Below are positions 1 to 64,000 of a stretch of DNA of 64,000 nucleotides, piece by piece (position 1 is the first letter of the stretch; each line of letters begins with the position of its first letter). Position numbers and translations under genes: made by a program. The notes beneath the pieces were generated by a model. That model was given only the letters and a program-made list of their open reading frames with translations. It was not told the origin of the DNA and ran no database searches. The DNA is from Methylobacterium organophilum (GTDB lineage Bacteria; Pseudomonadota; Alphaproteobacteria; Rhizobiales; Beijerinckiaceae), in the NCBI RefSeq assembly GCF_022179465.1, contig NZ_BPQV01000013.1, forward strand, positions 1 to 64,000. Direction: 5' to 3'.

Positions 1-84
1 GATGCCGCAGCAACCGGTCCACTCCCGCGGCCGGCGCCGATGAACCGGGTATAGGTACACCCTCACGACACGTCAACACGATTC

Positions 85-456
85 TCAGCCGGCTCGACTT
101 CCCGTTTCCCGGGAGCGCTTCTGCGAACGCCCCTCCCCTTCCGACAGGACCGCCTCGCAGAGGAAGGGAGAGGGCGGCGCCTCGACGCCGCGCCAGCGGG
201 CATAGAGCCAGGGGCGCCACCAGCGCGCCCGCTCCGGCCGAGCAACCGGCACCAGATCGATGCCGTGGGTGCCGAAGGGGCCGCAACGGCAGATCCGGGC
301 GAAGCCCATCCAGCCGCCGGCCCAGAGACCGTGCCGGGCAATGGCCTCGTCGGCATAGTCCGAGCAGGACGGCCAGTGCCGGCATTGCCGTCCGATCAGC
401 CCGGACAGGCTGAGCTGGTAGGTGCGGATCGCGACATGGGCGAGCCGGCGCAGCAT
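85..456 (-). CDS. yidD: membrane protein insertion efficiency factor YidD
   Basis: Small membrane-associated protein thought to assist YidC/Sec-dependent insertion of inner membrane proteins. Of 123 residues, the first 70 or so carry the family core: an amphipathic N-terminus (RLAHVAIRTYQLSLSGLIG), then CRHWPSCSDYADEAIARHG with the paired cysteines, and GWMGFARICRCGPFGTHGID. The tail after about residue 85 is not conserved and is partly encoded by an inverted repeat (about 129-176) of a type seen elsewhere in the window, so the C-terminus looks extended by a repeat insertion. The gene lies 6 nt after the NifU-like gene on the same strand and is probably cotranscribed with it. Confidence 0.93.
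   Translation of the reverse strand: MLRRLAHVAIRTYQLSLSGLIGRQCRHWPSCSDYADEAIARHGLWAGGWMGFARICRCGPFGTHGIDLVPVARPERARWWRPWLYARWRGVEAPPSPFLCEAVLSEGEGRSQKRSRETGSRAG
129..176. repeat. imperfect palindrome inside the yidD 3' end
   Basis: The left arm GCCCCTCCCCTTCC (129-142) and right arm GGAAGGGAGAGGGCG (162-176) are near-complementary. The arms share the C/T-rich CCCTCTCC theme of the intergenic palindromes at 16.53 kb and 19.33 kb. Here the element encodes part of the non-conserved YidD tail. Confidence 0.5.
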
Positions 457-462
457 CGCGCC

Positions 463-933
463 CTACTCGGCCGCCTGGACGGCATCCTTCGCGGCCTCCT
501 TGCGGGCGGCGATCTGGTCGAGGGCGTCCACCACCGCGTCGAAGGTGAGCAGGGTCGAGGCGTGCCGGGCCCGGAAATCCCGAATCGGCTCCAGCACGGC
601 GAAGGCCGCCCATTCGCCGGAGGGCGCCGGACCGTTCTCCTTCAGCATCGCCCGCATGGTCGCGCGCAGGTCCCGCAAGTCCTGCGCGCTGCGCCCGACC
701 ACGTGCCGCGCCATCAGCGAGGAGGAGGCCTGGCCGAGGGCGCAGGCCTTCACCTCATGCGCGAAATCCGTCACCCGCTCGCCGCTCGCATCGGTGGCGA
801 GGTCGATGGTCACGGTCGAGCCGCAGAGCTTGGAATGGGCGCTGGCGCTCGCATCCGGCGCCGGGAGACGCCCGAGCCGGGGAATATCCGCGGCGAGTTC
901 CAGAATGCGGCGGTTGTAGATGTCGTCGAGCAT
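463..933 (-). CDS. NifU/IscU-like iron-sulfur cluster scaffold protein
   Basis: Predicted 156-residue Fe-S scaffold of the NifU N-terminal/IscU/SufU fold. The start at 933 ([17 protein letters not shown]) fits family length; the longer upstream reading has no family similarity. Cys37 (KLCGS) and Cys64 (KACALGQ) match the first two cluster ligands. The usual third Cys position reads RHAS (Ala), so it resembles the alphaproteobacterial variant rather than canonical IscU. It is divergent from folE across about 250 nt and adjacent to yidD. Whether it carries a cluster is not shown; it may act with the SUF system, whose genes are not in this window. Confidence 0.8.
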
Positions 934-1180
934 CGGCGCGAAAAGCCTCTTCCTCGGATGCCATGCCGGTGGAACGACCTCCTTGCCGGAGGTATCCGCG
1001 TGTTCGGCATCGCCCATATCGCGCCGATGCATTGCGCACCGGCGCGAGAACGACGATATAGGCGCTTCGTTGCCGCTCCGCGAGGACGGCTCGTCGACCC
1101 AGGTCACGCCCCGGCCGAGGCTTCCACGAAAGGCGGGGGCGAAGACGTCCCTCCCACGGGAGGAACGACGGGAACCGACG

Positions 1181-1972
1181 ATGTACGCGAAACCCGACAG
1201 CAACACCATGAAGGCCCGCGTCACCCGGGCGGGAGATGCGATGGATGCGGCCCTCAAATCCCTGTCCTACGGCATGACCGACGAGGAGAAGCGCCTGACC
1301 GCACTCAAGGCCGTCGGCGGCCGCGAGCCCGTGCGGGAAGCCGTGGACGTGGCGCCGGAGCCGGCTTCCGCCCAGCGCGTGCCCCACGAGATCGCCCTCG
1401 GCCGGCCGAGCCGCCAGGAGGCCGAGGCCGCCGTGCGCACCCTGCTGCGCTGGGCGGGCGACGATCCGACCCGCGAGGGCCTGATCGACACGCCGGCCCG
1501 GGTGGTGAAGGCCTACGAGCAGATCTTCGGTGGCTACAGGAGCGATGCGGAAGACCTGCTCGCCCGGGTCTTCGAGGAGGTCGAGGGCTATTCGGACGTC
1601 GTGCTGGTACGCGACATCCCGTTCTATTCCCATTGCGAGCACCACATGGTGCCCTTCATGGGGCTCGCCCATATCGCCTATTACCCGACGAAGGGCGTGG
1701 TCGGCCTCTCGAAGCTCGCCCGCGTGGTCGATGCCTTCGCCCGCCGCCTGCAGACGCAGGAGACCATGACCGCGCAGATCGCCGACACCATCGAGAGCAT
1801 CCTCAAGCCCCGCGGCTGCGCCGTGATGGTCGAGGCCGAGCATCTCTGCATGGCGATGCGCGGCGTGCAGAAGGCCGGCGTCTCCACGATCACGACGCAG
1901 TTCCGCGGCGTGTTCCGGGAGGATCCGAGCGAGCAGGTCCGCTTCCTCACCCTCGTGCGCAACAAGGCCTGA
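1181..1972 (+). CDS. folE: GTP cyclohydrolase I
   Basis: Converts GTP to 7,8-dihydroneopterin triphosphate, the first step of folate/tetrahydropterin synthesis, which matters in methylotrophs that use folate- and methanopterin-linked C1 carriers. Zinc ligands are visible: Cys152 and His155 in [11 protein letters not shown], and Cys223 in [11 protein letters not shown]. The catalytic core runs from about residue 75 to the end (QFRGVF..., FLTLVRNKA). Start 1181 gives 263 residues. An in-frame ATG at 1241 with GGGAG just upstream would give 243 residues, which is also within family range, so the true start is uncertain. hisI follows after 13 nt. Confidence 0.95.
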
Positions 1973-1985
1973 CACCGGGACGCGC

Positions 1986-2411
1986 ATGATTCCCGCATCG
2001 CCCCCGTTCCCCCCGCCGGGCTCCAAGGCCGAGGTCGAGGAAGGCTCCGTGCTGACCCCGCGCTTCGGGCCGGACGGGCTCGTGGCCTGCATCGCCGTCG
2101 ACGCGCAGGACGGGGCGGTGCTGATGCTGGCGCACATGAACGCCGAATCCCTCCGGCGCAGCCTGGAGACGGGGGAGGCCTGGTACTGGTCGCGCTCCCG
2201 CGGCGAGCTCTGGCACAAGGGCGCCACCAGCGGGCAGGTCCAGCGCATCGTCGAGATGCGGGTCGATTGCGACCAGGACGCGCTCCTCATCCGCGTCGCG
2301 GTCGGGGGCGACGGGGGCTGCTGCCATACCGGGCGCCGCTCCTGCTTCTACCGCAGCGTCTCCCTCGATCCCGCGACCGGCGCCGCGGTGCTGGCGCCCG
2401 CCGGCCGATGA
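1986..2411 (+). CDS. hisI: phosphoribosyl-AMP cyclohydrolase
   Basis: Third step of histidine biosynthesis: hydrolytic opening of the adenine ring of PR-AMP. The 141-residue protein has the family signatures [14 protein letters not shown] and the metal/catalytic stretch VDCDQDAL (Cys95), followed by [14 protein letters not shown] (Cys112, Cys113, His114, Cys120). There is no HisE domain, so PRA-PH must be separate. The stop overlaps the next start (ATGA), suggesting translational coupling to the patatin gene. Clustering with folE rather than his genes is typical of this lineage. Confidence 0.95.
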
Positions 2412-3439
2412 GGCGGGAGGCGCTCGCACCGCGCCTGCCCGCGTTCCCGAACAGTATCGTCGAGCCCGTCGCGGTGCCGCCCCGCGCGCCGCGCATCGGC
2501 CTCGCCTTGGGCGGCGGCTCGGCCCGGGGCTGGTCGCATATCGGCGTGATCGAGGTGCTGGAGGAAGCCGGCCTCTACCCGGCGGTGGTGGCCGGCTGCT
2601 CCATCGGCGCGGTGGTGGGGGGCGCCTATGCCGCCGGCCGCATCGGCGCGCTCAAGGATTTCGCGCTCTCGCTGACGCGGCGCCGGGTGATGGGGATGAT
2701 CGATCCCCGCCTGTCCGGCTCGGGGCTGATCGCCGGCGAGCGCCTGCGCCGGCGCCTGAGCCGCGAGCTCGAGGGCCTGCGCATCGAGGATCTGCGCATC
2801 GCCTTCGCGAGCGTCGCGACCGAGCTCGGCAGCGGCCACGAGGTCTGGCTGACCCACGGGCCGCTGGCCGACGCCGTGCGCGCCTCCTACGCGATCCCCG
2901 GCATCTTCCCGCCGGTCGCCCTCGACGGGCGGCTGCTGATGGACGGCACCCTGGTCAATCCCGTGCCGGTGCGCCTCGCCCGGGATCTCGGGGCCGACCT
3001 CGTCATCTGCGTGAACCTGAACTGCGACACGCGCCTGCGCGGATCGGTGATCCGGCCCGAGCCCGCCTCCCCCGCCGGCGACGAGAGCCTGGAGGCCGAG
3101 ATCGAGACGGTGGTGCGGGTGCGCAGCCGCTGGGAGTTGCTGCGCGGCGCCGGCCTGCGCCTGATCGGGCGCGGACGCACGGAGCGGGACGAGGGGGGCG
3201 TCCCGGCCCCGGGGGTCGCCCGCGTGATGCTCCAGGCCTTCAACATCACCCAGGACCGCATCTCCCGGGCCCGCCTCGCCGGCGACCCGCCCGACGTGTC
3301 GATCCGGCCCAAGCTCGCGGAATTCGGGCAGTTCGAGTTCCACCGCGCCGCGCTCTGCATCGAGCTGGGGCGCCAGGCGGCGAAAGCGGCGCTTCCGGAG
3401 ATCCGCCACGCCCTCGAAGGGGCGGCCGCGCGCAGCTGA
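2408..3439 (+). CDS. patatin-like phospholipase (RssA/NTE-type)
   Basis: Predicted serine lipid hydrolase of 343 residues. It contains the oxyanion-hole loop [12 protein letters not shown] (residues 35-46), the nucleophile elbow GCSIG (63-67, Ser65) and the catalytic Asp in [11 protein letters not shown] (Asp179), i.e. the Ser-Asp dyad of the patatin family. No signal peptide is seen, so it is probably cytosolic or membrane-peripheral. The start ATG overlaps the hisI stop by 4 nt. Substrate is unknown; it converges with the DUF1223 gene at the end of the lipid A operon, but that proximity alone does not show a shared role. Confidence 0.88.
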
Positions 3440-3455
3440 ACGCGCGCCGCTCCCC

Positions 3456-4208
3456 TTACCAGCCGGGTCCCTTGGCGGCGGCGAGGATCGCGCCCAGGCG
3501 CCCTCCGGCGGCGTTCTGCAGCATCACGACATAGGCGTCCGCGCCTCCCTTGCGGGCGGACTCCCGGGGCACCTCGAAGCGGATGCTCTGTCCCGCCCAG
3601 GCGCCCAGCCGCTGCATGCCGCGCACGACGTTCTCGTAGACGATCTGCCGTCCCTTGTTCTCGCCCCGCTCGATGTCGACGAGCCGGTGGCGGGCGATCG
3701 GAAGCAGCCAGACCTCGCCGCGGCGGCCGCTCGCATCGGCCTCCACGTCGACGACGATACGCTCGTTGCGCTCCTCGACGCGCAGGCCCACGGGCAGGCC
3801 GCCCGCGGCCTTGGCCTTCTCGATGAGCTGGGCGATCTCCTGCCGGTCCGAGCCGACCACCACGTCCTGCCCGTTGATGATGGCCTGGGGCGTGAACAGG
3901 GAGCGGTCGCTGCGCACGCTCGCATAGGCCCGCTGCCGGTCGGTGAAGGCATGGGTCGCGAGGCTGTCCTTCCAGCCGAGATAATCCCAGTAGGTGACCG
4001 GCAGCGTCAGGGCGAGGATGCCGGGCTCCTTGGACAGGGCGCCGGTCAGGCGGTCGGCCGGGGGGCAGGAGGCGCAGCCCTGGCTCGTGTACATCTCCAC
4101 GACCGCGCGGACGGGCTCCGCCTGCGCCGCCGCGGGAAAGCCCGCGAGCATCACCGCGGCGAACGCGATGTTCAGTCTCAATCGCATGACCTCATGAGAC
4201 GCGCGCAT
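3456..4208 (-). CDS. DUF1223 secreted thioredoxin-like protein
   Basis: 250-residue exported protein. An N-terminal signal peptide ends around AAAQA/EPV (residue 30), followed by VEMYTSQGCASCPPADRL, which carries a CxxC pair (Cys45, Cys48) as in DUF1223 proteins. These are thioredoxin-fold in appearance; biochemical function is unknown. Two starts are possible: 4208, with AAGGGG upstream, or 4187, directly at the signal peptide MRLRLNIAF. The gene overlaps the end of lpxXL by about 17 nt and is the last gene of the lipid A operon, so it may be translationally coupled to it. Confidence 0.88.
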   Translation of the reverse strand: MRASHEVMRLRLNIAFAAVMLAGFPAAAQAEPVRAVVEMYTSQGCASCPPADRLTGALSKEPGILALTLPVTYWDYLGWKDSLATHAFTDRQRAYASVRSDRSLFTPQAIINGQDVVVGSDRQEIAQLIEKAKAAGGLPVGLRVEERNERIVVDVEADASGRRGEVWLLPIARHRLVDIERGENKGRQIVYENVVRGMQRLGAWAGQSIRFEVPRESARKGGADAYVVMLQNAAGGRLGAILAAAKGPGW

Positions 4209-5196
4209 CGGCCCCTTGGAAAGTCACGTTGGCTTGAGGCTCCGCCCGTAGGGCCGGCGGCAGGATTTTCGGCAACATCCCCGGGCGCCAGCGCCGGTGC
4301 ATCCAGAGCCACTGGCCCGGATTCTCGCGGATCCAGGACTCGACCACCTCGGTCATCGCCTGCATCGCGCCCTGGACGTCGACGAGCCCCTCCGCGTCCC
4401 GCGGCAGGTCGAGGGGCGGGGTCAGCTCCAGCAGGAACCGGGAATTCGGGTGACGCACGACGCGGGCGCCGTGGACCGGGCAATCGTGGTGGCGGGCGAG
4501 CTTGCCGAGCAGCGGGTTCACGAGCACCGGCCGCCCGAAGAAGGTGACCACGACGCCGCGGGTGAAATGCTGGTCGATGAGCTGGCCGAGATGGCCGCCG
4601 CGCTCCACCACCCCCTGCATCGCGAAGACCGCGCCCGTGCCGGAGGCGGCCAGCCCGCCCATGGTCTTGCGCCGGACCTCGGCGACGAGCTGAGCGGCAG
4701 CCGGGTTGTTCGGCGGCCGGAACACGGCGGTGGTCTCGAGCCCGAATTTCTGCGCGCAGATCGCCGGCAGCTCCCAATTGGCGAGATGGGCGGAGAAGAC
4801 CAGGCCCGGCCTGCCGTCGTCGCGCAGGGCGTAGAAGTGGTCGATGCCCTTCACCGACATGCGCTGCGTCTCGGCGCTGTCCGGGTCGTAATCGAAGATC
4901 GTGTCGAGATGGGCGTATTCGGCGCCCGTGCGGCCGAGATTGTCCCAGGCCTGCGCCGCGAGCGCCCGAAGCTCGGCCTCGGAGAGGTCGGGATAGGCCG
5001 CGCGCAGGTTGGCGAGCGCCGTGCGGTGCGAGGGCAGGAACGGCCCGATGCTGCGGGCGAGCCAGCCGCCGAGGTCGCTCGCCCGGTTGGTGCCGAGGGC
5101 GCGGGCGAGCCAGAACAGGCCGCGGATCAGCGGGATCGTGGCCAGGCCCGCAAGACGCGGGAGCTGTCGCCTCAGGATCAGCGCGAGGCGGAGCAC
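4192..5196 (-). CDS. lpxXL: LpxL/HtrB-family lipid A acyltransferase (LpxXL)
   Basis: Inner-membrane acyltransferase predicted to move a very long chain (27-hydroxyoctacosanoyl-type) acyl group from AcpXL to lipid A. The 334-residue protein has an N-terminal hydrophobic anchor, the catalytic HX4E motif HLANWE (His137, Glu142), and the C-terminal LpxL signature WIRENPGQWLWMHRRW. Assignment as LpxXL rather than a lauroyl transferase rests on its place at the end of the acpXL-fabZ-fabF-fabF-adh operon, as in rhizobia. It lies 75 nt after the dehydrogenase gene. Confidence 0.9.
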   Translation of the reverse strand: MLRLALILRRQLPRLAGLATIPLIRGLFWLARALGTNRASDLGGWLARSIGPFLPSHRTALANLRAAYPDLSEAELRALAAQAWDNLGRTGAEYAHLDTIFDYDPDSAETQRMSVKGIDHFYALRDDGRPGLVFSAHLANWELPAICAQKFGLETTAVFRPPNNPAAAQLVAEVRRKTMGGLAASGTGAVFAMQGVVERGGHLGQLIDQHFTRGVVVTFFGRPVLVNPLLGKLARHHDCPVHGARVVRHPNSRFLLELTPPLDLPRDAEGLVDVQGAMQAMTEVVESWIRENPGQWLWMHRRWRPGMLPKILPPALRAEPQANVTFQGADARVS

Positions 5197-5271
5197 GAAA
5201 GACTCATGGAAAACGTGTCTCGGAAAGAACGAGGTCGCGCATAAATCATTTCCCGCATCCGCGCGAGACGA

Positions 5272-6294
5272 TCACAGCGTCACGAGGATCTTGCCGAACA
5301 CCTTGCGCGATTCGAGCCGCTCCAGGCCCGTCGCGAAGTCGGCCAGCGGCAGAACCGTGTCGACCACCGGCGTGATGCCCTCCGCCATCTTGGCCAGCGA
5401 CTCGCGGATGTTGGCGAGGCGGCAGCCGAACGAGCCGGTGATCCGGTATTGCTGCTGGAACAGCTGCATCAGGTTGATCGTCGCCGAGACGCCGGAGGTC
5501 GAGCCGCAGGTCACGAGGCGGCCGCCCCGCTTGAGGCAGAGCAGCGAGCCGTTCCAGGTCTCGGCGCCGACATGCTCGAACACCACGTCCACGCCCTTGC
5601 GCTTGGTCAGCCGTCGCACCTCGCCCTCGAAGCGCTCCTCGCGGTAGTTGATGACGTGGTCGGCGCCCAAAGCCCTGGCCTTCTCGCCCTTGGCGTCGTC
5701 GCCGACCGTGGTGAACACGGTGCAGCCGATGGCCTTGGCCATCTTGATCGCCGCCGTGCCGATGCCGGAGCCGCCGGCATGGACGAGGATGGTCTCGCCG
5801 GGCTCGAGCCGGGCATTGTCGAACAGCATGTGCTGCACGGTGCCGAAGGCGATGCCGGCACAGGCCGCCTGGACGAAATCGACGCTCTCGGGCACCTTCA
5901 CCACGAGGCGGGCGGGCATGTTCACCAACTCGCGGGCGAAGCCGTCGATATGGAAGCCCATCACGCCGGAGACGTCCTCGCAGAGGTTGTCGCGGCCCTC
6001 CCGGCAGGCGCGGCATTGCCCGCAAGTCATGGCGCCGTAGAGCGCGACCGGGTCGCCCGGCTTCAGCCCCTCCACGCCCTCGCCGATGCAGGCGATCTCG
6101 CCGGCGGCTTCCGCGCCGACCGTCAGGGGCAGCTTGCGCTTGGCGAAGGCCATGCCGCGGAAGCCCCAGACGTCGATGAAGTTGAGGCCGACGGCACGTA
6201 CCCGCACCTGCACCTCGCCGGGGCCGGGCGGCGGGGGCGGCTCGACCTCGGTGAGGCGAAGGTCGCGGTCGCCGAAAAGCTGGAGGGCCTGCAT
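5272..6294 (-). CDS. zinc-binding alcohol dehydrogenase-like protein of the VLCFA locus
   Basis: 340-residue medium-chain dehydrogenase/reductase. It has the Rossmann motif HAGGSGIG (about residues 160-167) and the four-Cys structural zinc lobe CGQCRACREGRDNLC (about 95-110). The catalytic zinc site is degenerate: the usual Cys is in LNFIDVW and the usual GHE is GAEAAG, as in quinone oxidoreductase/enoyl reductase-like members. This suggests a role as an NAD(P)H-dependent enoyl reductase in VLCFA elongation, though this is inference. Rhizobial acpXL loci carry the same gene between fabF and lpxXL. Start 6294 (MQALQLFGDRDLRL) chosen by family length. Confidence 0.85.
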   Translation of the reverse strand: MQALQLFGDRDLRLTEVEPPPPPGPGEVQVRVRAVGLNFIDVWGFRGMAFAKRKLPLTVGAEAAGEIACIGEGVEGLKPGDPVALYGAMTCGQCRACREGRDNLCEDVSGVMGFHIDGFARELVNMPARLVVKVPESVDFVQAACAGIAFGTVQHMLFDNARLEPGETILVHAGGSGIGTAAIKMAKAIGCTVFTTVGDDAKGEKARALGADHVINYREERFEGEVRRLTKRKGVDVVFEHVGAETWNGSLLCLKRGGRLVTCGSTSGVSATINLMQLFQQQYRITGSFGCRLANIRESLAKMAEGITPVVDTVLPLADFATGLERLESRKVFGKILVTL

Positions 6295-6374
6295 CGTGCC
6301 GGTCGAAATCCCGCATGGGCCCCTCGGGGCGAGGGGCCGGATCGGCGGCCTTATCGACCGAAAGAGGCGCCGGC

Positions 6375-6656
6375 TCAATCCGGCGTGAGATAGCGCCGCC
6401 GCGCCCAGCCGACGGTGCGGCCGAACTTCACCCGGCACCAGGTCAGCCGGCTCGGCGTGTCGGCGGTGCAGCCGAATCCCATCACCCGGCGCCCGACCGG
6501 GATCTGGCCCAGCGCGGGTGCCCCCGCATCCGGGCTCTCGCGGATGGTGAGGCTGTCGTCCCGCGGCAGCCCGTCGACCCGGAAGCTCTCCGGCGCGGCC
6601 AGGACGGGCCCGGCGCCAGTCACGAGCAGGGCGGCGAGGGCGAGCGAGCGGATCAT
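6375..6656 (-). CDS. secreted SH3-like domain protein
   Basis: 93 residues with a Sec signal peptide (MIRSLALAALLVTGAGPVLA) and one bacterial SH3-like domain (LTIRESPDAGAPALGQIPVG ... WCRVKFGRTVGWARRRYL), including two cysteines that could form a disulfide. Such domains often bind peptidoglycan or act as small periplasmic modules. It sits inside the VLCFA-lipid A operon between the dehydrogenase and the SDR gene, where I do not recall an SH3 gene in the rhizobial loci. Function unknown. Confidence 0.75.
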   Translation of the reverse strand: MIRSLALAALLVTGAGPVLAAPESFRVDGLPRDDSLTIRESPDAGAPALGQIPVGRRVMGFGCTADTPSRLTWCRVKFGRTVGWARRRYLTPD

Positions 6657-6676
6657 GGAAGCTTGCGTCCCGCGGA

Positions 6677-7438
6677 TCAGGCCCGATGCACGCCCATCAT
6701 CGCCGTGAGCCCGCCATCAACCGGCAGGACCGCGCCGGTGACGTAGCCGGCCGGCCCGCTCATCAGGAAGGCGGCGAGCGCCGCCACCTCCTCCGGCTTG
6801 GCGAAGCGGCCGAGGGGGATCTGACGCTCGATGCCTTCGCGATGGGCGGCGTAGGGGGCGAGCATCGCCGTGTCGATGAAGCCCGGCGCGATGACGTTCA
6901 CGGTGACGCCACGCTTGGCCGATTCGATCGCCAGCGTCCGGCAATAGGAGATCAGGGCGCCCTTGGTGGCCGCATAGGCCGCGTTGCCCGCATTGGCCTG
7001 GAGCGCGGCCACCGAGCCGATGGCGACGATGCGGCCGGAGCGGGCGCGGATCATGCCGCGCACGAGCGCCTTCGCGATCCGGCTCAGGGACCAGAAATTC
7101 ACCTGCATCGCCGCCTCGGCCCGGTCCTGGTCGAGCATGGCCGCGAGCGCGTCGGCCGACTGGCCGGCATTATGGACGTAGCCGTAGAAGCCCTCGCCCT
7201 CGATCGCGTCGCAGAAGGCGTCGAGGGCCGCCCGGTCGGCGAGGTCGAGGGCATGGGCGGCGAAGCGGCCAGCGGGATGGGCCGCCTGCAGCTCAGCGAC
7301 GAGCGCCTGCGCCGTCTCCGGCGAGGACCGGTAGGTGAGGTCGACCCCGTAACCCGCCTCCGCCAAAGCCCGCACGATGGCGGCGCCGAGCCCGGAGGCA
7401 CCGCCGGTGACGAGGACGCGCTTGCCCTCGCCGCTCAT
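6677..7438 (-). CDS. fabG: 3-oxoacyl-ACP reductase-like SDR
   Basis: 253-residue short-chain dehydrogenase. It has the NADP-binding TGGASGLG, the HNAG motif (VHNAGQSADAL), catalytic Ser in IGSVAAL and YAATK (Tyr/Lys), and the C-terminal FabG-type ending PVDGGLTAMMG. Role inferred from context: the beta-ketoacyl reduction step of VLCFA elongation on AcpXL. Its start overlaps the fabF2XL stop by 4 nt, indicating tight coupling. Confidence 0.88.
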   Translation of the reverse strand: MSGEGKRVLVTGGASGLGAAIVRALAEAGYGVDLTYRSSPETAQALVAELQAAHPAGRFAAHALDLADRAALDAFCDAIEGEGFYGYVHNAGQSADALAAMLDQDRAEAAMQVNFWSLSRIAKALVRGMIRARSGRIVAIGSVAALQANAGNAAYAATKGALISYCRTLAIESAKRGVTVNVIAPGFIDTAMLAPYAAHREGIERQIPLGRFAKPEEVAALAAFLMSGPAGYVTGAVLPVDGGLTAMMGVHRA

Positions 7439-8712
7439 GCCGGCCCGTCCGAGAGCACGAGGCAGGTGTTCTGCCCGCCGAAGCCGAAGGAGTTCGAGAG
7501 CACCTTGGAGACCTTCGCGTCCCGCGCGGTCGCGACCACGTCGAGGGTCAGGCTCGGGTCCGGCAGGGCGTAGTTGATGGTCGGCGGGATGCGGCCGTTG
7601 CGGATCGTGAGCAGCGAGATCACCGCCTCGATTGCCCCCGCGGCGGTGAGGGTGTGGCCGATCATCGACTTGTTGGACGAGATCGGCACCGCGCCGATGC
7701 GCTCGCCGAAGACGGCGGCGCAGCCCATCGCCTCCATCTTGTCGTTCTCCGGGGTCGAGGTGCCGTGGGCGTTGATCGTGTCGATCGCCTCCGGCCCGAC
7801 GCCCGCATCCTCGAGTGCCGCGCGGATCGCCGCGATGATCGGCTCGCCATTGGGGCTGGAGCGGGTGCGATGGAAGCCGTCGCCCTTCTCGCCGCAGCCG
7901 AGCACGTAGCCGAGGATGGTAGCGCCCCGGGCGCGGGCCGCCTCGGCATCCTCCAGCACCAGGGCAGCGGCGCCCTCCCCCATCACGAAGCCGTCACGGT
8001 TCTTCGAGAAGGGCTTGGAGGCAGCCTCCGGGATCTCGTTCTGGGTCGAGAGAGCCGAGAGCAGGGAGAAGCGGATCAGCGATTCCGGGTTCACCGAGCC
8101 GTCCGTGCCGATGCAGAGCGCGGCCTTCATCTCGCCCCGCCGGATCGCCTCGACGCCGAGCTGGATCGCCGTCGCGCCGGAGGAGCAGGCGGTGGAGAGC
8201 GAGATCGGCGAGCCCTTGGTGCCGAAGCGGTCGGCGACCCGGTCGGCCACGGTGCCGAAGATGAAGAGGTCGTGCCAGGCGTCGAAGCGCCGGCTCGCGG
8301 CGGCGCGCAGCAGGCTGTCATAGGTGACGGGGCCGTTCTCGCCGGCCGCCTCGGCCAGAGCCTGGCGCTGGGGCCATTCCATCTCGACCGGCGGCACGGC
8401 GATGAACAGGCCGCCGGGGAAATCGGCGCCGATGCCGGCCTGCCCGATCGCCTCCTCCGCCGCCACCATGGCGAAGCGCTCCGACAGGAGCGGCGCCACC
8501 AGGGGATCGGTGTCGAGGAAGTCGACCGTGCCGGCGATACGGGTGCGCAGGCCCTCGGTCGGGAAGCGGCTGATCGCCTTGATGCCGGAGCGGCCCGAGG
8601 TCAGCGCATCCCAATTGTCGGCGACGCCGCGCCCGAGGGAGGTCACGATGCCGAGGCCCGTCACCGCGACGAGCGGCCGGCCCTTTCCGTCACGGGCGGA
8701 GGAAGCGTTCAT
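7435..8712 (-). CDS. fabF2XL: beta-ketoacyl-ACP synthase (catalytic partner, FabF2XL)
   Basis: Condensing enzyme of 425 residues that elongates acyl-AcpXL. The full KAS II catalytic triad is present: Cys176 (STACSSGA), His316 (NAHGTSTPEND) and His353 (SMIGHTLTAAGAIEA). It lies in the lipid A VLCFA operon 52 nt downstream of a second, degenerate ketosynthase. The intact active site here and its loss in the neighbour suggest that this subunit does the chemistry for both. Confidence 0.92.
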   Translation of the reverse strand: MNASSARDGKGRPLVAVTGLGIVTSLGRGVADNWDALTSGRSGIKAISRFPTEGLRTRIAGTVDFLDTDPLVAPLLSERFAMVAAEEAIGQAGIGADFPGGLFIAVPPVEMEWPQRQALAEAAGENGPVTYDSLLRAAASRRFDAWHDLFIFGTVADRVADRFGTKGSPISLSTACSSGATAIQLGVEAIRRGEMKAALCIGTDGSVNPESLIRFSLLSALSTQNEIPEAASKPFSKNRDGFVMGEGAAALVLEDAEAARARGATILGYVLGCGEKGDGFHRTRSSPNGEPIIAAIRAALEDAGVGPEAIDTINAHGTSTPENDKMEAMGCAAVFGERIGAVPISSNKSMIGHTLTAAGAIEAVISLLTIRNGRIPPTINYALPDPSLTLDVVATARDAKVSKVLSNSFGFGGQNTCLVLSDGPA

Positions 8713-8764
8713 GGCAAGCGCCTTAGCCTATTTTGCGCCGGCTGTGCATCGGGCGCGCCCCCGC

Positions 8765-9904
8765 TCAGGCGGAGACGACGCGGATCACGCCCTCGCCGCG
8801 GCGATGGCCGACGGAGGTGATCGCCACTTCGGAGGCTTGGCCCGCGGCGCAGAGCGCGGCGGCGAGGGCCGTGCCGAAGGGCGCGGCCACCTCGATCGGA
8901 TGACCGACCACGTCGCCGGTGGCGCGGATGCGGGTCTCGCCGAGGGCGGCGCGGATCGCCCGCACCTCCTCCTCCGCGATGTCGGCCACGCCGGTCGCGC
9001 CGGAGAGGACGAGGTCGGGCCGGCCGAGGGCGGCCTCGCCGAGGAGGCGGCCGAGCGTCGCCTCCACGCTGCCCGGCTCGCGGCGGCTGCGGTCGTTGGC
9101 GACCGGCGCCAGCCGGGCGAGCGCCTTCGCCCCGCGGGCGGCGGCGTGCTCGGCCGCCTCAAGCACCAGGAAGGCGGCGGCGCTGCCGAGGATGAAGCCG
9201 CCATTGCCCTCGCCCCCGCGGGCGAAGACCGGCCGGTAGTCCGGCTTATAGAGGAAGCCGCCCATCTCGTGGACGACGAGCACGTCCGGCCGCTCGGCGC
9301 TGTAGGAGCCGCCGACCATGATCGCGTCGGCCTGGCCCGAGGCGACCCGGGCCTGGGCGGTGCGCAGCGCGTCGACCCCCGAGGATTCCTCGCCCATGAA
9401 GGTGCGGGAGGCGGCGGTGACGCCGTGCACGATGGCGATGTTGCCGGCGAGCAGGTTCGAGAGCTGGGCCAGGAAGAGGGTCGGCCGCAGGTCGTTGAGC
9501 AGGCGCTCGTTGAGGTAGGCGCCGGGATCGGCCGCCTCGCGCAGGCCGGACAGGATCGCCCCGTCGACCGCGTAGTCGCGCTCGCCGCCGCCCGCCGCCA
9601 CGATCAGGTGGAGCCCGGCCTTGAAGGCGGCATCCTCCTTCACGCCCGCGGAATCGAGGGCGAGGCCCGCCGCGTAGACGCCGAGGCGCTGCCACGCCTC
9701 CATCTGGCGCTGGTCGCTCTTCTTCGGGATCTGCCCATCATAGGTCAGGGGCGCCACCGGATGCACCGGATAGGGCGCGTAGCTCTGCGCGTCGGTGCGC
9801 GGCGCCTCGCCCGCGGCATAGGCGGCGAGATGCGCCTCGATGCCCTCGCCGGCGCAGGACAGCAGCCCGATGCCGGTGACGACGACGTCGCGGGTGGCGC
9901 TCAT
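8765..9904 (-). CDS. fabF1XL: degenerate beta-ketoacyl synthase, chain-length-factor-like (FabF1XL)
   Basis: 379-residue thiolase-fold ketosynthase homologue of the VLCFA operon. By direct alignment with its neighbour (CSSG of STACSSGA against ESSG of GEESSGVDAL) the nucleophilic Cys is Glu173. The first catalytic His motif (NAHGT) reads SGATGVAD; the GH of the second motif remains (DVVGHPIEVAAPFG). It therefore should not condense by itself, and its state resembles the chain length factor of KS-CLF pairs. The start overlaps the fabZXL stop by 4 nt. A structural or chain-length role with FabF2XL is inference. Confidence 0.85.
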   Translation of the reverse strand: MSATRDVVVTGIGLLSCAGEGIEAHLAAYAAGEAPRTDAQSYAPYPVHPVAPLTYDGQIPKKSDQRQMEAWQRLGVYAAGLALDSAGVKEDAAFKAGLHLIVAAGGGERDYAVDGAILSGLREAADPGAYLNERLLNDLRPTLFLAQLSNLLAGNIAIVHGVTAASRTFMGEESSGVDALRTAQARVASGQADAIMVGGSYSAERPDVLVVHEMGGFLYKPDYRPVFARGGEGNGGFILGSAAAFLVLEAAEHAAARGAKALARLAPVANDRSRREPGSVEATLGRLLGEAALGRPDLVLSGATGVADIAEEEVRAIRAALGETRIRATGDVVGHPIEVAAPFGTALAAALCAAGQASEVAITSVGHRRGEGVIRVVSA

Positions 9905-10371
9905 GCGGCGGCTCCATCGAGATCGAGGAGGCCGATCTTGCGGGCGCGCTCGCGCATCGGCGCGTCGAGCCCGGCCGGGAACGGCATGGTGCGGAAGCGC
10001 AGCTCGGCGTCGCAGAGCGGCTTGCCGGCATGGCGGATCGCGGCCTTGGTCACCGCGTAGCCCGAGCCGTCATGCTCGAGGCTGGCGCTGATCTCCAGGC
10101 TCGCCCCGGGGCCGACGAAGGAACGGAAGCGCGCCTTGTCCACCGCCATCAGGAACGGCATCTGCGCGAAGCCGAGATGGGCCAGCACGAGATAGCCGGA
10201 GGCCTGGGCCATGGTCTCGGTGAGCAGCACGCCGGGCACCAGCGGATGGCCGGGGAAATGCCCCTCGAAGACGGGGCTCGCCTCGGGCACCTGCGCCAAG
10301 GCTTCGATCGTGCCGGCGGCGCGGTCGAGCCGCACCACCTTGTCGATCATCTCGAAATATTCGAGCCGCAT
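9901..10371 (-). CDS. fabZXL: FabZ-like 3-hydroxyacyl-ACP dehydratase
   Basis: 156-residue hot-dog-fold dehydratase. The FabZ signature is clear: FEGHFPGHPLVPGVLLTETM, with the catalytic His and Glu, then MAVDKARFRSFVGPG. It acts on hydroxyacyl-AcpXL during very-long-chain elongation, by location. Start 10371 (MRLEYFEMIDKV) fits the family; longer upstream readings run into acpXL. It lies 19 nt after acpXL and overlaps fabF1XL by 4 nt. Confidence 0.9.
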   Translation of the reverse strand: MRLEYFEMIDKVVRLDRAAGTIEALAQVPEASPVFEGHFPGHPLVPGVLLTETMAQASGYLVLAHLGFAQMPFLMAVDKARFRSFVGPGASLEISASLEHDGSGYAVTKAAIRHAGKPLCDAELRFRTMPFPAGLDAPMRERARKIGLLDLDGAAA

Positions 10372-10390
10372 GGCCGACGCTTCGGCCCGA

Positions 10391-10687
10391 TCAGGCCTTC
10401 GCGGCCTTCTCGGCGACGAGCGCGTCGATGCGGGCGCAGAGGTTCTTGAGCACGAAGTACTCCTCGGCCGGGACCTTGCCCTCGTTGACCTCCTGGGTCC
10501 AGCGCTCCAGCGGCAGCTTGATCCCGAAGGCCTTGTCGACCGCGAAGGCGATGTCGAGGAAGGCGAGGGAATCGATGCCGAGATCGTCGATGGCGTGGCT
10601 CTCCGGCGTGATCTTGTCACGCGGGATATCCGCCGTCTCGGCGATGATGTCGGCCACGCGATCGAAGGTGGCGGTCTCGTTGGACAT
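10391..10687 (-). CDS. acpXL: acyl carrier protein AcpXL
   Basis: 98-residue specialised acyl carrier protein for C26-C28 lipid A acyl chains. The phosphopantetheine site is Ser40 in [18 protein letters not shown]. The C-terminal half ([18 protein letters not shown]) is characteristic of AcpXL rather than AcpP. It is the first gene of the minus-strand operon; the promoter should lie in the 262-nt divergent gap shared with the GGDEF gene, although I did not find a convincing -35/-10 pair. Confidence 0.94.
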
Positions 10688-10949
10688 GAAGATTGGCCGC
10701 TTTCTCGTGACTTCGGGCAAGCGCCGCGGAAATCCCCCGGACCGGACGCTGTCCCCCACCCGGGATCCAGTGCGGCCCCTCTCCGCCGCCGGCTCCCATC
10801 GGTGCTCTGGAAATAGATCGCGACCCCTTACACGAAGCGATGGAGGCCGGGCAACCTTGCCGGTTCCCGCGTTTCTTCTCGTGGCGGAGACGGACCCTTA
10901 AACACGCGCTAATAGAATCCCCCTCCCGACCGCTCCTGCATGCCGGCTC

Positions 10950-12053
10950 ATGCCCGACCTTCCGGACCTGGCGACCGTACGCCTGTGCAGCATGCTCGCC
11001 AGCGCGGCCTTCGTGCTGGTGTATCTGTGCCTGTGGCTCGGCCGCAGGAGCGAGGATTACCTGCTCTACTGGGCGCTGACCTCCGCCCTCTACGTCCTCA
11101 CGCTCCTGGGCTTCGGCCTCTCCGACCATAGCCCGCTCCAGGACGGCAGCCTCTACGCGCTGCTCGCCGCCAGCGACCTGATCGTGCTGGCGGGCGTGCG
11201 CCGCTTCGAAGGCCGGCCTGCCTTCGCGGCCTGGATGATCCTGCCCATCGCCGCGACGGGGCTCGGCTATGCCCTTCCCGCCTGGATCGTCGGCCCGGAT
11301 TCGGCGGCGGCCCGCCTCGGAGGCACCTTCGGAACCGCCCTGACCATGGGCCTGAGCGGCTGGCTGGTCGCGTTTCCGCGGCGGGGCACGGTCTCGACGG
11401 GCCGCCGCATCGCCGGACTCGGCCTGCTCGGCTACCTGCCGGGCTACGCCGTCGCGATGATCGAGGAGGGGACCGGCCGCGCCCTCATCAACATGGCCGC
11501 CCTGGTGCCGATGCTGTCGGACCAGATCCTGCTGGCCGTGCTCAATCTCGGGCTCCTGGCCATGCCGGGCGAGCGCGATTCGGCCAAGCTGCGCGACCTC
11601 GCCCATACCGACGCGCTGACCGGCGCCTGGAACCGGGCGGGCCTCGAGGCCCGTGCCGGGCGGCTGCTCGCCGGGGGCGGCGCCGTGATCGTGATCGACG
11701 TGGATCACTTCAAGGCGATCAACGACCGCCACGGCCATGCCGCCGGCGACACCGTGCTCGCCGATCTCGTGGCGCGGGCGCGGATCGCCCTGCCGCCGGC
11801 CGCGCTCATGGCCCGGCTCGGCGGCGACGAGTTCGTCGCCGTGCTGCCCGCGGCGAGCCTCGCATCCGCCCATGCCGGAGCGGAGGCGATCCGCAGCGCG
11901 GTCGCCGGGGCGCAGGGCCGCTTCGCCTGGACGGTGAGCCTCGGCTGCGGCGAGATCCGGCCGGGCGAGACGGGGGTCGCGGAGGCCATCGCCCGGGCCG
12001 ACCGGTCACTCTACCGTGCCAAGGCCAAGGGCCGGAACCGGGTCGCCGCCTGA
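10950..12053 (+). CDS. membrane-bound diguanylate cyclase (GGDEF)
   Basis: 367 residues. An N-terminal part of about 200 residues contains some six hydrophobic segments, followed by a GGDEF domain with intact RLGGDEFVAV (residues 289-298), HTDALTGAWNRAG and VIDVDHFKAINDRHGH. It should make c-di-GMP. No RxxD inhibitory site is present five residues before GGDEF (PPAALMARL), so product feedback inhibition is probably absent. No EAL domain. The sensory membrane part is not of a type I recognise. Confidence 0.9.
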   Translation: MPDLPDLATVRLCSMLASAAFVLVYLCLWLGRRSEDYLLYWALTSALYVLTLLGFGLSDHSPLQDGSLYALLAASDLIVLAGVRRFEGRPAFAAWMILPIAATGLGYALPAWIVGPDSAAARLGGTFGTALTMGLSGWLVAFPRRGTVSTGRRIAGLGLLGYLPGYAVAMIEEGTGRALINMAALVPMLSDQILLAVLNLGLLAMPGERDSAKLRDLAHTDALTGAWNRAGLEARAGRLLAGGGAVIVIDVDHFKAINDRHGHAAGDTVLADLVARARIALPPAALMARLGGDEFVAVLPAASLASAHAGAEAIRSAVAGAQGRFAWTVSLGCGEIRPGETGVAEAIARADRSLYRAKAKGRNRVAA

Positions 12054-12145
12054 GACCGCACGACGGCGTGAGGAGCCGGCGCCTTCGCACGCGAATGCCC
12101 TAGAACTGTGCCGGAGCAATCGCAGAGGCACGGGACATTCGGACG

Positions 12146-13465
12146 ATGGACGATCAGAGGATGGGGCCGCATGCCGGCGTGGATCGGGCGCAATCGGCGG
12201 CCCGGGCGGCACTCGCCCTCGGGCTGCTCGGGCTCGGGCTCTACATCCTGCTGGCCTTCCTGAAGGCCCTGGTCTGGGCCGTGGTGCTCGGCATCGCCCT
12301 CTGGCCGCTGTTCGAGCGGGCGCAGAGGCGGTTTCCCCCGGGCCGCCACAACATCCTGTGGCCGGCCGTGTTCACGGGGGCCGTCGCCCTCGTCTTCCTC
12401 CTGCCCGTGGGCGTGCTCGCCGTCGAGGCCCTGCGGGAGGCGCACGACATCCTCGAGTATTTCCGGCAGGCCGAGCAGAACGGCGTGCCGGTGCCGGAGA
12501 TCGTGCAGCGCCTGCCCTTCGGCGCCCAGGCCGTCACCGACTGGTGGAACGCCAACCTCGCCCATGCCGGCTGGGCGCAGGAACTGCTGCACCGCCTCGA
12601 CACTGCCTCGAACCGCGACCTCACCCGCACCATCGGCGCAGGGCTGGTGCACCGGGTCGTGCTGTTCGGCTTCTGCCTGCTCGCCCTGTTCTTCCTGTTC
12701 CGCGACGGGCGGGTGCTGGTGCGGCAGGGGCTGACCGCGAGCCACCGCCTGTTCGGCCAGCGGGGGGAGCGCGTGGCGCGGCAGATGGTGGCCTCGGTGC
12801 ACGGCACCGTCGACGGTCTGGTGCTCGTCGGGATCGGCGAGGGCGTGCTGCTCGGGATCGTCTACGCCTTCGCGGGCGTGCCGCATCCGGTGCTGCTCGG
12901 CGCGCTCACCGCCGTGGCGGCGATGATCCCCTTCGGCGCCCCCCTCGCCTTCGGGATCGCGGCCCTGCTGCTCGCGGCGGCGGGCAAGATCGTGCCGGCG
13001 GTGATCGTGGTGGCCGCGGGCTTCGTCGTCACCTTCGTGGCCGACCATTTCGTGCGGCCGGCGCTGATCGGCGGCACCACCCAGCTCCCCTTCCTCTGGG
13101 TGCTGCTCGGCATTCTCGGCGGCGTCGAGACCTTCGGACTCCTCGGCCTCTTCGTCGGCCCGGCGGTGATGGCGGCGCTGATGCTGCTGTGGCGGGACTT
13201 CACCGAGGAGCCGGGCCCCGATCGGTTAAAATACTGGATCCTCTGCACCGCAGAGGACAATTGGCTGAAGACGGCTCGGATCATCGCCGAAGTGAGCCTC
13301 ACCCATCGTGGCGTCTATAGGGGCGACGGCAGCGACATCGCCGAGCAGATCGAAGCCCTAGTCGAAGAGGGCACGCTCCAGGCTCAAGGCGACCTGAAGC
13401 AATGGGAGTACAGCGAGGTCCGCTTCCCACCCTTTCCGATCCCGCAGGGCACGGAGGCGCGCTGA
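12146..13465 (+). CDS. AI-2E-family permease with extra DUF3658-like C-terminal domain
   Basis: 439 residues. Residues 1-355 form a typical AI-2E/PerM-family membrane protein with paired N-terminal TM helices, a soluble middle region and four or five C-terminal TM helices (DHFVRPALIGG..., GGVETFGLLGLFVGPAVMA). After WRDFTEEPGP the protein changes: from residue 361 comes a soluble tail (ILCTAEDNWLKTARIIAEV ... GDGSDIAEQIEALVEEGTLQ, GDLKQWEYSEVRF) that resembles the small DUF3658 domain. Its DNA (about 13222-13450) is visibly less GC-rich and contains a TTA codon. The transported substrate is unknown. The family start at 12146 fits; a read-through fusion is the simplest explanation. Confidence 0.8.
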   Translation: MDDQRMGPHAGVDRAQSAARAALALGLLGLGLYILLAFLKALVWAVVLGIALWPLFERAQRRFPPGRHNILWPAVFTGAVALVFLLPVGVLAVEALREAHDILEYFRQAEQNGVPVPEIVQRLPFGAQAVTDWWNANLAHAGWAQELLHRLDTASNRDLTRTIGAGLVHRVVLFGFCLLALFFLFRDGRVLVRQGLTASHRLFGQRGERVARQMVASVHGTVDGLVLVGIGEGVLLGIVYAFAGVPHPVLLGALTAVAAMIPFGAPLAFGIAALLLAAAGKIVPAVIVVAAGFVVTFVADHFVRPALIGGTTQLPFLWVLLGILGGVETFGLLGLFVGPAVMAALMLLWRDFTEEPGPDRLKYWILCTAEDNWLKTARIIAEVSLTHRGVYRGDGSDIAEQIEALVEEGTLQAQGDLKQWEYSEVRFPPFPIPQGTEAR

Positions 13466-13481
13466 TCGGCGCGCGAACCCC

Positions 13482-14351
13482 TCAATGCCGCAGCGGGCGC
13501 CCGAGCTTCTGCGCGAGGATCCGCTGCGGACTCTTCTCCGGGTCGGCCTGCGCGGCGACGGGGAGATAGGCGGTCTGCTCCAGCATGTAGCGGCCGCCCA
13601 TGGCGCCGTGCATCACGAGGTCGGAGAAGGTCACCCAGGTCTCGCCGGGCTGGAAATACACGTTCTCCTGGGGCGCATTGGCCTGATAGCCCATGTCCTG
13701 CTTGAGCGCGTCGTGCAGGTGCAGCATCAGGTGATCGTATTCGGAGCGCTTGGCCTTGGTGATCTTGAGGAGCGCCAGGAGGCCCGCGGAGAGGCCCGAA
13801 TAGGCCGGCAGCTTCGGCAGGAACTTCTCCGCCATCGCGCCGAAATCCTCGCCCACCCGCCAGTGCCGCGGCTGCCCCTCGGCGTTGATGTTGCGGAAGA
13901 TGCGCAGGATGCGCTTCTCGCCGATCGGGTTGGAGGGGAAGGCGTCGACATGCATGCGGGTGTCGTCCCGCCGCCAGCTCAGCTTGCGCGCATCGACGTC
14001 GAAGGTCCGGTAGGAGGTGCCGGCGAGCGTGACCTTGCCGGTATAGGCCGGCAGGTAGGTGTCGATGAGCGACTGGGCGAAACTGCGGTAGCGCTGCAGC
14101 AGCGCCCGCAGCCGGGCCTGCTCCTCCTCGCTGCCCGCCGCCCCGCGCAGCTCCGCCTGCGGCCCACGGATGTTGACGTTCTTGGCCTTCCCGTCGGCGA
14201 AGGGCTTTTCGACGAAGCGCCGCTCGAAGGCGTCGAAGGGAAAGTCGAGGTCGCGGAAGACCAGAACCGCGCCGCCCTCGAGCGCCTCCACCAGGGACGG
14301 GCCACCGGGCGCGGCGCCCTCGCGGGCCACGGGCAGGATCGGGCTGATCAT
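13482..14351 (-). CDS. kdoO: Kdo hydroxylase-like Fe(II)/2-oxoglutarate dioxygenase
   Basis: 289 residues, cytosolic in appearance. It resembles the Kdo 3-hydroxylase (KdoO) family, which converts Kdo to Ko in the inner core of lipopolysaccharide. The iron-binding HxD is seen as RMHVDAFPS (His134, Asp136), followed by ILRIFRNINAEGQPRHWRVG and a distal His248 in MHGAMGGRYMLEQT. Family call is from memory of the HVDAFPS and WRVGE signatures. Its location about 3 kb from the VLCFA-lipid A operon fits a lipopolysaccharide role. It converges with the permease gene 16 nt away. Confidence 0.72.
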   Translation of the reverse strand: MISPILPVAREGAAPGGPSLVEALEGGAVLVFRDLDFPFDAFERRFVEKPFADGKAKNVNIRGPQAELRGAAGSEEEQARLRALLQRYRSFAQSLIDTYLPAYTGKVTLAGTSYRTFDVDARKLSWRRDDTRMHVDAFPSNPIGEKRILRIFRNINAEGQPRHWRVGEDFGAMAEKFLPKLPAYSGLSAGLLALLKITKAKRSEYDHLMLHLHDALKQDMGYQANAPQENVYFQPGETWVTFSDLVMHGAMGGRYMLEQTAYLPVAAQADPEKSPQRILAQKLGRPLRH

Positions 14352-14569
14352 CGCGGAGAGCGCCTCGTGCGGCAGGAAATCGTGCGCGGTTTACCCGAGG
14401 CCGCGGCCCGGTGCCAAGCCGGCGACGCTTTCCGGTGGATGACGTCACGTCGGCGTTGCCAGTGGCGCCGAAGCGGCAGAGCGTTCCGAATCGGAACGGG
14501 CGGCGCAACCTTGGCCTTGGCGCCGTGGTTGTCCCTCATCGAGGAATGCCCGCAGGCGGGGAGCCGGGA

Positions 14570-15013
14570 ATGGCGACGCTGAAGGAATTCGAGGAGGCTT
14601 TGCGCGAGCACGGCATGCACATGGCGCTCGCCCTGCTGGAGCGCCTGCGGGAACGCGACCGCGCCACCCGCGTGATCCGTCCCGCCCGCCGCCTCACCGG
14701 CCGCAAGATGACGCCGGATTTGGCCCGGTCGATCCTGGAGCTGCACGCCACCACGGGGATGACGCAGCAGGAGATCGCCTTCAAGCTCGGGGTGAACCAG
14801 GGCCGGGTCAACGAGGTGATCAAGCGCGGCAAGTGGCTCGACGACGATCCGCAGGCGCCCGAGGCGGTCGCCCGCGACAGGGCCAAGGCGCGGCTGCGGG
14901 CCGACGCCCCGCCCCAGCGCAAGCGCGCGGCCAGGACCGGCAAGACCGCCGAGAAAACGGCCCGCCCGGGCAAGCCCTCCCCGCAGGGCCAGCTCTCCCT
15001 CGGGGATCTCTAA
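14570..15013 (+). CDS. small helix-turn-helix DNA-binding protein
   Basis: 147 residues from MATLKEFEEALREHG. A helix-turn-helix reading MTQQEIAFKLGVNQGRVNEV is centred near residue 75, followed by a long Lys/Arg/Ala-rich tail that probably contacts DNA non-specifically, ending in QLSLGDL. An earlier in-frame ATG at 14411 exists, but the extra N-terminus has no domain character and has biased composition. No partner domain for a ligand. Target unknown; it is convergent with cysG (3 nt gap) and divergent from the Kdo hydroxylase gene. Confidence 0.7.
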   Translation: MATLKEFEEALREHGMHMALALLERLRERDRATRVIRPARRLTGRKMTPDLARSILELHATTGMTQQEIAFKLGVNQGRVNEVIKRGKWLDDDPQAPEAVARDRAKARLRADAPPQRKRAARTGKTAEKTARPGKPSPQGQLSLGDL

Positions 15014-15016
15014 GGC

Positions 15017-16471
15017 TCAGCGCGAGGCGGCCGCGGTCTCGGGGAGCGGCAGGGCGACCTTGTCCCGGCCCAGGGCCTCGCCGACCATCAGGATCGCCGG
15101 GCCTTCGAGCCCGGCCGCCTCGATCCGGTCGGCGAGATCGGCGGCGCTGCCGCGCACCACCGCCTGGTTCGGCCGGGTGGCGTTGAAGGTGACCAGCGCC
15201 GGGGTCGTCGGGGCCAGCCCTTCGCGGACCGCCCGCTCCAGCAGCGTGCGCAGGGTGCGCTTGGGCATGTAGACCACGGTGGTCACGCTCGGATCGGCGA
15301 GCGCCCCCCAGTTCAGGTCCTCGGGCAGGGCCCCGCGGCGATCGTGGCCGGTGACGTATTGCAGGCGGCGCGCGGCGTCGCGATGGGTCAGGGAGACGCC
15401 GATGGAGGCCGCCGCGCCCTGGGCGGCGGTGACGCCCGGCACCACGGCGCAGGGGATGCCGGCCTGGCGGCAGGCCTCGATCTCCTCGCCCGCCCGGCCG
15501 AAGACCAGGGGGTCGCCGGATTTCAGCCGCACCACCTGCTTGCCGGATTTCGCCAGCGACACCATCAGGGCGTTGATGTCGTCCTGCCGGCAGGAAGGGC
15601 CGTGCCCGGTCTTGCCCACCAGCATGGTGCGGGCCTCCCGGCGGGCATAATCGAGGATCTCGGGGGCGACGAGGTCGTCGTAGAGGATCACGTCGGCGTT
15701 GCGCAGGGCGCGCAGGGCCTTGAGGGTGAGGAGCTCGGCATCGCCCGGGCCGGCGCCCACCAGCGTCACCGCGCCGCCCAGGGGCAGCGCCTCCGTCTGG
15801 CCGATCAGCGCGTCGAGATCGGCCTGGGTCGGCGCCCGCTCGGGCTCGGCGAAGGCGCGGTCGGTGAAGCGCTCCCAGAAGCCGCGGCGCTCGGCGAAGC
15901 CGTGGAAGCGGGCGGAGACCGTCTCGCGCCAGTCGCGGGCGGCGGCGACCCAGTGCTTGAAGCCGCGGGGCAGCATCGCCTCGATGCGCGCCCGCACGGT
16001 CTGACCGAAGACCGGGGCGGCGCCCTCCGTCGAGATGCCGACGACGAGGGGCGAGCGGTTGACGATGGCGCCGAATTTCACATCGCAGAGATGCGGCCGG
16101 TCGACCGCGTTGACGATGGCGCCCGCCGCCCGGGCCGCGGCGACGAAGGCGACGCACTCCGCCTCGTCCTCCATCGCGCCGATGGCGAAGGCGGCCCCCG
16201 TCAGGTCGTCGGGGGTCCAGGCTCGCTCGTGCAGGGTGACGGAGCCCGCCGCGATCTCGTCGGAGACGCCGCGCAGCTCCTCGCTGGGCGCGGCGGCATA
16301 GACGTCGACCCGGGCGCCGGCGGCGGCCAGCAGTTTCACCTTCCAGGGCGCGCCGCCATTCGAGCCGGCGAGCACGGCCCGCTTGTCCTGCAGGGGCACG
16401 AAGACCGGCAGCACCGCCAGGGGCTCGAGGCCGGCGGAGCGGGTCTCACGGGGTTGGCGCGGGGTGTTCAT
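15017..16471 (-). CDS. cysG: siroheme synthase (multifunctional)
   Basis: 484 residues in the CysG layout. The N-terminal precorrin-2 dehydrogenase/ferrochelatase (CysG-N, residues about 20-220) is followed by SAM-dependent uroporphyrinogen III C-methyltransferase (about 225-480), with TLVGAGPGDAELLTLKAL, RLKSGDPLVFGRAGEE and VVPGVTAA. It supplies siroheme for the NirA-type nitrite reductase two genes upstream of nasA. Last gene of the nitrate operon, 103 nt after nasA, with a palindrome in the gap. Confidence 0.94.
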   Translation of the reverse strand: MNTPRQPRETRSAGLEPLAVLPVFVPLQDKRAVLAGSNGGAPWKVKLLAAAGARVDVYAAAPSEELRGVSDEIAAGSVTLHERAWTPDDLTGAAFAIGAMEDEAECVAFVAAARAAGAIVNAVDRPHLCDVKFGAIVNRSPLVVGISTEGAAPVFGQTVRARIEAMLPRGFKHWVAAARDWRETVSARFHGFAERRGFWERFTDRAFAEPERAPTQADLDALIGQTEALPLGGAVTLVGAGPGDAELLTLKALRALRNADVILYDDLVAPEILDYARREARTMLVGKTGHGPSCRQDDINALMVSLAKSGKQVVRLKSGDPLVFGRAGEEIEACRQAGIPCAVVPGVTAAQGAAASIGVSLTHRDAARRLQYVTGHDRRGALPEDLNWGALADPSVTTVVYMPKRTLRTLLERAVREGLAPTTPALVTFNATRPNQAVVRGSAADLADRIEAAGLEGPAILMVGEALGRDKVALPLPETAAASR

Positions 16472-16531
16472 CGGGGGGCGGAGACTTCTTCGCTCGGTAC
16501 CGGGCCGGCGCCTCGGGAGACGGCCGGCGGA

Positions 16532-16557
16532 CCCTCTCCTTTATCCGAGGGAGAGGG
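16532..16557. repeat. CCCTCTCC-type intergenic palindrome
   Basis: CCCTCTCC (16532-16539) and GGAGAGGG (16550-16557) form a perfect 8-bp stem with a 10-nt loop in the nasA-cysG gap. No T-run follows on either strand, so it is not a simple intrinsic terminator. It may tune mRNA stability inside the operon. Confidence 0.6.
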
Positions 16558-16574
16558 AACCGGGAAACCTGCGC

Positions 16575-19262
16575 TCAGGCGGCGCTGCGCGCAAGCGGTT
16601 CGGGCAGGAGCTTGCGGATCTCGGGAATGCAGGAGCCGCAATTCGTGCCGGCCTTGCAGGCGGCGCCCACCGCCTCCACCGAGCCGGCGCCCGCGGCGAT
16701 GCAGGCGGTGATCACGTCGAGGCCGACGCCGTGGCAGGCGCAGATGGTCGGCCCGGCCGAGGGCGTGGCGGCGCGGCCGGTGAGCAGGGCGCGGCGGTCG
16801 CCGGATTCGAGGGCGCCCGCGGCGAAGGCGCTCTTGGCGAGTTCCCAGTCCGGCCGGCTCGCCTCGCCCGGCACCACGGCGAGGCTCGCCACCAGCCGCG
16901 CGCCGTCATAGGCGGCCAGCCGATAGAGGCCGCGGCCGTGATCGGAATATTCGGCGATGTCGAGGCCCTGGAAGGCGCCCCGCAGGGCCAGGGCGATCTC
17001 GCGGGAGCCGTCCTGCGTCGCGAAGATCAGCCCGGAGCCGTCCTGCACCGTGGCCCGCGCCCACCACCAGCCCTGGGGCGCCGCCTGCGGCTCGCGGGTG
17101 ATCAGGTAGCCGCGGGAGCGGAAGGCCACGGCCTCCAGCGCCGCCGGCGTCGCCTTCAGCTCGGGCTGGCCGGAGACGGGATCGGGCATGCCGCGGGTGA
17201 GCGCGCCGACGCGGGCGTCGGAGGCGGTCATGGCGCTCCAGTGCATGGGGGCGAAGATCTCGCCCGGGCGCACGCCGTCGGTCACCGTCACCTCCAGCAC
17301 GGCGCTGCCCTGCTCGGTGGTGACGCGGGCGAAGCCCCCCTCGGCGAGCTGGAGGCGGCGGGCATCCTCCGGGCTCACCTCGACGAAGGGCACGGCCCGG
17401 TGCGCGGAGAGGCGCTGGCTTTTGCCCGTGCGGGTCATGGTGTGCCAGTGGTCGCGGACGCGGCCGGTGTTGAGCACGAGCGGGAATGGCGCGCTCGGCG
17501 CCGTGGCGAGGGCCGGAGCCTGCACCGCCACGAAGCGGGCACGCCGGTCGAAGGTGAAGAAGCGCCCGTCGCCGAACAGGCGCGGCTGCCCGCCCTTGCC
17601 GGAAAGCTTCTTCGGCAGCGGCCACTGCACCGGCGCCGCCGCCTCGTAGGCGCGGTCGTTCAGCTCGACGAGGCCGCCGATGTCAAAGTCGCGGCTGCCG
17701 TTGTTCTCGAAGGCCGAGAGCGCGGCATGCTCGCGGAAGATCTGCGCGACGTTGGTGTAGGGGAAGGCCGCGCCGTGGCCGAGGCGGCGGCCGATCTCGC
17801 TCATGATCGCCCAATCGGCCCGAGCCTCCCCCGGCGCCTTCAGGAAAGCGCGCTGGCGGGAGATGCGCCGCTCGGAATTCGTCACCGTGCCGTCCTTCTC
17901 GCCCCAGGCGAGGGCCGGCAGCAGGATGGTCTTGTGGCCGGCGGCCCGCGCCGTGTCGCTGTCGGCGACGGCCTCGGACACCACGAACAGGTCGAGCTTG
18001 GCGATCGCCGCCAGAACCCGGTCGGCCTGGGGCATCGACACGACGGGGTTGGTGCCCATCACCCAGAGGGCCTTGATCTTGCCGCGCTCGATCGCCTCGA
18101 ACAGCGCGATCGCCTTCATGCCCTCGCCGGTGATGATGCGCGGCGCGTTCCAGAAGCGCTTGACCCGGTCGACCTCCTCCGGCGCGAAATGCATGTGGGC
18201 GGCGAGCATGTTGGCGAGCCCGCCGACCTCGCGCCCACCCATGGCGTTGGGCTGGCCGGTGAGGGAGAACGGCCCCATGCCCGGCTGGCCGATGCGGCCC
18301 GTGGCGAGGTGGCAATTGATGATGGCGTTGCCCTTGTCCGTACCCTGCGCGGACTGGTTCACGCCCATGCTGAAACAGGTGACGACCCGCTTCGTCTCCG
18401 CAAACAGCGCGAAGAAGGCCGCGACATCCGCCTCGGCGAGGCCAGTGGCGGCGGCGGTCGCCGCGACGTCGGGGGCGATCTGCCGGGCGCGCTCGATGGC
18501 GCCGTCGAAGCCGGCGGTGTGCTCCTTGATGAAGCGGGGATCGAGCTTGCCCGTCGCGGCGAGATGGACGAGCAGGCCGGAGAACAGGGCGGTGTCGCTC
18601 CCCGGCCTCAGGCCGAGGAACAGGTCGGCCTCCTCGCCGGTCTGGGTGCGGCGGGGATCGATTACCACGATCTTGGTGCCGCGCTTGGCGCGCGCGTCGA
18701 TCATGCGGCGGAACAGGATCGGGTGGCACCAGGCGGTGTTGGAGCCGGTGAGCACAAGGAGATCGGCCTCGTCGAGATCCTCGTAGCAGCCGGGCACCGT
18801 GTCCGAGCCGAAGGCCCGGCGATGGGCCGCGACCGCGCTCGACATGCAGAGCCGCGAATTGGTGTCGACATGGGGCGTGCCGAGGAAGCCCTTCGCGAGC
18901 TTGTTGGCGACGTAGTAATCCTCGGTGAGCAGCTGGCCGGAGAGGTAGAAGGCGATCGAATCCGGCCCGTGCGCCTCCGCGATGCGCCGCAGGCCACCGG
19001 TGACGGCCCCCAGCGCCTCCTCCCAGGACGCGCGGCGGCCGTCGATCTCCGGATGCAGCAGGCGGTTCTCGAGGGAGAGCGTCTCGCCCAAAGCCGAGCC
19101 CTTGGAGCAGAGCCGGCCGCGATTGGCTGGATGCTCGGGATCCCCGGCGATGCCGGCACCGCCCCGCCCGTCCGGGCTCGCGAGCACGCCGCACCCGACG
19201 CCGCAATAGGGGCAGGTGGTCTTCACCACGGTCGCGGCGGTGTCGGAGGCGGGCTGGGTCAT
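16575..19262 (-). CDS. nasA: assimilatory nitrate reductase, large catalytic subunit
   Basis: 895-residue cytoplasmic molybdoenzyme reducing nitrate to nitrite. The N-terminal [4Fe-4S] site is CPYCGVGC...LCSKG (Cys17, 20, 24, 52), then the Mo-bis-MGD domains (GSNTAWCHPILFRRM, FSLTGQPNAMGGREVGG) and the MopB C-terminal domain (FAPMHWSAMTA). A BFD-type [2Fe-2S] domain ends the protein (ICACHGVGLDVITACIAAG ... TNCGSCIPEIRKLL), so electrons are probably delivered internally from a flavoprotein. No signal peptide. It is preceded by the FeS flavoprotein gene across 139 nt and followed by cysG. Confidence 0.95.
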   Translation of the reverse strand: MTQPASDTAATVVKTTCPYCGVGCGVLASPDGRGGAGIAGDPEHPANRGRLCSKGSALGETLSLENRLLHPEIDGRRASWEEALGAVTGGLRRIAEAHGPDSIAFYLSGQLLTEDYYVANKLAKGFLGTPHVDTNSRLCMSSAVAAHRRAFGSDTVPGCYEDLDEADLLVLTGSNTAWCHPILFRRMIDARAKRGTKIVVIDPRRTQTGEEADLFLGLRPGSDTALFSGLLVHLAATGKLDPRFIKEHTAGFDGAIERARQIAPDVAATAAATGLAEADVAAFFALFAETKRVVTCFSMGVNQSAQGTDKGNAIINCHLATGRIGQPGMGPFSLTGQPNAMGGREVGGLANMLAAHMHFAPEEVDRVKRFWNAPRIITGEGMKAIALFEAIERGKIKALWVMGTNPVVSMPQADRVLAAIAKLDLFVVSEAVADSDTARAAGHKTILLPALAWGEKDGTVTNSERRISRQRAFLKAPGEARADWAIMSEIGRRLGHGAAFPYTNVAQIFREHAALSAFENNGSRDFDIGGLVELNDRAYEAAAPVQWPLPKKLSGKGGQPRLFGDGRFFTFDRRARFVAVQAPALATAPSAPFPLVLNTGRVRDHWHTMTRTGKSQRLSAHRAVPFVEVSPEDARRLQLAEGGFARVTTEQGSAVLEVTVTDGVRPGEIFAPMHWSAMTASDARVGALTRGMPDPVSGQPELKATPAALEAVAFRSRGYLITREPQAAPQGWWWARATVQDGSGLIFATQDGSREIALALRGAFQGLDIAEYSDHGRGLYRLAAYDGARLVASLAVVPGEASRPDWELAKSAFAAGALESGDRRALLTGRAATPSAGPTICACHGVGLDVITACIAAGAGSVEAVGAACKAGTNCGSCIPEIRKLLPEPLARSAA

Positions 19263-19333
19263 GGGCCGATCCTCGGCGGATATCGCGTCGTCACAGGCAG
19301 CAAGAGCCGGGCCGCCGGCTGGCCGCCGTTTCG

Positions 19334-19392
19334 CCCTCCCCCCGCAAGTCGCGCTTGCGGAGCTCGGGCTGGCCCGAGATCCGAGGGGAGGG
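19334..19392. repeat. three-stem (cruciform-like) palindromic element
   Basis: An outer stem CCCTCCCC (19334-19341) / GGGGAGGG (19385-19392) encloses two perfect 7-bp hairpins, CCGCAAG/CTTGCGG (19342-19360) and CTCGGGC/GCCCGAG (19363-19378). It fills the gap between the flavoprotein gene and nasA within the operon. No T-run follows it. Confidence 0.65.
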
Positions 19393-19401
19393 TTCGAAGG
19401 C

Positions 19402-21006
19402 TCAGTACACGTCGGCCTGGTAGCGCCCCGCCTTCTTCAGCGCGGCGAGATAGGCCACGGCCTCGTCGGGGTTCTTGCCGCCGTGGCTGGCGGCGACGTC
19501 GATGATGGCGCGCTCCACGTCCTTGGCCATGCGCTTGGCATCGCCGCAGACATAGAAATGGGCGCCGCCCTCGAGCCACTTCCACAGCTCCGCCCCGGTC
19601 TCGCGCATGCGGTCCTGGACGTAGGTCTTCTCCTTGCCGTCGCGGGACCAGGCGAGCGACAGGCGGGTGAGCACCTTGTCGTCCTTCAGCTGGGTCAGCT
19701 CGTCCTTGTAGAAGAAGTCGCTGGCCTGGCGCTGATGTCCGTAGAACAGCCAGTTGCGGCCCGGCGCCTTGGTGGCGGCGCGCTCCCGCAGGAAGGCGCG
19801 GAACGGGGCGATGCCCGTGCCGGGCCCGCACATGATCACGTCCTTGGACAGATCCTCCGGCAGGGCGAAGCCGTGCGCCTTCTGCAGGTAGATCTTGACC
19901 TTGGTCTGCTCGGGCAGGCGCTCGCCGAGATGGGTCGAGGCGACGCCGAGGCGCAGCCGCGAACGGTGGTTGTAGCGGACCGCGTCGACGGTGAGGGAGA
20001 CTTTGCCGACATCCATCTTGGGCGAGGACGAGATCGAGTAGAGGCGCGGCTGCAGCTCGTCGAGGGCCTCGAGGAAGACCTCGGCATCGGGGCGGGCGCC
20101 CGGGAACTTGTGCAGCGCGCCGAGCACGTCGAGATAGGCCGCGTCGCCGTCCGGATCCTCGCCGGCGGCGAGCGCCTGGGCCTTCCGGCGCGCCTCGCCC
20201 GAGGTCAGGAGCGAGAGGAGTTGGTAGAGCCCGTCCGGCGCCGCGCCCAGCGAGTAATCGGCGAGCAGGCGGTTGCGCAGGGTCTTGCCGCCGATGATCC
20301 GCTCGGGACGGGTGCCGAGCTCGGCGATCACCGCATCGACCAGGGCGGGGGCGTTGGCGGGGAACAGGCCGAGGCTGTCGCCGACCACGTACTCGATCGG
20401 CGTATCCTTCAGGTCGATCTCGATGTGCCAGGTCTCCTTCTCGCCGCCCGGCTCGTTGAGACGACGACGGCCGAGGAAGGTCGCCTCGACGGGATTCTCG
20501 CGGCAATAGCCCAGGGGGCCGAGCTCCGGCTCCTTCTTCGGAGCGGCCGCCTCCGCCTTCGGCGCGGCCGCCGCCCCGCCGGAGGCGCCGAACTCCTCGT
20601 CGAGCTTCTTGAGCATGCGCAGGGTCTCTTTGCCGCCCGGCTGGCAAAGGTTCAGGCGCTCCTCGCTCTTGAGGAAGATCGCGTTGGCATAGTCGGCGCA
20701 GTTGTAGCCGCACTGGCCGCAATCCTGCTGGGCCATGGCGGCCATCAGCTTCTGCGCGTCCGGCCGGTCCTTGGCCATCTCCATGCGGTCGGCGATCGGC
20801 ATGGACGGGTCGTGCCAGGGCGCATCGTCGTTGTCGGCGAGCTTCTTCGCACCGCCCGGCGCCTCACCGGGTGCGAGCGCCGTCGCGCCCTCGACCGCCG
20901 GGCCGAGCAGGGCCGCGAAATAGCCCGAGAGCCAGGAGCGCTGGTCGGCGGTGAAGGGGGCGCTCTCGGGGATGAGAACGAGCGGGGGCGTGACGTGCTG
21001 GGTCAT
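19402..21006 (-). CDS. FeS-flavoprotein reductase, CysJ-like without flavodoxin domain
   Basis: 534 residues. The N-terminal region carries a four-Cys motif DCGQCGYNCADYANAIF...C (Cys96, 99, 103, 121), as in FeS domains of Rnf/CO-dehydrogenase type proteins. After a linker rich in Ala/Pro/Lys, a CysJ/P450-reductase-type FAD and NADPH module follows: RLYSISSSPK (FAD), CGPGTGIAPFRAFL (nicotinamide) and YVCGDAKRMAKDV, ending in an aromatic YQADVY. The usual FMN flavodoxin domain is missing and the FeS motif takes its place. Likely passes NADPH electrons to nitrite and/or nitrate reductase. Start overlaps the nirA stop by 4 nt (ATGA). Confidence 0.85.
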   Translation of the reverse strand: MTQHVTPPLVLIPESAPFTADQRSWLSGYFAALLGPAVEGATALAPGEAPGGAKKLADNDDAPWHDPSMPIADRMEMAKDRPDAQKLMAAMAQQDCGQCGYNCADYANAIFLKSEERLNLCQPGGKETLRMLKKLDEEFGASGGAAAAPKAEAAAPKKEPELGPLGYCRENPVEATFLGRRRLNEPGGEKETWHIEIDLKDTPIEYVVGDSLGLFPANAPALVDAVIAELGTRPERIIGGKTLRNRLLADYSLGAAPDGLYQLLSLLTSGEARRKAQALAAGEDPDGDAAYLDVLGALHKFPGARPDAEVFLEALDELQPRLYSISSSPKMDVGKVSLTVDAVRYNHRSRLRLGVASTHLGERLPEQTKVKIYLQKAHGFALPEDLSKDVIMCGPGTGIAPFRAFLRERAATKAPGRNWLFYGHQRQASDFFYKDELTQLKDDKVLTRLSLAWSRDGKEKTYVQDRMRETGAELWKWLEGGAHFYVCGDAKRMAKDVERAIIDVAASHGGKNPDEAVAYLAALKKAGRYQADVY

Positions 21007-22793
21007 GCGGCGGCCTTGAGGGCGGGCTGTTCTTCGGCGGCGTCGCGCAGGGCCTCGGGGCCGGTGCGCGCGGTGAAGGCCTGGAAGCTCTCTTCCGGCC
21101 CCTGGCGGCGGGCGAGATAGGCGTGGAGCAGGGCCTCCACGCGGCCCGGGCATTCCTCCGCCTTCACGCCCTTCCAGATCTCGGTGCCGATCTTCGGGGT
21201 CTCGGCGAAGCCGCCGCCGACCACGATGTCGTAGCCCTCGACGGTGTCGCCCTCCTCCGAGACGGTGACCTTGGCGCCGATGAGCCCGATATCGCCGATG
21301 TAGTGCTGGGCGCAGGAATGGTGGCAGCCGGTGAGATGCACGTTCACCGGCACGTCGAGATGGGTCACGGTCTTCTCGACATGGTCCGCGATGAGCAGCG
21401 CGTGGCCCTTGGTGTCGGCGGCGGCGAACTTGCAGCCGCGGTTGCCCGTGCAGGCCACCAGGCCCGAGCGGATGCCCGCGGCCTTGATGGTGAGGCCGAG
21501 CGCCTCGATGCGGGCCTCGACCTCCGCCACCTTCGCGTCCGGCACGCCGGAGAAGATGAAGTTCTGCCAGACCGTGAGGCGAATCTGCCCGTCGCCGCAC
21601 TCGGCCGAGATTTTTGCGAGTTCCCGCATCTGGTCGGTGGTCATCTTGCCCACCGGCAGGACGACGCCGATCCAGTTCAGGCCGGGCTGCACCTGCTTGT
21701 GCACGCCGACATGGGCGAAGCGGTTCGTGGCCTTGCGCGGGGCGACATGGGCGGGATCGACCCGGTCGAGCGGGCGGCCGAGCTTCTCCTCGACGGCGGC
21801 GAGGTACTTGTCGAAGCCCCAGGCATCGAGGACGTACTTCATCCGACTCTTGTTGCGGTTGGTGCGGTCGCCGTTCTCGATGAAGACGCGCAGGATCGCG
21901 TCGGCGACCTTGTTGCAATCCTCGGGCTTGAGCACCACGCCGGTGTCGCGGGCGAGGTCCTTGTGGCCGGAGATGCCGCCGAGCACGAGGCGCATCCAGA
22001 TGCCGGCGGGCACGCTCGCGCCCTCCAGAACCTCGATCGCCTGGAAGCCGATATCGTTGGTCTCCTCCAGCACCGGCATCACGCCGCCGCCGTCGAAGGC
22101 GACGTTGAACTTGCGCGGCAGGCCGTAGAGCGAGCGGTCGTTGAGGATCCAGTTGTGCCAGGACTTGGCGAGCGGGCGCGTGTCGAGCAGCTCCTGCGCG
22201 TCGATGCCGGCGGTGGGCGAGCCGGTGACGTTGCGGATGTTGTCCGCGCCCGCGCCCCGGGCGGTGAGGCCGAGATCGGTCAGCCCGTCGAGGAAGGGCT
22301 GGCCGTGCTCCGGGGCGATCTCGCGGACCTGGAGATTGGCGCGGGTGGTGACGTGGCTGTAGCCGCCGCCATGGGCATCGGCGAGGTCGGCGATCCCGGC
22401 GAACTGCCAGTGCTGCAGGATCCCGTTGGGGATGCGCAGGCGGCACATATAGGAGGTCTGATTGGGGGCGACCCAGAACAGGCCGTGGTAGCGCCAGCGG
22501 AAATTGTCCTCGGGCTTGGGCGGCTTGCCGGTCGCGGCCTCCTGGATCAGGCGGTTATGGCCATCGAAGGGGTTCTCGGCGCGCTTCCACTTCTCCTGGT
22601 CGCAGAGCTTGCCGCCGTTCTTCACGGTGCGGTCCTGCGCCTTGATGTGGATCGCATCCGGTCCCGTCGGCTCGGACGGCGCGCCCGCGGGCGCTTGACC
22701 CAGGGCGAGGCCGCCGGTCATCCGGGCGGCGGCGATGCCGGAGGCGAAGCCTTCCAGATAGCGCTTCTGCTCAGGATTGAAATCGTCTGCCAT
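21003..22793 (-). CDS. nirA: siroheme/[4Fe-4S] nitrite reductase (NirA type)
   Basis: 596 residues. Reduces nitrite to ammonium with six electrons. It carries two nitrite/sulfite-reductase ferredoxin-like half domains and the siroheme/4Fe-4S ligand cysteines in ACTGNRGCKFA and LTGCHHSCAQHYIGDIG. Absence of other cys genes and presence of nas/nrt genes argue for nitrite over sulfite. Start 22793 has GAGG five nt upstream; a GTG at 22808 that overlaps the previous stop is also possible but lacks this spacing. It lies between the FAD reductase gene and the FeS flavoprotein gene. Confidence 0.9.
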   Translation of the reverse strand: MADDFNPEQKRYLEGFASGIAAARMTGGLALGQAPAGAPSEPTGPDAIHIKAQDRTVKNGGKLCDQEKWKRAENPFDGHNRLIQEAATGKPPKPEDNFRWRYHGLFWVAPNQTSYMCRLRIPNGILQHWQFAGIADLADAHGGGYSHVTTRANLQVREIAPEHGQPFLDGLTDLGLTARGAGADNIRNVTGSPTAGIDAQELLDTRPLAKSWHNWILNDRSLYGLPRKFNVAFDGGGVMPVLEETNDIGFQAIEVLEGASVPAGIWMRLVLGGISGHKDLARDTGVVLKPEDCNKVADAILRVFIENGDRTNRNKSRMKYVLDAWGFDKYLAAVEEKLGRPLDRVDPAHVAPRKATNRFAHVGVHKQVQPGLNWIGVVLPVGKMTTDQMRELAKISAECGDGQIRLTVWQNFIFSGVPDAKVAEVEARIEALGLTIKAAGIRSGLVACTGNRGCKFAAADTKGHALLIADHVEKTVTHLDVPVNVHLTGCHHSCAQHYIGDIGLIGAKVTVSEEGDTVEGYDIVVGGGFAETPKIGTEIWKGVKAEECPGRVEALLHAYLARRQGPEESFQAFTARTGPEALRDAAEEQPALKAAA

Positions 22794-22804
22794 CGCTGCC
22801 TCAC

Positions 22805-24040
22805 TCACGCTGCGAGGGGTTTCACGGACGGGCCGAACATCAGGTCGTCCCGGTCTTCAGGTCGAAGCGCCGCGCCGGTGCGGATCAGGTCCTTGCACCG
22901 CGCCTGCTCGGCGATGTCGCCGACGAAGACGGCGCCGATCAGCGTGCCGTCCACGATCGTCAGCTTGCGGTAGAGCCCGGCGGAGGCGTCGTGCATCACG
23001 ATCGCCTCGGCCCCCTCGGGCGTGTCGACCACCCCGGCGGAGAACACCGGCAGGCCCGACACCTTCAGGCTCGTGGCAAGGGACGTGCCGAGATAGGCCG
23101 CCGCCTCCCCGACGAGATGCCGCGCCAGCACCTCCGCCTGCTCGTAGGCGGGCTCGACGAGGCCGTAGACCACGCCGCGATGCTCGGCGCATTCGCCGAG
23201 CGCGAAGATGCGCGGGTCGGAGGTGGTCATGCGGTCGTCGACGGTGATGCCGCGCCCGCAGGCGAGGCCGCAGCCCTGCGCCAGCGCCATGGAGGCGCGG
23301 ATGCCCACCGACATCACCACGAGGTCGGCCGGCACCACGGTGCCGTCCTTCATCACCAGCCGCTCGACCTTGCCGTCGCCCTCGATGGCGGCGGTGTCGG
23401 CCGAGAGCATCACCTTGACGCCACGGGCCTCCATCGCCGCGCGCACGAGGCGGGCGGCATGGTGGTCGAGCTGGCGCTCCATCACCCGGTCCATGACGTG
23501 GATCAGCGTCGTGTCGACGCCGAGCCGGGCGAGCCCGACCGCGGCCTCGAGCCCGAGCAGGCCGCCGCCGATCACCACGGCCTTGGCGTGCTCGACGGCC
23601 GCCTTGCGGATCGCCGCCACGTCCGCGAAATCGCGGAAGGTGAGCACGCCCGGCAGGTCGATGCCGGGCAGGGGCAGGCGGATCGGCAGGGAGCCGATCG
23701 CCAGGACCAGCCTGTCGAAGGGCAGGACATGCGTCTCCCCGACGATGGCCAACCCGTTCTCCCGGTCGATCTGCGTCACCGGCGCGCCGGTGATCAGGCG
23801 GATGCCGTGATCGTCGTACCAGGAGAGCGGGCGGAAGCCGCAGGCGGCCTCGTCCACCTCCCCGCCGAGCAGCGAGGAGAGCAGCACGCGGTTATAGGCG
23901 GCGACCGGCTCGGCGCCGACGACGGTGACGTCGTAACGCCCCGGCGCCCGCTCGGTCAGCCGCTCCAGGAAACGGAGCGAGGCCATGCCGTTGCCGACGA
24001 CGACGAGCCGCTCCTTTCCACCCATGGCCTGCGCGCCCAT
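22805..24040 (-). CDS. NirB N-domain-like NAD(P)H/FAD oxidoreductase
   Basis: 411-residue FAD/NAD(P)-binding oxidoreductase related to the first domain of NirB and to NasC/NasB-type nitrate reductase electron donors. An N-terminal FAD motif (VVVGNGMASLRFLERL) is followed by the second Rossmann motif VVIGGGLLGLEAAVGLARLG (about residue 150) and the FAD-binding IFALGECAEHRG (about 285-296). It lacks the NirB [2Fe-2S] and siroheme domains. Best guess: NAD(P)H-dependent donor to the C-terminal [2Fe-2S] domain of NasA. Start 24040 has a GGGGG-rich leader; 20 nt separate it from nrtD. Confidence 0.86.
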   Translation of the reverse strand: MGAQAMGGKERLVVVGNGMASLRFLERLTERAPGRYDVTVVGAEPVAAYNRVLLSSLLGGEVDEAACGFRPLSWYDDHGIRLITGAPVTQIDRENGLAIVGETHVLPFDRLVLAIGSLPIRLPLPGIDLPGVLTFRDFADVAAIRKAAVEHAKAVVIGGGLLGLEAAVGLARLGVDTTLIHVMDRVMERQLDHHAARLVRAAMEARGVKVMLSADTAAIEGDGKVERLVMKDGTVVPADLVVMSVGIRASMALAQGCGLACGRGITVDDRMTTSDPRIFALGECAEHRGVVYGLVEPAYEQAEVLARHLVGEAAAYLGTSLATSLKVSGLPVFSAGVVDTPEGAEAIVMHDASAGLYRKLTIVDGTLIGAVFVGDIAEQARCKDLIRTGAALRPEDRDDLMFGPSVKPLAA

Positions 24041-24060
24041 GCCCGATCCCCCTTCCAAGC

Positions 24061-24858
<798 letters not shown>

Positions 24859-24869
24859 GGCGGCTCGCT

Positions 24870-25733
24870 TCACGCTGCGCTGGTGCCGCGGGTCACGAGC
24901 ACGCCCACCCCAGCCACCAGCCGGTCAAGGACGAAGCCGATGAGCCCGACATAGACGAGGGCGACGATGATCTCGCTGATATGCGACGAGTTCCACGCGT
25001 CCCAGATGAAGAAGCCGATGCCGACGCCGCCGATCAGCATCTCGGCCGCCACGATGGCGAGCCAGGACAGGCCGACGCCGATGCGCAGGCCGGTGAAGAT
25101 GTACGGCGCCGCCGAGGGCAGCATGACCTTGTAGAAGAATTCGATCGGGTTGAGCCGGATCACCGCCGCCACGTTGCGGTAATCCTGCGGGATGTTCCGG
25201 ATGCCGACCGCGGTGTTGATGATGATCGGCCAGATCGAGGTGATGAAGATCACGAAGATCGCGCTCGGCTGACCGTCGCGGAATGCGGCGAGCGAGAGCG
25301 GCAGCCAGGCCAGCGGCGGGATGGTCCGCAGCACCTGGAAGATCGGGTCGAGGCCGCGCATCGCCCATTCGGACTGGCCGACGAGGGTGCCGAGCAGCAC
25401 GCCCGCCACCACGGCCAGGGAAAAGCCGAGCGCGACGCGCTTGAGGCTCGCCGCGATATGCCAGAACAGGCCCTTGTCGGTGCCGCCATTGTCGAAGAAC
25501 GGATCGACGATGATGTCGTGCGCCTCCGACAGCACCCGCGAGGGCGCCGGCAGGCCGGCGGTCGGGGAGGAGCAGAGCACCTCCCACAGGAGCAGGAAGC
25601 CCGCCAGCACGACGAGCGGCGGCACGATCCGAGCCGCGAAGGCGCGCAGACCGGCCAGGGTGACGAGCGGCCCGCGGGCCTTGGCCACGGCGCGGGCGCC
25701 CGCGGCGTTCGAGAGGGTGGCTCCGGTCGCCAT
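24870..25733 (-). CDS. nrtB: nitrate ABC transporter permease
   Basis: 287-residue inner-membrane permease of the NrtB/SsuC type, with about six TM helices and the cytoplasmic EAA-like loop (AAVIRLNPIEFFYKVMLPSA). An N-terminal extension of some 35 residues precedes the first TM helix. Start and nrtA stop share one nucleotide (TGATG), indicating coupled translation. The partner ATPase follows directly. Confidence 0.93.
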   Translation of the reverse strand: MATGATLSNAAGARAVAKARGPLVTLAGLRAFAARIVPPLVVLAGFLLLWEVLCSSPTAGLPAPSRVLSEAHDIIVDPFFDNGGTDKGLFWHIAASLKRVALGFSLAVVAGVLLGTLVGQSEWAMRGLDPIFQVLRTIPPLAWLPLSLAAFRDGQPSAIFVIFITSIWPIIINTAVGIRNIPQDYRNVAAVIRLNPIEFFYKVMLPSAAPYIFTGLRIGVGLSWLAIVAAEMLIGGVGIGFFIWDAWNSSHISEIIVALVYVGLIGFVLDRLVAGVGVLVTRGTSAA

Positions 25734-27025
25734 CACGCCACCTTCTTGATGCCGAGGCTGGCGAGGTAGGCGGCAGGATCGGCCGGGTCGAAGACCTTGC
25801 CGTCGAACAGCGTCTCCTTGCCGCGGGACGTGGAGGTCGGGATCGCGGAGACGCCGAGCGCCTTGGCGGCGTCGCGCCACAGATCCTCGCGGTTCACCTT
25901 GCCGATCAGCGCCTTGGTGTCGGTGGTCGCCTCGAACTTGCCCCAGCGGATGTCCTCGGTGAGGAACCAGAGGTCGTGGCTCTGGTAGGGGTAGGAAGCG
26001 TTGTCGGCCCAGAACTTCATGGTGAAGGGGCTGTTCTCGACGACGCGGCCGGTGCCGTAGTCGAACTTGCCCTTCATCCGGTCGACGACATCGGCCACCG
26101 GCACGTTGATCCACTGGCGCTTGGCGACGATGCCGGCGAGCTCCTCACGGTTCTCCGGCTTCTCGCACCATTGCTGGGCCTCCATCACCGCCATCAGCAG
26201 GGCCTTGGCCGCGTTCGGATACTTGTCGACCCAGGCCGCGCGCAGGGCAAAGGCCTTCTCCGGATGGTCCTTCCAGAGCTCGCCCGTGGTCACGGACGTG
26301 TAGCCGATGCCCTGGTGGATGAGCTGTTCGTTCCACGGCTCGCAGACGCAGAAGCAGTCCATCGTGCCGACCTTCATGTTCGCCACCATCTGGGGCGGCG
26401 GCACGACGATGGTCTCGATGTCCTTGTCCGGGTCGATGCCGCCGGCGGCGAGCCAGTAGCGGATCCAGAGGTCGTGGGTGCCCCCCGGGAAGGTCATCGC
26501 CGCCTTCACCGACTTGCCCGAGGCCTTCTTGGCCTCGAGGGCGGCTTTGAACGGCTTGGTGTCGAGGCCGATCTTCTGGTCGAGGTATTCCTTCGCGATC
26601 GAGATGCACTGACCGTTCAGGTTGAGCCGGGCCATGATGTACATCGGCACCGGCACGTTGTTCTGGGTCACCCGACCGGCGGAGATCAGGTAGGGCATCG
26701 GCGACAGGATGTGGGCGCCGTCGATGCCGTTGCCCTCGGAGCCGAGCACGAGGTTGTCGCGGGTGGTGCCCCAGGAGGCCTGCTTCAGCACCTCCGTGTC
26801 GGGCATGCCGTACTTGGCGAAGATGCCCTTCTCCTTGGCGACGAAGAGGGGGGCCGCGTCGGTGAGCGCGATGAAGCCGAGCTTGGCACCCTTGACCTCC
26901 GGCCCGGCGCCCTGCGCGAAGGCGCCGCCCGGCAGCGCGGCGCGCGCCGCCCCGGCGAGCGCCAGCGCGGCGGCCGCCCCCTTGATGATGCCACGGCGTG
27001 TCGTGTTGCTCGGGTCGATGCTCAT
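25733..27025 (-). CDS. nrtA: nitrate ABC transporter substrate-binding protein (Tat-exported)
   Basis: 430-residue periplasmic binding protein of the NrtA/CmpA family. The N-terminus has a twin-arginine signal (NTTRRGIIKGAAAALALAG), so it is exported folded. Family features include KLGFIALTDAAPLFVAKEKG, PMPYLISAG, and CEPWNEQLIHQGIGYTSVTT in the anion-binding region. Start 27025 puts the RR motif at residues 9-10. It is the first gene of the nitrate operon, preceded by a roughly 140-nt leader with a terminator-like fold and a sigma-54 promoter. Confidence 0.93.
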   Translation of the reverse strand: MSIDPSNTTRRGIIKGAAAALALAGAARAALPGGAFAQGAGPEVKGAKLGFIALTDAAPLFVAKEKGIFAKYGMPDTEVLKQASWGTTRDNLVLGSEGNGIDGAHILSPMPYLISAGRVTQNNVPVPMYIMARLNLNGQCISIAKEYLDQKIGLDTKPFKAALEAKKASGKSVKAAMTFPGGTHDLWIRYWLAAGGIDPDKDIETIVVPPPQMVANMKVGTMDCFCVCEPWNEQLIHQGIGYTSVTTGELWKDHPEKAFALRAAWVDKYPNAAKALLMAVMEAQQWCEKPENREELAGIVAKRQWINVPVADVVDRMKGKFDYGTGRVVENSPFTMKFWADNASYPYQSHDLWFLTEDIRWGKFEATTDTKALIGKVNREDLWRDAAKALGVSAIPTSTSRGKETLFDGKVFDPADPAAYLASLGIKKVA

Positions 27026-27058
27026 CTGATCTTCGTCCCCCCGGCGCCATCGCGCATG

Positions 27059-27129
27059 AAAAAAGCCGCCATCCGGGATCGCCTGCGCGATCAAAAATCG
27101 TCGCGTGCGAACATCGGATCAGCGGCTTT
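27059..27129 (-). promoter_or_regulatory. terminator-like leader structure of the nitrate operon
   Basis: In the nrtA leader RNA (minus strand), AAAGCCGC then AUCCG near the 5' side can pair with CGGAU then GCGGCUUU on the 3' side, giving about 13 bp interrupted by a small internal loop. The 3' arm runs straight into U6 (27059-27064). The enclosed loop holds a second perfect hairpin GATCGC/GCGATC (27077-27092). The U-run ends only 34 nt before the nrtA ATG. This is the shape of an attenuator such as those read by NasT/NasR-type antiterminators, but I could not identify canonical ANTAR hexaloops. Confidence 0.5.
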
Positions 27130-27175
27130 GCTGACGGTGGGCCGATCTTCGTTGACCGGCCTATGCGGGATATCC

Positions 27176-27191
27176 AGCACGAAGCATGCCA
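27176..27191 (-). promoter_or_regulatory. sigma-54 (RpoN) promoter of the nrt-nas operon
   Basis: On the minus strand the sequence TGGCATGCTTCGTGCT matches the -24/-12 consensus TGGCACG-N4-TTGCT at 6/7 and 4/5 positions, with exact GG-N10-GC spacing. The transcript would start near 27165, leaving a leader of about 140 nt before nrtA. Nitrogen-scavenging operons are commonly RpoN/NtrC-controlled. Confidence 0.65.
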
Positions 27192-27297
27192 ACTTTCGCC
27201 GGCGCCCGCGGAGCGGCGGCCGGTCTCCTTTCGCCGCAGCGCGGGCGAAGGGTGCCGAAGCGTGACCGGAGCGTGCCCCGGACGGCAGCAGCGCCGA

Positions 27298-27309
27298 TGC
27301 ACTGCACAA
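27298..27309. promoter_or_regulatory. PhaR-type box upstream of the nitrate operon
   Basis: TGCACTGCACAA is identical to the core of the palindrome in front of the phasin gene at 32.1 kb and fits the PhaR consensus TGCRNYGCASMA (recalled for Bradyrhizobium). It lies about 110 nt upstream of the sigma-54 promoter, a distance also suitable for an enhancer-type site. It is less palindromic than the phasin copy. The rest of the 459-nt gap between nrtA and the OmpA-family gene (27026-27484) shows no gene. Confidence 0.4.
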
Positions 27310-27404
27310 TTTTTGAGCGAATGTTCATCCCCTGCGCAAGGCGCGCATGGGAAGGGGCTTGGCGTCGGAGAGGCATGCGGCCATGCCGGGTGGACGCCTC
27401 CACG

Positions 27405-27439
27405 AAAAAACCGGCCCGACCTTTTCCAGGTCGGGCCGG
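27405..27439 (-). terminator. intrinsic terminator of the OmpA-family gene
   Basis: A perfect 12-bp stem CCGGCCCGACCT (27411-27422) / AGGTCGGGCCGG (27428-27439) with a 5-nt loop. On the minus strand it is followed by T6 (27405-27410). It starts 45 nt after the stop of the minus-strand OmpA-family gene. Confidence 0.9.
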
Positions 27440-27484
27440 CTCGCGATCGTCACGGCTCCCGCCCAGGATCGGGCGGCGGCCGGA

Positions 27485-29728
27485 TTATTGCGGCGGCGGA
27501 GCCGATGACGGCTGGCCCTCCGCCTGCTGCTGGAGCAGCGGGGTGATGCGACGGACCGTGACGCGGCGGTTCTCGCGGTTGGCGCTCTGGGTATTCACCT
27601 TGAGGTACTGCTCGCCGTAGCCCTGTGTGGTGAGGTTCTCCGGCGGCACCTGGAAGGTCTGGGTCAGCACCGAGGCCACCGATTGCGCCCGCCGGTCGGA
27701 GAGGGAGAGGTTGTCGACCTCCGCACCGACCGCGTCGGTATAGCCCTCGATCAGGAACACCTCCTGCGGATTGGCCTTCACCGCCTGGTTGATCGCCGCG
27801 GCGATGGTCGAGAGGCGCTGCGCCTGGTCGGGCGTCACCGTGAACGATCCGGAATCGAAGTTGATCGTGTTGATGTCCACGCTCGGCATGCGGGCGCGCA
27901 GCTGCGGGCTGTAGCGGACCTGATCGAGCGTGTAGCGCCGGTCGACCGGCTGGACCGGCGGCGCCGAGAGAGCCTGATAGACCGTCCGCTCGTCCGCCCG
28001 CTCGTAATCCACGATGTAGCGGTCGCGGGGGATGCGGATGTCCGGCGGGGGCAGGTCGACCACGTCCTCGTAGATCGGCCGCGGCGGCCCGCCATAGCTG
28101 TTGTTGATCAGGAAGACCTCGCGCCCGTCGCCGTAGCGGCGGTAGCGGCGCAGCAGGCGGCCGTCGTCGTCCACCACGGTGACGACCTGGCCGCCCCCGG
28201 GGCTGTCGACATAGCTGTAGATCTCGCCGCCGCGGCGCTCGCTGCGATAGCCGCGGTCGCCGTAGATCTCGCGGAAGCGCTCGTTCTCGTCGTGGCGGAT
28301 GAAATAGCCGTCGCGGTCGCGCACGATGATGCGGCCGGGCTCGCGGATATAGGTCCGCCCGTCCACATCGTATTCGCGGCGATCGCGGCGGACGGTGTCG
28401 TAGTCGCGCACCCGGTAATCGTTGTCGTTGAAGCCACCCGGGATGTAGCCGGGGCCGCCGGGCACGTTGAAGCGGTCGCGGCGCTCGGCGCCGTCGCGGC
28501 GGTCATAGGCGTCGCGCCGATCCGAGGCGTCGCGGCGGTCGTAGCCACCCGCATTGCCAGGCTGGTAGCCCGGCTGACCCGGCTGGGGCGGAGCACCCGG
28601 CGGAACCTGGTTCGGCTGGCCGGGCGCGATCTGGTTGGATGGTCCCTGGCCGGGAGGCAGGCGCCCGCCGGGCTGCTGCGCATTGGGCGGCACGGGCTGC
28701 CCGGGCGGCGTCCCCGGGGGCGTGCCCGGCGGCACGGCCGGCTGCTGCGCGCCGGGAGGCGTGACGGGACGGCCGGGAACGCCCGGCTGCTGATTGGGCG
28801 CGACCGGACGGCCCGGCACGCCGGGCCGCTGGTTCGGCGGGGTCGGCGTCTCCGGCTGGCGCGCGGCCGGCGCCTCCGGCTCGCCGGGACGGTTGGGCGG
28901 CGGCGCGCCCGGGGCCGTGGGCTGGCCGGGGCGGCTCGGGGGCGGCGTTTCGGGCGGGGCCGCATGGGGCTGCGCCGGGGCGCCGGGGCGCGCGGGCGGC
29001 GGCGTCTCCGCGCCAGCGGGCCGGTTCGGCGCGGGGGGCGTGGACCGGTTCTGCGGGGCCGGGGGCGGGGCATTCGGCGCCGCGCCGGGGCGGGGCGGCG
29101 TCGCCCGCTCAGGCCTCTCCTCGGAGCGGGCGGGGCCGGACCTCTCGTCCGGGCGATTGGGCGCGGCGCGGTCCGGAGCCTCCCGGTCGGGGCCGGGCCT
29201 GCGGTCCCGGGCCGCGGGCGGCGTCGGGCGCTCCTCCGAGCGATCGGGGCGGGCGGCCGGCGCCCGATCGGGCCGTTCGGCGGCGGGCGGGCGCTCCGGG
29301 GCACGCTCGCGGGCCGCGGGCGGCGCCGCGCGCTCGGCAGGGGCGGGACGCTCCGCCGGCGCCGGACGTTCGGGACGGGCCGAGGGGGCCGGCCGCTCCG
29401 CCGGCGCAGGGCGCTCCGCGGGAGGGGGACGCTCCGGCCGGGCCGCGGGACCGGGCCGCTCGGCGGGAGACGGGCGCTCGGGCGGGGCCGCCCGTTCGGG
29501 CCGCCCCGGAGGCGGTCCCCCACGCTCCGCGCCGCCGGGACCGCCACGCTCCGGACCGCCGCGCTCGCCGCCACCGGGGCCGCGGGGGCCGCCCCGTGGT
29601 TCCTCCGCCTGCGCGAGCTCGATCCGGCCGGTCAGCCCCTCGCCCGATGGCCGGGCGGCGATCGGCCCGGACAGGAGCAGGGTGGGCAGGATCGTGCCCG
29701 TCAGAAGCAGCGAGCGGGTCATCCCCAT
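27485..29728 (-). CDS. OmpA-family protein with long Pro-rich region
   Basis: About 747 residues. A signal peptide (MTRSLLLTGTILPTLLLSG) is followed by roughly 370 residues of Pro/Ala/Arg/Glu-rich sequence with degenerate PAERPAP-type repeats, then a Tyr/Arg/Asp-rich middle region (DRRDAYDRRDGAERRD...) and a C-terminal OmpA peptidoglycan-binding domain (INFDSGSFTVTPDQAQRLS ... IEGYTDAVGAEVDNLSLSDR ... GYGEQYLKV). Probably anchors the outer envelope to peptidoglycan while the Pro-rich part spans the periplasm or lies at the surface. Starts at 29728 or 29722 are equally reasonable. Confidence 0.88.
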   Translation of the reverse strand: MGMTRSLLLTGTILPTLLLSGPIAARPSGEGLTGRIELAQAEEPRGGPRGPGGGERGGPERGGPGGAERGGPPPGRPERAAPPERPSPAERPGPAARPERPPPAERPAPAERPAPSARPERPAPAERPAPAERAAPPAARERAPERPPAAERPDRAPAARPDRSEERPTPPAARDRRPGPDREAPDRAAPNRPDERSGPARSEERPERATPPRPGAAPNAPPPAPQNRSTPPAPNRPAGAETPPPARPGAPAQPHAAPPETPPPSRPGQPTAPGAPPPNRPGEPEAPAARQPETPTPPNQRPGVPGRPVAPNQQPGVPGRPVTPPGAQQPAVPPGTPPGTPPGQPVPPNAQQPGGRLPPGQGPSNQIAPGQPNQVPPGAPPQPGQPGYQPGNAGGYDRRDASDRRDAYDRRDGAERRDRFNVPGGPGYIPGGFNDNDYRVRDYDTVRRDRREYDVDGRTYIREPGRIIVRDRDGYFIRHDENERFREIYGDRGYRSERRGGEIYSYVDSPGGGQVVTVVDDDGRLLRRYRRYGDGREVFLINNSYGGPPRPIYEDVVDLPPPDIRIPRDRYIVDYERADERTVYQALSAPPVQPVDRRYTLDQVRYSPQLRARMPSVDINTINFDSGSFTVTPDQAQRLSTIAAAINQAVKANPQEVFLIEGYTDAVGAEVDNLSLSDRRAQSVASVLTQTFQVPPENLTTQGYGEQYLKVNTQSANRENRRVTVRRITPLLQQQAEGQPSSAPPPQ

Positions 29729-29868
29729 CAGGTCAGCCTTCGTGAAACGCAATCGGGGGATCCGAACTCGGTCGGGCCGATATGGTTCCACGCCGCAGGC
29801 GCCTCCGCGCCGCCGCAGAGCCGGCGGCGACCCGGGGTCGGGCCGTTCACATCCTGGGGATCAGCCGG

Positions 29869-30855
29869 TCAGGGCGCGCCCGTCCGGGCCGGCACGGGGA
29901 TCATCGAGGGGGCGATGACGCGGATGTTCTGCGGGGCGGCGCTGCCCGTCGCCGCGGGGCTGCCGCCCGCGGCATCCCCGTCGGACAGCGTGCCCGAACG
30001 CTGCGCCGCATCCGCCGCGATCTCGGCGGCGGTGCGGTCGGCCCGGCCGACCAGGGTGAGGCGCACCTTCGGCCGCGACAACGCCTCCGCCTGCATCGGC
30101 GTGACGAAGATGTCGCCCTTGTGCCGCACCAGCATGCTCTCGGCCTTGACCAGGGACTGCGCCCAGGTCTGGCCCTCGCGCTTGCAGGAGCAGTTCGGCG
30201 TGAAGCTCGTGCGGAACTTGAAGGCGTTGGGCAGCGCCGTGTAGGCGCGGCTGCCCTTGACCGTCGCCGCGTATTTGAGGGCGTCGTCGCCGGCCGGCAT
30301 CGAATAGGCCACGGCCTCGGTGCCCGGGCAGAGGGCCTGGCACATGTCGTTGGCCCCCGAGCGCCCCTCGGGCAGGTTGCTCATCGGGAAATAGGAGCCG
30401 TCGCAGGTCTTCACGCAGATGACCTGATGGCCGCCCCGGGCGGTCTGCTCGCCGGGCAGGCCGGTGCCGGGCGGCTGGTCGCCGCAGGCCGTGGCGACCG
30501 CCTGGGTGAGCTGGCGGCGGCGCGCCGAGACGACCTCTCCGTTCTCCGAGCCGTAGCCGGCATTGAGCGCGCGGATGCGCTGCTCCACGGCCCCGCACTG
30601 GGGCGGCCGGGTGTCGAAGAACAGGAATTTGCCGCCCTCGCAGTTCAGGCTGCGGTAATAGGCCTGGAGGCGGCCGATCTCGTTGCGCAGGGCCTCGGCG
30701 GCGCTCGCCCCGTTGTTGAGGTTGGCGAGCTCGGCCTTGTAGCGCTGGCAGGCCCATTGGTCCGCGCGCGCGGCCGCCGGGAGGAACGGCACGGCGAACA
30801 GCGCGAGCAGGAGAAGCGCAACCGGCAGACGTGTCGACCTACGAATCAACGGCAT
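29869..30855 (-). CDS. DUF2865 secreted protein
   Basis: 328 residues with a Sec signal (LPVALLLLALFAVPFLPAAARA) and many cysteines. Segments FFDTRPPQCGAVEQRIRALN, VICVKTCDGSYFPMSNLP, MCQALCPGTEAVAYSMP and the C-rich NCSCKREG are typical of DUF2865 proteins found across Rhizobiales. The Cys pattern suggests several disulfides in the periplasm. The C-terminal 40 residues are low-complexity. Function unknown. Start 30855 (MPLIRRSTRL) chosen over an upstream GTG at 30882 because it sits just before the signal peptide. Confidence 0.8.
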   Translation of the reverse strand: MPLIRRSTRLPVALLLLALFAVPFLPAAARADQWACQRYKAELANLNNGASAAEALRNEIGRLQAYYRSLNCEGGKFLFFDTRPPQCGAVEQRIRALNAGYGSENGEVVSARRRQLTQAVATACGDQPPGTGLPGEQTARGGHQVICVKTCDGSYFPMSNLPEGRSGANDMCQALCPGTEAVAYSMPAGDDALKYAATVKGSRAYTALPNAFKFRTSFTPNCSCKREGQTWAQSLVKAESMLVRHKGDIFVTPMQAEALSRPKVRLTLVGRADRTAAEIAADAAQRSGTLSDGDAAGGSPAATGSAAPQNIRVIAPSMIPVPARTGAP

Positions 30856-31000
30856 AGCTCGGGTTGCTGTCGGGCGGGGCACGGCCCGCGAAAGGGGCAG
30901 CGGGACGCGTCGGGCAAATCAACGTCCTGAATAAACCTCCTCGCAGACCGGCAACAGACACCCCACATCACAACGGCGCAGCTTTGCGGGGATTGCGGGA

Positions 31001-31528
31001 ATGATGTGGCTGAAGCGCACCATGGGTCTTGCGGGGGTGTTCGGCCTGGGCCTCGCGGCCCTGGCGGGGAACGGGGCACAGGCGCAGGAGCCCGACAGGA
31101 TCTTCGACAAGTCGACGGTCTGGCGGCCGCTCACGCCCAACGACAAGCTCGTCGTCTACGGCATCGACGACCCGGCGGTGGCGGGCGTCGCCTGCTGGTA
31201 CACCCAGCCGGAGAAGGGCGGCATCAAGGGCACCCTCGGCCTCGCCGAGGACGTGTCGGACATCTCGCTCGCCTGCCGGCAGGTCGGGCCGGTTCAGTTC
31301 AAGGACAAGTTCAAGCAGGGCGAGGTGGTGTTCAGCGAGCGCCGGTCGCTGATCTTCAAGTCGATGCAGATCGTGCGCGGCTGCGACGTGAAGCGCAACA
31401 CGCTGATCTACATGGTCTACTCGGACAAGGTGATCCAGGGCTCGCCCAAGAACTCCACCTCGAGCGTCCCCCTCGCCCCCTGGGGCACGGAGCCGCCGCC
31501 CAAATGCGGCGATTTCCTCAAGGGTTGA
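31001..31528 (+). CDS. creA: CreA family periplasmic protein
   Basis: 175 residues with a Sec signal peptide ending near GAQAQEPD. Conserved CreA blocks are present: NDKLVVYGIDDPAVAGVACW, GGIKGTLGLAEDVSDISLAC and RQVGPVQFKDKF. The role of CreA is unknown. Tandem ATGs at 31001 and 31004 give nearly the same protein. It is divergent from the DUF2865 gene (145-nt gap) and converges with the phasin gene. Confidence 0.9.
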   Translation: MMWLKRTMGLAGVFGLGLAALAGNGAQAQEPDRIFDKSTVWRPLTPNDKLVVYGIDDPAVAGVACWYTQPEKGGIKGTLGLAEDVSDISLACRQVGPVQFKDKFKQGEVVFSERRSLIFKSMQIVRGCDVKRNTLIYMVYSDKVIQGSPKNSTSSVPLAPWGTEPPPKCGDFLKG

Positions 31529-31555
31529 GCCGGACGGGGCTGAAGGCCCGACACG

Positions 31556-31586
31556 AAAAGGGCCGGCGCGGTGATCGCGCCGGCCC
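31556..31586 (-). terminator. terminator between creA and phasin gene
   Basis: An 11-bp perfect stem GGGCCGGCGCG (31560-31570) / CGCGCCGGCCC (31576-31586) with a 5-nt loop. On the minus strand it is followed by TTTT (31556-31559), fitting the phasin transcript. The same hairpin may also end creA from the other side. Confidence 0.8.
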
Positions 31587-31612
31587 GGTCCGCGGAAAAC
31601 CGCGAAGGGGTA

Positions 31613-32074
31613 TCAGATTTGGTCGGTCGCCTTCTTGGCGGCCTCGGCATTCTGGTTGAAGGCGTCGCGGGCCTCGCTCACGCCCTGCTGCACGGCGCTC
31701 TTGGCGTTCTCGGCACCCTGCTGGAAGGCGCTCTGGGCAAGGCCGCCGAACTCCTTGGCCTGGGCCTGGATCGCGGCGAACTGCGAGCGGACGAACTCGG
31801 CCTGGTGCTGCATGGCCTCGTTCACGTCACGGGAGCGGACGAGCTTCTGCGCCAGGTCGAACGCGGCGTTCACGTTCTGCTCGGCGTATTCGAAGCCGCG
31901 GGTGGACAGGTTGCTCGCATTGCTGCGGGCGAGATCGGCCGAGCCGCTCACCGTTTCGGCCGTGCGCCGGGCCGCGCCGATGAAGGAGTCGAAGGCCTTG
32001 CGGGCCTGGTCGACGCTCTTCTCCGCGAAATCGCGCATCTCGGTGGGGATCTCGTAATTCGGGGTCTCGGCCAT
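31613..32074 (-). CDS. phaP: phasin
   Basis: 153-residue phasin, a protein coating polyhydroxybutyrate granules and controlling their size and number. It is almost entirely amphipathic helix (MRDFAEKSVDQARKAFDSFI ... AFQQGAENAKSAVQQGV) with no signal peptide or TM helix. Start 32074 has a strong GAGGAG ribosome site. A palindromic PhaR-type operator lies 35-49 nt upstream of the start and a terminator lies after the stop, so it is monocistronic and probably repressed by PhaR when no polymer is present. Confidence 0.93.
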   Translation of the reverse strand: MAETPNYEIPTEMRDFAEKSVDQARKAFDSFIGAARRTAETVSGSADLARSNASNLSTRGFEYAEQNVNAAFDLAQKLVRSRDVNEAMQHQAEFVRSQFAAIQAQAKEFGGLAQSAFQQGAENAKSAVQQGVSEARDAFNQNAEAAKKATDQI

Positions 32075-32108
32075 GTCCGTCTCCTCGAGTTTTTGGTTCA
32101 CACAGCGA

Positions 32109-32123
32109 TTGTGCACTGCACAA
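32109..32123. promoter_or_regulatory. PhaR-type operator in front of the phasin gene
   Basis: TTGTGCACTGCACAA is a perfect palindrome around a central C. Its core TGCACTGCACAA (32112-32123) fits the consensus TGCRNYGCASMA recalled for Bradyrhizobium PhaR at all 12 positions. Placement 35 nt upstream of the phasin ATG would block transcription. Confidence 0.7.
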
Positions 32124-32288
32124 TAACACAGGCCGCGGCGATTTCCAGCCCCGGCGAGGCTGATTAGGGTTAACAGTTGATAAACGTGTGTCGGCGCTCG
32201 CCGAAGTCTATGTCCGGGGTACAAGCCACCCCTAGAAACTCAGCACAGGCCCTTGCGCGAAGGCCGGCTACGGATACCCGATACCCTG

Positions 32289-34919
32289 ATGCAGCCAGCT
32301 GCGACCCCTGACGAAGCGGCCGTGACCGACGCCCTCCCCCGCTGGAGCGCCGGCGCGGAGCTCGGCGGCCTGCTGCGCGGGCAGGAGGCGCATTTCCTCG
32401 TGCTCGACACCGGGGCCGAGCGGGTGCTGTTCGCCTCTCCCCCGGCGCGCGGGCTGCGCGCGGGCATCGCGGATCCCGAGGGACGCGTCGCGGAGACGTT
32501 GGGCCTCGCCCGGCAGATCGAGCGGGCCGGCGGCGCCGGTGCCCGTGCCCGGCTGTTCCGGCTGCGTCTCGATCCGCGGGGCCTCGCCGCCCCCGTCACC
32601 TGCCGGGCGGCCCTGGCCACGCTGGAGGACGGCCGGCCCGCCCTCGTCCTGGCCCCGTTCGGCGCATTGCCGAAGCTGCCGCCGCTCCCCGGAAAGGCCG
32701 TCGCCGCGGCGCCGGAAAACACGCCCCCGGACCCGCCGCAGGACAAGGGTCCGGACGGCCCGGGCGACGCCGCGCCGCCGCGGCCGGAAACCGGCCGTTT
32801 CGTGTGGCGCTCGGACGCGGCCGACGTGGTGACCGCGATCTCGGGCGCCGCCGCCGATCTGGCGCCGCTCCTGGTCGGGCAATCCTGGGCGGAGCTGTTC
32901 GCGCGGGGCATCGTGCGCGGCGAGGCCCTCGCGGCCGCGCTCGCCACGCAGGCGACCTTCCGGGCGCAGCCGGTCCGCGTCGTCGCGCCAGGCTCGGGCG
33001 CGACGGCGGAGGCCGAGCTGTCCGGCATGCCGGCCGCCCGGCCGGGGCAGCCCTTCGCGGGCTTCGCCGGCTTCGGCCTCCTGCGCGCACGCCATCCCGC
33101 AAACCCCGACCGGGCGTCGGACGACATCGCGGACGCTCCGCGCGCGGCGATCGGGACCGAAGAACCCGTGCTCGGCGAGCCGGAGATCGACGAGCACGCA
33201 GCCGACGCGCCGGACACCGCCATGCCCGCGCCGGCGGCCCCCGAATCTTCGGCTCCGGAGCCGGCCTCGCTCGCCGCGGAGACGGTCGCCTCCCCGTCCG
33301 AGGCCCTGCCCGAGCCGGCGGCGTCCCCCTGGCGCCGGCACCCCGAGCCGCCGGCGACGGATCTGTCCGAGACGGAGCAGACCGCCTTCCGGGAGATCGC
33401 GCGCGCCCTCGGCGTGCGCTTCGACGGCGAGCTGTCGCAGGACAACCAAGCCCCGCAGCCCGTCCGCCCCTGGCGTCCCGAACCGATGCCCACCGCCCTG
33501 GCGGAGGTGCTCGACCAGCTGCCGGCGGGGGTGCTGGTGCATCGCGACGACACGGTTTTGTTCGCCAATACCCGGTTCCTCGGCCTGACCGGCTTTCCCG
33601 ACCGCTCGGCCCTGCAGGGGGAAGCGGGCATCGCGCGGCTTTTCCGCGGGCTCGCGCCGTCCGAGCGCAGCGAAGCCGGCGAGGTCGTGCCCTGCGCCAC
33701 CGCGGATGGCGGCAGCGTGCCCCTGCTCGTCGAGCGGGCGCGGCTCGATTGGGAGGGCGCTCCGGCCGAGCTGCTGCTCGCCCGCGTCGCGCCGCCCTCC
33801 CCCGTGGTGCCGCCCCATGTCGCCGAGAGCCATGCCGCCCGCGAGCAGGCCCTGCGCGACGTGCTCGACAGCCTGCCCGACGGGGTGCTGACCCTCGACG
33901 ACACGGCCCGGGTGCTCTCCCTCAACCGCAGCGCCGCCGCCCGGCTGCGGGGCGATCCCCGCGAGGTGGTCGGCATCGCCCTGCGCGACCTGCTGGCCCC
34001 CGAAAGCGCCCCGGCGCTCGGGGCGGCCATCGCCGCGGCCGAGCGCGCCGGCACCGGCGAGGCCGGCGAGATCCTGCCCAAGGACGCGCCCGGCGGCGAT
34101 CCCGTGAGCCTGCGCCTCGCCCGCCTCCCGGGCCGGGACGCCGCCCGTTTCAGCGCCGTCCTGACGGAACGCGGCGAGGCGAAGCGCCTGCGCGAGGAGC
34201 AGGCCGCGGCGCGCCGGGAGCTCGAAGCCTCCGCCCTGCGCAAGGCGGATTTCCTGGCCAAGGCGAGCCAGGAGATCCGCCGGCCGATGACGGGCATCAT
34301 CGAGGTCGCCGACGCGATGATGAAGGCACCGCTGGAGACGCTCGGCAGCGAGCGCTACGGCGACTACCTGCGCGACATCCGCGACGCGGGCAGCCACGTG
34401 CTCGCCATCGTCAACGACCTGCTCGAACTCGCGCAGATCGAGGCGGGGCGCGCCGGCCTCGCCCCCACCGAGATCGCCCTGAACGACCTCGTCTCGGGCT
34501 GCATCGCCGCCGTGCAGCCCCAGGCGGCGCGCGAACGCGTCCTCGTGCGCACCAGCCTCGCCCCGGACCTGCGGAGGCTGCATGCGGACGAGCGCTCCCT
34601 GCGTCAGGCCGCGCTCACCGTCATCGCCAATGCCGTGCGCTTCACGGAAGCCGGCGGCCAGGTCATCGTCTCGACGACCCTGGCCGAGCGCGGCGAGATC
34701 GCCCTGCGGGTGCGCGACACCGGCATCGGCATGACGCCGGAGGAAGTGGCGAACGCGCTGGAACCCTTCGGACCGGTCCAGACCGCCCATCCGGGCGGCG
34801 GCAGCGGCCTCGGCCTCACCCTGACCAAGGCGATCGTCGAGGCCAATCACGGCCGCTTCCGCATCTCCAGCCGCAAGAACGAGGGCACCCTCGTCGAGAT
34901 GATGTTCCCGGCCGCATGA
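32289..34919 (+). CDS. PAS-domain histidine kinase homologue lacking the phosphoacceptor His
   Basis: 876 residues, soluble. Architecture: Ala/Pro-rich N-terminal region, two PAS-like domains (about 410-510 and 520-630: VLDQLPAGVLVHRDDTVLFA and VLDSLPDGVLTLDDTARVLS), HisKA-like helix, HATPase. The H-box reads FLAKASQEIRRPMTGII, where PleC/PdhS-type kinases have SHE: the His codon is CAG (34269-34271), Gln. The ATP site looks intact (N-box LTVIANAVRFT, G1 VRDTGIGMTPEE, G2 GGGSGLGLTLTKAIV). It resembles alphaproteobacterial PleC/DivJ/PdhS/DivL cell-cycle kinases; like DivL it may act allosterically. A TTG at 32253 is an alternative start. Confidence 0.82.
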   Translation: MQPAATPDEAAVTDALPRWSAGAELGGLLRGQEAHFLVLDTGAERVLFASPPARGLRAGIADPEGRVAETLGLARQIERAGGAGARARLFRLRLDPRGLAAPVTCRAALATLEDGRPALVLAPFGALPKLPPLPGKAVAAAPENTPPDPPQDKGPDGPGDAAPPRPETGRFVWRSDAADVVTAISGAAADLAPLLVGQSWAELFARGIVRGEALAAALATQATFRAQPVRVVAPGSGATAEAELSGMPAARPGQPFAGFAGFGLLRARHPANPDRASDDIADAPRAAIGTEEPVLGEPEIDEHAADAPDTAMPAPAAPESSAPEPASLAAETVASPSEALPEPAASPWRRHPEPPATDLSETEQTAFREIARALGVRFDGELSQDNQAPQPVRPWRPEPMPTALAEVLDQLPAGVLVHRDDTVLFANTRFLGLTGFPDRSALQGEAGIARLFRGLAPSERSEAGEVVPCATADGGSVPLLVERARLDWEGAPAELLLARVAPPSPVVPPHVAESHAAREQALRDVLDSLPDGVLTLDDTARVLSLNRSAAARLRGDPREVVGIALRDLLAPESAPALGAAIAAAERAGTGEAGEILPKDAPGGDPVSLRLARLPGRDAARFSAVLTERGEAKRLREEQAAARRELEASALRKADFLAKASQEIRRPMTGIIEVADAMMKAPLETLGSERYGDYLRDIRDAGSHVLAIVNDLLELAQIEAGRAGLAPTEIALNDLVSGCIAAVQPQAARERVLVRTSLAPDLRRLHADERSLRQAALTVIANAVRFTEAGGQVIVSTTLAERGEIALRVRDTGIGMTPEEVANALEPFGPVQTAHPGGGSGLGLTLTKAIVEANHGRFRISSRKNEGTLVEMMFPAA

Positions 34920-35090
34920 CCGCCCCGCCGACCGCGCGCGGGGCCGGCCATAACAATCTGCCGATCCCGCAAAGCCCTGGACTAAATGGTGCTTGCTGCC
35001 CCGTTTCCGGAGAGCCTAGAACCACGGATCGGAAAGACCCGGCTGCGCAAGCTTCGCGATACGATCGGGCACCTCGAGGGATGAAACACG

Positions 35091-37040
<1,950 letters not shown>

Positions 37041-37198
37041 GATCGCGCACAAGTCGATCGCAGGCCCTCCATTTCGGAAGGCCCGGCAGACCGCAAGCGT
37101 GACGGAGCGGAGCGCCAACATCCGCCTGTCACGCCCCCACGCCAGAAAACCGGCCGCGGATCCCGACAGAACGGGACCGGACAGGCGGGAGGAACCCC

Positions 37199-37585
37199 AT
37201 GAGCACCCTGCAAACGGCGGGAGCGTCGGTGACGCCCCAGGCCCAGACGATCCATGGCATCGGCGCCCTGGAGATGCCCGAGCCGGATCACGACCTCGAC
37301 CGGATCGCCGAGCACCCGACCTTCAAGACCCTGGTCCGCGAGCGCACCCGCTACGGCTGGATCCTCACCGGCCTGATGCTCGTCGTCTATTTCGGCTTCA
37401 TCGGCCTGATCGCCTTCGACAAGGCGCTGCTGGCCACCAAGGTCGGCGGCACCGCCTCCCTCGGCTTCTACATGGGCATGTTCGTGATCGTCTTCGCGTT
37501 CCTGCTCACCGGCGCCTATGTCGCCCGCGCCAATACCCGCTTCGACCGGCTCTCGGCCGACCTCGCCCGGAGCCTCGCCCGATGA
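37199..37585 (+). CDS. DUF485 inner-membrane protein (YjcH-like)
   Basis: 128 residues. A cytoplasmic N-terminus (about 55 residues, [16 protein letters not shown]) is followed by two TM helices ([19 protein letters not shown] and [20 protein letters not shown]). This small protein regularly accompanies actP (yjcH in E. coli). Its stop overlaps the actP start (ATGA), so the two are coupled; it probably assists or regulates the acetate symporter. Confidence 0.92.
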
Positions 37586-39270
37586 TCCGCCGCAGCCTCC
37601 TCCTCCCCGCCGCCGGCCTCGCGCTGGCGGCCGCCCCGGCCCTGGCCGCGGGCCCCGATCTCGGCGCCGTGCAGCAGCAGGCCACGAACTGGCCGGCCGT
37701 CACGATGTTCTTCTTCTTCGTGATCTTCACCCTCGTCATCACCTACCGGGCGGCGAAGGGCTCGAAATCGGCCGCCGACTTCTACGCGGCGGGGGGCGGC
37801 ATCTCGGCCCGCACCAACGCGCTCGCCATCGCCGGCGACTACATGTCGGCGGCCTCGTTCCTCGGCATCTCCGGCCTCGTCTATTCCTCGGGCTTCGACG
37901 GGCTGATCTACTCGACGGGCTTCCTGGTCGGCTGGCCGATCGTGCTGTTCCTGATCGCGGAGCGCCTGCGCAACCTCGGCAAGTTCACCTTCGCCGACGT
38001 GGCGAGCTTCCGCCTCGACCAGACCTCGATCCGCATCATCTCGGCGACCGGCACCCTCGTGGTGGTGGCGTTCTACCTGATCGCCCAGATGGTCGGCGCG
38101 GGGAAGCTGATCCAGCTCCTGTTCGGCCTGCCCTATCTCTACGCGGTGGTGATCGTCGGCGCGCTGATGATCATCTACGTCGCCTTCGGCGGCATGAAGG
38201 CGACGACCTGGGTGCAGGTCATCAAGGCCTGCCTGCTGCTGGGCGGCGCGAGCTTCATGGCCGGGGCCGTGCTCTACAAGTTCGGCTTCAGCCCCGAGGC
38301 CTTGTTCGCCGCGGCCGTGCAGACCCACCCGAAGGGCGACGCCATCATGGCGCCGGGCGGCCTCGTCTCGAACCCGATCGACTCGATCTCGCTCGGCGTC
38401 GGCCTGATGTTCGGCACCGCCGGCCTGCCGCACATCCTGATGCGCTTCTTCACGGTGTCGGACGCTCAGGCCGCCCGCAAGTCGGTGTTCTACGCCACCG
38501 GCCTGATCGGCTACTTCTACATCCTCACCTTCATCATCGGCTTCGGCGGCATCGCCCTGCTGATGTCCGATCCCTCCTACTTCAAGCTCGGCGCGGGCGG
38601 GTCCTTCGACAAGATCAAGGACATGATCGGCGGCACCAACATGGTTGCCGTCAACCTCGCCAACGCGGTGGGCGGGCCGTACTTCCTCGGCTTCATCTCG
38701 GCGGTGGCCTTCGCGACCATCCTCGCGGTGGTGGCGGGGCTGACGCTGGCCGGCGCCTCGGCGATCAGCCACGATCTCTACGCCCAGGTCATCGCCCGCG
38801 GCCGCACCACGGAGAAGGCGGAGGTCAACCTCTCCAAGATCTCCGCCGTGGGCATCGGCATCGTGGCGATCTATCTCGGCTACGTCTTCGAGAACCAGAA
38901 CGTGGCCTTCATGGTCGGCCTCGCCTTCTCGGTGGCGGCGAGCTGCAACTTCCCCGTCCTGGCGATGTCGATCCTGTGGCGCGGCACCACGACCTGGGGG
39001 GCGCTGATCGGCGGCCTCGTCGGTCTCGTGGCGGCGGTGACCATGGTGGTGCTCTCGGATGCGGTCTGGGTGAAGACCCTCGGCCATCCGGCGCCGCTGT
39101 TCCCCTACGCCAACCCGGCCCTGTTCTCGATGCCGCTGGCCTTCGTGACGATCTGGGCGGTGTCGCTTCTGGACAAGACGCGCCGGGCCAACCGCGAGCG
39201 GGCCGCCTTCGACGCGCAATACGTGCGTTCGGAGACCGGCATCGGCGCCGCCGGCGCCCACGCGCACTGA
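37582..39270 (+). CDS. actP: cation/acetate symporter
   Basis: 562-residue sodium:solute symporter family transporter for acetate and related short carboxylates. It has an N-terminal cleavable-looking signal ([17 protein letters not shown]) as in E. coli ActP, then about 13 TM helices, with [34 protein letters not shown] and [15 protein letters not shown] as family blocks. It forms an acetate uptake and activation cassette with acs and the DUF485 gene; a strong terminator follows. Confidence 0.95.
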
Positions 39271-39312
39271 CAGGCACGAGCAACGGCGCCGCGAGGCGCC
39301 GTCATCGACGAA

Positions 39313-39349
39313 AAGAAGCCCCGGCCGCTCCGCACGGCCGGGGCTTCTT
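39313..39349. terminator. bidirectional terminator between actP and P450 gene
   Basis: A 15-bp perfect stem: the arm at 39313-39327 (AAGAAGCCCCGGCCG) pairs with 39335-39349 around a 7-nt loop. TTT follows on the plus strand and TTTT-type ends on the minus strand, serving actP and the convergent P450 gene. Confidence 0.88.
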
Positions 39350-39366
39350 CGTTTGAACGGATCCGA

Positions 39367-40737
39367 TCAGCGCCGCTCCAGCGCCCCCCAGAGGCCGCCG
39401 CGGGGCTGCAGGCTGATCGCGCCGAAGGGCACCACGTTGGCGTCCGGCGCCAAGTGGAAGCGGTAGCGCCGGGCGATGGCCGCGGCGATCACCATCATCT
39501 GCGTCTGGGCGAAGTGGGAGCCCGGGCAGACGCCGGGGCCGACGGCGAAGGGGAGATGGGCGAAGCGCGGCCGGTCGGCGCTGCGCGCCTCGGTGAAGCG
39601 GTCGGGATCGAAGCGCTCCGGCTCGTCCCACAGGCGCCGGTGCCGGTGCACCACCCAGGGCGCGACGATGACGAAGGTGCCCCTGGGGACCTTCTTGCCC
39701 GCGATCGTGTCGGTGACCCGCGCCACGCGGGCGATGATCGGGATCGGCGGATAGAGCCGCATCACCTCGTCGAGGACCCGGCGGAGATAGGGCAGCTGGC
39801 GCAACTGCTCCGGGCGGAGCGGCCCGTCGCCGAGCACCGCGTCGAGCTCGGCATGCAGCCGCGCCTCGACCGCGGGATGCGTGCCGAGAAGATACCAGAT
39901 CCAGGTCAGCGCCCGGATGGTGGCGTCCCCGGCCCCCACCAGGCTCGCCGCCTCGTCGGCCATCTCGTTGGGCGGCAGCGTCTCGCCGGTCGCGCGGTCG
40001 GCGCTGTGGGCGATCCGCCAGAGCAGGTCGCGCGGGCCGGCATAGCCCGCCGCCTTGCGCGCCGCGATCATCGCGGCGAGCTGCGCCCGGAGGGCGATCC
40101 GCTCCGGGCTCTGCCGCGCCGAGCTGACCCGGTCGCGCAGCCATTCGGGCATCGGCAGCAGATCGAGGGCGCGGGGCTTGCGCGGCACCCTCGAGAGCCA
40201 TTTCAGGATCGGCACGAAATCCAGGTCGCCCCCCGCCGACATCCGGTTGAGGAGCTGGATCCAGATCCGGGCGGCCTGCGCCTCGATATCGACCGGCTCG
40301 GCGAGCAGCGGCTCGAAGCCCGCGACCAGCGCCTCGCATTGGGCGATCAGCCCGGGCAGGTCCGGGGCCGTGGCGCGCCGGTCCAGGGTCGCGGCGCAGA
40401 TCCGGCGGTGCCGCCACCAGATCGCCCCGGAGGTCGCCAGCGTGCCCGTGCCGATCTCCGCCGCGTAGAGGCGCTTGATCATCGGCACGCGGGGATAATC
40501 GTCGAAGCGGTCGACGAGCACCTGCCGGATCGCCGCCGGGTCGCTGACGAAGGCGAGCCGCACCGGACCGTAGCGGCGCACCACGACGAGCTCGTCGAAC
40601 AGGGCTTCGTCGAAGATGCCGACGGTGTTCGAGGCCACCGTCCTGAGAAGCTGCAGGGGCGTGAGCGGACGCTGCGGGCGCGGGGGCGCCGCGAGACGTG
40701 GCGGCGCTCCGTCGGAAGGCGGGGCGCCGTCACGCAT
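39367..40737 (-). CDS. cytochrome P450
   Basis: 456-residue soluble bacterial P450. Landmarks: I-helix oxygen-activation motif [13 protein letters not shown]-helix ExxR in [18 protein letters not shown], and the haem-thiolate loop [14 protein letters not shown] with the axial Cys. No TM anchor; it has a Pro/Ala-rich N-terminus of about 25 residues. Redox partners and substrate are not encoded nearby. Monooxygenation of a hydrophobic compound is likely. Confidence 0.93.
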
Positions 40738-40783
40738 CCTGCGCTCGTCTCTCTTGGATCGGGGTCCGAGAGGCCGCGGCCCC

Positions 40784-42382
40784 TCAGTGCCGGAAGTGGC
40801 GCGTGCCGGTGAACACCATCGCCAGCCCCGCCTCGTCGGCGGCGCGGATCACCTCTTCGTCGCGCATCGAGCCGCCGGGCTGGATCACCGCGGTGGCCCC
40901 CGCCTCGGCCGCGGCGAGAAGCCCGTCGGCGAAGGGGAAGAAGGCGTCGGAGGCGACCGCGGAGCCGTTGGCGAGGCTCTCGGACAGGCCGAGGCGCTTG
41001 GCGCCCTCCGCGGCCTTCCAGGCGGCGATGCGCGAGGAATCGACCCGCGACATCTGCCCGGCCCCGATCCCGACCGTGGCGCCGCTGCGGGCATAGACGA
41101 TGGCGTTCGACTTCACGTGCTTGGCGACGCGGTAGGCGAAGCGCATGTCGGCGTATTCGGCCTCCGTCGGCTGGCGCTTCGTCACGACCTTGAGCGCCAT
41201 GTCGTCGACGACCGCCCCGTCGCGGCCCTGCACCAGCAGGCCGCCGGCGAGGCTGCGCACGGTCTCGCCCGCGGCGCGGGGATCGGGCAGGCCGCCGGCG
41301 AGCAGCAGCCGCAGGTTCTTCTTGGCGCCGACGATGCGCTGGGCCTCCTCGGTCGCATCGGGCGCGATGATGACCTCGGTGAAGATCTCCACGATCTTGC
41401 GGGCGGCCTCCGCGTCGAGGGGCCGGTTGAGGGCGACGATGCCGCCGAAGGCCGAGACGGGATCGCAGGCGAGCGCCCGCTCATAGGCTTCGAGCAGGCT
41501 GCCGCCCTCGGCGACGCCGCAGGGATTGGCGTGCTTGATGATCGCCACCGCGGCGGTGCGGGCCGGATCGAACTCGGCCACGCATTCATAGGCCGCGTCG
41601 GTGTCGTTGAGGTTGTTGTAGGATAGCTCCTTGCCCTGGAGCTGCCGCGCCGTGGCGATGCCGGGCCGCGGCGTGCCGGCGGAGCGGTAGAAGGCGGCGG
41701 ATTGGTGCGGGTTCTCGCCGTAGCGCAGGGCCTGGCCGAGGCTGCCGCCGAAGGCGCGGAAGGCGGGCGCGGCCTCCGGCTCGATCGCGCCGGCGAGCCA
41801 GTTGGCGATGCCGGCGTCGTAGGAGGCGGTGCGGGCGAAGGCCTTCTGGGCGAGGCGGCGGCGGGTCGCGGCGGCGATGGCGCCGTCGTTCGCCGCCAGT
41901 TCGGAGAGGATCGTGCCGTAATCGGCCACGTCGACCACCACGGCGACGTCGGCATGGTTCTTGGCCGCGGCGCGGATCATGGCCGGGCCGCCGATATCGA
42001 TGTTCTCGACGCAGTCGTCGTAGGAGCCGCCCCGGGCCAGCGTCGCCTCGAAGGGGTAGAGATTGACCACGAGCAGGTCGATGGCGCCGATGCCGTGGGC
42101 GGCCAGCGCCGCCTGATGCTCGGGATTGTCGCGGATGGCGAGCAGGCCGCCATGGACGGCCGGGTGCAGCGTCTTCACGCGCCCGTCCATCATCTCGGGG
42201 AACTGCGTCAGCTGCGCCACCTCGGTCATGGCGAGGCCGGCCTCGGTCAGGGCGCGGTGGGTGCCGCCGGTCGAGACCAGGGCGATGCCGCGCTCCGCCA
42301 GGGCGCGGGCGAAGGCCACGAGGCCGGTCTTGTCGGAAACGGAAAGAAGGGCGCGGGTCACCCGGGTCTGGTCGCGCGACAT
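40784..42382 (-). CDS. purH: bifunctional AICAR transformylase / IMP cyclohydrolase
   Basis: 532 residues; last two steps of de novo purine synthesis. N-terminal MGS-like IMP cyclohydrolase domain ([41 protein letters not shown]) and C-terminal transformylase domain with [24 protein letters not shown] and AFFPFADGL. Start 42382 (MSRDQTRV); longer upstream readings lack similarity. It follows the heparinase-like gene (80-nt gap), with rsmB before that, as often seen in Rhizobiales. Confidence 0.97.
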
Positions 42383-42462
42383 GGAAGGCTCGTCCGGTCT
42401 CGAAAAGGCGTTCTGCCGGCGCGCGGTAGCATGGAACGCCTCCGGGCTTCCACCCGGGCGGA

Positions 42463-44205
42463 TCAAACCGGGCCGGACCGCCCTCCGCCGCCTTCCGCGA
42501 CCCGCACGAAGCGCCACCGGATCCGCGCGCCCTCGGTGAGAGCGAGATAGAGCGCGATCTGCTCGGTGCGGCAGGCGCCGACCACGCCGGCGAAGTAGAC
42601 GCTCTCCTCGATCGCCACGTCCGCGCCGTCGGCCGAGAAGCGCCAGACCTCGCCGGAGGCCGTGGTCAGCTCGACCTGGCCGCCGCCCTCCCCGCGCACA
42701 TGGACGTTCGGGTGCAGGTGGAAGCGCACGGCGATCTCGTGGGGCCGGCGGCTGCCGCGGCCCTCGCGCAGGAAGGCGTCCACGCCCTCGAGCAGGCTCC
42801 CGTCCGCCGAGAGCGTCCAGCGGCGCTCGTGGACGACGCCGAAGGAGAGGAGGTAACCGTCGTGCCGGGCCGCCAGGGTCGCCGCCCCGGCCTCCGCCCC
42901 GCGCTCCACGGCCACGTTCGTCGGCCCGCGCAGGATGGCGGGTCCGTAGCGGTCGGAGAGCCAGTTCGTCACGAGCCGGCGTCCCCACCAGGCGTCCGGG
43001 CTCGCCAGGAAGCGGCAGGAGGAGGTGTCGTCCACCGTCGCGGTGGAATGGGCGGCGGTGCTGCGGGCGACGCGGCGCAGCTCGAACCCGCTCGCGGGCA
43101 TGCCGCAATTGACGACGAGGCGCTCGCGGCCGCTCGTCATCTCGAAGGAGAGGCAGCCCGCGCAGGCCTCCGCCGATTCGCGCGGCCCCGGCGCCTGCCC
43201 GACATCGGCGACCACGACGGTGCGGCCCGCCTCCAGCCGCTCGTAGCCCGAGATCGGGGCCCGCAGCATCGTCTGGGCGGCGCCCCCGTCATAGACGAGC
43301 AGCGTGGCGAGGTGGTCCGCGGCGGTCACGCCGACACCGTTGAAGTGGCTGAGCGAGGCGTCCCCGTGGCGCAGAAGCCGGAACAGCGGCAGCATCCGGT
43401 CGATGGCGCGCAGCAGCGCCTCCGGCGGGTCGATGCTGCGGCTGAGGAAGCTCTGGCGCAGGGGCAGCAGGTCGAGCAGCAGTTCCAGGGCGAAGCGCTG
43501 GTTGCGGCTGATATGGCCGCCATCGGGCAGGATCTGCCGGTCGAGCTCGCGCGAGAGCACCCGGGTGGCCCGGCGCAGGATCGGCTCGATGCCCTCGCAG
43601 CAGAGGCCGGCATAGCTGAGCGCCACGGCCGAGACGAGCTGGGCCTGGGGCGGCGCGCCCCGGCGCAGCCAGCGCTCCAGTTCGCGGGCATTGCGCCCGA
43701 TCGCCTTGAGGAAGGCCTGGTAGAAGGCGTGGTCCGCCCCCTCGAGCACCAGGGGCGACTGGCACAGGAAGGAGACGAGGCGGCGGGCCGCCACGGGAAC
43801 CGGGCTCGCCAGATCCGGATCGCCCCGGCCGGCGATGAAATCGGAGACGAAGGCGCGGGCATTGGCCCGGGCCAGGGCGTTGTCGGCGGCGCGCAGGTGG
43901 CGCAGCCAGCCGAAACCGTAGAGCACCTGCGCCCATTCCGGCGAGGGCGGATCGTAGTCGAAGGGCGAGCGGCCGCTCACCACCAGGGAGCGCCCGGCGA
44001 AGACGAACAGGCCGGAATAGATGTCGTCGGCGAAGGTGGGATCGCTCGTGCGCAGGTCGTGCGGCGCGATCACCAGCGCGCGGACCCGGGCACGGGACAG
44101 GATGTCCGCCGGCGAGGTCAGGCGGGCGGCCGTCATCCGGACGGATCGGGCGAGTTCCGTCCCGGCCAGCCGATACAGATCCCAGCGGTCAGACCCCCAA
44201 CCCAC
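42463..44205 (-). CDS. heparinase II/III family protein
   Basis: About 580 residues. An (alpha/alpha)-barrel-like N-terminal half ([32 protein letters not shown]) precedes the heparinase II/III beta domain ([37 protein letters not shown]). No signal peptide is evident. Many alphaproteobacteria carry this gene between rsmB and purH; its substrate is unknown. The GTG at 44205 is preferred because AGAGGA lies 6 nt before it; an ATG at 44289 would add 28 residues without family similarity. Confidence 0.85.
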
Positions 44206-44310
44206 GCAGTGTCCTCTTCCGGCGCGGGCGACGCGGGGCGTGCGTCGGCCGGCTCCCAAGCCTGACGGTAGAGCCCGCCTCTTAACCATTTGCTAACGCT
44301 GTTGCCGCCC

Positions 44311-45681
44311 TCAGCCGCCTCGTACCAGCCGGCTCGCGAAGAACCCATCCACCCCCCCCACCCGCGAGCCCGCGGGACCCGGCAGGTGCGAGGGCAGGGT
44401 GCGCAGGTCGCCCTCCGGCCCGATCAGCTCGGCATGGCCACCGACCTCTTCCGAGGTGACGGGCAGACGGGCGAAATCCGGATGCCGCGCGAGGAAGGCG
44501 GCGACCTGCGCCTCCCCCTCCGCCGGCTCCAGGGAACAGGTGCAATAGACGAGGCGCCCCCCGGGTCGGAGCAGCTTGGCGGCCTTGTCGAGGAGCCGCG
44601 CCTGCAGGCCGGCGAGACGGCCGATATCCCCCTCGCTCTTGGTCCAGGCCACGTCCGGATGGCGGCGGATCGTGCCGGTGGCCGAACAGGGCGCATCAAG
44701 GAGCACGGCGTCGAAAGGCGCGTCCTCGGGCAGATCGAGGGCGTCGACGGCCTGCACCTCCGCGGAGAGGGAGAGCCGCGCCAGATTGAGGCGCAACCGT
44801 TCGAGGCGGGCAGCGGAGCGGTCGACGGCGGTCACCCGGGCCCCCGCCGCGGCGAGCTGGGCGGTCTTGCCGCCCGGCGCCGCGCAGAGATCGGCGATGC
44901 GCTCGTCCTTGGCGGGCCGAAGCAGCCGGGCGGGGATCGCGGCGGCGGCGTCCTGCACCCACCAGGCGCCCTCGGCATAGCCCGGCAGCTCGGACACCGC
45001 GGCCCGCACCTCCGCGAGGCGGACGCTGCCGAGAGGGAGGAGGATACCCCCGAGCCGCTCGGCCCAGGCCTGGGCGTCCGTCGGAACGGTGAGATCGACC
45101 GCCGCCCCGGCGCGATGGGAGGCCGCGATCGCACGCGCGGTCGCCTCGCCGTAGCTCTCCCGCCAGCGCCGGGCGAGCCAGGGGGGCGTGTCGATGTCGA
45201 GGGGATCTGGCGCGGAGGCCCGGATCCCCTCCGCCTCGCGGGCAAGCCGGCGCAGGACCGCGTTCACGAGGCCGGCGGCATGGGCGAGTTCGGGATCGGA
45301 CTTGGCAAGCCGCACCGAGAGATCGACGGCGGCATGGTCGGGCACGGCGAGGTCGAGGATCTGGGCGGCCCCGGTCACCAGCAAGGCGAGGAGGCGCGGC
45401 TGCTCCTCCGGCAGGCCGCTGGTCATCCGCTCCGCGAGGGCCGCGCGCAGGGAGCCGAAGCGCCGGAAGGTGGCCGTGGCGATGGCGCGGGCAAGCGCCG
45501 CATCGGCGGGCTCGAGGGGCGTGCGGCGCAGGGCCTGGGTGAGGGCGTCGTCGAGGGCGAGGCCGCGAGCCTTGCCGATCAGGTCGGCGACGGCTTCGCG
45601 GGCAACGCGGCGGGCTCCGAGGCCGGGGACGTCCGGCTCCGAAGCCGTCTCGCGGCCGGCCGCGTTGCGGCGTCTCGCCAT
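44311..45681 (-). CDS. rsmB: RsmB/NOP-family rRNA (cytosine-C5) methyltransferase
   Basis: 456 residues. An N-terminal NusB-like RNA-binding domain (about 25-150) is followed by a SAM-dependent methyltransferase with motif I DLCAAPGGKTAQL, motif IV LDAPCSATGTIRRHPD and motif VI VYCTCSLEPAEGE; the two Cys (DAPC, TCS) are the release and nucleophile residues of m5C enzymes. Likely methylates 16S rRNA C967-equivalent. Start 45681 (ATG) is favoured over GTG at 45690. Divergent from the SdhAF4 gene. Confidence 0.93.
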   Translation of the reverse strand: MARRRNAAGRETASEPDVPGLGARRVAREAVADLIGKARGLALDDALTQALRRTPLEPADAALARAIATATFRRFGSLRAALAERMTSGLPEEQPRLLALLVTGAAQILDLAVPDHAAVDLSVRLAKSDPELAHAAGLVNAVLRRLAREAEGIRASAPDPLDIDTPPWLARRWRESYGEATARAIAASHRAGAAVDLTVPTDAQAWAERLGGILLPLGSVRLAEVRAAVSELPGYAEGAWWVQDAAAAIPARLLRPAKDERIADLCAAPGGKTAQLAAAGARVTAVDRSAARLERLRLNLARLSLSAEVQAVDALDLPEDAPFDAVLLDAPCSATGTIRRHPDVAWTKSEGDIGRLAGLQARLLDKAAKLLRPGGRLVYCTCSLEPAEGEAQVAAFLARHPDFARLPVTSEEVGGHAELIGPEGDLRTLPSHLPGPAGSRVGGVDGFFASRLVRGG

Positions 45682-45758
45682 GAATGCCACTTTCCGAAAG
45701 AACGAGGGGTCGGGTTTCCCGACGCCCTCCCACCGGACGCGACCGAAAGCAAGACGAC

Positions 45759-45974
45759 ATGACGACGACGGACGATCGCCCGGATGCGCCGCCCGCGCGC
45801 AAGCCCCTCAGCCCTGCCGCGGAGCGCGCCCTGGCGGAAGCCGCCGAGCGGCGCGCCGCCATCGACGCCCGCGCGGCCGAGATCGCGGCCAAGACGGAGC
45901 GCCAGGGCCGCGGCGGGCTGGAGCCCGTCCGCTACCAGGACTGGGAGGTGAAGGGCCTCGCCGTCGATTTCTGA
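45759..45974 (+). CDS. SdhAF4/DUF1674 succinate dehydrogenase assembly factor
   Basis: 71 residues. The conserved C-terminus GGLEPVRYQDWEVKGLAVDF is the signature of DUF1674/SDHAF4, which helps flavinylated SdhA mature and join SdhB. The N-terminal part is Ala/Arg/Glu-rich and disordered-looking. Start 45759 chosen from family size. Monocistronic, with a short gap to the convergent L,D-transpeptidase gene. Confidence 0.88.
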   Translation: MTTTDDRPDAPPARKPLSPAAERALAEAAERRAAIDARAAEIAAKTERQGRGGLEPVRYQDWEVKGLAVDF

Positions 45975-46075
45975 CGCATCTCATTCCGGTCCGATCGGGT
46001 CAGGCCGGATCCTTCCGGTCCCGATGAGGACGGGATGTCTTTCGACGCGCGGGAGCCGCTTCGTCGAACAGCGCT

Positions 46076-46630
46076 CTACCGCACCACGTAGACCTGCGTG
46101 CCGACATCGACGCGCTGGAAGAGATCCGCGATGTCCTGGTTGTACATGCGGATGCAGCCATAGGACGCGAAGGTGCCGATGGAGTTCGGCCGATTGGTGC
46201 CGTGGATGGCGTATTGGCCGCCCCGCAGGGTCATTGCCGCCACGCCCATGGGATTGTGCGGCGAGCCGCCGCGGATGAGATTCGGCAGCCGGGGATGGTC
46301 GCGCTTCACCTCCGCCGGGGGCGACCAGTCGGGCTCGTAATACTTGCCGTCGATCTCGGTGTGGCCGCTCCACTGCTTGCCGGGCTTGCCCACCGCCACG
46401 GGATAGCGGATCGCCGTGCCGTCGCCGTTGACGAGGTAGAGGCGCCGCTCCGAGGTGCGCACCACGAGCGAGCCCGGCGCAACGGGATCGGCGAACGGCA
46501 CCATCTCGCGGGACGCGGCCGGCGTCGCGAAAGCCGAAGCCGCGACCGTCGCGAACGCCGCGCCGGTCAGGACGGCCCGCAGCCGCGGGAACGACGATAC
46601 CTTGGACTCCTCCAGCGTGAACGCAGACAT
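46076..46630 (-). CDS. L,D-transpeptidase (YkuD domain)
   Basis: 184-residue secreted enzyme that forms 3-3 peptidoglycan crosslinks or attaches proteins to peptidoglycan. The YkuD catalytic motif is clear: YAIHGTNRPNSIGTFASYGC followed by IRM, with the nucleophilic Cys and its His; SPHNPMG precedes it. The N-terminus has a hydrophobic signal (AVLTGAAFATVAASAFATPA). GAGGA lies 9 nt before the ATG at 46630 and abuts the ATG at 46639, so 46630 is the more likely start. Confidence 0.92.
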   Translation of the reverse strand: MSAFTLEESKVSSFPRLRAVLTGAAFATVAASAFATPAASREMVPFADPVAPGSLVVRTSERRLYLVNGDGTAIRYPVAVGKPGKQWSGHTEIDGKYYEPDWSPPAEVKRDHPRLPNLIRGGSPHNPMGVAAMTLRGGQYAIHGTNRPNSIGTFASYGCIRMYNQDIADLFQRVDVGTQVYVVR

Positions 46631-46840
46631 GGATTTCATTCCTCAAGCGTGACCATACGCTTGAGCAAGAAAGCGCCGCGAGGCCTTGCCGTTCCGGTGA
46701 AGCCCTGCGACTTATCCACCGCCGGTTTCTTCAACGCTTTCAGACGGCTAACTCCGCCGCGACGCGATGCCGAAAAGGCGCGCGATCGGGGCGAGGGACG
46801 GGTAAGGATATCATTCCGTTACCCCACGGCAGCGCGCCGG

Positions 46841-47482
46841 TCAGCGCTCCAGGAGCAGGCTCTGAGCGGCGACCCGCGCCTGCCAGCCATGGCGGACGAG
46901 CTCCGGATCGGCGTGCTCCTCCACCGGATGCCCGACGCAGAGATAGGCCACGAGGCGCCAGGCCGGGGGCACGTCGAGGGCGGCGGTCACCCGCTCCGGC
47001 TCGAGGATCGAGACCCAGCCGACGCCGAGGTTATGGGCACGCGCGGCGAGCCAGAAACCGTGCACCGCCGTGACCACGGAATAGCGCAGCATCTCCGGCA
47101 TGGTGGCCCGGCCGAGCCCGAAGCCGGCCTCGGTTTCCTCGTCGCAGAAGACGGCGAGGTGGATCGGCGCCTCACGCAGGCCCTCGAGCTTGAGCCGGGC
47201 GTAGAGCGTCTGCCGCTCCTCGGCGTAGCAGGCGAGCGCCGCGGCGTTGCAGCGGGAGAAGCTCTCGACCACCGCGGCGCGGCGCTCCGGATCCGAGACC
47301 CGCACGAAGCGGCCCGGCTGGCTGTTTCCGACGGAAGGGCCGAGGCTCGCGAGTTTCAGGCAGCGGTGCAGCACCGCCTCGTCCACCGGCTCGGCACGGA
47401 AGCGCCGCACGTCCCGCCGCCAGACGATGAGATCGGCGAGGCGGTCGCGAAAAGCGCTGTCGAAGACGGGGGGCGAGGTCAT
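46841..47482 (-). CDS. bluB: 5,6-dimethylbenzimidazole synthase
   Basis: 213-residue nitroreductase-fold enzyme that cleaves reduced FMN with O2 to make the lower ligand of vitamin B12. Hallmarks: VWRRDVRRFRAEPVDEAVLH near the N-terminus, LASLGPSVGNSQPGRFV, VCDEETEAGFGLGR-like region (FCDEETEAGFGLGRATMPEM) and GVGWVSILEPERV. Start 47482 (MTSPPVFDS). No other cobalamin genes are nearby. Its leader contains a terminator-like hairpin, suggesting attenuation. Confidence 0.92.
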   Translation of the reverse strand: MTSPPVFDSAFRDRLADLIVWRRDVRRFRAEPVDEAVLHRCLKLASLGPSVGNSQPGRFVRVSDPERRAAVVESFSRCNAAALACYAEERQTLYARLKLEGLREAPIHLAVFCDEETEAGFGLGRATMPEMLRYSVVTAVHGFWLAARAHNLGVGWVSILEPERVTAALDVPPAWRLVAYLCVGHPVEEHADPELVRHGWQARVAAQSLLLER

Positions 47483-47523
47483 GATCGCCCGGAGCCTTCG
47501 CAGGATCGGGGAAAAAATCCAAG

Positions 47524-47552
47524 AAAAAGGGCGGCGCTCCGAAGAGGCCGCC
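47524..47552 (-). promoter_or_regulatory. attenuator-like hairpin in the bluB leader
   Basis: On the minus strand GGCGGC-CTC-TTCG-GAG-C-GCCGCC folds into a stem capped by a UUCG tetraloop with one bulged C, followed by CTTTTTC. It lies about 40-70 nt upstream of the bluB ATG, with no minus-strand gene before it to terminate. CTCCGA (47576-47581) could pair with the 3' side of the inner stem (47537-47542) as an anti-terminator. The remaining gap to the DUF2794 gene (47553-47877) shows no gene. Confidence 0.5.
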
Positions 47553-47877
47553 TGAAGTCCTTGGGTCTCGAAACCTCGGAGTGCCGGCCTTCGCGGATCC
47601 ATTGCAGCGACCACGGGCTGGGGAGCTCGGGTTGCAGTCGCCGCCCCGGGGCTTGAGCCGACGAGGTTCCATGCAACAGTTCATCAGCGCGATGAGGCTG
47701 CGCAAGGGCCTTATTGCGGCGGAAAAGCGGCGATTCGAGCCGTTAGCCGGCGCTTGCCGCGGGCACCGGGGCGGCCCATCATCAGATCGATACCGCCTCC
47801 GAACCCGCCCGACCTGCCGAAACGGTACCCGCTTCGGCTCGACGGGAGGCTTCGGCGGCCCGGACAAGGGAGAGACG

Positions 47878-48246
47878 ATGAGCGAGAGGCCCGGTGCCGA
47901 TCCCGCCGCAAGCGATCCGCAGATCATCCCGTTTCCGAGAAGCGCGCCGCCGCCCCAGGTGGCCTTCGGGCGGGACGAGTTGCGGATCCTGTTCAATCTC
48001 TACGGACGCCGGGTCGCGGAAGGGGAATGGCGCGACTACGCCCTCGACTTCCGCCGCGACAAGGCGATTTTCTCCATCTACCGCCGCTCTTCCGAGATGC
48101 CGCTCTACCGGGTCGAGAAGGATCCGAAGCTCGCCCGCCGCCAGGGGGCCTATGCGGTCATCGCGGCCAATGGCCATGTGATGAAGCGCGGCAGCGACCT
48201 CGCCCGGGTCCTCGGCGTCCTGGAGCCTCCCCTGCGGGCGGTGTGA
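47878..48246 (+). CDS. DUF2794 protein
   Basis: 122 residues, cytosolic. Conserved alphaproteobacterial DUF2794 blocks: FGRDELRILFNLYGRRVAEG, WRDYALDFRRDKAIFSIYRR and EMPLYRVEKDPKLARRQGAY. Function unknown; nearly universal in Rhizobiales. GGGAGAG precedes the start. Confidence 0.88.
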   Translation: MSERPGADPAASDPQIIPFPRSAPPPQVAFGRDELRILFNLYGRRVAEGEWRDYALDFRRDKAIFSIYRRSSEMPLYRVEKDPKLARRQGAYAVIAANGHVMKRGSDLARVLGVLEPPLRAV

Positions 48247-48330
48247 GCCGAGGGCTGCGCCGAACGACCGCAGACGGGCTCCCAGCGCCGCGCGTTGGTT
48301 GCTGCAACCGCCCCGCGACAGGAGCCGCCG

Positions 48331-48735
48331 ATGCCACGCCAGAGCCTTTTCGCCGCCGCCACGCTCGCGGCTCTGCTGGCCGGCGGAGCCGCGGACGGCG
48401 ACCCGCTGGCCGCCCATCAGTGGCGGTCCCGCGTGCTGGTGCTCTCCGCCCCCGGAGCGGAGGACAAGACTCTCAGGGCGCAGCGGGAGGCCCTCGCCTC
48501 GGCCCGGACGGGATTGCGCGAGCGGGACCTCGTCGTTCTCGAAGCCGTGGGGTCGAGCGCGGACGCGGTACGCCTGCGCCGACGGCTCGGGCTTTCGGCC
48601 GAGGCGTTCCACGCCGTGCTGGTCGGCAAGGATGGCGGCGTCAAGCTGTCGTCGCAGGAGCCGATCCCGCCTCAGACCCTGTTCTCGACTATCGACGCCA
48701 TGCCGATGCGGCGCGACGAGATGCGCCGGCGCTGA
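48331..48735 (+). CDS. DUF4174 secreted protein
   Basis: 134 residues with a Sec signal (SLFAAATLAALLAGGAA). The mature part HQWRSRVLVLSAPGAEDKTL ... RERDLVVLEAV ... FHAVLVGKDGGVKLSSQEPI matches the DUF4174 thioredoxin-like fold without catalytic Cys. AGGAG lies 7 nt before the ATG. It is 84 nt after the DUF2794 gene and may be cotranscribed. Function unknown. Confidence 0.8.
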   Translation: MPRQSLFAAATLAALLAGGAADGDPLAAHQWRSRVLVLSAPGAEDKTLRAQREALASARTGLRERDLVVLEAVGSSADAVRLRRRLGLSAEAFHAVLVGKDGGVKLSSQEPIPPQTLFSTIDAMPMRRDEMRRR

Positions 48736-48763
48736 GACCGAGCGCCGCCTCAAGAGGGCAGGC

Positions 48764-48788
48764 AAAAGGGGCCGCTGGCGCGGCCCCT
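48764..48788 (-). terminator. terminator of the Gly-rich protein gene
   Basis: A 9-bp stem AGGGGCCGC (48767-48775) / GCGGCCCCT (48780-48788) with a 4-nt loop. On the minus strand it runs into TTTT (48764-48767), 26 nt after the Gly-rich gene stop. Confidence 0.8.
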
Positions 48789-48814
48789 CGTTGTCCGTGC
48801 TTTCGGAACGTGCC

Positions 48815-49276
48815 TCAGTAGCAGCGCTCGACCAGGACCCGGCGGTAGCCATAGGGCGTCCAGCGCAGGCGCGGGACGGTGTAGCAGCCGCCGCCGTAAT
48901 AGGGATCGTAGCCCACCGCCGAGTAGCCGCCGTAATACGGGCCGTAGCCATATCCGTAGCCGCCATACCCGCCGTAGAGGCCGCCCGCCGCGAGACCGAG
49001 GCCCAGACCGAGGCCGAGACCACCGAGGCCGTAGCCGCCACGGCGCCAGCCATAGCCGCCCCGGTGCCAGCCACCGCCCCAGCCCGGACGGAAGCCCGCC
49101 CCGCGGAAGCCGCCGCCGAAACCGCCACCCCGGAAGCCGCCGAACCCGCCGCCGTGGAATCCACCCCCGTGGAAGCCGCCGCCATGGAACCCACCGAAGC
49201 CGCGGGCTTCGGCCGTGGCAGGAACCATCGCCAGCGCGCCCACCAGGGCGGCCGAAGCCATCAAGACGCGTTTCAT
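48815..49276 (-). CDS. secreted Gly/Tyr-rich protein
   Basis: 153 residues. A signal peptide (MKRVLMASAALVGALAMVPA) precedes a glycine-rich body: repeats of GGFHGGG and FRGGGFGGG type, a GLGLGLGLGL stretch, then YGGYGGYGYGYGPYYGGY and a C-terminal Cys pair (GGGCYTVPRLRW, VERCY). Such proteins are common in Methylobacterium envelopes; function unknown. GGAG is 9 nt before the start. The repeats are in frame, so this is coding and not a non-coding microsatellite. Confidence 0.82.
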   Translation of the reverse strand: MKRVLMASAALVGALAMVPATAEARGFGGFHGGGFHGGGFHGGGFGGFRGGGFGGGFRGAGFRPGWGGGWHRGGYGWRRGGYGLGGLGLGLGLGLAAGGLYGGYGGYGYGYGPYYGGYSAVGYDPYYGGGCYTVPRLRWTPYGYRRVLVERCY

Positions 49277-49494
49277 ATGAAAATTCTCCGGACTGAGGGG
49301 GAAGACCGCCCCTTGACTGCCCCTTGCCCAAAAAACGCTCAGCTCCGGGAAACGGTTCATGCGACGTCCGGTCTCGAATGCGTGAGCTTCGAGAATCGCG
49401 GGAGCGGCCCCGCTTGAATGCTGCCGCTTTTCCGGGTGAGGAGAGCGCCGCGCGGCCAAGCTCCGCCGGTTCACGCTCTGCCAGGAAGCGTCCG

Positions 49495-50274
49495 ATGTCT
49501 CGATACGCCGCCCGTCTTCTGCCTGCCGTGCTGCTCGCTCTCGCCGCCACGCAGGCCTGGTCGCGGGAGGCGGATGCACCGGCGGCTGGCAAGACCGCCA
49601 CGGCGGCGAGCCCCTGCCGGGTCGTGGAGTCCGAAGGAGAGGCCTACACCGCCTGCCTGATCGACCTGCGCAAGCAGCGGCTCCGGCTGTTCTGGCTCGG
49701 CTCGGACGGCCTTCCCTATTCCTCGCTCTCGAACCTCGCGCGGGCGCAAGGGGACCGCCTCAGCTTCGCGATGAATGCGGGCATGTACGACAAGGGCCAG
49801 GCGCCGGTCGGGCTCTACATCGAGGAGGGGCGCGAGCTGAAGGGCGTCTCCACCGCCAACGGCCCGGGCAACTTCCACCTCAAGCCCAACGGCATCTTCT
49901 ACGTGAAGGGCGACCGGGCCGGCGTGCTGGAGACGGGACGCTACCTCAAGGCGAAGCTGAAGCCGGACTACGCCACGCAGTCCGGCCCGATGCTGGTCAT
50001 CGACGGCCGCATCCACCCCAAGATCTCGACGGACGGCCCGAGCCAGAAGATCCGCAACGGCGTCGGGGTGCGCGAGGACGGCCACACCGCCGTCTTCGCG
50101 ATCTCGGAACGTCCCGTGAGCTTCGGCGCCTTCGCGCGTCTGTTCAAGGACACCTTCGCCTGCCGCAACGCGCTGTTCCTCGACGGCTCGGTGTCGAGTC
50201 TCTACGCGCCGGGCATCGGCCGCTCCGATCTCAGCCGCCCGCTCGGTCCGTTGGTGGGCGCCGTCGCCCGGTAA
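49495..50274 (+). CDS. phosphodiester glycosidase (NAGPA-like) family protein
   Basis: 259 residues with a Sec signal (LLPAVLLALAATQAWS). Domain features of the NAGPA/phosphodiester glycosidase family: LSFAMNAGMYDKGQAPVGLY, GNFHLKPNGIFYV, ATQSGPMLVIDG, and RNGVGVREDGHTAVFAIS, ending in ALFLDGSVSSLYAPG. Probably hydrolyses a sugar phosphodiester in the periplasm; the substrate is unknown. AGGAAG precedes the start. The stop abuts the convergent gene with no gap. Confidence 0.88.
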   Translation: MSRYAARLLPAVLLALAATQAWSREADAPAAGKTATAASPCRVVESEGEAYTACLIDLRKQRLRLFWLGSDGLPYSSLSNLARAQGDRLSFAMNAGMYDKGQAPVGLYIEEGRELKGVSTANGPGNFHLKPNGIFYVKGDRAGVLETGRYLKAKLKPDYATQSGPMLVIDGRIHPKISTDGPSQKIRNGVGVREDGHTAVFAISERPVSFGAFARLFKDTFACRNALFLDGSVSSLYAPGIGRSDLSRPLGPLVGAVAR

Positions 50275-50592
50275 TCAGGACGCCTTCTTGGCGGCGTTGC
50301 GCTTGCGGGTCTCGGCGGCCTTCTTGGCGGACGCAGAGCGTTGCTCGGCAGTGCGGGAGGCCGAGGCTTCGCCGCCGACGCGGCCGCCCTTGTGGGCGGC
50401 GGGCTTTCCCGTGTTGCGCCCCCGCCCCGAGCCGCCGGGGTGCTTGCCGCCGCCATCGTCCTTGTTGACGGTGGCCCAGGCACGGGATTCCGCCTCCTTC
50501 TCGGGTACACCGCGGGATTCGTAGGATTCCGCGATGTGTTCCGCCTTGCGGATCTGCTTGTCGGTGTATTTCGACTTGTCGCCGCGGGGCAT
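50275..50592 (-). CDS. small basic hypothetical protein ('plasmid stabilization' annotated family)
   Basis: 105 residues. The N-terminus (MPRGDKSKYTDKQIRKAEHI ... GVPEKEAESRAWATVNK) is a widespread short domain often labelled plasmid stabilization protein without experimental support. The C-terminal half is Gly/Lys/Arg/Ala-rich and likely disordered, suggesting nucleic acid binding. No toxin or antitoxin partner is adjacent, so I would not call it a plasmid maintenance gene. Confidence 0.7.
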   Translation of the reverse strand: MPRGDKSKYTDKQIRKAEHIAESYESRGVPEKEAESRAWATVNKDDGGGKHPGGSGRGRNTGKPAAHKGGRVGGEASASRTAEQRSASAKKAAETRKRNAAKKAS

Positions 50593-50625
50593 GGGCCACT
50601 CCTGACATGGCGTGCGGCGCTGCCG

Positions 50626-52245
<1,620 letters not shown>

Positions 52246-52381
52246 GCGGGCGGTGTCGATTCCGGGATGTCGCAGGCCGGACGTTCCGCCCGAGGGGCTG
52301 GCCTCGAGCGGAAAGAGTATCGGCTGTCCCCAGAACTGTCGATCAGGCCGATAGTGCAATCGGCCGGATGCGGCAGAACGC

Positions 52382-55066
52382 TCACCCGGCGCTTTTCTTC
52401 GCCGCCGTCTTCCGGGCCGGAGCCTTGGCGGCCGCCTTCTTGGGCGCCTTGTCCTCGCCGGACTTCGCGGCTGCCTTGCGGGCCGGCGCCTTCCGACCCC
52501 GGGCCGGCGCCTTCTTGCCGCCCCCGGAGGCGCGCTTGGCGTTGAGCAGATCGATGCCCTGCTCCAGGGTCAGGGCCTCGGCCGCCATCGCCTTGGGCAG
52601 GGTGGCGTTGACCTCGCCGTCGGTGACGTAGGGCCCGTAGCGGCCCGCCTTCACCGTGACCTCGCGCCCCGTCGCCTCGTCCTTGCCGAGGGGGCGGCCG
52701 GGATCGGAGGACGGGCGCCCGCGCCCGCCGCCCTGCTCCTTGGTCACGATCAGGTCGATCGCGCGGTTGGCGCCGACCTCCAGCACATCGTCGTCCCGGC
52801 CGAGATTGGCGTAGGTCTTTCCGTGCTGCACGTAGGGCCCGTAGCGGCCGATATTGGCGAGGATCGGCTCGCCGGTCTCGGGATGGCGCGCCACCTCCCG
52901 GGGCAGGGACAGGTACTTGAGGGCCTTTTCGAGGTCGACGCTCGCCGGCGCCACGCCCTTCGGGATCGAGGAACGCTTGGGCTTCTCCGCATCCTTGTCG
53001 GCGCTGGCCTCGCCGAGCTGAAGGAAGGGGCCGAACCGGCCGTCGCGCAGGGTGACCGGCAGGCCGGTGACGGGATCGTTGCCGAGCACGCGCACGCCGG
53101 GCTGGCCGCCCTCGCCGGAGGAGCCCTCACCGTCGCCGTCGACGCCGGAGGCCGAGAGCTGCCGGGTGTAGCTGCATTCCGGATAGTTCGAGCAGCCGAT
53201 GAAGGCGCCGAACTTGCCGAGCTTCAGCGAGAGCTGGCCGGAGCCGCAGGTCGGACAGGCGCGGGGATTCGATCCGTCCGCCTTCTCGGGGAAGATGTGG
53301 GGACCGAGCAGACCGTTGAGCGCCTCCAGCACCTCGGCGACGCGCAGCTCCTTGGTGCCGCCGATAGCAGCGGAGAAGTCGCGCCAGAAGTCGCGCAGAA
53401 CGGTGCGCCAATCGATCTCCGCATTGGAGACCCGGTCGAGCTGCTCCTCGAGGCTCGCGGTGAAATCGTACTCGACGTAACGCTTGAAGAAGCTCTCAAG
53501 GAAACCGGTGACGAGGCGGCCCTTGTCCTCCGGCTGGAGGCGCTTCTTCTCGATCCGGACATATTCCCGATCACGCAGGGTCTGGAGCACGGCGGCATAG
53601 GTCGAGGGCCGGCCGATGCCGAGCTCTTCCATCCGCTTCACGAGGCTCGCCTCGGAATAGCGCGGGGGCGGCTCGGTGAAGTGCTGGGTCGAGGCGATGC
53701 GCTCGCGCTTGAGGGGATCGCCCGCCTTCATGGCGGGGAGCCGCTTGCCGTCCTCGTCCTCCTCGTCGTCCTTGCCCTCCTGATAGAGGGCGAGGAAGCC
53801 GTCGAACTTCACGACCTGGCCCGTGGCGCGCAGGTCGATCCGGCGCGGGCCGACGCTCGCGATCACGTCGACGGTGGTGCGCTCGAGCTCGGCCGATTCC
53901 ATCTGGCTCGCCACGGTGCGCGTCCAGATCAGCTCGTAGAGCTTGGCCTGCTCCGGTTCGAGGTAGCGGGCGATCTGCTTCGGCAGGCGGCCCATATCGG
54001 TCGGGCGCACGGCCTCGTGGGCCTCCTGCGCGTTCTTGGCCTTCACCGAGTATTTGCGCGGCACGTTGGGGACGTAGTCGTCCCCGAACTCGCGGCCGAT
54101 GACCCGGCGGGCGTCCTGGATCGCCTCGGGCGCCATGTCAACGCCGTCGGTTCGCATGTAGGTGATGATGCCGACCGTCTCGCCGCCGATGTCGACGCCC
54201 TCGTAGAGCTTCTGGGCGACGCGCATGGTCTGGGCCGGCGCCATCCCGAGCTTCCGGGACGCCTCCTGCTGCAGGGTCGAGGTGGTGAAGGGCGGCTGCG
54301 GATGGCGCTTGGCGGGCTTCGCCTCGATCGACCCGACCTGGAAGGTCGCGAGTTCGAGATCGCGCTTGAAGGCCGCCGCCTCCTCGGCATTGCCGACATC
54401 GAGGCGCTGGATGCGCTTGCCGTCGGCGCCGACCAGCCGCGCCTCGAACACCCCGCCGACCTCGGTGACCAGGGTCGCCACGATCGACCAGTATTCCCGC
54501 GGCTTGAAGCGCTCGATCTCCATCTCGCGCTCGACGACGAGGCGGAGCGCGACCGACTGCACCCGGCCGGCCGACTTGGCGCCGGGCAGCTTGCGCCAGA
54601 GCACGGGAGAGAGATTGAAGCCGACGAGATAATCGAGGGCGCGGCGCGCGAGATAGGCATCGACCAGGGCCTGGTCGATCTCGCGGGGCTTGCGCATCGC
54701 GGTCTGCACCGCGTCCTTGGTGATGGCGTTGAAGGTGACGCGCTCGACGGGGATGCCCTTCAGCGCCTTGCGGGCGGAGAGCGCCTCGATGACGTGCCAG
54801 GAGATGGCCTCGCCCTCGCGATCCGGGTCGGTGGCGAGGATCAGCTTCTCGGCCCCCTTCACCGCCTTGGCGATCTCGGAGACGCGCTTGGAGCCGCGAT
54901 CCTCAAGCTCCCAGATCATGGCGAAATCGGCTTCCGGATCGACCGAGCCATCCTTGGCCGGCAGGTCGCGGATATGACCGAAGGAGGCCAGAACCTCGTA
55001 ATCGCGCCCCAGGTACTTGTTGATCGTCTTGGCCTTGGCCGGCGACTCGACGACGACGACTTTCAT
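52382..55066 (-). CDS. topA: DNA topoisomerase I
   Basis: 894 residues. Relaxes negative supercoils. Toprim domain ([34 protein letters not shown]), active-site Tyr in [12 protein letters not shown], a zinc-finger-like [11 protein letters not shown] ... CSNYPEC, then C-terminal repeats with GRYGPYV motifs and a Lys/Ala-rich tail typical of alphaproteobacteria. Follows dprA (157-nt gap) in the conserved plsY-dprA-topA order. Confidence 0.97.
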
Positions 55067-55223
55067 GAACCTCTGCCTCTCGCCAGAGCCTCACCGCCAG
55101 AACGGTTTGTAGGAGATGCGCGGATGCGCTCCCGCCGATGGCCGGGGCCTCGCGCCGCGCAGAAGTGGGTTAAGGGCGCCGGGTTGTCAAATCGGCCGCT
55201 CAAGAAAGACCGATGCGCCTGCC

Positions 55224-56408
55224 TCATGGCACCAGGGAAACCGCACCGCTGCCATGCCGTTCGATTCGCCCATCGAGTTCCAGTTCGAGCAGCGCCGTCT
55301 GCACCACGCGCACCGACAGGCCGGCCAGCCGGGCGAGTTCGTCCGTGCCGATCGGCGTCGGGCTCAGTGCGGCGATCAGGCGGGCCCGGTCGCCCTCCGG
55401 CTCGGCCGGATCGGGGCTGTCGAGCCCGGCGGCCGGCACCCGGATCACCTCCCCGTCGAGATCGATCTCGTCCCAGAAATCCGGCCGCTCCTCCAGAGCG
55501 GGCCGGTCGCGGCTCAGGAGATCGCGCGGACCGAAGGCATCCGGATGCTCGACGAGGGGGCCGATCACCGCGAGGATATGGGCGACCTCGCCGACCAGCG
55601 TCGCCCCCTGGCGGATCAGATCGTTGGTGCCCTCGGCGCGCGGATCGAGCGGGGAACCCGGCACGGCGAAGACCTCTCGGCCCTGCTCCAGGGCGAAGCG
55701 CGCGGTGATGAGGGAGCCTGAGCGGCGCGCCGCCTCCACCACGACGGTGCCATAGGACAGCCCGGAGATGATGCGGTTGCGCCGGGGGAAGTCGCGCCCG
55801 CGGGGCACCCAGCCCAGCGGCATCTCCGCCACCACGGCGCCTCCGTTCTCCAGAATCTCCTGCAGCAGCGGCGCGTGATTCTCCGGATAGATCCTGTCAT
55901 GCCCGCCCGCGAGCACGGCAACCGTTCCCGTCGCGAGCGCGGCCCGGTGCGCCCGGGCGTCGATGCCGCGGGCCAGGCCCGAGGTCACGACGAGACCCGC
56001 CTCGCCGAGCCCCCGCGCCAGCCGCTCGGTGAAGGCGAGGCCGGAGGCCGAGGCGTTGCGGGACCCGACCATCGCCACCGCGGGCCTCAGAAGCGCCTCC
56101 GCCGCCCCGCGCACGGCCAGGATCGGCGGCGCCGTGTCCGCCGCCTGGAGGCTCTTCGGATAGGCGGGTTCGCCCATGGCGAGGTAGCGGACGCCGATCC
56201 GGCCCGCCGCCGCCATCTCCTTCTCGATCTCGGCACGATTCGGCGGCACCACGCGCTTGCCGGAGCGCTTGGTCAGGTCGGGCAGGGCCTCCAGCGCGGC
56301 GGCGGCCCCGCCGAAGCGGTTGATCAGCGTGCGGAAGGTCCGCGGGCCGACGCCCTCGGTGCGGATCAGACGCAGCCAGTCGAGGCGCTGCGCATCGGTG
56401 AGCTGCAT
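55224..56408 (-). CDS. dprA: DNA-processing protein DprA
   Basis: 394 residues. Binds incoming single-stranded DNA and loads RecA during natural transformation. An N-terminal SAM/HhH-like region ([20 protein letters not shown]) is followed by the Rossmann-like DprA core ([89 protein letters not shown]) and a C-terminal winged helix ([20 protein letters not shown]). It is divergent from a truncated cytochrome gene that separates it from plsY. Confidence 0.95.
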
Positions 56409-56518
56409 GACCGCCCTCCTCTCGGGAGAGCGGCCGGCCGGACTCGATTCCCCGAGGGGCGCTCCCGTCGCGGAAAGCTAAGTCGGCCCAGCTTGTTGCG
56501 CCAGGAAAACCTTTCGGC

Positions 56519-56875
56519 ATGGAGATCGATTGGGCGACGAGGTCCGGATACCTGCGCTACAATGCGAACTGCATCGTCTGCCACGGGCCGGACAGCGCGA
56601 GCTCGACCTACGCGCCGTCCCTCGTCGAGGCCCTCAAGCATGACGACTATCCCACCTTCATCGGCATCGTGGCCGGCGGCAAGAAGGACGTGAGCGCCTC
56701 CCAGGAACTGGTCATGCCAGCCTTCGGGGAGAACAAGAACGTCATGTGCTACGTCGACGACATCTACGTCTACCTGAAGGCGCAGTCCGACGGTGTGGTG
56801 GGCCGCGGGCGCCCGGCCGAGCACGAGCCCAAGAACGACGCCGCCAAGACGCACGAGGATCAATGCATGGGCTGA
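56519..56875 (+). pseudogene. 5'-truncated methylotroph-type 4-Cys cytochrome c
   Basis: The 118-residue reading carries CIVCH (haem c site), YAPSLVEALKHDDYPTF, VMPAFGENKNVMCYVDDIYV and ends in DQCMG, giving four cysteines. This matches the 'methanol metabolism-related' c-type cytochromes. No export signal exists: it opens MEIDWATRSGYLRYNANC. The frame is open upstream only to a TGA at 56408-56410, with no ATG, GTG or TTG between. In-frame sequence before the ATG (GKPFG) looks like continuing homology. Without export, haem c cannot be attached, so it is probably a remnant. It sits on the opposite strand inside the usual plsY-dprA block. Confidence 0.65.
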
Positions 56876-56900
56876 CGCACCGGCGGCCCAGGCAGCCTCG

Positions 56901-57509
56901 TCAGCCCTTCTGCCCGATGCGTCCCTCGGTGCCGGCAAGAAGTCGCCGGATGTTGGGCGCGTGCTTCCACCAGAGCAGCAGGCCGAGCACGAGGAAGAGC
57001 AGGGCCGTGCGCGGCTGGCCTAGCGCCCATAGGACGAGGGGCGTCGCGGCGGAGGCGGCGAGCGCCGAGAGCGAGGAATAGCGCAGGGCGAAGGCCAGTC
57101 CGAGCCAGATCACGGCGAAAGCGAGCAAAGCCAGGGGGTTGAGGGCGAGCAGGACCCCGAGGAAGGTGGCCACGCCCTTGCCGCCCTTGAAGCTGAGCCA
57201 GACCGGGAAGAGATGGCCGAGGAAGGCGCCAAGGCCCGCGGCCAGAGCAGGCTCCTCGCCCCAGAGCCCGGCGACCAGCACGGCGACCGTCCCCTTCAGG
57301 GCATCGCCGAGCAACGTCGCGGCGGCGAGCCCCTTCCGGCCGGTGCGCAGAACGTTGGTCGCGCCGATATTGCCGGAGCCGATGGCCCGGACGTCCCCGA
57401 GCCCGGCATATTTCGTGAGGATCAGCCCGAAGGGAATCGAGCCGAGGAGATAGCCGAAGCCGAGCCCGGCCAAGACGAGCGGCCAGCCCGCATCGAGCGC
57501 AGCGGTCAT
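56901..57509 (-). CDS. plsY: acyl-phosphate:glycerol-3-phosphate acyltransferase
   Basis: 202-residue inner-membrane enzyme making lysophosphatidic acid from acyl-phosphate and glycerol-3-phosphate. Its conserved loops are [28 protein letters not shown] and [12 protein letters not shown]; about five TM helices. The start overlaps the pyrX stop (ATGA). Confidence 0.96.
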
Positions 57510-58810
57510 GCGGCGTCCGCCAGCGTCTCGGCGCGGTGGACGATGCGGCCGCCGACCAGGGTGAGCACCGCGGCGCCCTGGAGCCGGGCCTCGTCGAAGG
57601 GCGAGTTCTTGGAACGCGACTTCAGCTGGCGCTTGTCGAGCACGTAGGGCACGTCCGGATCGATCAGCACGAGATCGGCCGGCGCCCCCGCCGCGAGACG
57701 CCCGGCCTCGCGCCCGAGGAGCCGGGCCGGGTTGGCGCTCAACGCGGCGAGCAGCTTCGGCAGGGCGACGTCCCCGGTATGGAGCAGGCGCAGGGAGGCG
57801 CCGAGCAGGGTCTCGATGCCGAGCGCCCCGTCCGCGGCCTCCGCGAAGGGCAGGCGCTTGGTCTCGACGTCCTGCGGGTTGTGATCGGAGACGATCACGT
57901 CGATCACCCCCTCGTTCAGGGCCGCGATCACCGCGTGCCGGTCGGCTTCGTCGCGCAATGGCGGCGAGAGCTTGCAGAAGGTTCGGTAGTGGCCGATGTC
58001 GCCCTCGTTGAGCACGAGGTTGTTGACCGACACGCCGCAGGTGACCGGCAGACCGTCCGCCTTGGCGCGGCGCACGATCTCGACCGAATCGGCGCAGGAG
58101 ATCATGGCCGCGTGGTAACGGCCGCCCGTGAGGCGGACGAGGCGGATGTCCCGCTCCAGCATCACGGTCTCGGCCTCGCGGGGAATGCCGATCAGGCCGA
58201 GGCGGGAGGCCATCTCGCCCTCGTTCATCACGCCCTCGGCCACGAGGTCGGGCTCCTCGACATGCTGCATCAACAGGGCGCCGAAATCGCGGGCATAGGT
58301 GAGGGCGCGGCGCATGAGCTGGGCGTTCGTCACCGCCTTCAGGCCATCGGTGAAGGCGACGGCGCCGGCCTCCGCGAGGAGGCCGAACTCGGTCATCTCC
58401 TTGCCGGCGAGCCCCTTGGTGATGGCCGCGGCCGGCAATACGTTCACGCTCGCTGTGTCCCGTGCACGGCGCAGCACGAAGTCGACGATCGGCGCGCCGT
58501 CGATCACCGGGTTGGTGTCGGGCATGCAGACCAGGGTCGTGACGCCGCCTGCCGCCGCCGCCGCGCTCGCCGAGGCCAGGGTCTCCCGGTGCTCGGCGCC
58601 GGGTTCCCCGACGAAGGCGCGCAAGTCGATCAGACCGGCGGTGAGAACCTGCCCGTTGCAATCGATTCGCGCGCAGCCTTCCGGCGCGTCCGGGGTCGCG
58701 CCCCAGGCCAGGTCGGCGATGCGGCCGTCGCGCACGAGGACGGCACCCGGGCCTTCCCGGCCGGTCGCGGGATCGAGCAGGCGGGCATTGGCGAGGAGGA
58801 GCTGGCTCAT
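57506..58810 (-). CDS. pyrX: non-catalytic dihydroorotase homologue (PyrX / PyrC')
   Basis: 434-residue amidohydrolase-fold protein next to pyrB. The zinc-binding HxH of active dihydroorotases (DLHVH) reads [13 protein letters not shown], so both His are lost; later metal positions are also changed ([21 protein letters not shown]), while [11 protein letters not shown] keeps the DH. This is the pseudo-DHOase pattern known in Pseudomonas, where the subunit supports aspartate transcarbamoylase assembly. A true pyrC must be elsewhere. Starts 4 nt after the pyrB stop; couples to plsY. Confidence 0.9.
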
Positions 58811-58814
58811 TCGA

Positions 58815-59765
58815 TCACCCGTTCGGCAGATGCGTCGCCAGGGCCTCCAGCACGGCCATGCGCACGGCCACGCCCATCTCGACCTGCTCGCGGATCAGCG
58901 ACTGCGCCCCGTCGGCGATGTCGGAGGCGATCTCGACGCCCCGATTCATCGGGCCGGGATGCATCACCAGCGCGTCGGGCTTGGCGAGGGCGAGCTTGTC
59001 GCCGTCGAGTCCGTAATAGCGGAAATACTCCTTCACGCTGGGCACGAAGGAGCCGTTCATCCGCTCGCGCTGCAGGCGCAGCATCATCACGATGTCGCAG
59101 CCCTTCAGGCCCTCGCGCATGTTCGTGAAGACCTCGACGCCGAAGCGCTCGATGCCGGTGGGGAGCAGCGTGGAGGGGCCGATCACCCGCACCCGAGCGC
59201 CCAGCGCCTGGAGCAGGATGATGTTGGAGCGCGCCACCCGCGAATGCAGGACGTCGCCGCAGATCGCGACCTGCAGCCCCTCGATCCCGCCCTTGTTGCG
59301 GCGGATCGTCAGGGCGTCGAGGAGCGCCTGGGTCGGGTGCTCGTGGGCGCCGTCGCCCGCATTCACCACCGAGCAATCGACTTTGCGGGCCAGCAGATGC
59401 ACGGCGCCGGCGGAATGGTGGCGCACCACGATGATGTCCGGCCGCATCGCGTTCAGCGTCGCGGCGGTGTCGATCAGGGTCTCCCCCTTCTTCACCGAGG
59501 AGGAGGCCACCGACATGTTCATTACGTCGGCGCCGAGGCGCTTGCCCGCCAGCTCGAACGAGGATTGCGTGCGCGTCGAGGGCTCGAAGAACAGGTTGAT
59601 CTGCGTGCGGCCCCGCAGGACGTTGCGCTTCTTCTCGACCTGACGGGACAGGGCGACGGCGTCGTCCGCCCGGGCGAGCAGAGCCTCGATATCCGGGCGT
59701 GACAGCCCCTCGATGCCGAGCAGGTGCCGGTGGGGGAAGCTGTGCGGTGCGGGCGCTGCGCTCAT
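58815..59765 (-). CDS. pyrB: aspartate carbamoyltransferase catalytic subunit
   Basis: 316 residues; makes carbamoyl-aspartate for pyrimidine synthesis. The carbamoyl phosphate loop [20 protein letters not shown] is intact, with [25 protein letters not shown] and [12 protein letters not shown] of the aspartate domain. No pyrI; the neighbouring pyrX probably forms the holoenzyme. First gene of the pyrB-pyrX-plsY run. Confidence 0.97.
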
Positions 59766-60015
59766 GACAGGCCGCAGGCTATAGGCGGCGGATCCGAGGG
59801 CGGCAAGCAGGCGAAGCGGCCGGATCCCACAAGGGGGAAAGAACCGCTTTCCCGGCCGCGGCTGACGGAAAGTTGAATCCCGCCCCCGGCAGCTTGCGAG
59901 AAAATTTTTTGAACGATCCGCGGCCGAGTCCGTTGGCGCTCAGGTCCGGCAGGCCTGTGCGCCCTGCCGGGTTGTTCGCACGCGACGCACGTCCACGTCA
60001 TTCACGAGGTGCTTC

Positions 60016-60291
60016 ATGAACACCCGCCTTCTGATCGCCGCCGGCGCGCTTTCGCTCGGTCTCGGCCTCGCCTCGACCGCCTCCGCCCAGCAGATGCAGC
60101 CCGGCATGCAGCCGGGCATGGACGGCCAGATGCAGCAGGGCCAGATGGGCAACGAGGACATGGCCCAGCGCCCGATGAAGAAGAAGTCCATGAAAAAGAT
60201 GAAGAGCAACAAGAAGATGATGCGCTCCAAGAAGCGCATGAACTCCGGCTCCGGCATGGAGCAGGGCTCGGACATGAACAGCGGCATGTAA
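60016..60291 (+). CDS. small secreted Met/Lys-rich protein
   Basis: 91 residues: a clean Sec signal peptide (MNTRLLIAAGALSLGLGLAS, cleavage near ASA/QQ at residue 24) and a mature chain of about 67 residues containing 15 Met (over 20%). The first part is Gln/Pro/Gly/Met (QQMQPGMQPGMDGQMQQGQM), followed by a Lys/Met core (MKKKSMKKMKSNKKMM). It is not a recognised enzyme. It lies upstream of the cytochrome b561-molybdopterin oxidoreductase pair, which invites comparison with MrpX, the Met-rich oxidant scavenger that works with YedY-type reductases. Copper binding is another possibility. A terminator follows. Confidence 0.75.
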   Translation: MNTRLLIAAGALSLGLGLASTASAQQMQPGMQPGMDGQMQQGQMGNEDMAQRPMKKKSMKKMKSNKKMMRSKKRMNSGSGMEQGSDMNSGM

Positions 60292-60330
60292 CGAAACCCG
60301 CGCGCCGTCGAACACGTAATCGATGGTGCT

Positions 60331-60361
60331 CGCCCGTCCGGGACGACCGGGCGGGCGTTTT
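60331..60361 (+). terminator. terminator after the Met-rich protein gene
   Basis: An 11-bp stem (60331-60341 with 60347-60357, one G-U pair) and a 5-nt loop, followed by TTTT at 60358-60361. It separates the Met-rich gene from the cytochrome b gene, so read-through or a second promoter is needed for the latter. Confidence 0.82.
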
Positions 60362-60387
60362 CGTGTGGCAGGGAGGCGAGGAACTTC

Positions 60388-61260
60388 GTGGCGGGATCTG
60401 CGACACCGGCGATGCCGGAGGCCATCGAGACGGTGCGGCGACACTGGGTCTTCCGGCACCCGCTGACGATCCGGCTCGCGCACTGGATCAATCTCGCCTG
60501 CCTCGCCATCCTGCTGATGAGCGGGCTGCAGATCTTCAACGCCCATCCGGCCCTCTACTGGGGACAGGCCTCCACCTTCGACAAGCCGTTCCTCGCCATC
60601 ACCGACGACACCACGCCCGACGGTACGCCGCGGGGCGTCGTGATGCTCGGCGACCGGACCTTCGACACGACCGGCTGGCTCGGCCTCTCGCGCGACCAAG
60701 GCGAGGCGGCAAGCCGCGCCTTCCCCGCCTGGGCGACCCTGCCGGCCAACCAGGATCTCGCCACCGGACGGCGCTGGCACTTCCTGTTCGCCTGGGCCTT
60801 CGTGATCAACGGGCTGATCTATCTCCTCTACGGCCTCGGCAGCGGGCAGCTGCGCCGCCGGCTGATCCCGGACGGCGACCAGATCCGCGACATCGGCGGC
60901 TCGATCCGCGAGCACCTGACGCTGCACTTCCCGGAAGGCGAGGAGGCCAAGCGCTACAACGTGCTGCAGAAGCTCACCTATCTCGTCGTGGTGCTCGTGC
61001 TGCTGCCGCTGATGCTGCTCACCGGCCTCGCCATGTCGCCGGGCTTCGACGCGATTTTCCCGCCCATCGTCGACCTGTTCGGCGGCCGGCAATCGGCCCG
61101 CTCGATTCACTTCCTGTCGATGAACCTGCTCGTGCTGTTCACGATCGTGCACGTGCTGCTCGTGCTGGTCTCGGGTCTGTTCAACAACCTGCGGGGCATG
61201 ATCACCGGCTGGTTCGTGATCGAGAAACGACGGATCCCGGCCGGGGGAGAGAACCGATGA
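60388..61260 (+). CDS. cytochrome b561-type membrane subunit
   Basis: 290 residues (GTG start; GGAGGCGAGGAA upstream). Inner-membrane b-type cytochrome with His in predicted TM helices: RLAHWINLACLAILLMSG, GRRWHFLFAWAFVINGLIY, and IHFLSMNLLVLFTIVHVLLV. Between helices 1 and 2 lies a periplasmic stretch of about 85 residues. The stop overlaps the start of the molybdopterin enzyme gene, so the pair is coupled. Likely transfers quinol electrons to or from the lipid-anchored molybdoenzyme. Confidence 0.9.
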   Translation: MAGSATPAMPEAIETVRRHWVFRHPLTIRLAHWINLACLAILLMSGLQIFNAHPALYWGQASTFDKPFLAITDDTTPDGTPRGVVMLGDRTFDTTGWLGLSRDQGEAASRAFPAWATLPANQDLATGRRWHFLFAWAFVINGLIYLLYGLGSGQLRRRLIPDGDQIRDIGGSIREHLTLHFPEGEEAKRYNVLQKLTYLVVVLVLLPLMLLTGLAMSPGFDAIFPPIVDLFGGRQSARSIHFLSMNLLVLFTIVHVLLVLVSGLFNNLRGMITGWFVIEKRRIPAGGENR

Positions 61261-62285
61261 GCCGCCGCCTGCGCCTCCCCCCGCCCCATCGCCGGGGTTT
61301 CCTCACGGGCGTCGCGGGCCTTCTCGGCGCGACCGCGCTCACCGGCTGCGACCAGATCGCGAAGGCGCCCTGGGGCCGGCGCAGCCTGGAAGCCGGCGAG
61401 GACGCCAACCTGTTCGTGCAGCGCCTGCTGCTCACCCCCGCCTCGCTAGCGCGCGAATTCCCGGAGAGCGCGATCTCGGCCTATTTCAAGCCGAACGGCA
61501 CGGTCGACCCCGAGGACAGGGACTACAAGGCGCTCGCCGCCAAGAGCTTCGAGGGCTTCCGCCTGGAGGTGAGCGGCCTCGTCGAGCACCCGCAGAGCCT
61601 GTCCCTGTCGGAGCTGCGTGGCCTCCCGTCGCGCACGCAGATCACCCGGCACGATTGCGTGGAAGGCTGGAGCAGCATCGGCAAATGGACCGGCGTGCCG
61701 CTCTCCGAGCTGCTCAACCGGGCCGGGCTCAAGCCCCAGGCGCGCTACATCGTATTCCATTGCTTCGACACGATGGACTATGCCGGCGGCGGCCTCGAAG
61801 GCGGGGATCAGGCCGGCAACGAATCCGGGCAGGACGCGCCGGCGGCCGAAAACAAGCCGAAGGCGGCTGCCGGCCTGGCCTGGGGCGGCGGTGACACCGG
61901 ATCCTCCGACGCCAAAGCCGCCGACACGAAGGCCACCGGCCATCCCGGCCTGTCCGAGAAGCGCGCAGGCCAGGAGGACCGGACCACGGAGACGGCCTCT
62001 GGCGAGGGCGACGCCCCGCAGGCAGGCCGGCCGATCCGTTACTACGAGAGCATCGATCTCACCGACGCGTTCCACCCGCAGACGATCCTGGCCTATGCCA
62101 TGAACGGCCAGACCCTGCCGGTCGCCCACGGCGCCCCCCTGAGGCTGCGCCTGGAGCGCCAGCTCGGCTACAAGCAGGCCAAGTATATCCGCCGCATCGA
62201 GGTGGTGGAGTCGCTCGCCAAGCTCGGCGACGGCAAGGGCGGGTACTGGGAGGACCGGGGCTACGAGTGGTATGCGGGGATCTGA
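61257..62285 (+). CDS. Tat-exported, lipid-anchored molybdopterin oxidoreductase (sulfite oxidase fold)
   Basis: 342 residues. The N-terminus HRRGFLTGVAGLLGATALTG then C is a Tat signal with a lipobox (Cys31). The sulfite oxidase-type molybdopterin domain holds the Mo-ligand Cys134 in TRHDCVEGWSSIGKWTGVPL and continues with YYESIDLTDAFHPQTILAYA and PLRLRLERQLGYKQAKYIRR. Between DTMDYAGGG and RYYESIDL is an insertion of about 78 residues (182-258) rich in Gly, Ala, Asp, Glu and Lys, not seen in the usual family layout. Pairs with the b561 gene. Substrate unknown; methionine sulfoxide reduction is a candidate by analogy. Confidence 0.88.
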   Translation: MSRRLRLPPPHRRGFLTGVAGLLGATALTGCDQIAKAPWGRRSLEAGEDANLFVQRLLLTPASLAREFPESAISAYFKPNGTVDPEDRDYKALAAKSFEGFRLEVSGLVEHPQSLSLSELRGLPSRTQITRHDCVEGWSSIGKWTGVPLSELLNRAGLKPQARYIVFHCFDTMDYAGGGLEGGDQAGNESGQDAPAAENKPKAAAGLAWGGGDTGSSDAKAADTKATGHPGLSEKRAGQEDRTTETASGEGDAPQAGRPIRYYESIDLTDAFHPQTILAYAMNGQTLPVAHGAPLRLRLERQLGYKQAKYIRRIEVVESLAKLGDGKGGYWEDRGYEWYAGI

Positions 62286-62362
62286 GTGCCCGCGGCGCTT
62301 TGGCCGGATGCGTCCCCGTGCCATGAGGTCGGGACCCGAAGCGTAGCCGGACACCGCGACTG

Positions 62363-63511
62363 GTGCCTTCTTTCAAAAGCCGCCTCGCGCCCGTGGCCTG
62401 GGCATTCCTTGCTGGCCTCCTCGCGATGCCGGCGATGGCGTACGATCCGCGGATCCTCCCCGCCCATCCCCGCTACACCCGCAACGCCGCCTGCCCCGAC
62501 GTCACGGTGGTGGCGCCCGCGCCGCACCCGGGCACGCATCCCCTCGACGGCAAGATCAGCCCGGATCCGGCCGAGTCGCCGATGAGCCAGGGCGACAGCG
62601 CGATCTGCTTCGCCTACGCCACCGCCGACATGATCTCCCAGCGGGTCGGCCGCACGGTCTCGGCCCTGGACGTGGCGACGCGCTACTATTTCGCCGATCC
62701 GGCGCGGCTCGCCGCCTCCCGCGATCCCGCCCTGCGCCGCTATCTCCGGGAGAACCCCGACACGCTTGCCGAGATCGCCACGAGCCGCAACGACACGGAT
62801 GTCAGCAAGGACGGCAATCCCGGACGCCTCGCCTATTTCGACAAGCTGGAGGACGGGCAGGAAGACGCGGCCGCCCTCCTCTACAATGTCGGCGGCCTTT
62901 GCGAGGACCGCGACCTGCCCTCCTTCGACGGATACGGCCAGCACCAGAAGTTCCTACGGGCCCTGCGCTGGCGCGCCCGGGTGGTGGCGCCGAAGCAATG
63001 CTGGCGCAGCCTCGCCGGTACGGTCGAGAAACTGCGCAGCGCGAAAACCGACGCCTTCAATGCCGGCTGGCTCGCCCATGTCGAGGCCAGCTGCCGCCGC
63101 CGGCCCCTGCCGGTGCCACTGCTGCCGGTCTCCTACCGGGTCGCCGACAATCAGCTCGACTTCATGGACCGGCTGGAGCGGGGGCAGCCGCCGACGCGGC
63201 GGCAGACCGACCGGCTGCTCGCCATGGTCGATTACGCCCTCGATCACGGCCGCATCCCGACCGTCGGCTACAGCTGGTACGTGCTGGAGGACCGCGACCC
63301 GAAGGACCCGGACCTCGCCGCCGACCATTCGAGCCCGATCCTGGCGCGGCGAAGCGTCGAGGGCCGCTGCCAGTACCATCTCCAGGACAATACGGGCGAG
63401 TACTGCGCCCGGATGCGCCCGGGCATCCGCGAGCGTTGCGATCTCGGCCGCGTCTGGCTGGAGGAGGACGAGTTGCGCCGCTCCCTCTACAGCGTGATCT
63501 ACCTGCGCTGA
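62363..63511 (+). CDS. secreted papain-like fold protein (putative cysteine peptidase)
   Basis: 382 residues (GTG start) with a Sec signal (LAPVAWAFLAGLLAMPAMA). I do not recognise a named family, but papain-like landmarks are in order: Gln76 and Cys82 in SQGDSAICFAYATADM, then LDHGRIPTVGYSWYVLED, His322 in DHSSPILARR, and Asn343 in CQYHLQDNTGEYC. This matches the Q-C-H-N arrangement of C1-type peptidases. Several further cysteines could be disulfides. It follows the molybdoenzyme gene by 77 nt on the same strand and may be cotranscribed. Confidence 0.65.
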   Translation: MPSFKSRLAPVAWAFLAGLLAMPAMAYDPRILPAHPRYTRNAACPDVTVVAPAPHPGTHPLDGKISPDPAESPMSQGDSAICFAYATADMISQRVGRTVSALDVATRYYFADPARLAASRDPALRRYLRENPDTLAEIATSRNDTDVSKDGNPGRLAYFDKLEDGQEDAAALLYNVGGLCEDRDLPSFDGYGQHQKFLRALRWRARVVAPKQCWRSLAGTVEKLRSAKTDAFNAGWLAHVEASCRRRPLPVPLLPVSYRVADNQLDFMDRLERGQPPTRRQTDRLLAMVDYALDHGRIPTVGYSWYVLEDRDPKDPDLAADHSSPILARRSVEGRCQYHLQDNTGEYCARMRPGIRERCDLGRVWLEEDELRRSLYSVIYLR

Positions 63512-63512
63512 G

Positions 63513-64000
63513 CTAACCTTGCCGGCCGTGAAGATCCTTCCAGGCCGGCAGGTCGAGGCAGGGCAGCGCCGTCGCCGCATGCACCCCGATCGCCACGGCG
63601 CGGGCGAGGGTGTCGGCGGCCGCCGCACCGAGCCGGGCGAGATCGCCGATCGGATCGGCGAGCGGCACGGCCCCCGTCGCCACCGCGAAGACCACGTCCC
63701 CGTCGAGGGGCGTGTGAACCGGGTTGATCGCCCGGGCGAGACCGTCCTGCGCCGTCACCGCAAGGCGCTTGGCCTGCGCCTTGGTGAGGGCGGCATCGGT
63801 GGCGACGACGGCGAGCGTGGTGTTCGCGCCCGGCAGGCCCAGGCGCGGCCAGGTGAACGCGTCCGGCGGAAGGGCGGAGGGCAGCCCGCAGCCGCCGAAC
63901 TCGGCCTCGCGCTCGAAGGGCGCGGCCCAGAAATGCGGCCCCTCCCCGATCGTGACGCGCCCGAAGGCGTTGACCGACACGAGGGCTCCGACGGTGAACC
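63513..64000 (-). CDS. P1/DmpA-family peptidase (C-terminal part, runs off the window)
   Basis: The frame continues past position 64000, so the N-terminus is missing. The visible ~162 residues start with FTVGALVSVNAFGRVTIGEG and contain GANTTLAVVATDAALTKAQA, the autoproteolytic/nucleophile region (Thr/Ser N-terminal nucleophile) of the DmpA/P1 family, then INPVHTPLDGDVVFAVATG. These are Ntn-hydrolase-like aminopeptidases. It converges with the papain-like gene, with no gap. Confidence 0.85.
   Translation of the reverse strand, partial: FTVGALVSVNAFGRVTIGEGPHFWAAPFEREAEFGGCGLPSALPPDAFTWPRLGLPGANTTLAVVATDAALTKAQAKRLAVTAQDGLARAINPVHTPLDGDVVFAVATGAVPLADPIGDLARLGAAAADTLARAVAIGVHAATALPCLDLPAWKDLHGRQG

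Follow-up and report, generated by a model that had tools for sequence, protein, structure and literature searches.

A Met-rich peptide gene beside a cytochrome b561 and a molybdenum lipoprotein gene: a candidate envelope methionine redox system of the MrpX/MsrPQ kind

The window (the whole 64,000-nucleotide stretch of DNA that was analysed) carries three neighbouring genes on its forward strand, encoding a Met-rich exported peptide, a cytochrome b561 and a Tat lipoprotein of the sulfite-oxidase (SUOX) fold. Together they may form a three-part envelope methionine redox system, a reading to which we give a probability of roughly 0.6, with the peptide as a sink and the b561 and the molybdenum (Mo) lipoprotein recycling Met-sulfoxide. 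The Met/Lys-rich exported peptide, presumably highly expressed, would be a sacrificial target in the periplasm for oxidants such as HOCl. The b561 would draw electrons from the quinol pool and deliver them, by way of its haems, to the Mo enzyme. This enzyme, lipid-anchored on the periplasmic side of the inner membrane, would work in the reducing direction and regenerate Met from Met-sulfoxide in the peptide and perhaps in further proteins. The reading is built on gene content, conserved residues, the recurrence of the trio, and promoter-like and terminator sequences.

The peptide gene (60016..60291, + strand) encodes 91 amino acids. The N-terminus of its product is signal-like by eye and, with cleavage set after ASA (residue 24), also by eye, the computed mature chain has 67 residues, of which 15 are Met and 10 Lys, with no Cys and no His. 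The preliminary description of this DNA had reported a 67-residue mature chain with 15 Met and a spacing of 96 nt to the b561 gene; both are borne out, the first by the ORF at 60016-60291 and the second by the GTG start of b561 at 60388. With this signal and composition the peptide fits an exported, short Met/Lys-rich form of the MXKDX family; its score against TIGR02953 (MXKDX repeat protein) is 22.5 bits (E 8e-5), below the cut-off of 41 bits. Orthologues were found in 13 of 80 named loci holding relatives of the b561-SUOX cassette (L101-L112 and L117), which argues that the ORF is more than a chance one. Alongside this, the median dN/dS (Nei-Gojobori, 78 pairs among 13 sequences, L102 being omitted as a near-copy of L101) came to 0.13 over the full-length peptide and 0.15 over its mature part; the signal is weaker (0.36-0.57 whole, 0.36-1.03 mature) in the 12 pairs that contain the window sequence.

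The cytochrome b561 gene (60388..61260, + strand, 290 amino acids) scores 82.6 bits against PF01292, for which the gathering score is 30.1. The protein has four hydrophobic segments (residues 34-52, 132-150, 199-217 and 247-265), the first two separated by a loop of about 80 residues. Four His (32, 131, 241 and 255) are conserved in 97-100% of the 80 rows aligned and would bind two haems. It falls outside the MsrQ family, being a PF01292 protein without NF003831 among its NCBIfam matches, and BLASTP against E. coli MsrQ (PF01794/NF003831) reveals no similarity (E 0.71).

The SUOX-fold gene (61257..62285, + strand, 342 amino acids) overlaps the end of b561 at 61257-61260, in keeping with the ATGA coupling noted previously. 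Its product, as that description also had it, is a Tat lipoprotein of the SUOX fold, with RR at residues 12-13, a lipobox LTGC (Cys31) and a PF00174 match of 119.5 bits in two stretches, between which lies a low-complexity insert at about residues 175-255. The Mo-ligand motif reads RHDCVEGWS. In an alignment of 41 rows, which start at the match start rather than the gene start, Cys31 and HDCVEGWS are invariant and R12, R13 and D32 are kept in at least 90%. In E. coli, Asp at position +2 of a lipoprotein causes retention in the inner membrane; the Asp that follows the lipobox Cys would thus place the enzyme beside b561. The differences from MsrPQ that had been pointed out (a b561 partner, a lipobox and a large periplasmic loop) are therefore real and conserved in the alignments and Pfam matches.

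Among the NCBIfam models the best match of the window enzyme is MsrP (NF003767), at 90 bits against a cut-off of 207; E. coli MsrP (504 bits) and the MsrP of the same genome (412 bits) served as positive controls. The scores for SorA, SorT and SoxC are 59, 36 and 59 bits, all below the respective cut-offs of 600, 570 and 420, and a SoxC-type paralogue from the same genome, the positive control for SoxC, reaches 574 bits. Each of the 41 rows has a match to MsrP (best E 3e-30) and likewise to SorA (2e-22), SoxC (9e-21) and SorT (1e-16), with per-row model scores given for the window enzyme alone. The closest sequence of solved structure is 1xdq (YedY; E 3e-14). Two MsrP-type features are present in the family, namely the Mo-ligand Cys within CVExWS and the Tat RR. 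Moreover, CVEGWS resembles the CVEAWS of MsrP, and the SoxC-type paralogue has CSGN instead.

The trio is not confined to the genus, which the named relatives suggest is Methylobacterium/Methylorubrum. Two evenly drawn, overlapping genome sets, 297 from the order and 398 from the phylum, were searched with TIGR02953 at E<=1e-5, and matches turned up in 38 and 40 genomes respectively. The 63 distinct MXKDX loci (~10 kb each where the contig was long enough) were searched by tblastn with the b561 and SUOX proteins of the window. The b561-SUOX pair was found next to the MXKDX peptide in 28 of the 63 loci and in none of 20 control regions, which came from 20 surveyed genomes, on the same contig and 0.3-1 Mb away, and which held no match to any tblastn query. 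Of the 39 loci in the order set 11 are paired, as are 17 of the 24 further loci from the phylum set. The preliminary description had looked to the neighbourhoods of Met-rich peptides and the oxidoreductase as a check on its idea, and with recurrence beyond the genus at this frequency the idea survives. In every paired locus the pair lies on the strand of the peptide, the gene order being peptide-b561-SUOX in 17 and b561-SUOX-peptide in 11, and the gaps between matches are 100-390 nt in 27 of the 28 (1003 nt in L274). The pair is distant in about 12-13 of the 28, with a b561 best-piece identity of 25-34% (E 1e-13 to 1e-26). All 28 paired SUOX proteins contain RH[DI]CVEGWS, followed by IGxW in 27 and by IAKW in L244. 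RR and a lipobox are present in 24 of the 28, with starts that a script picked for having RR, and the remaining four have uncertain starts. An E. coli MsrQ query at E<=1e-3, which as a single query may miss distant MsrQ, matched none of the 63 MXKDX loci.

A separate MXKDX match in the genome of the window, on another contig (C11; locus L236), is accompanied by an ECF sigma-NrsF pair. Matches to this ECF sigma factor occur in 10 of the 28 paired loci, compared with 3 of the 35 unpaired loci and none of the 20 controls. The ECF sigma link at paired loci parallels the published BcrX locus.

A tree of 73 SUOX proteins requires 10 changes of the label 'peptide adjacent' (37 rows), compared with 24.8 in shuffles, although 28 of the 37 labelled rows were selected for having the peptide, so that the change count is not a fair sample. 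Bootstraps gave 8-10 changes, and 5 are forced by the starred branches. The count of 10 suggests that the link between peptide and pair has been made or lost repeatedly, gains and losses being indistinguishable. Two MsrP rows fall outside on this tree, on long branches flagged as unsure.

Within the 80 named loci, b561 lies directly upstream of SUOX in 79, the exception being L148, where the stretch starts 31 nt before the SUOX match. By a fixed filter, a Met-rich exported ORF stands beside the pair in 19 of the 80. Besides the 13 orthologues of the window peptide, these comprise six loci with unlike Met-rich peptides, located before b561 in L121, L173 and L180 and after SUOX in L167, L172 and L178. 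The same filter finds no such ORF in 61 cassettes, so the peptide is optional and the enzyme pair must act on something else or on a broader range of substrates. A looser filter (1.3 kb upstream, 1 kb downstream), applied to L113 and above, returned no Met-rich ORFs beyond the seven already known. A match in L169, which is antisense, holds 5 Met and lies away from the pair, was dropped as chance.

In the genus sample of 112 genomes, the peptide was matched in 31 (E<=0.01) and SUOX in 89 (E<=1e-30), and in at least 26 of the 31 a SUOX match follows the peptide, on its contig and strand, at a distance of 1.0-1.1 kb. By the matches listed, this arrangement is seen for at least 24 of the 25 strong peptide matches (E below 1e-6); the exception, G223, has 1.5 kb of contig left downstream and no SUOX among the matches listed. 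At least two of the six weaker matches (G210 and G246) are also upstream of SUOX. A closer inspection reveals pyrB in 22 of 34 peptide-match loci from the genus and family searches (L040-L073), and pyrB also adjoins the cassette in 38 of the 80 named loci, whether the peptide is present or absent. Adjacency within the genus was therefore rejected as independent evidence, since it is mostly one inherited pyrB-linked site. One locus of genome G249 (L065) holds peptide and b561 together with no pyrB within the fetched 3.3 kb. The family sample of 149 genomes yielded peptide matches in 7 and SUOX matches (E<=1e-20) in 47. The four family peptide matches outside the genus are all weak (E 2e-4 to 9e-3), and none of the four adjoins SUOX among the SUOX matches listed.

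The peptide gene has regulatory sequences of its own. An EcfG-like (general stress response) promoter box, TGAAC-N16-CGTT, is located at 59910..59934 (+ strand) and starts 106 nt upstream of the peptide ATG. Scan and alignment place TGAAC-N16-[CG]GTT at -104 to -115 in all 14 Methylorubrum-type loci (the window, L101-L112 and L117), with GGTT in L111 alone. The EcfG consensus is GGAAC-N16-CGTT, with a nearly invariant AAC and a flexible -10 that has GGTT among its variants, according to PMC7083833. An identical scan found the box in none of the three other loci with an upstream peptide (L121, L173 and L180). It is conservation rather than the single match that carries this assignment, since GAAC-N16-CGTT alone occurs three times in the window against 0.9 expected, and three were reached in 8 of 100 shuffles. 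No sigma-70 promoter was found within 59700-62500, and the ECF16-type motif of the Brucella paper discussed below (GTAAC...CGAA) was not seen upstream of the window peptide when inspected by eye.

Between peptide and b561 lies an intrinsic terminator (60331..60365, + strand), an 11-pair GC-rich hairpin followed by TTTT. The earlier account of the locus did not include it. By scan, a hairpin with a T-bearing tail is present in 13 of the 14 Methylorubrum-type loci, the tail being weak in some; in the exception, L117, the hairpin is present by eye and the tail is poor. A simple three-gene operon was rejected, because the terminator kept in these loci splits the peptide from b561, with read-through possible. 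Taken together, box and terminator suggest that the peptide is probably a separate, stress-induced transcription unit, for which EcfG would be the inducing factor.

Further links to Met-sulfoxide reductases come from MXKDX loci without the pair. The arrangement is MXKDX-MsrB-MsrA in L233 (MsrB by Pfam, MsrA by motif) and MXKDX-MsrA in L247 (Pfam), and the 67 nearest neighbour proteins of the 35 unpaired loci include two MsrA by Pfam. An MsrA motif was detected in 6 of the 63 MXKDX stretches, all six without the b561 pair, and in 1 of the 20 controls; as a count this is unconvincing for an MsrA enrichment, and in four of the six (L221, L231, L235 and L289) an intervening gene encodes a response regulator or histidine kinase. 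The commonest neighbour families of the unpaired loci are DctP (8/67) and DUF6481 (7/67), which have no obvious meaning here. Neither b561-SUOX nor the MsrA motif is present in 29 of the 63. Msr genes beside other MXKDX peptides, MsrA/MsrB in these loci and MsrQP in Brucella, suggest Met-sulfoxide recycling. The genome of the window itself holds a canonical MsrP on contig C8 and, on C4, an MsrQ-like protein of the ferric-reductase family (PF01794, 53 bits; MsrQ by eye), so the trio would be an addition to these rather than a replacement.

Some of these data fit a different, less probable account, in which the b561-SUOX pair acts on another substrate (a small sulfoxide, an N-oxide or something sulfite-like) and the peptide is an independent stress protein that shares its regulation or locus. 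We consider this unlikely but deserving of weight, as the 61 named cassettes that lack a Met-rich ORF by filter, the terminator that makes the peptide a separate unit and the pyrB-linked site behind most of the genus adjacency are all in its favour. It sits poorly with pair and peptide being same-strand neighbours, in both gene orders, in 28 of 63 MXKDX loci and no controls, with the dissimilar Met-rich peptides that flank the pair on one side or the other, and with the G249 locus, where peptide and b561 stay together with no pyrB in the 3.3 kb fetched. Met-rich proteins of the periplasm are known to bind Cu(I), and a peptide with 15 Met in 67 residues could be a periplasmic chelator of Cu(I) or another metal, with the redox pair guarding against metal-driven oxidation. 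We regard this role as distinctly improbable: the peptide is devoid of His and Cys, its known or likely partners are Met-sulfoxide reductases, and no copper family appears among the Pfam families listed (25 of 58) for the 67 neighbours of the 35 unpaired loci. In favour of a metal role, the sigma-F regulon of Caulobacter, including a gene annotated YedY, responds to chromium and cadmium (PMC3511200).

The remaining alternative, that this is a standard MsrPQ locus whose MrpX has diverged, is very improbable despite MsrP being the best NCBIfam match of the enzyme and YedY its nearest solved sequence. The assignment to the MsrPQ family fails by score (90 against 207 bits), although function may still be alike; the partner is a PF01292 protein with E 0.71 to E. 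coli MsrQ; a canonical MsrP (412 bits) is encoded elsewhere in the genome; and the two MsrP rows fall outside on the SUOX tree, with the doubt that attaches to their long branches. The reading as a variant of MsrPQ, put forward in the preliminary description, thus holds in part: its genomic side is strengthened by the 28 of 63 loci against 0 of 20 controls, and the conserved terminator and the optional peptide count against it.

If the methionine redox reading is right, the trio would point to a possible electron route to Met-sulfoxide in addition to the one through MsrQ. With about even odds, we suggest that this MsrQ-independent route runs from quinol through b561 and the lipid-anchored Mo enzyme to disposable MXKDX-type peptides, that it is widespread in Pseudomonadota, that the peptide has been coupled to it or uncoupled several times, and that the common function of MXKDX peptides is to be rechargeable oxidant sinks. 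Methylorubrum is a tractable leaf bacterium. Tying MXKDX to a Mo lipoprotein and b561, with MsrA/MsrB and MsrPQ as alternative neighbours, makes a testable hypothesis of envelope oxidant defence. MXKDX is a named family with little in print in the literature searched, where PMC8315932 gives it a function. In that literature, covered by titles and abstract openings, no paper connects a cytochrome b561 with both a SUOX-fold enzyme and Met-rich peptides.

The SorA, SorT and SoxC sulfite dehydrogenases have the SUOX fold (PF00174) in common with the window enzyme, which differs in that its chain is shorter than their models and its ligand motif departs from that of the SoxC-type protein of its own genome. 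E. coli MsrPQ shares with the window a SUOX-fold Mo enzyme bearing CVExWS and a haem membrane partner. MsrP of E. coli is likewise Tat-exported; it has 334 amino acids, the motif CVEAWS and a score of 504 bits, and its partner MsrQ belongs to PF01794 and NF003831. None of the 13 annotated features around E. coli MsrPQ names a Met-rich peptide. In the MrpX-YedYZ system of Azospira suillum, ascribed to Melnyk (2015), which PMC8315932 cites, a Met-rich peptide is reportedly oxidised sacrificially and then recycled. Like the window, this system sets a Met-rich exported peptide next to a Mo enzyme of the SUOX fold and a membrane haem protein. In the window, b561 (PF01292) stands in place of YedZ/MsrQ, a Tat lipoprotein serves as the Mo enzyme, and the peptide gene carries a promoter-like box and a terminator of its own. 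In Brucella melitensis, according to PMC8315932, MXKDX-MsrQ-MsrP (BcrXQP) is HOCl-induced and forms one transcript under BcrS, and the operon contributes to HOCl resistance. Both loci combine an MXKDX-type peptide with a Mo pair, which in BcrXQP includes a Mo Met-sulfoxide reductase and is accompanied by an ECF sigma/anti-sigma pair (PMC8315932). Where BcrXQP has MsrQ/MsrP, the window has the b561 pair; its peptide gene follows an EcfG-like box, and no sigma gene stands alongside. Judged from these sequence comparisons, the trio would be a further variant of the MrpX/MsrPQ kind.

Directly 3′ of the gene for the Tat lipoprotein of sulfite-oxidase fold (SUOX) lies an exported-looking protein of 382 aa (62363-63511, + strand). 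It carries SQGDSAICFAYATADM, which, judged by eye from the sequence, resembles the active site of a papain-like cysteine peptidase. A Pfam search of this protein returned no family above the cut-off and an NCBIfam search gave no matches. Among the 80 loci from named relatives, whose stretches extend ~4 kb beyond SUOX, the Methylorubrum-type locus L117 alone contains part of the protein, with 71 aa present at the end. SUOX itself contains a variable, low-complexity insert in Methylobacterium-type members (61780-62020), which is absent or short in other relatives with chains of about 258 aa. In four loci (L167, L172, L178, L180) the same enzyme pair is adjoined by a distinct type of Met-rich exported peptide bearing Cys, the hosts being Rhizobium, another member of the Rhizobiales and an Acetobacteraceae MAG.

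The genome to which the window belongs encodes a second MXKDX-like Met-rich peptide on another contig (G000:C11:98284-98505, - strand; about 4985-5206 of locus L236). Next after this peptide come an ECF sigma factor and the anti-sigma factor NrsF. The same peptide/ECF sigma/NrsF group is present in another genome of the genus (G130, locus L230). DUF6481 accounted for 7/67 proteins (Pfam) neighbouring MXKDX loci that lack the enzyme pair. The MXKDX peptides that have it as a neighbour belong to a single family, f36, and lie at L211, L213, L216, L217, L219, L224 and L271, these loci having been assigned through their identity with the first row. Elsewhere, MXKDX peptides are accompanied by an MsrA motif and a response regulator or histidine kinase (L221, L231, L235, L289), an arrangement that possibly represents another regulated methionine-sulfoxide module.
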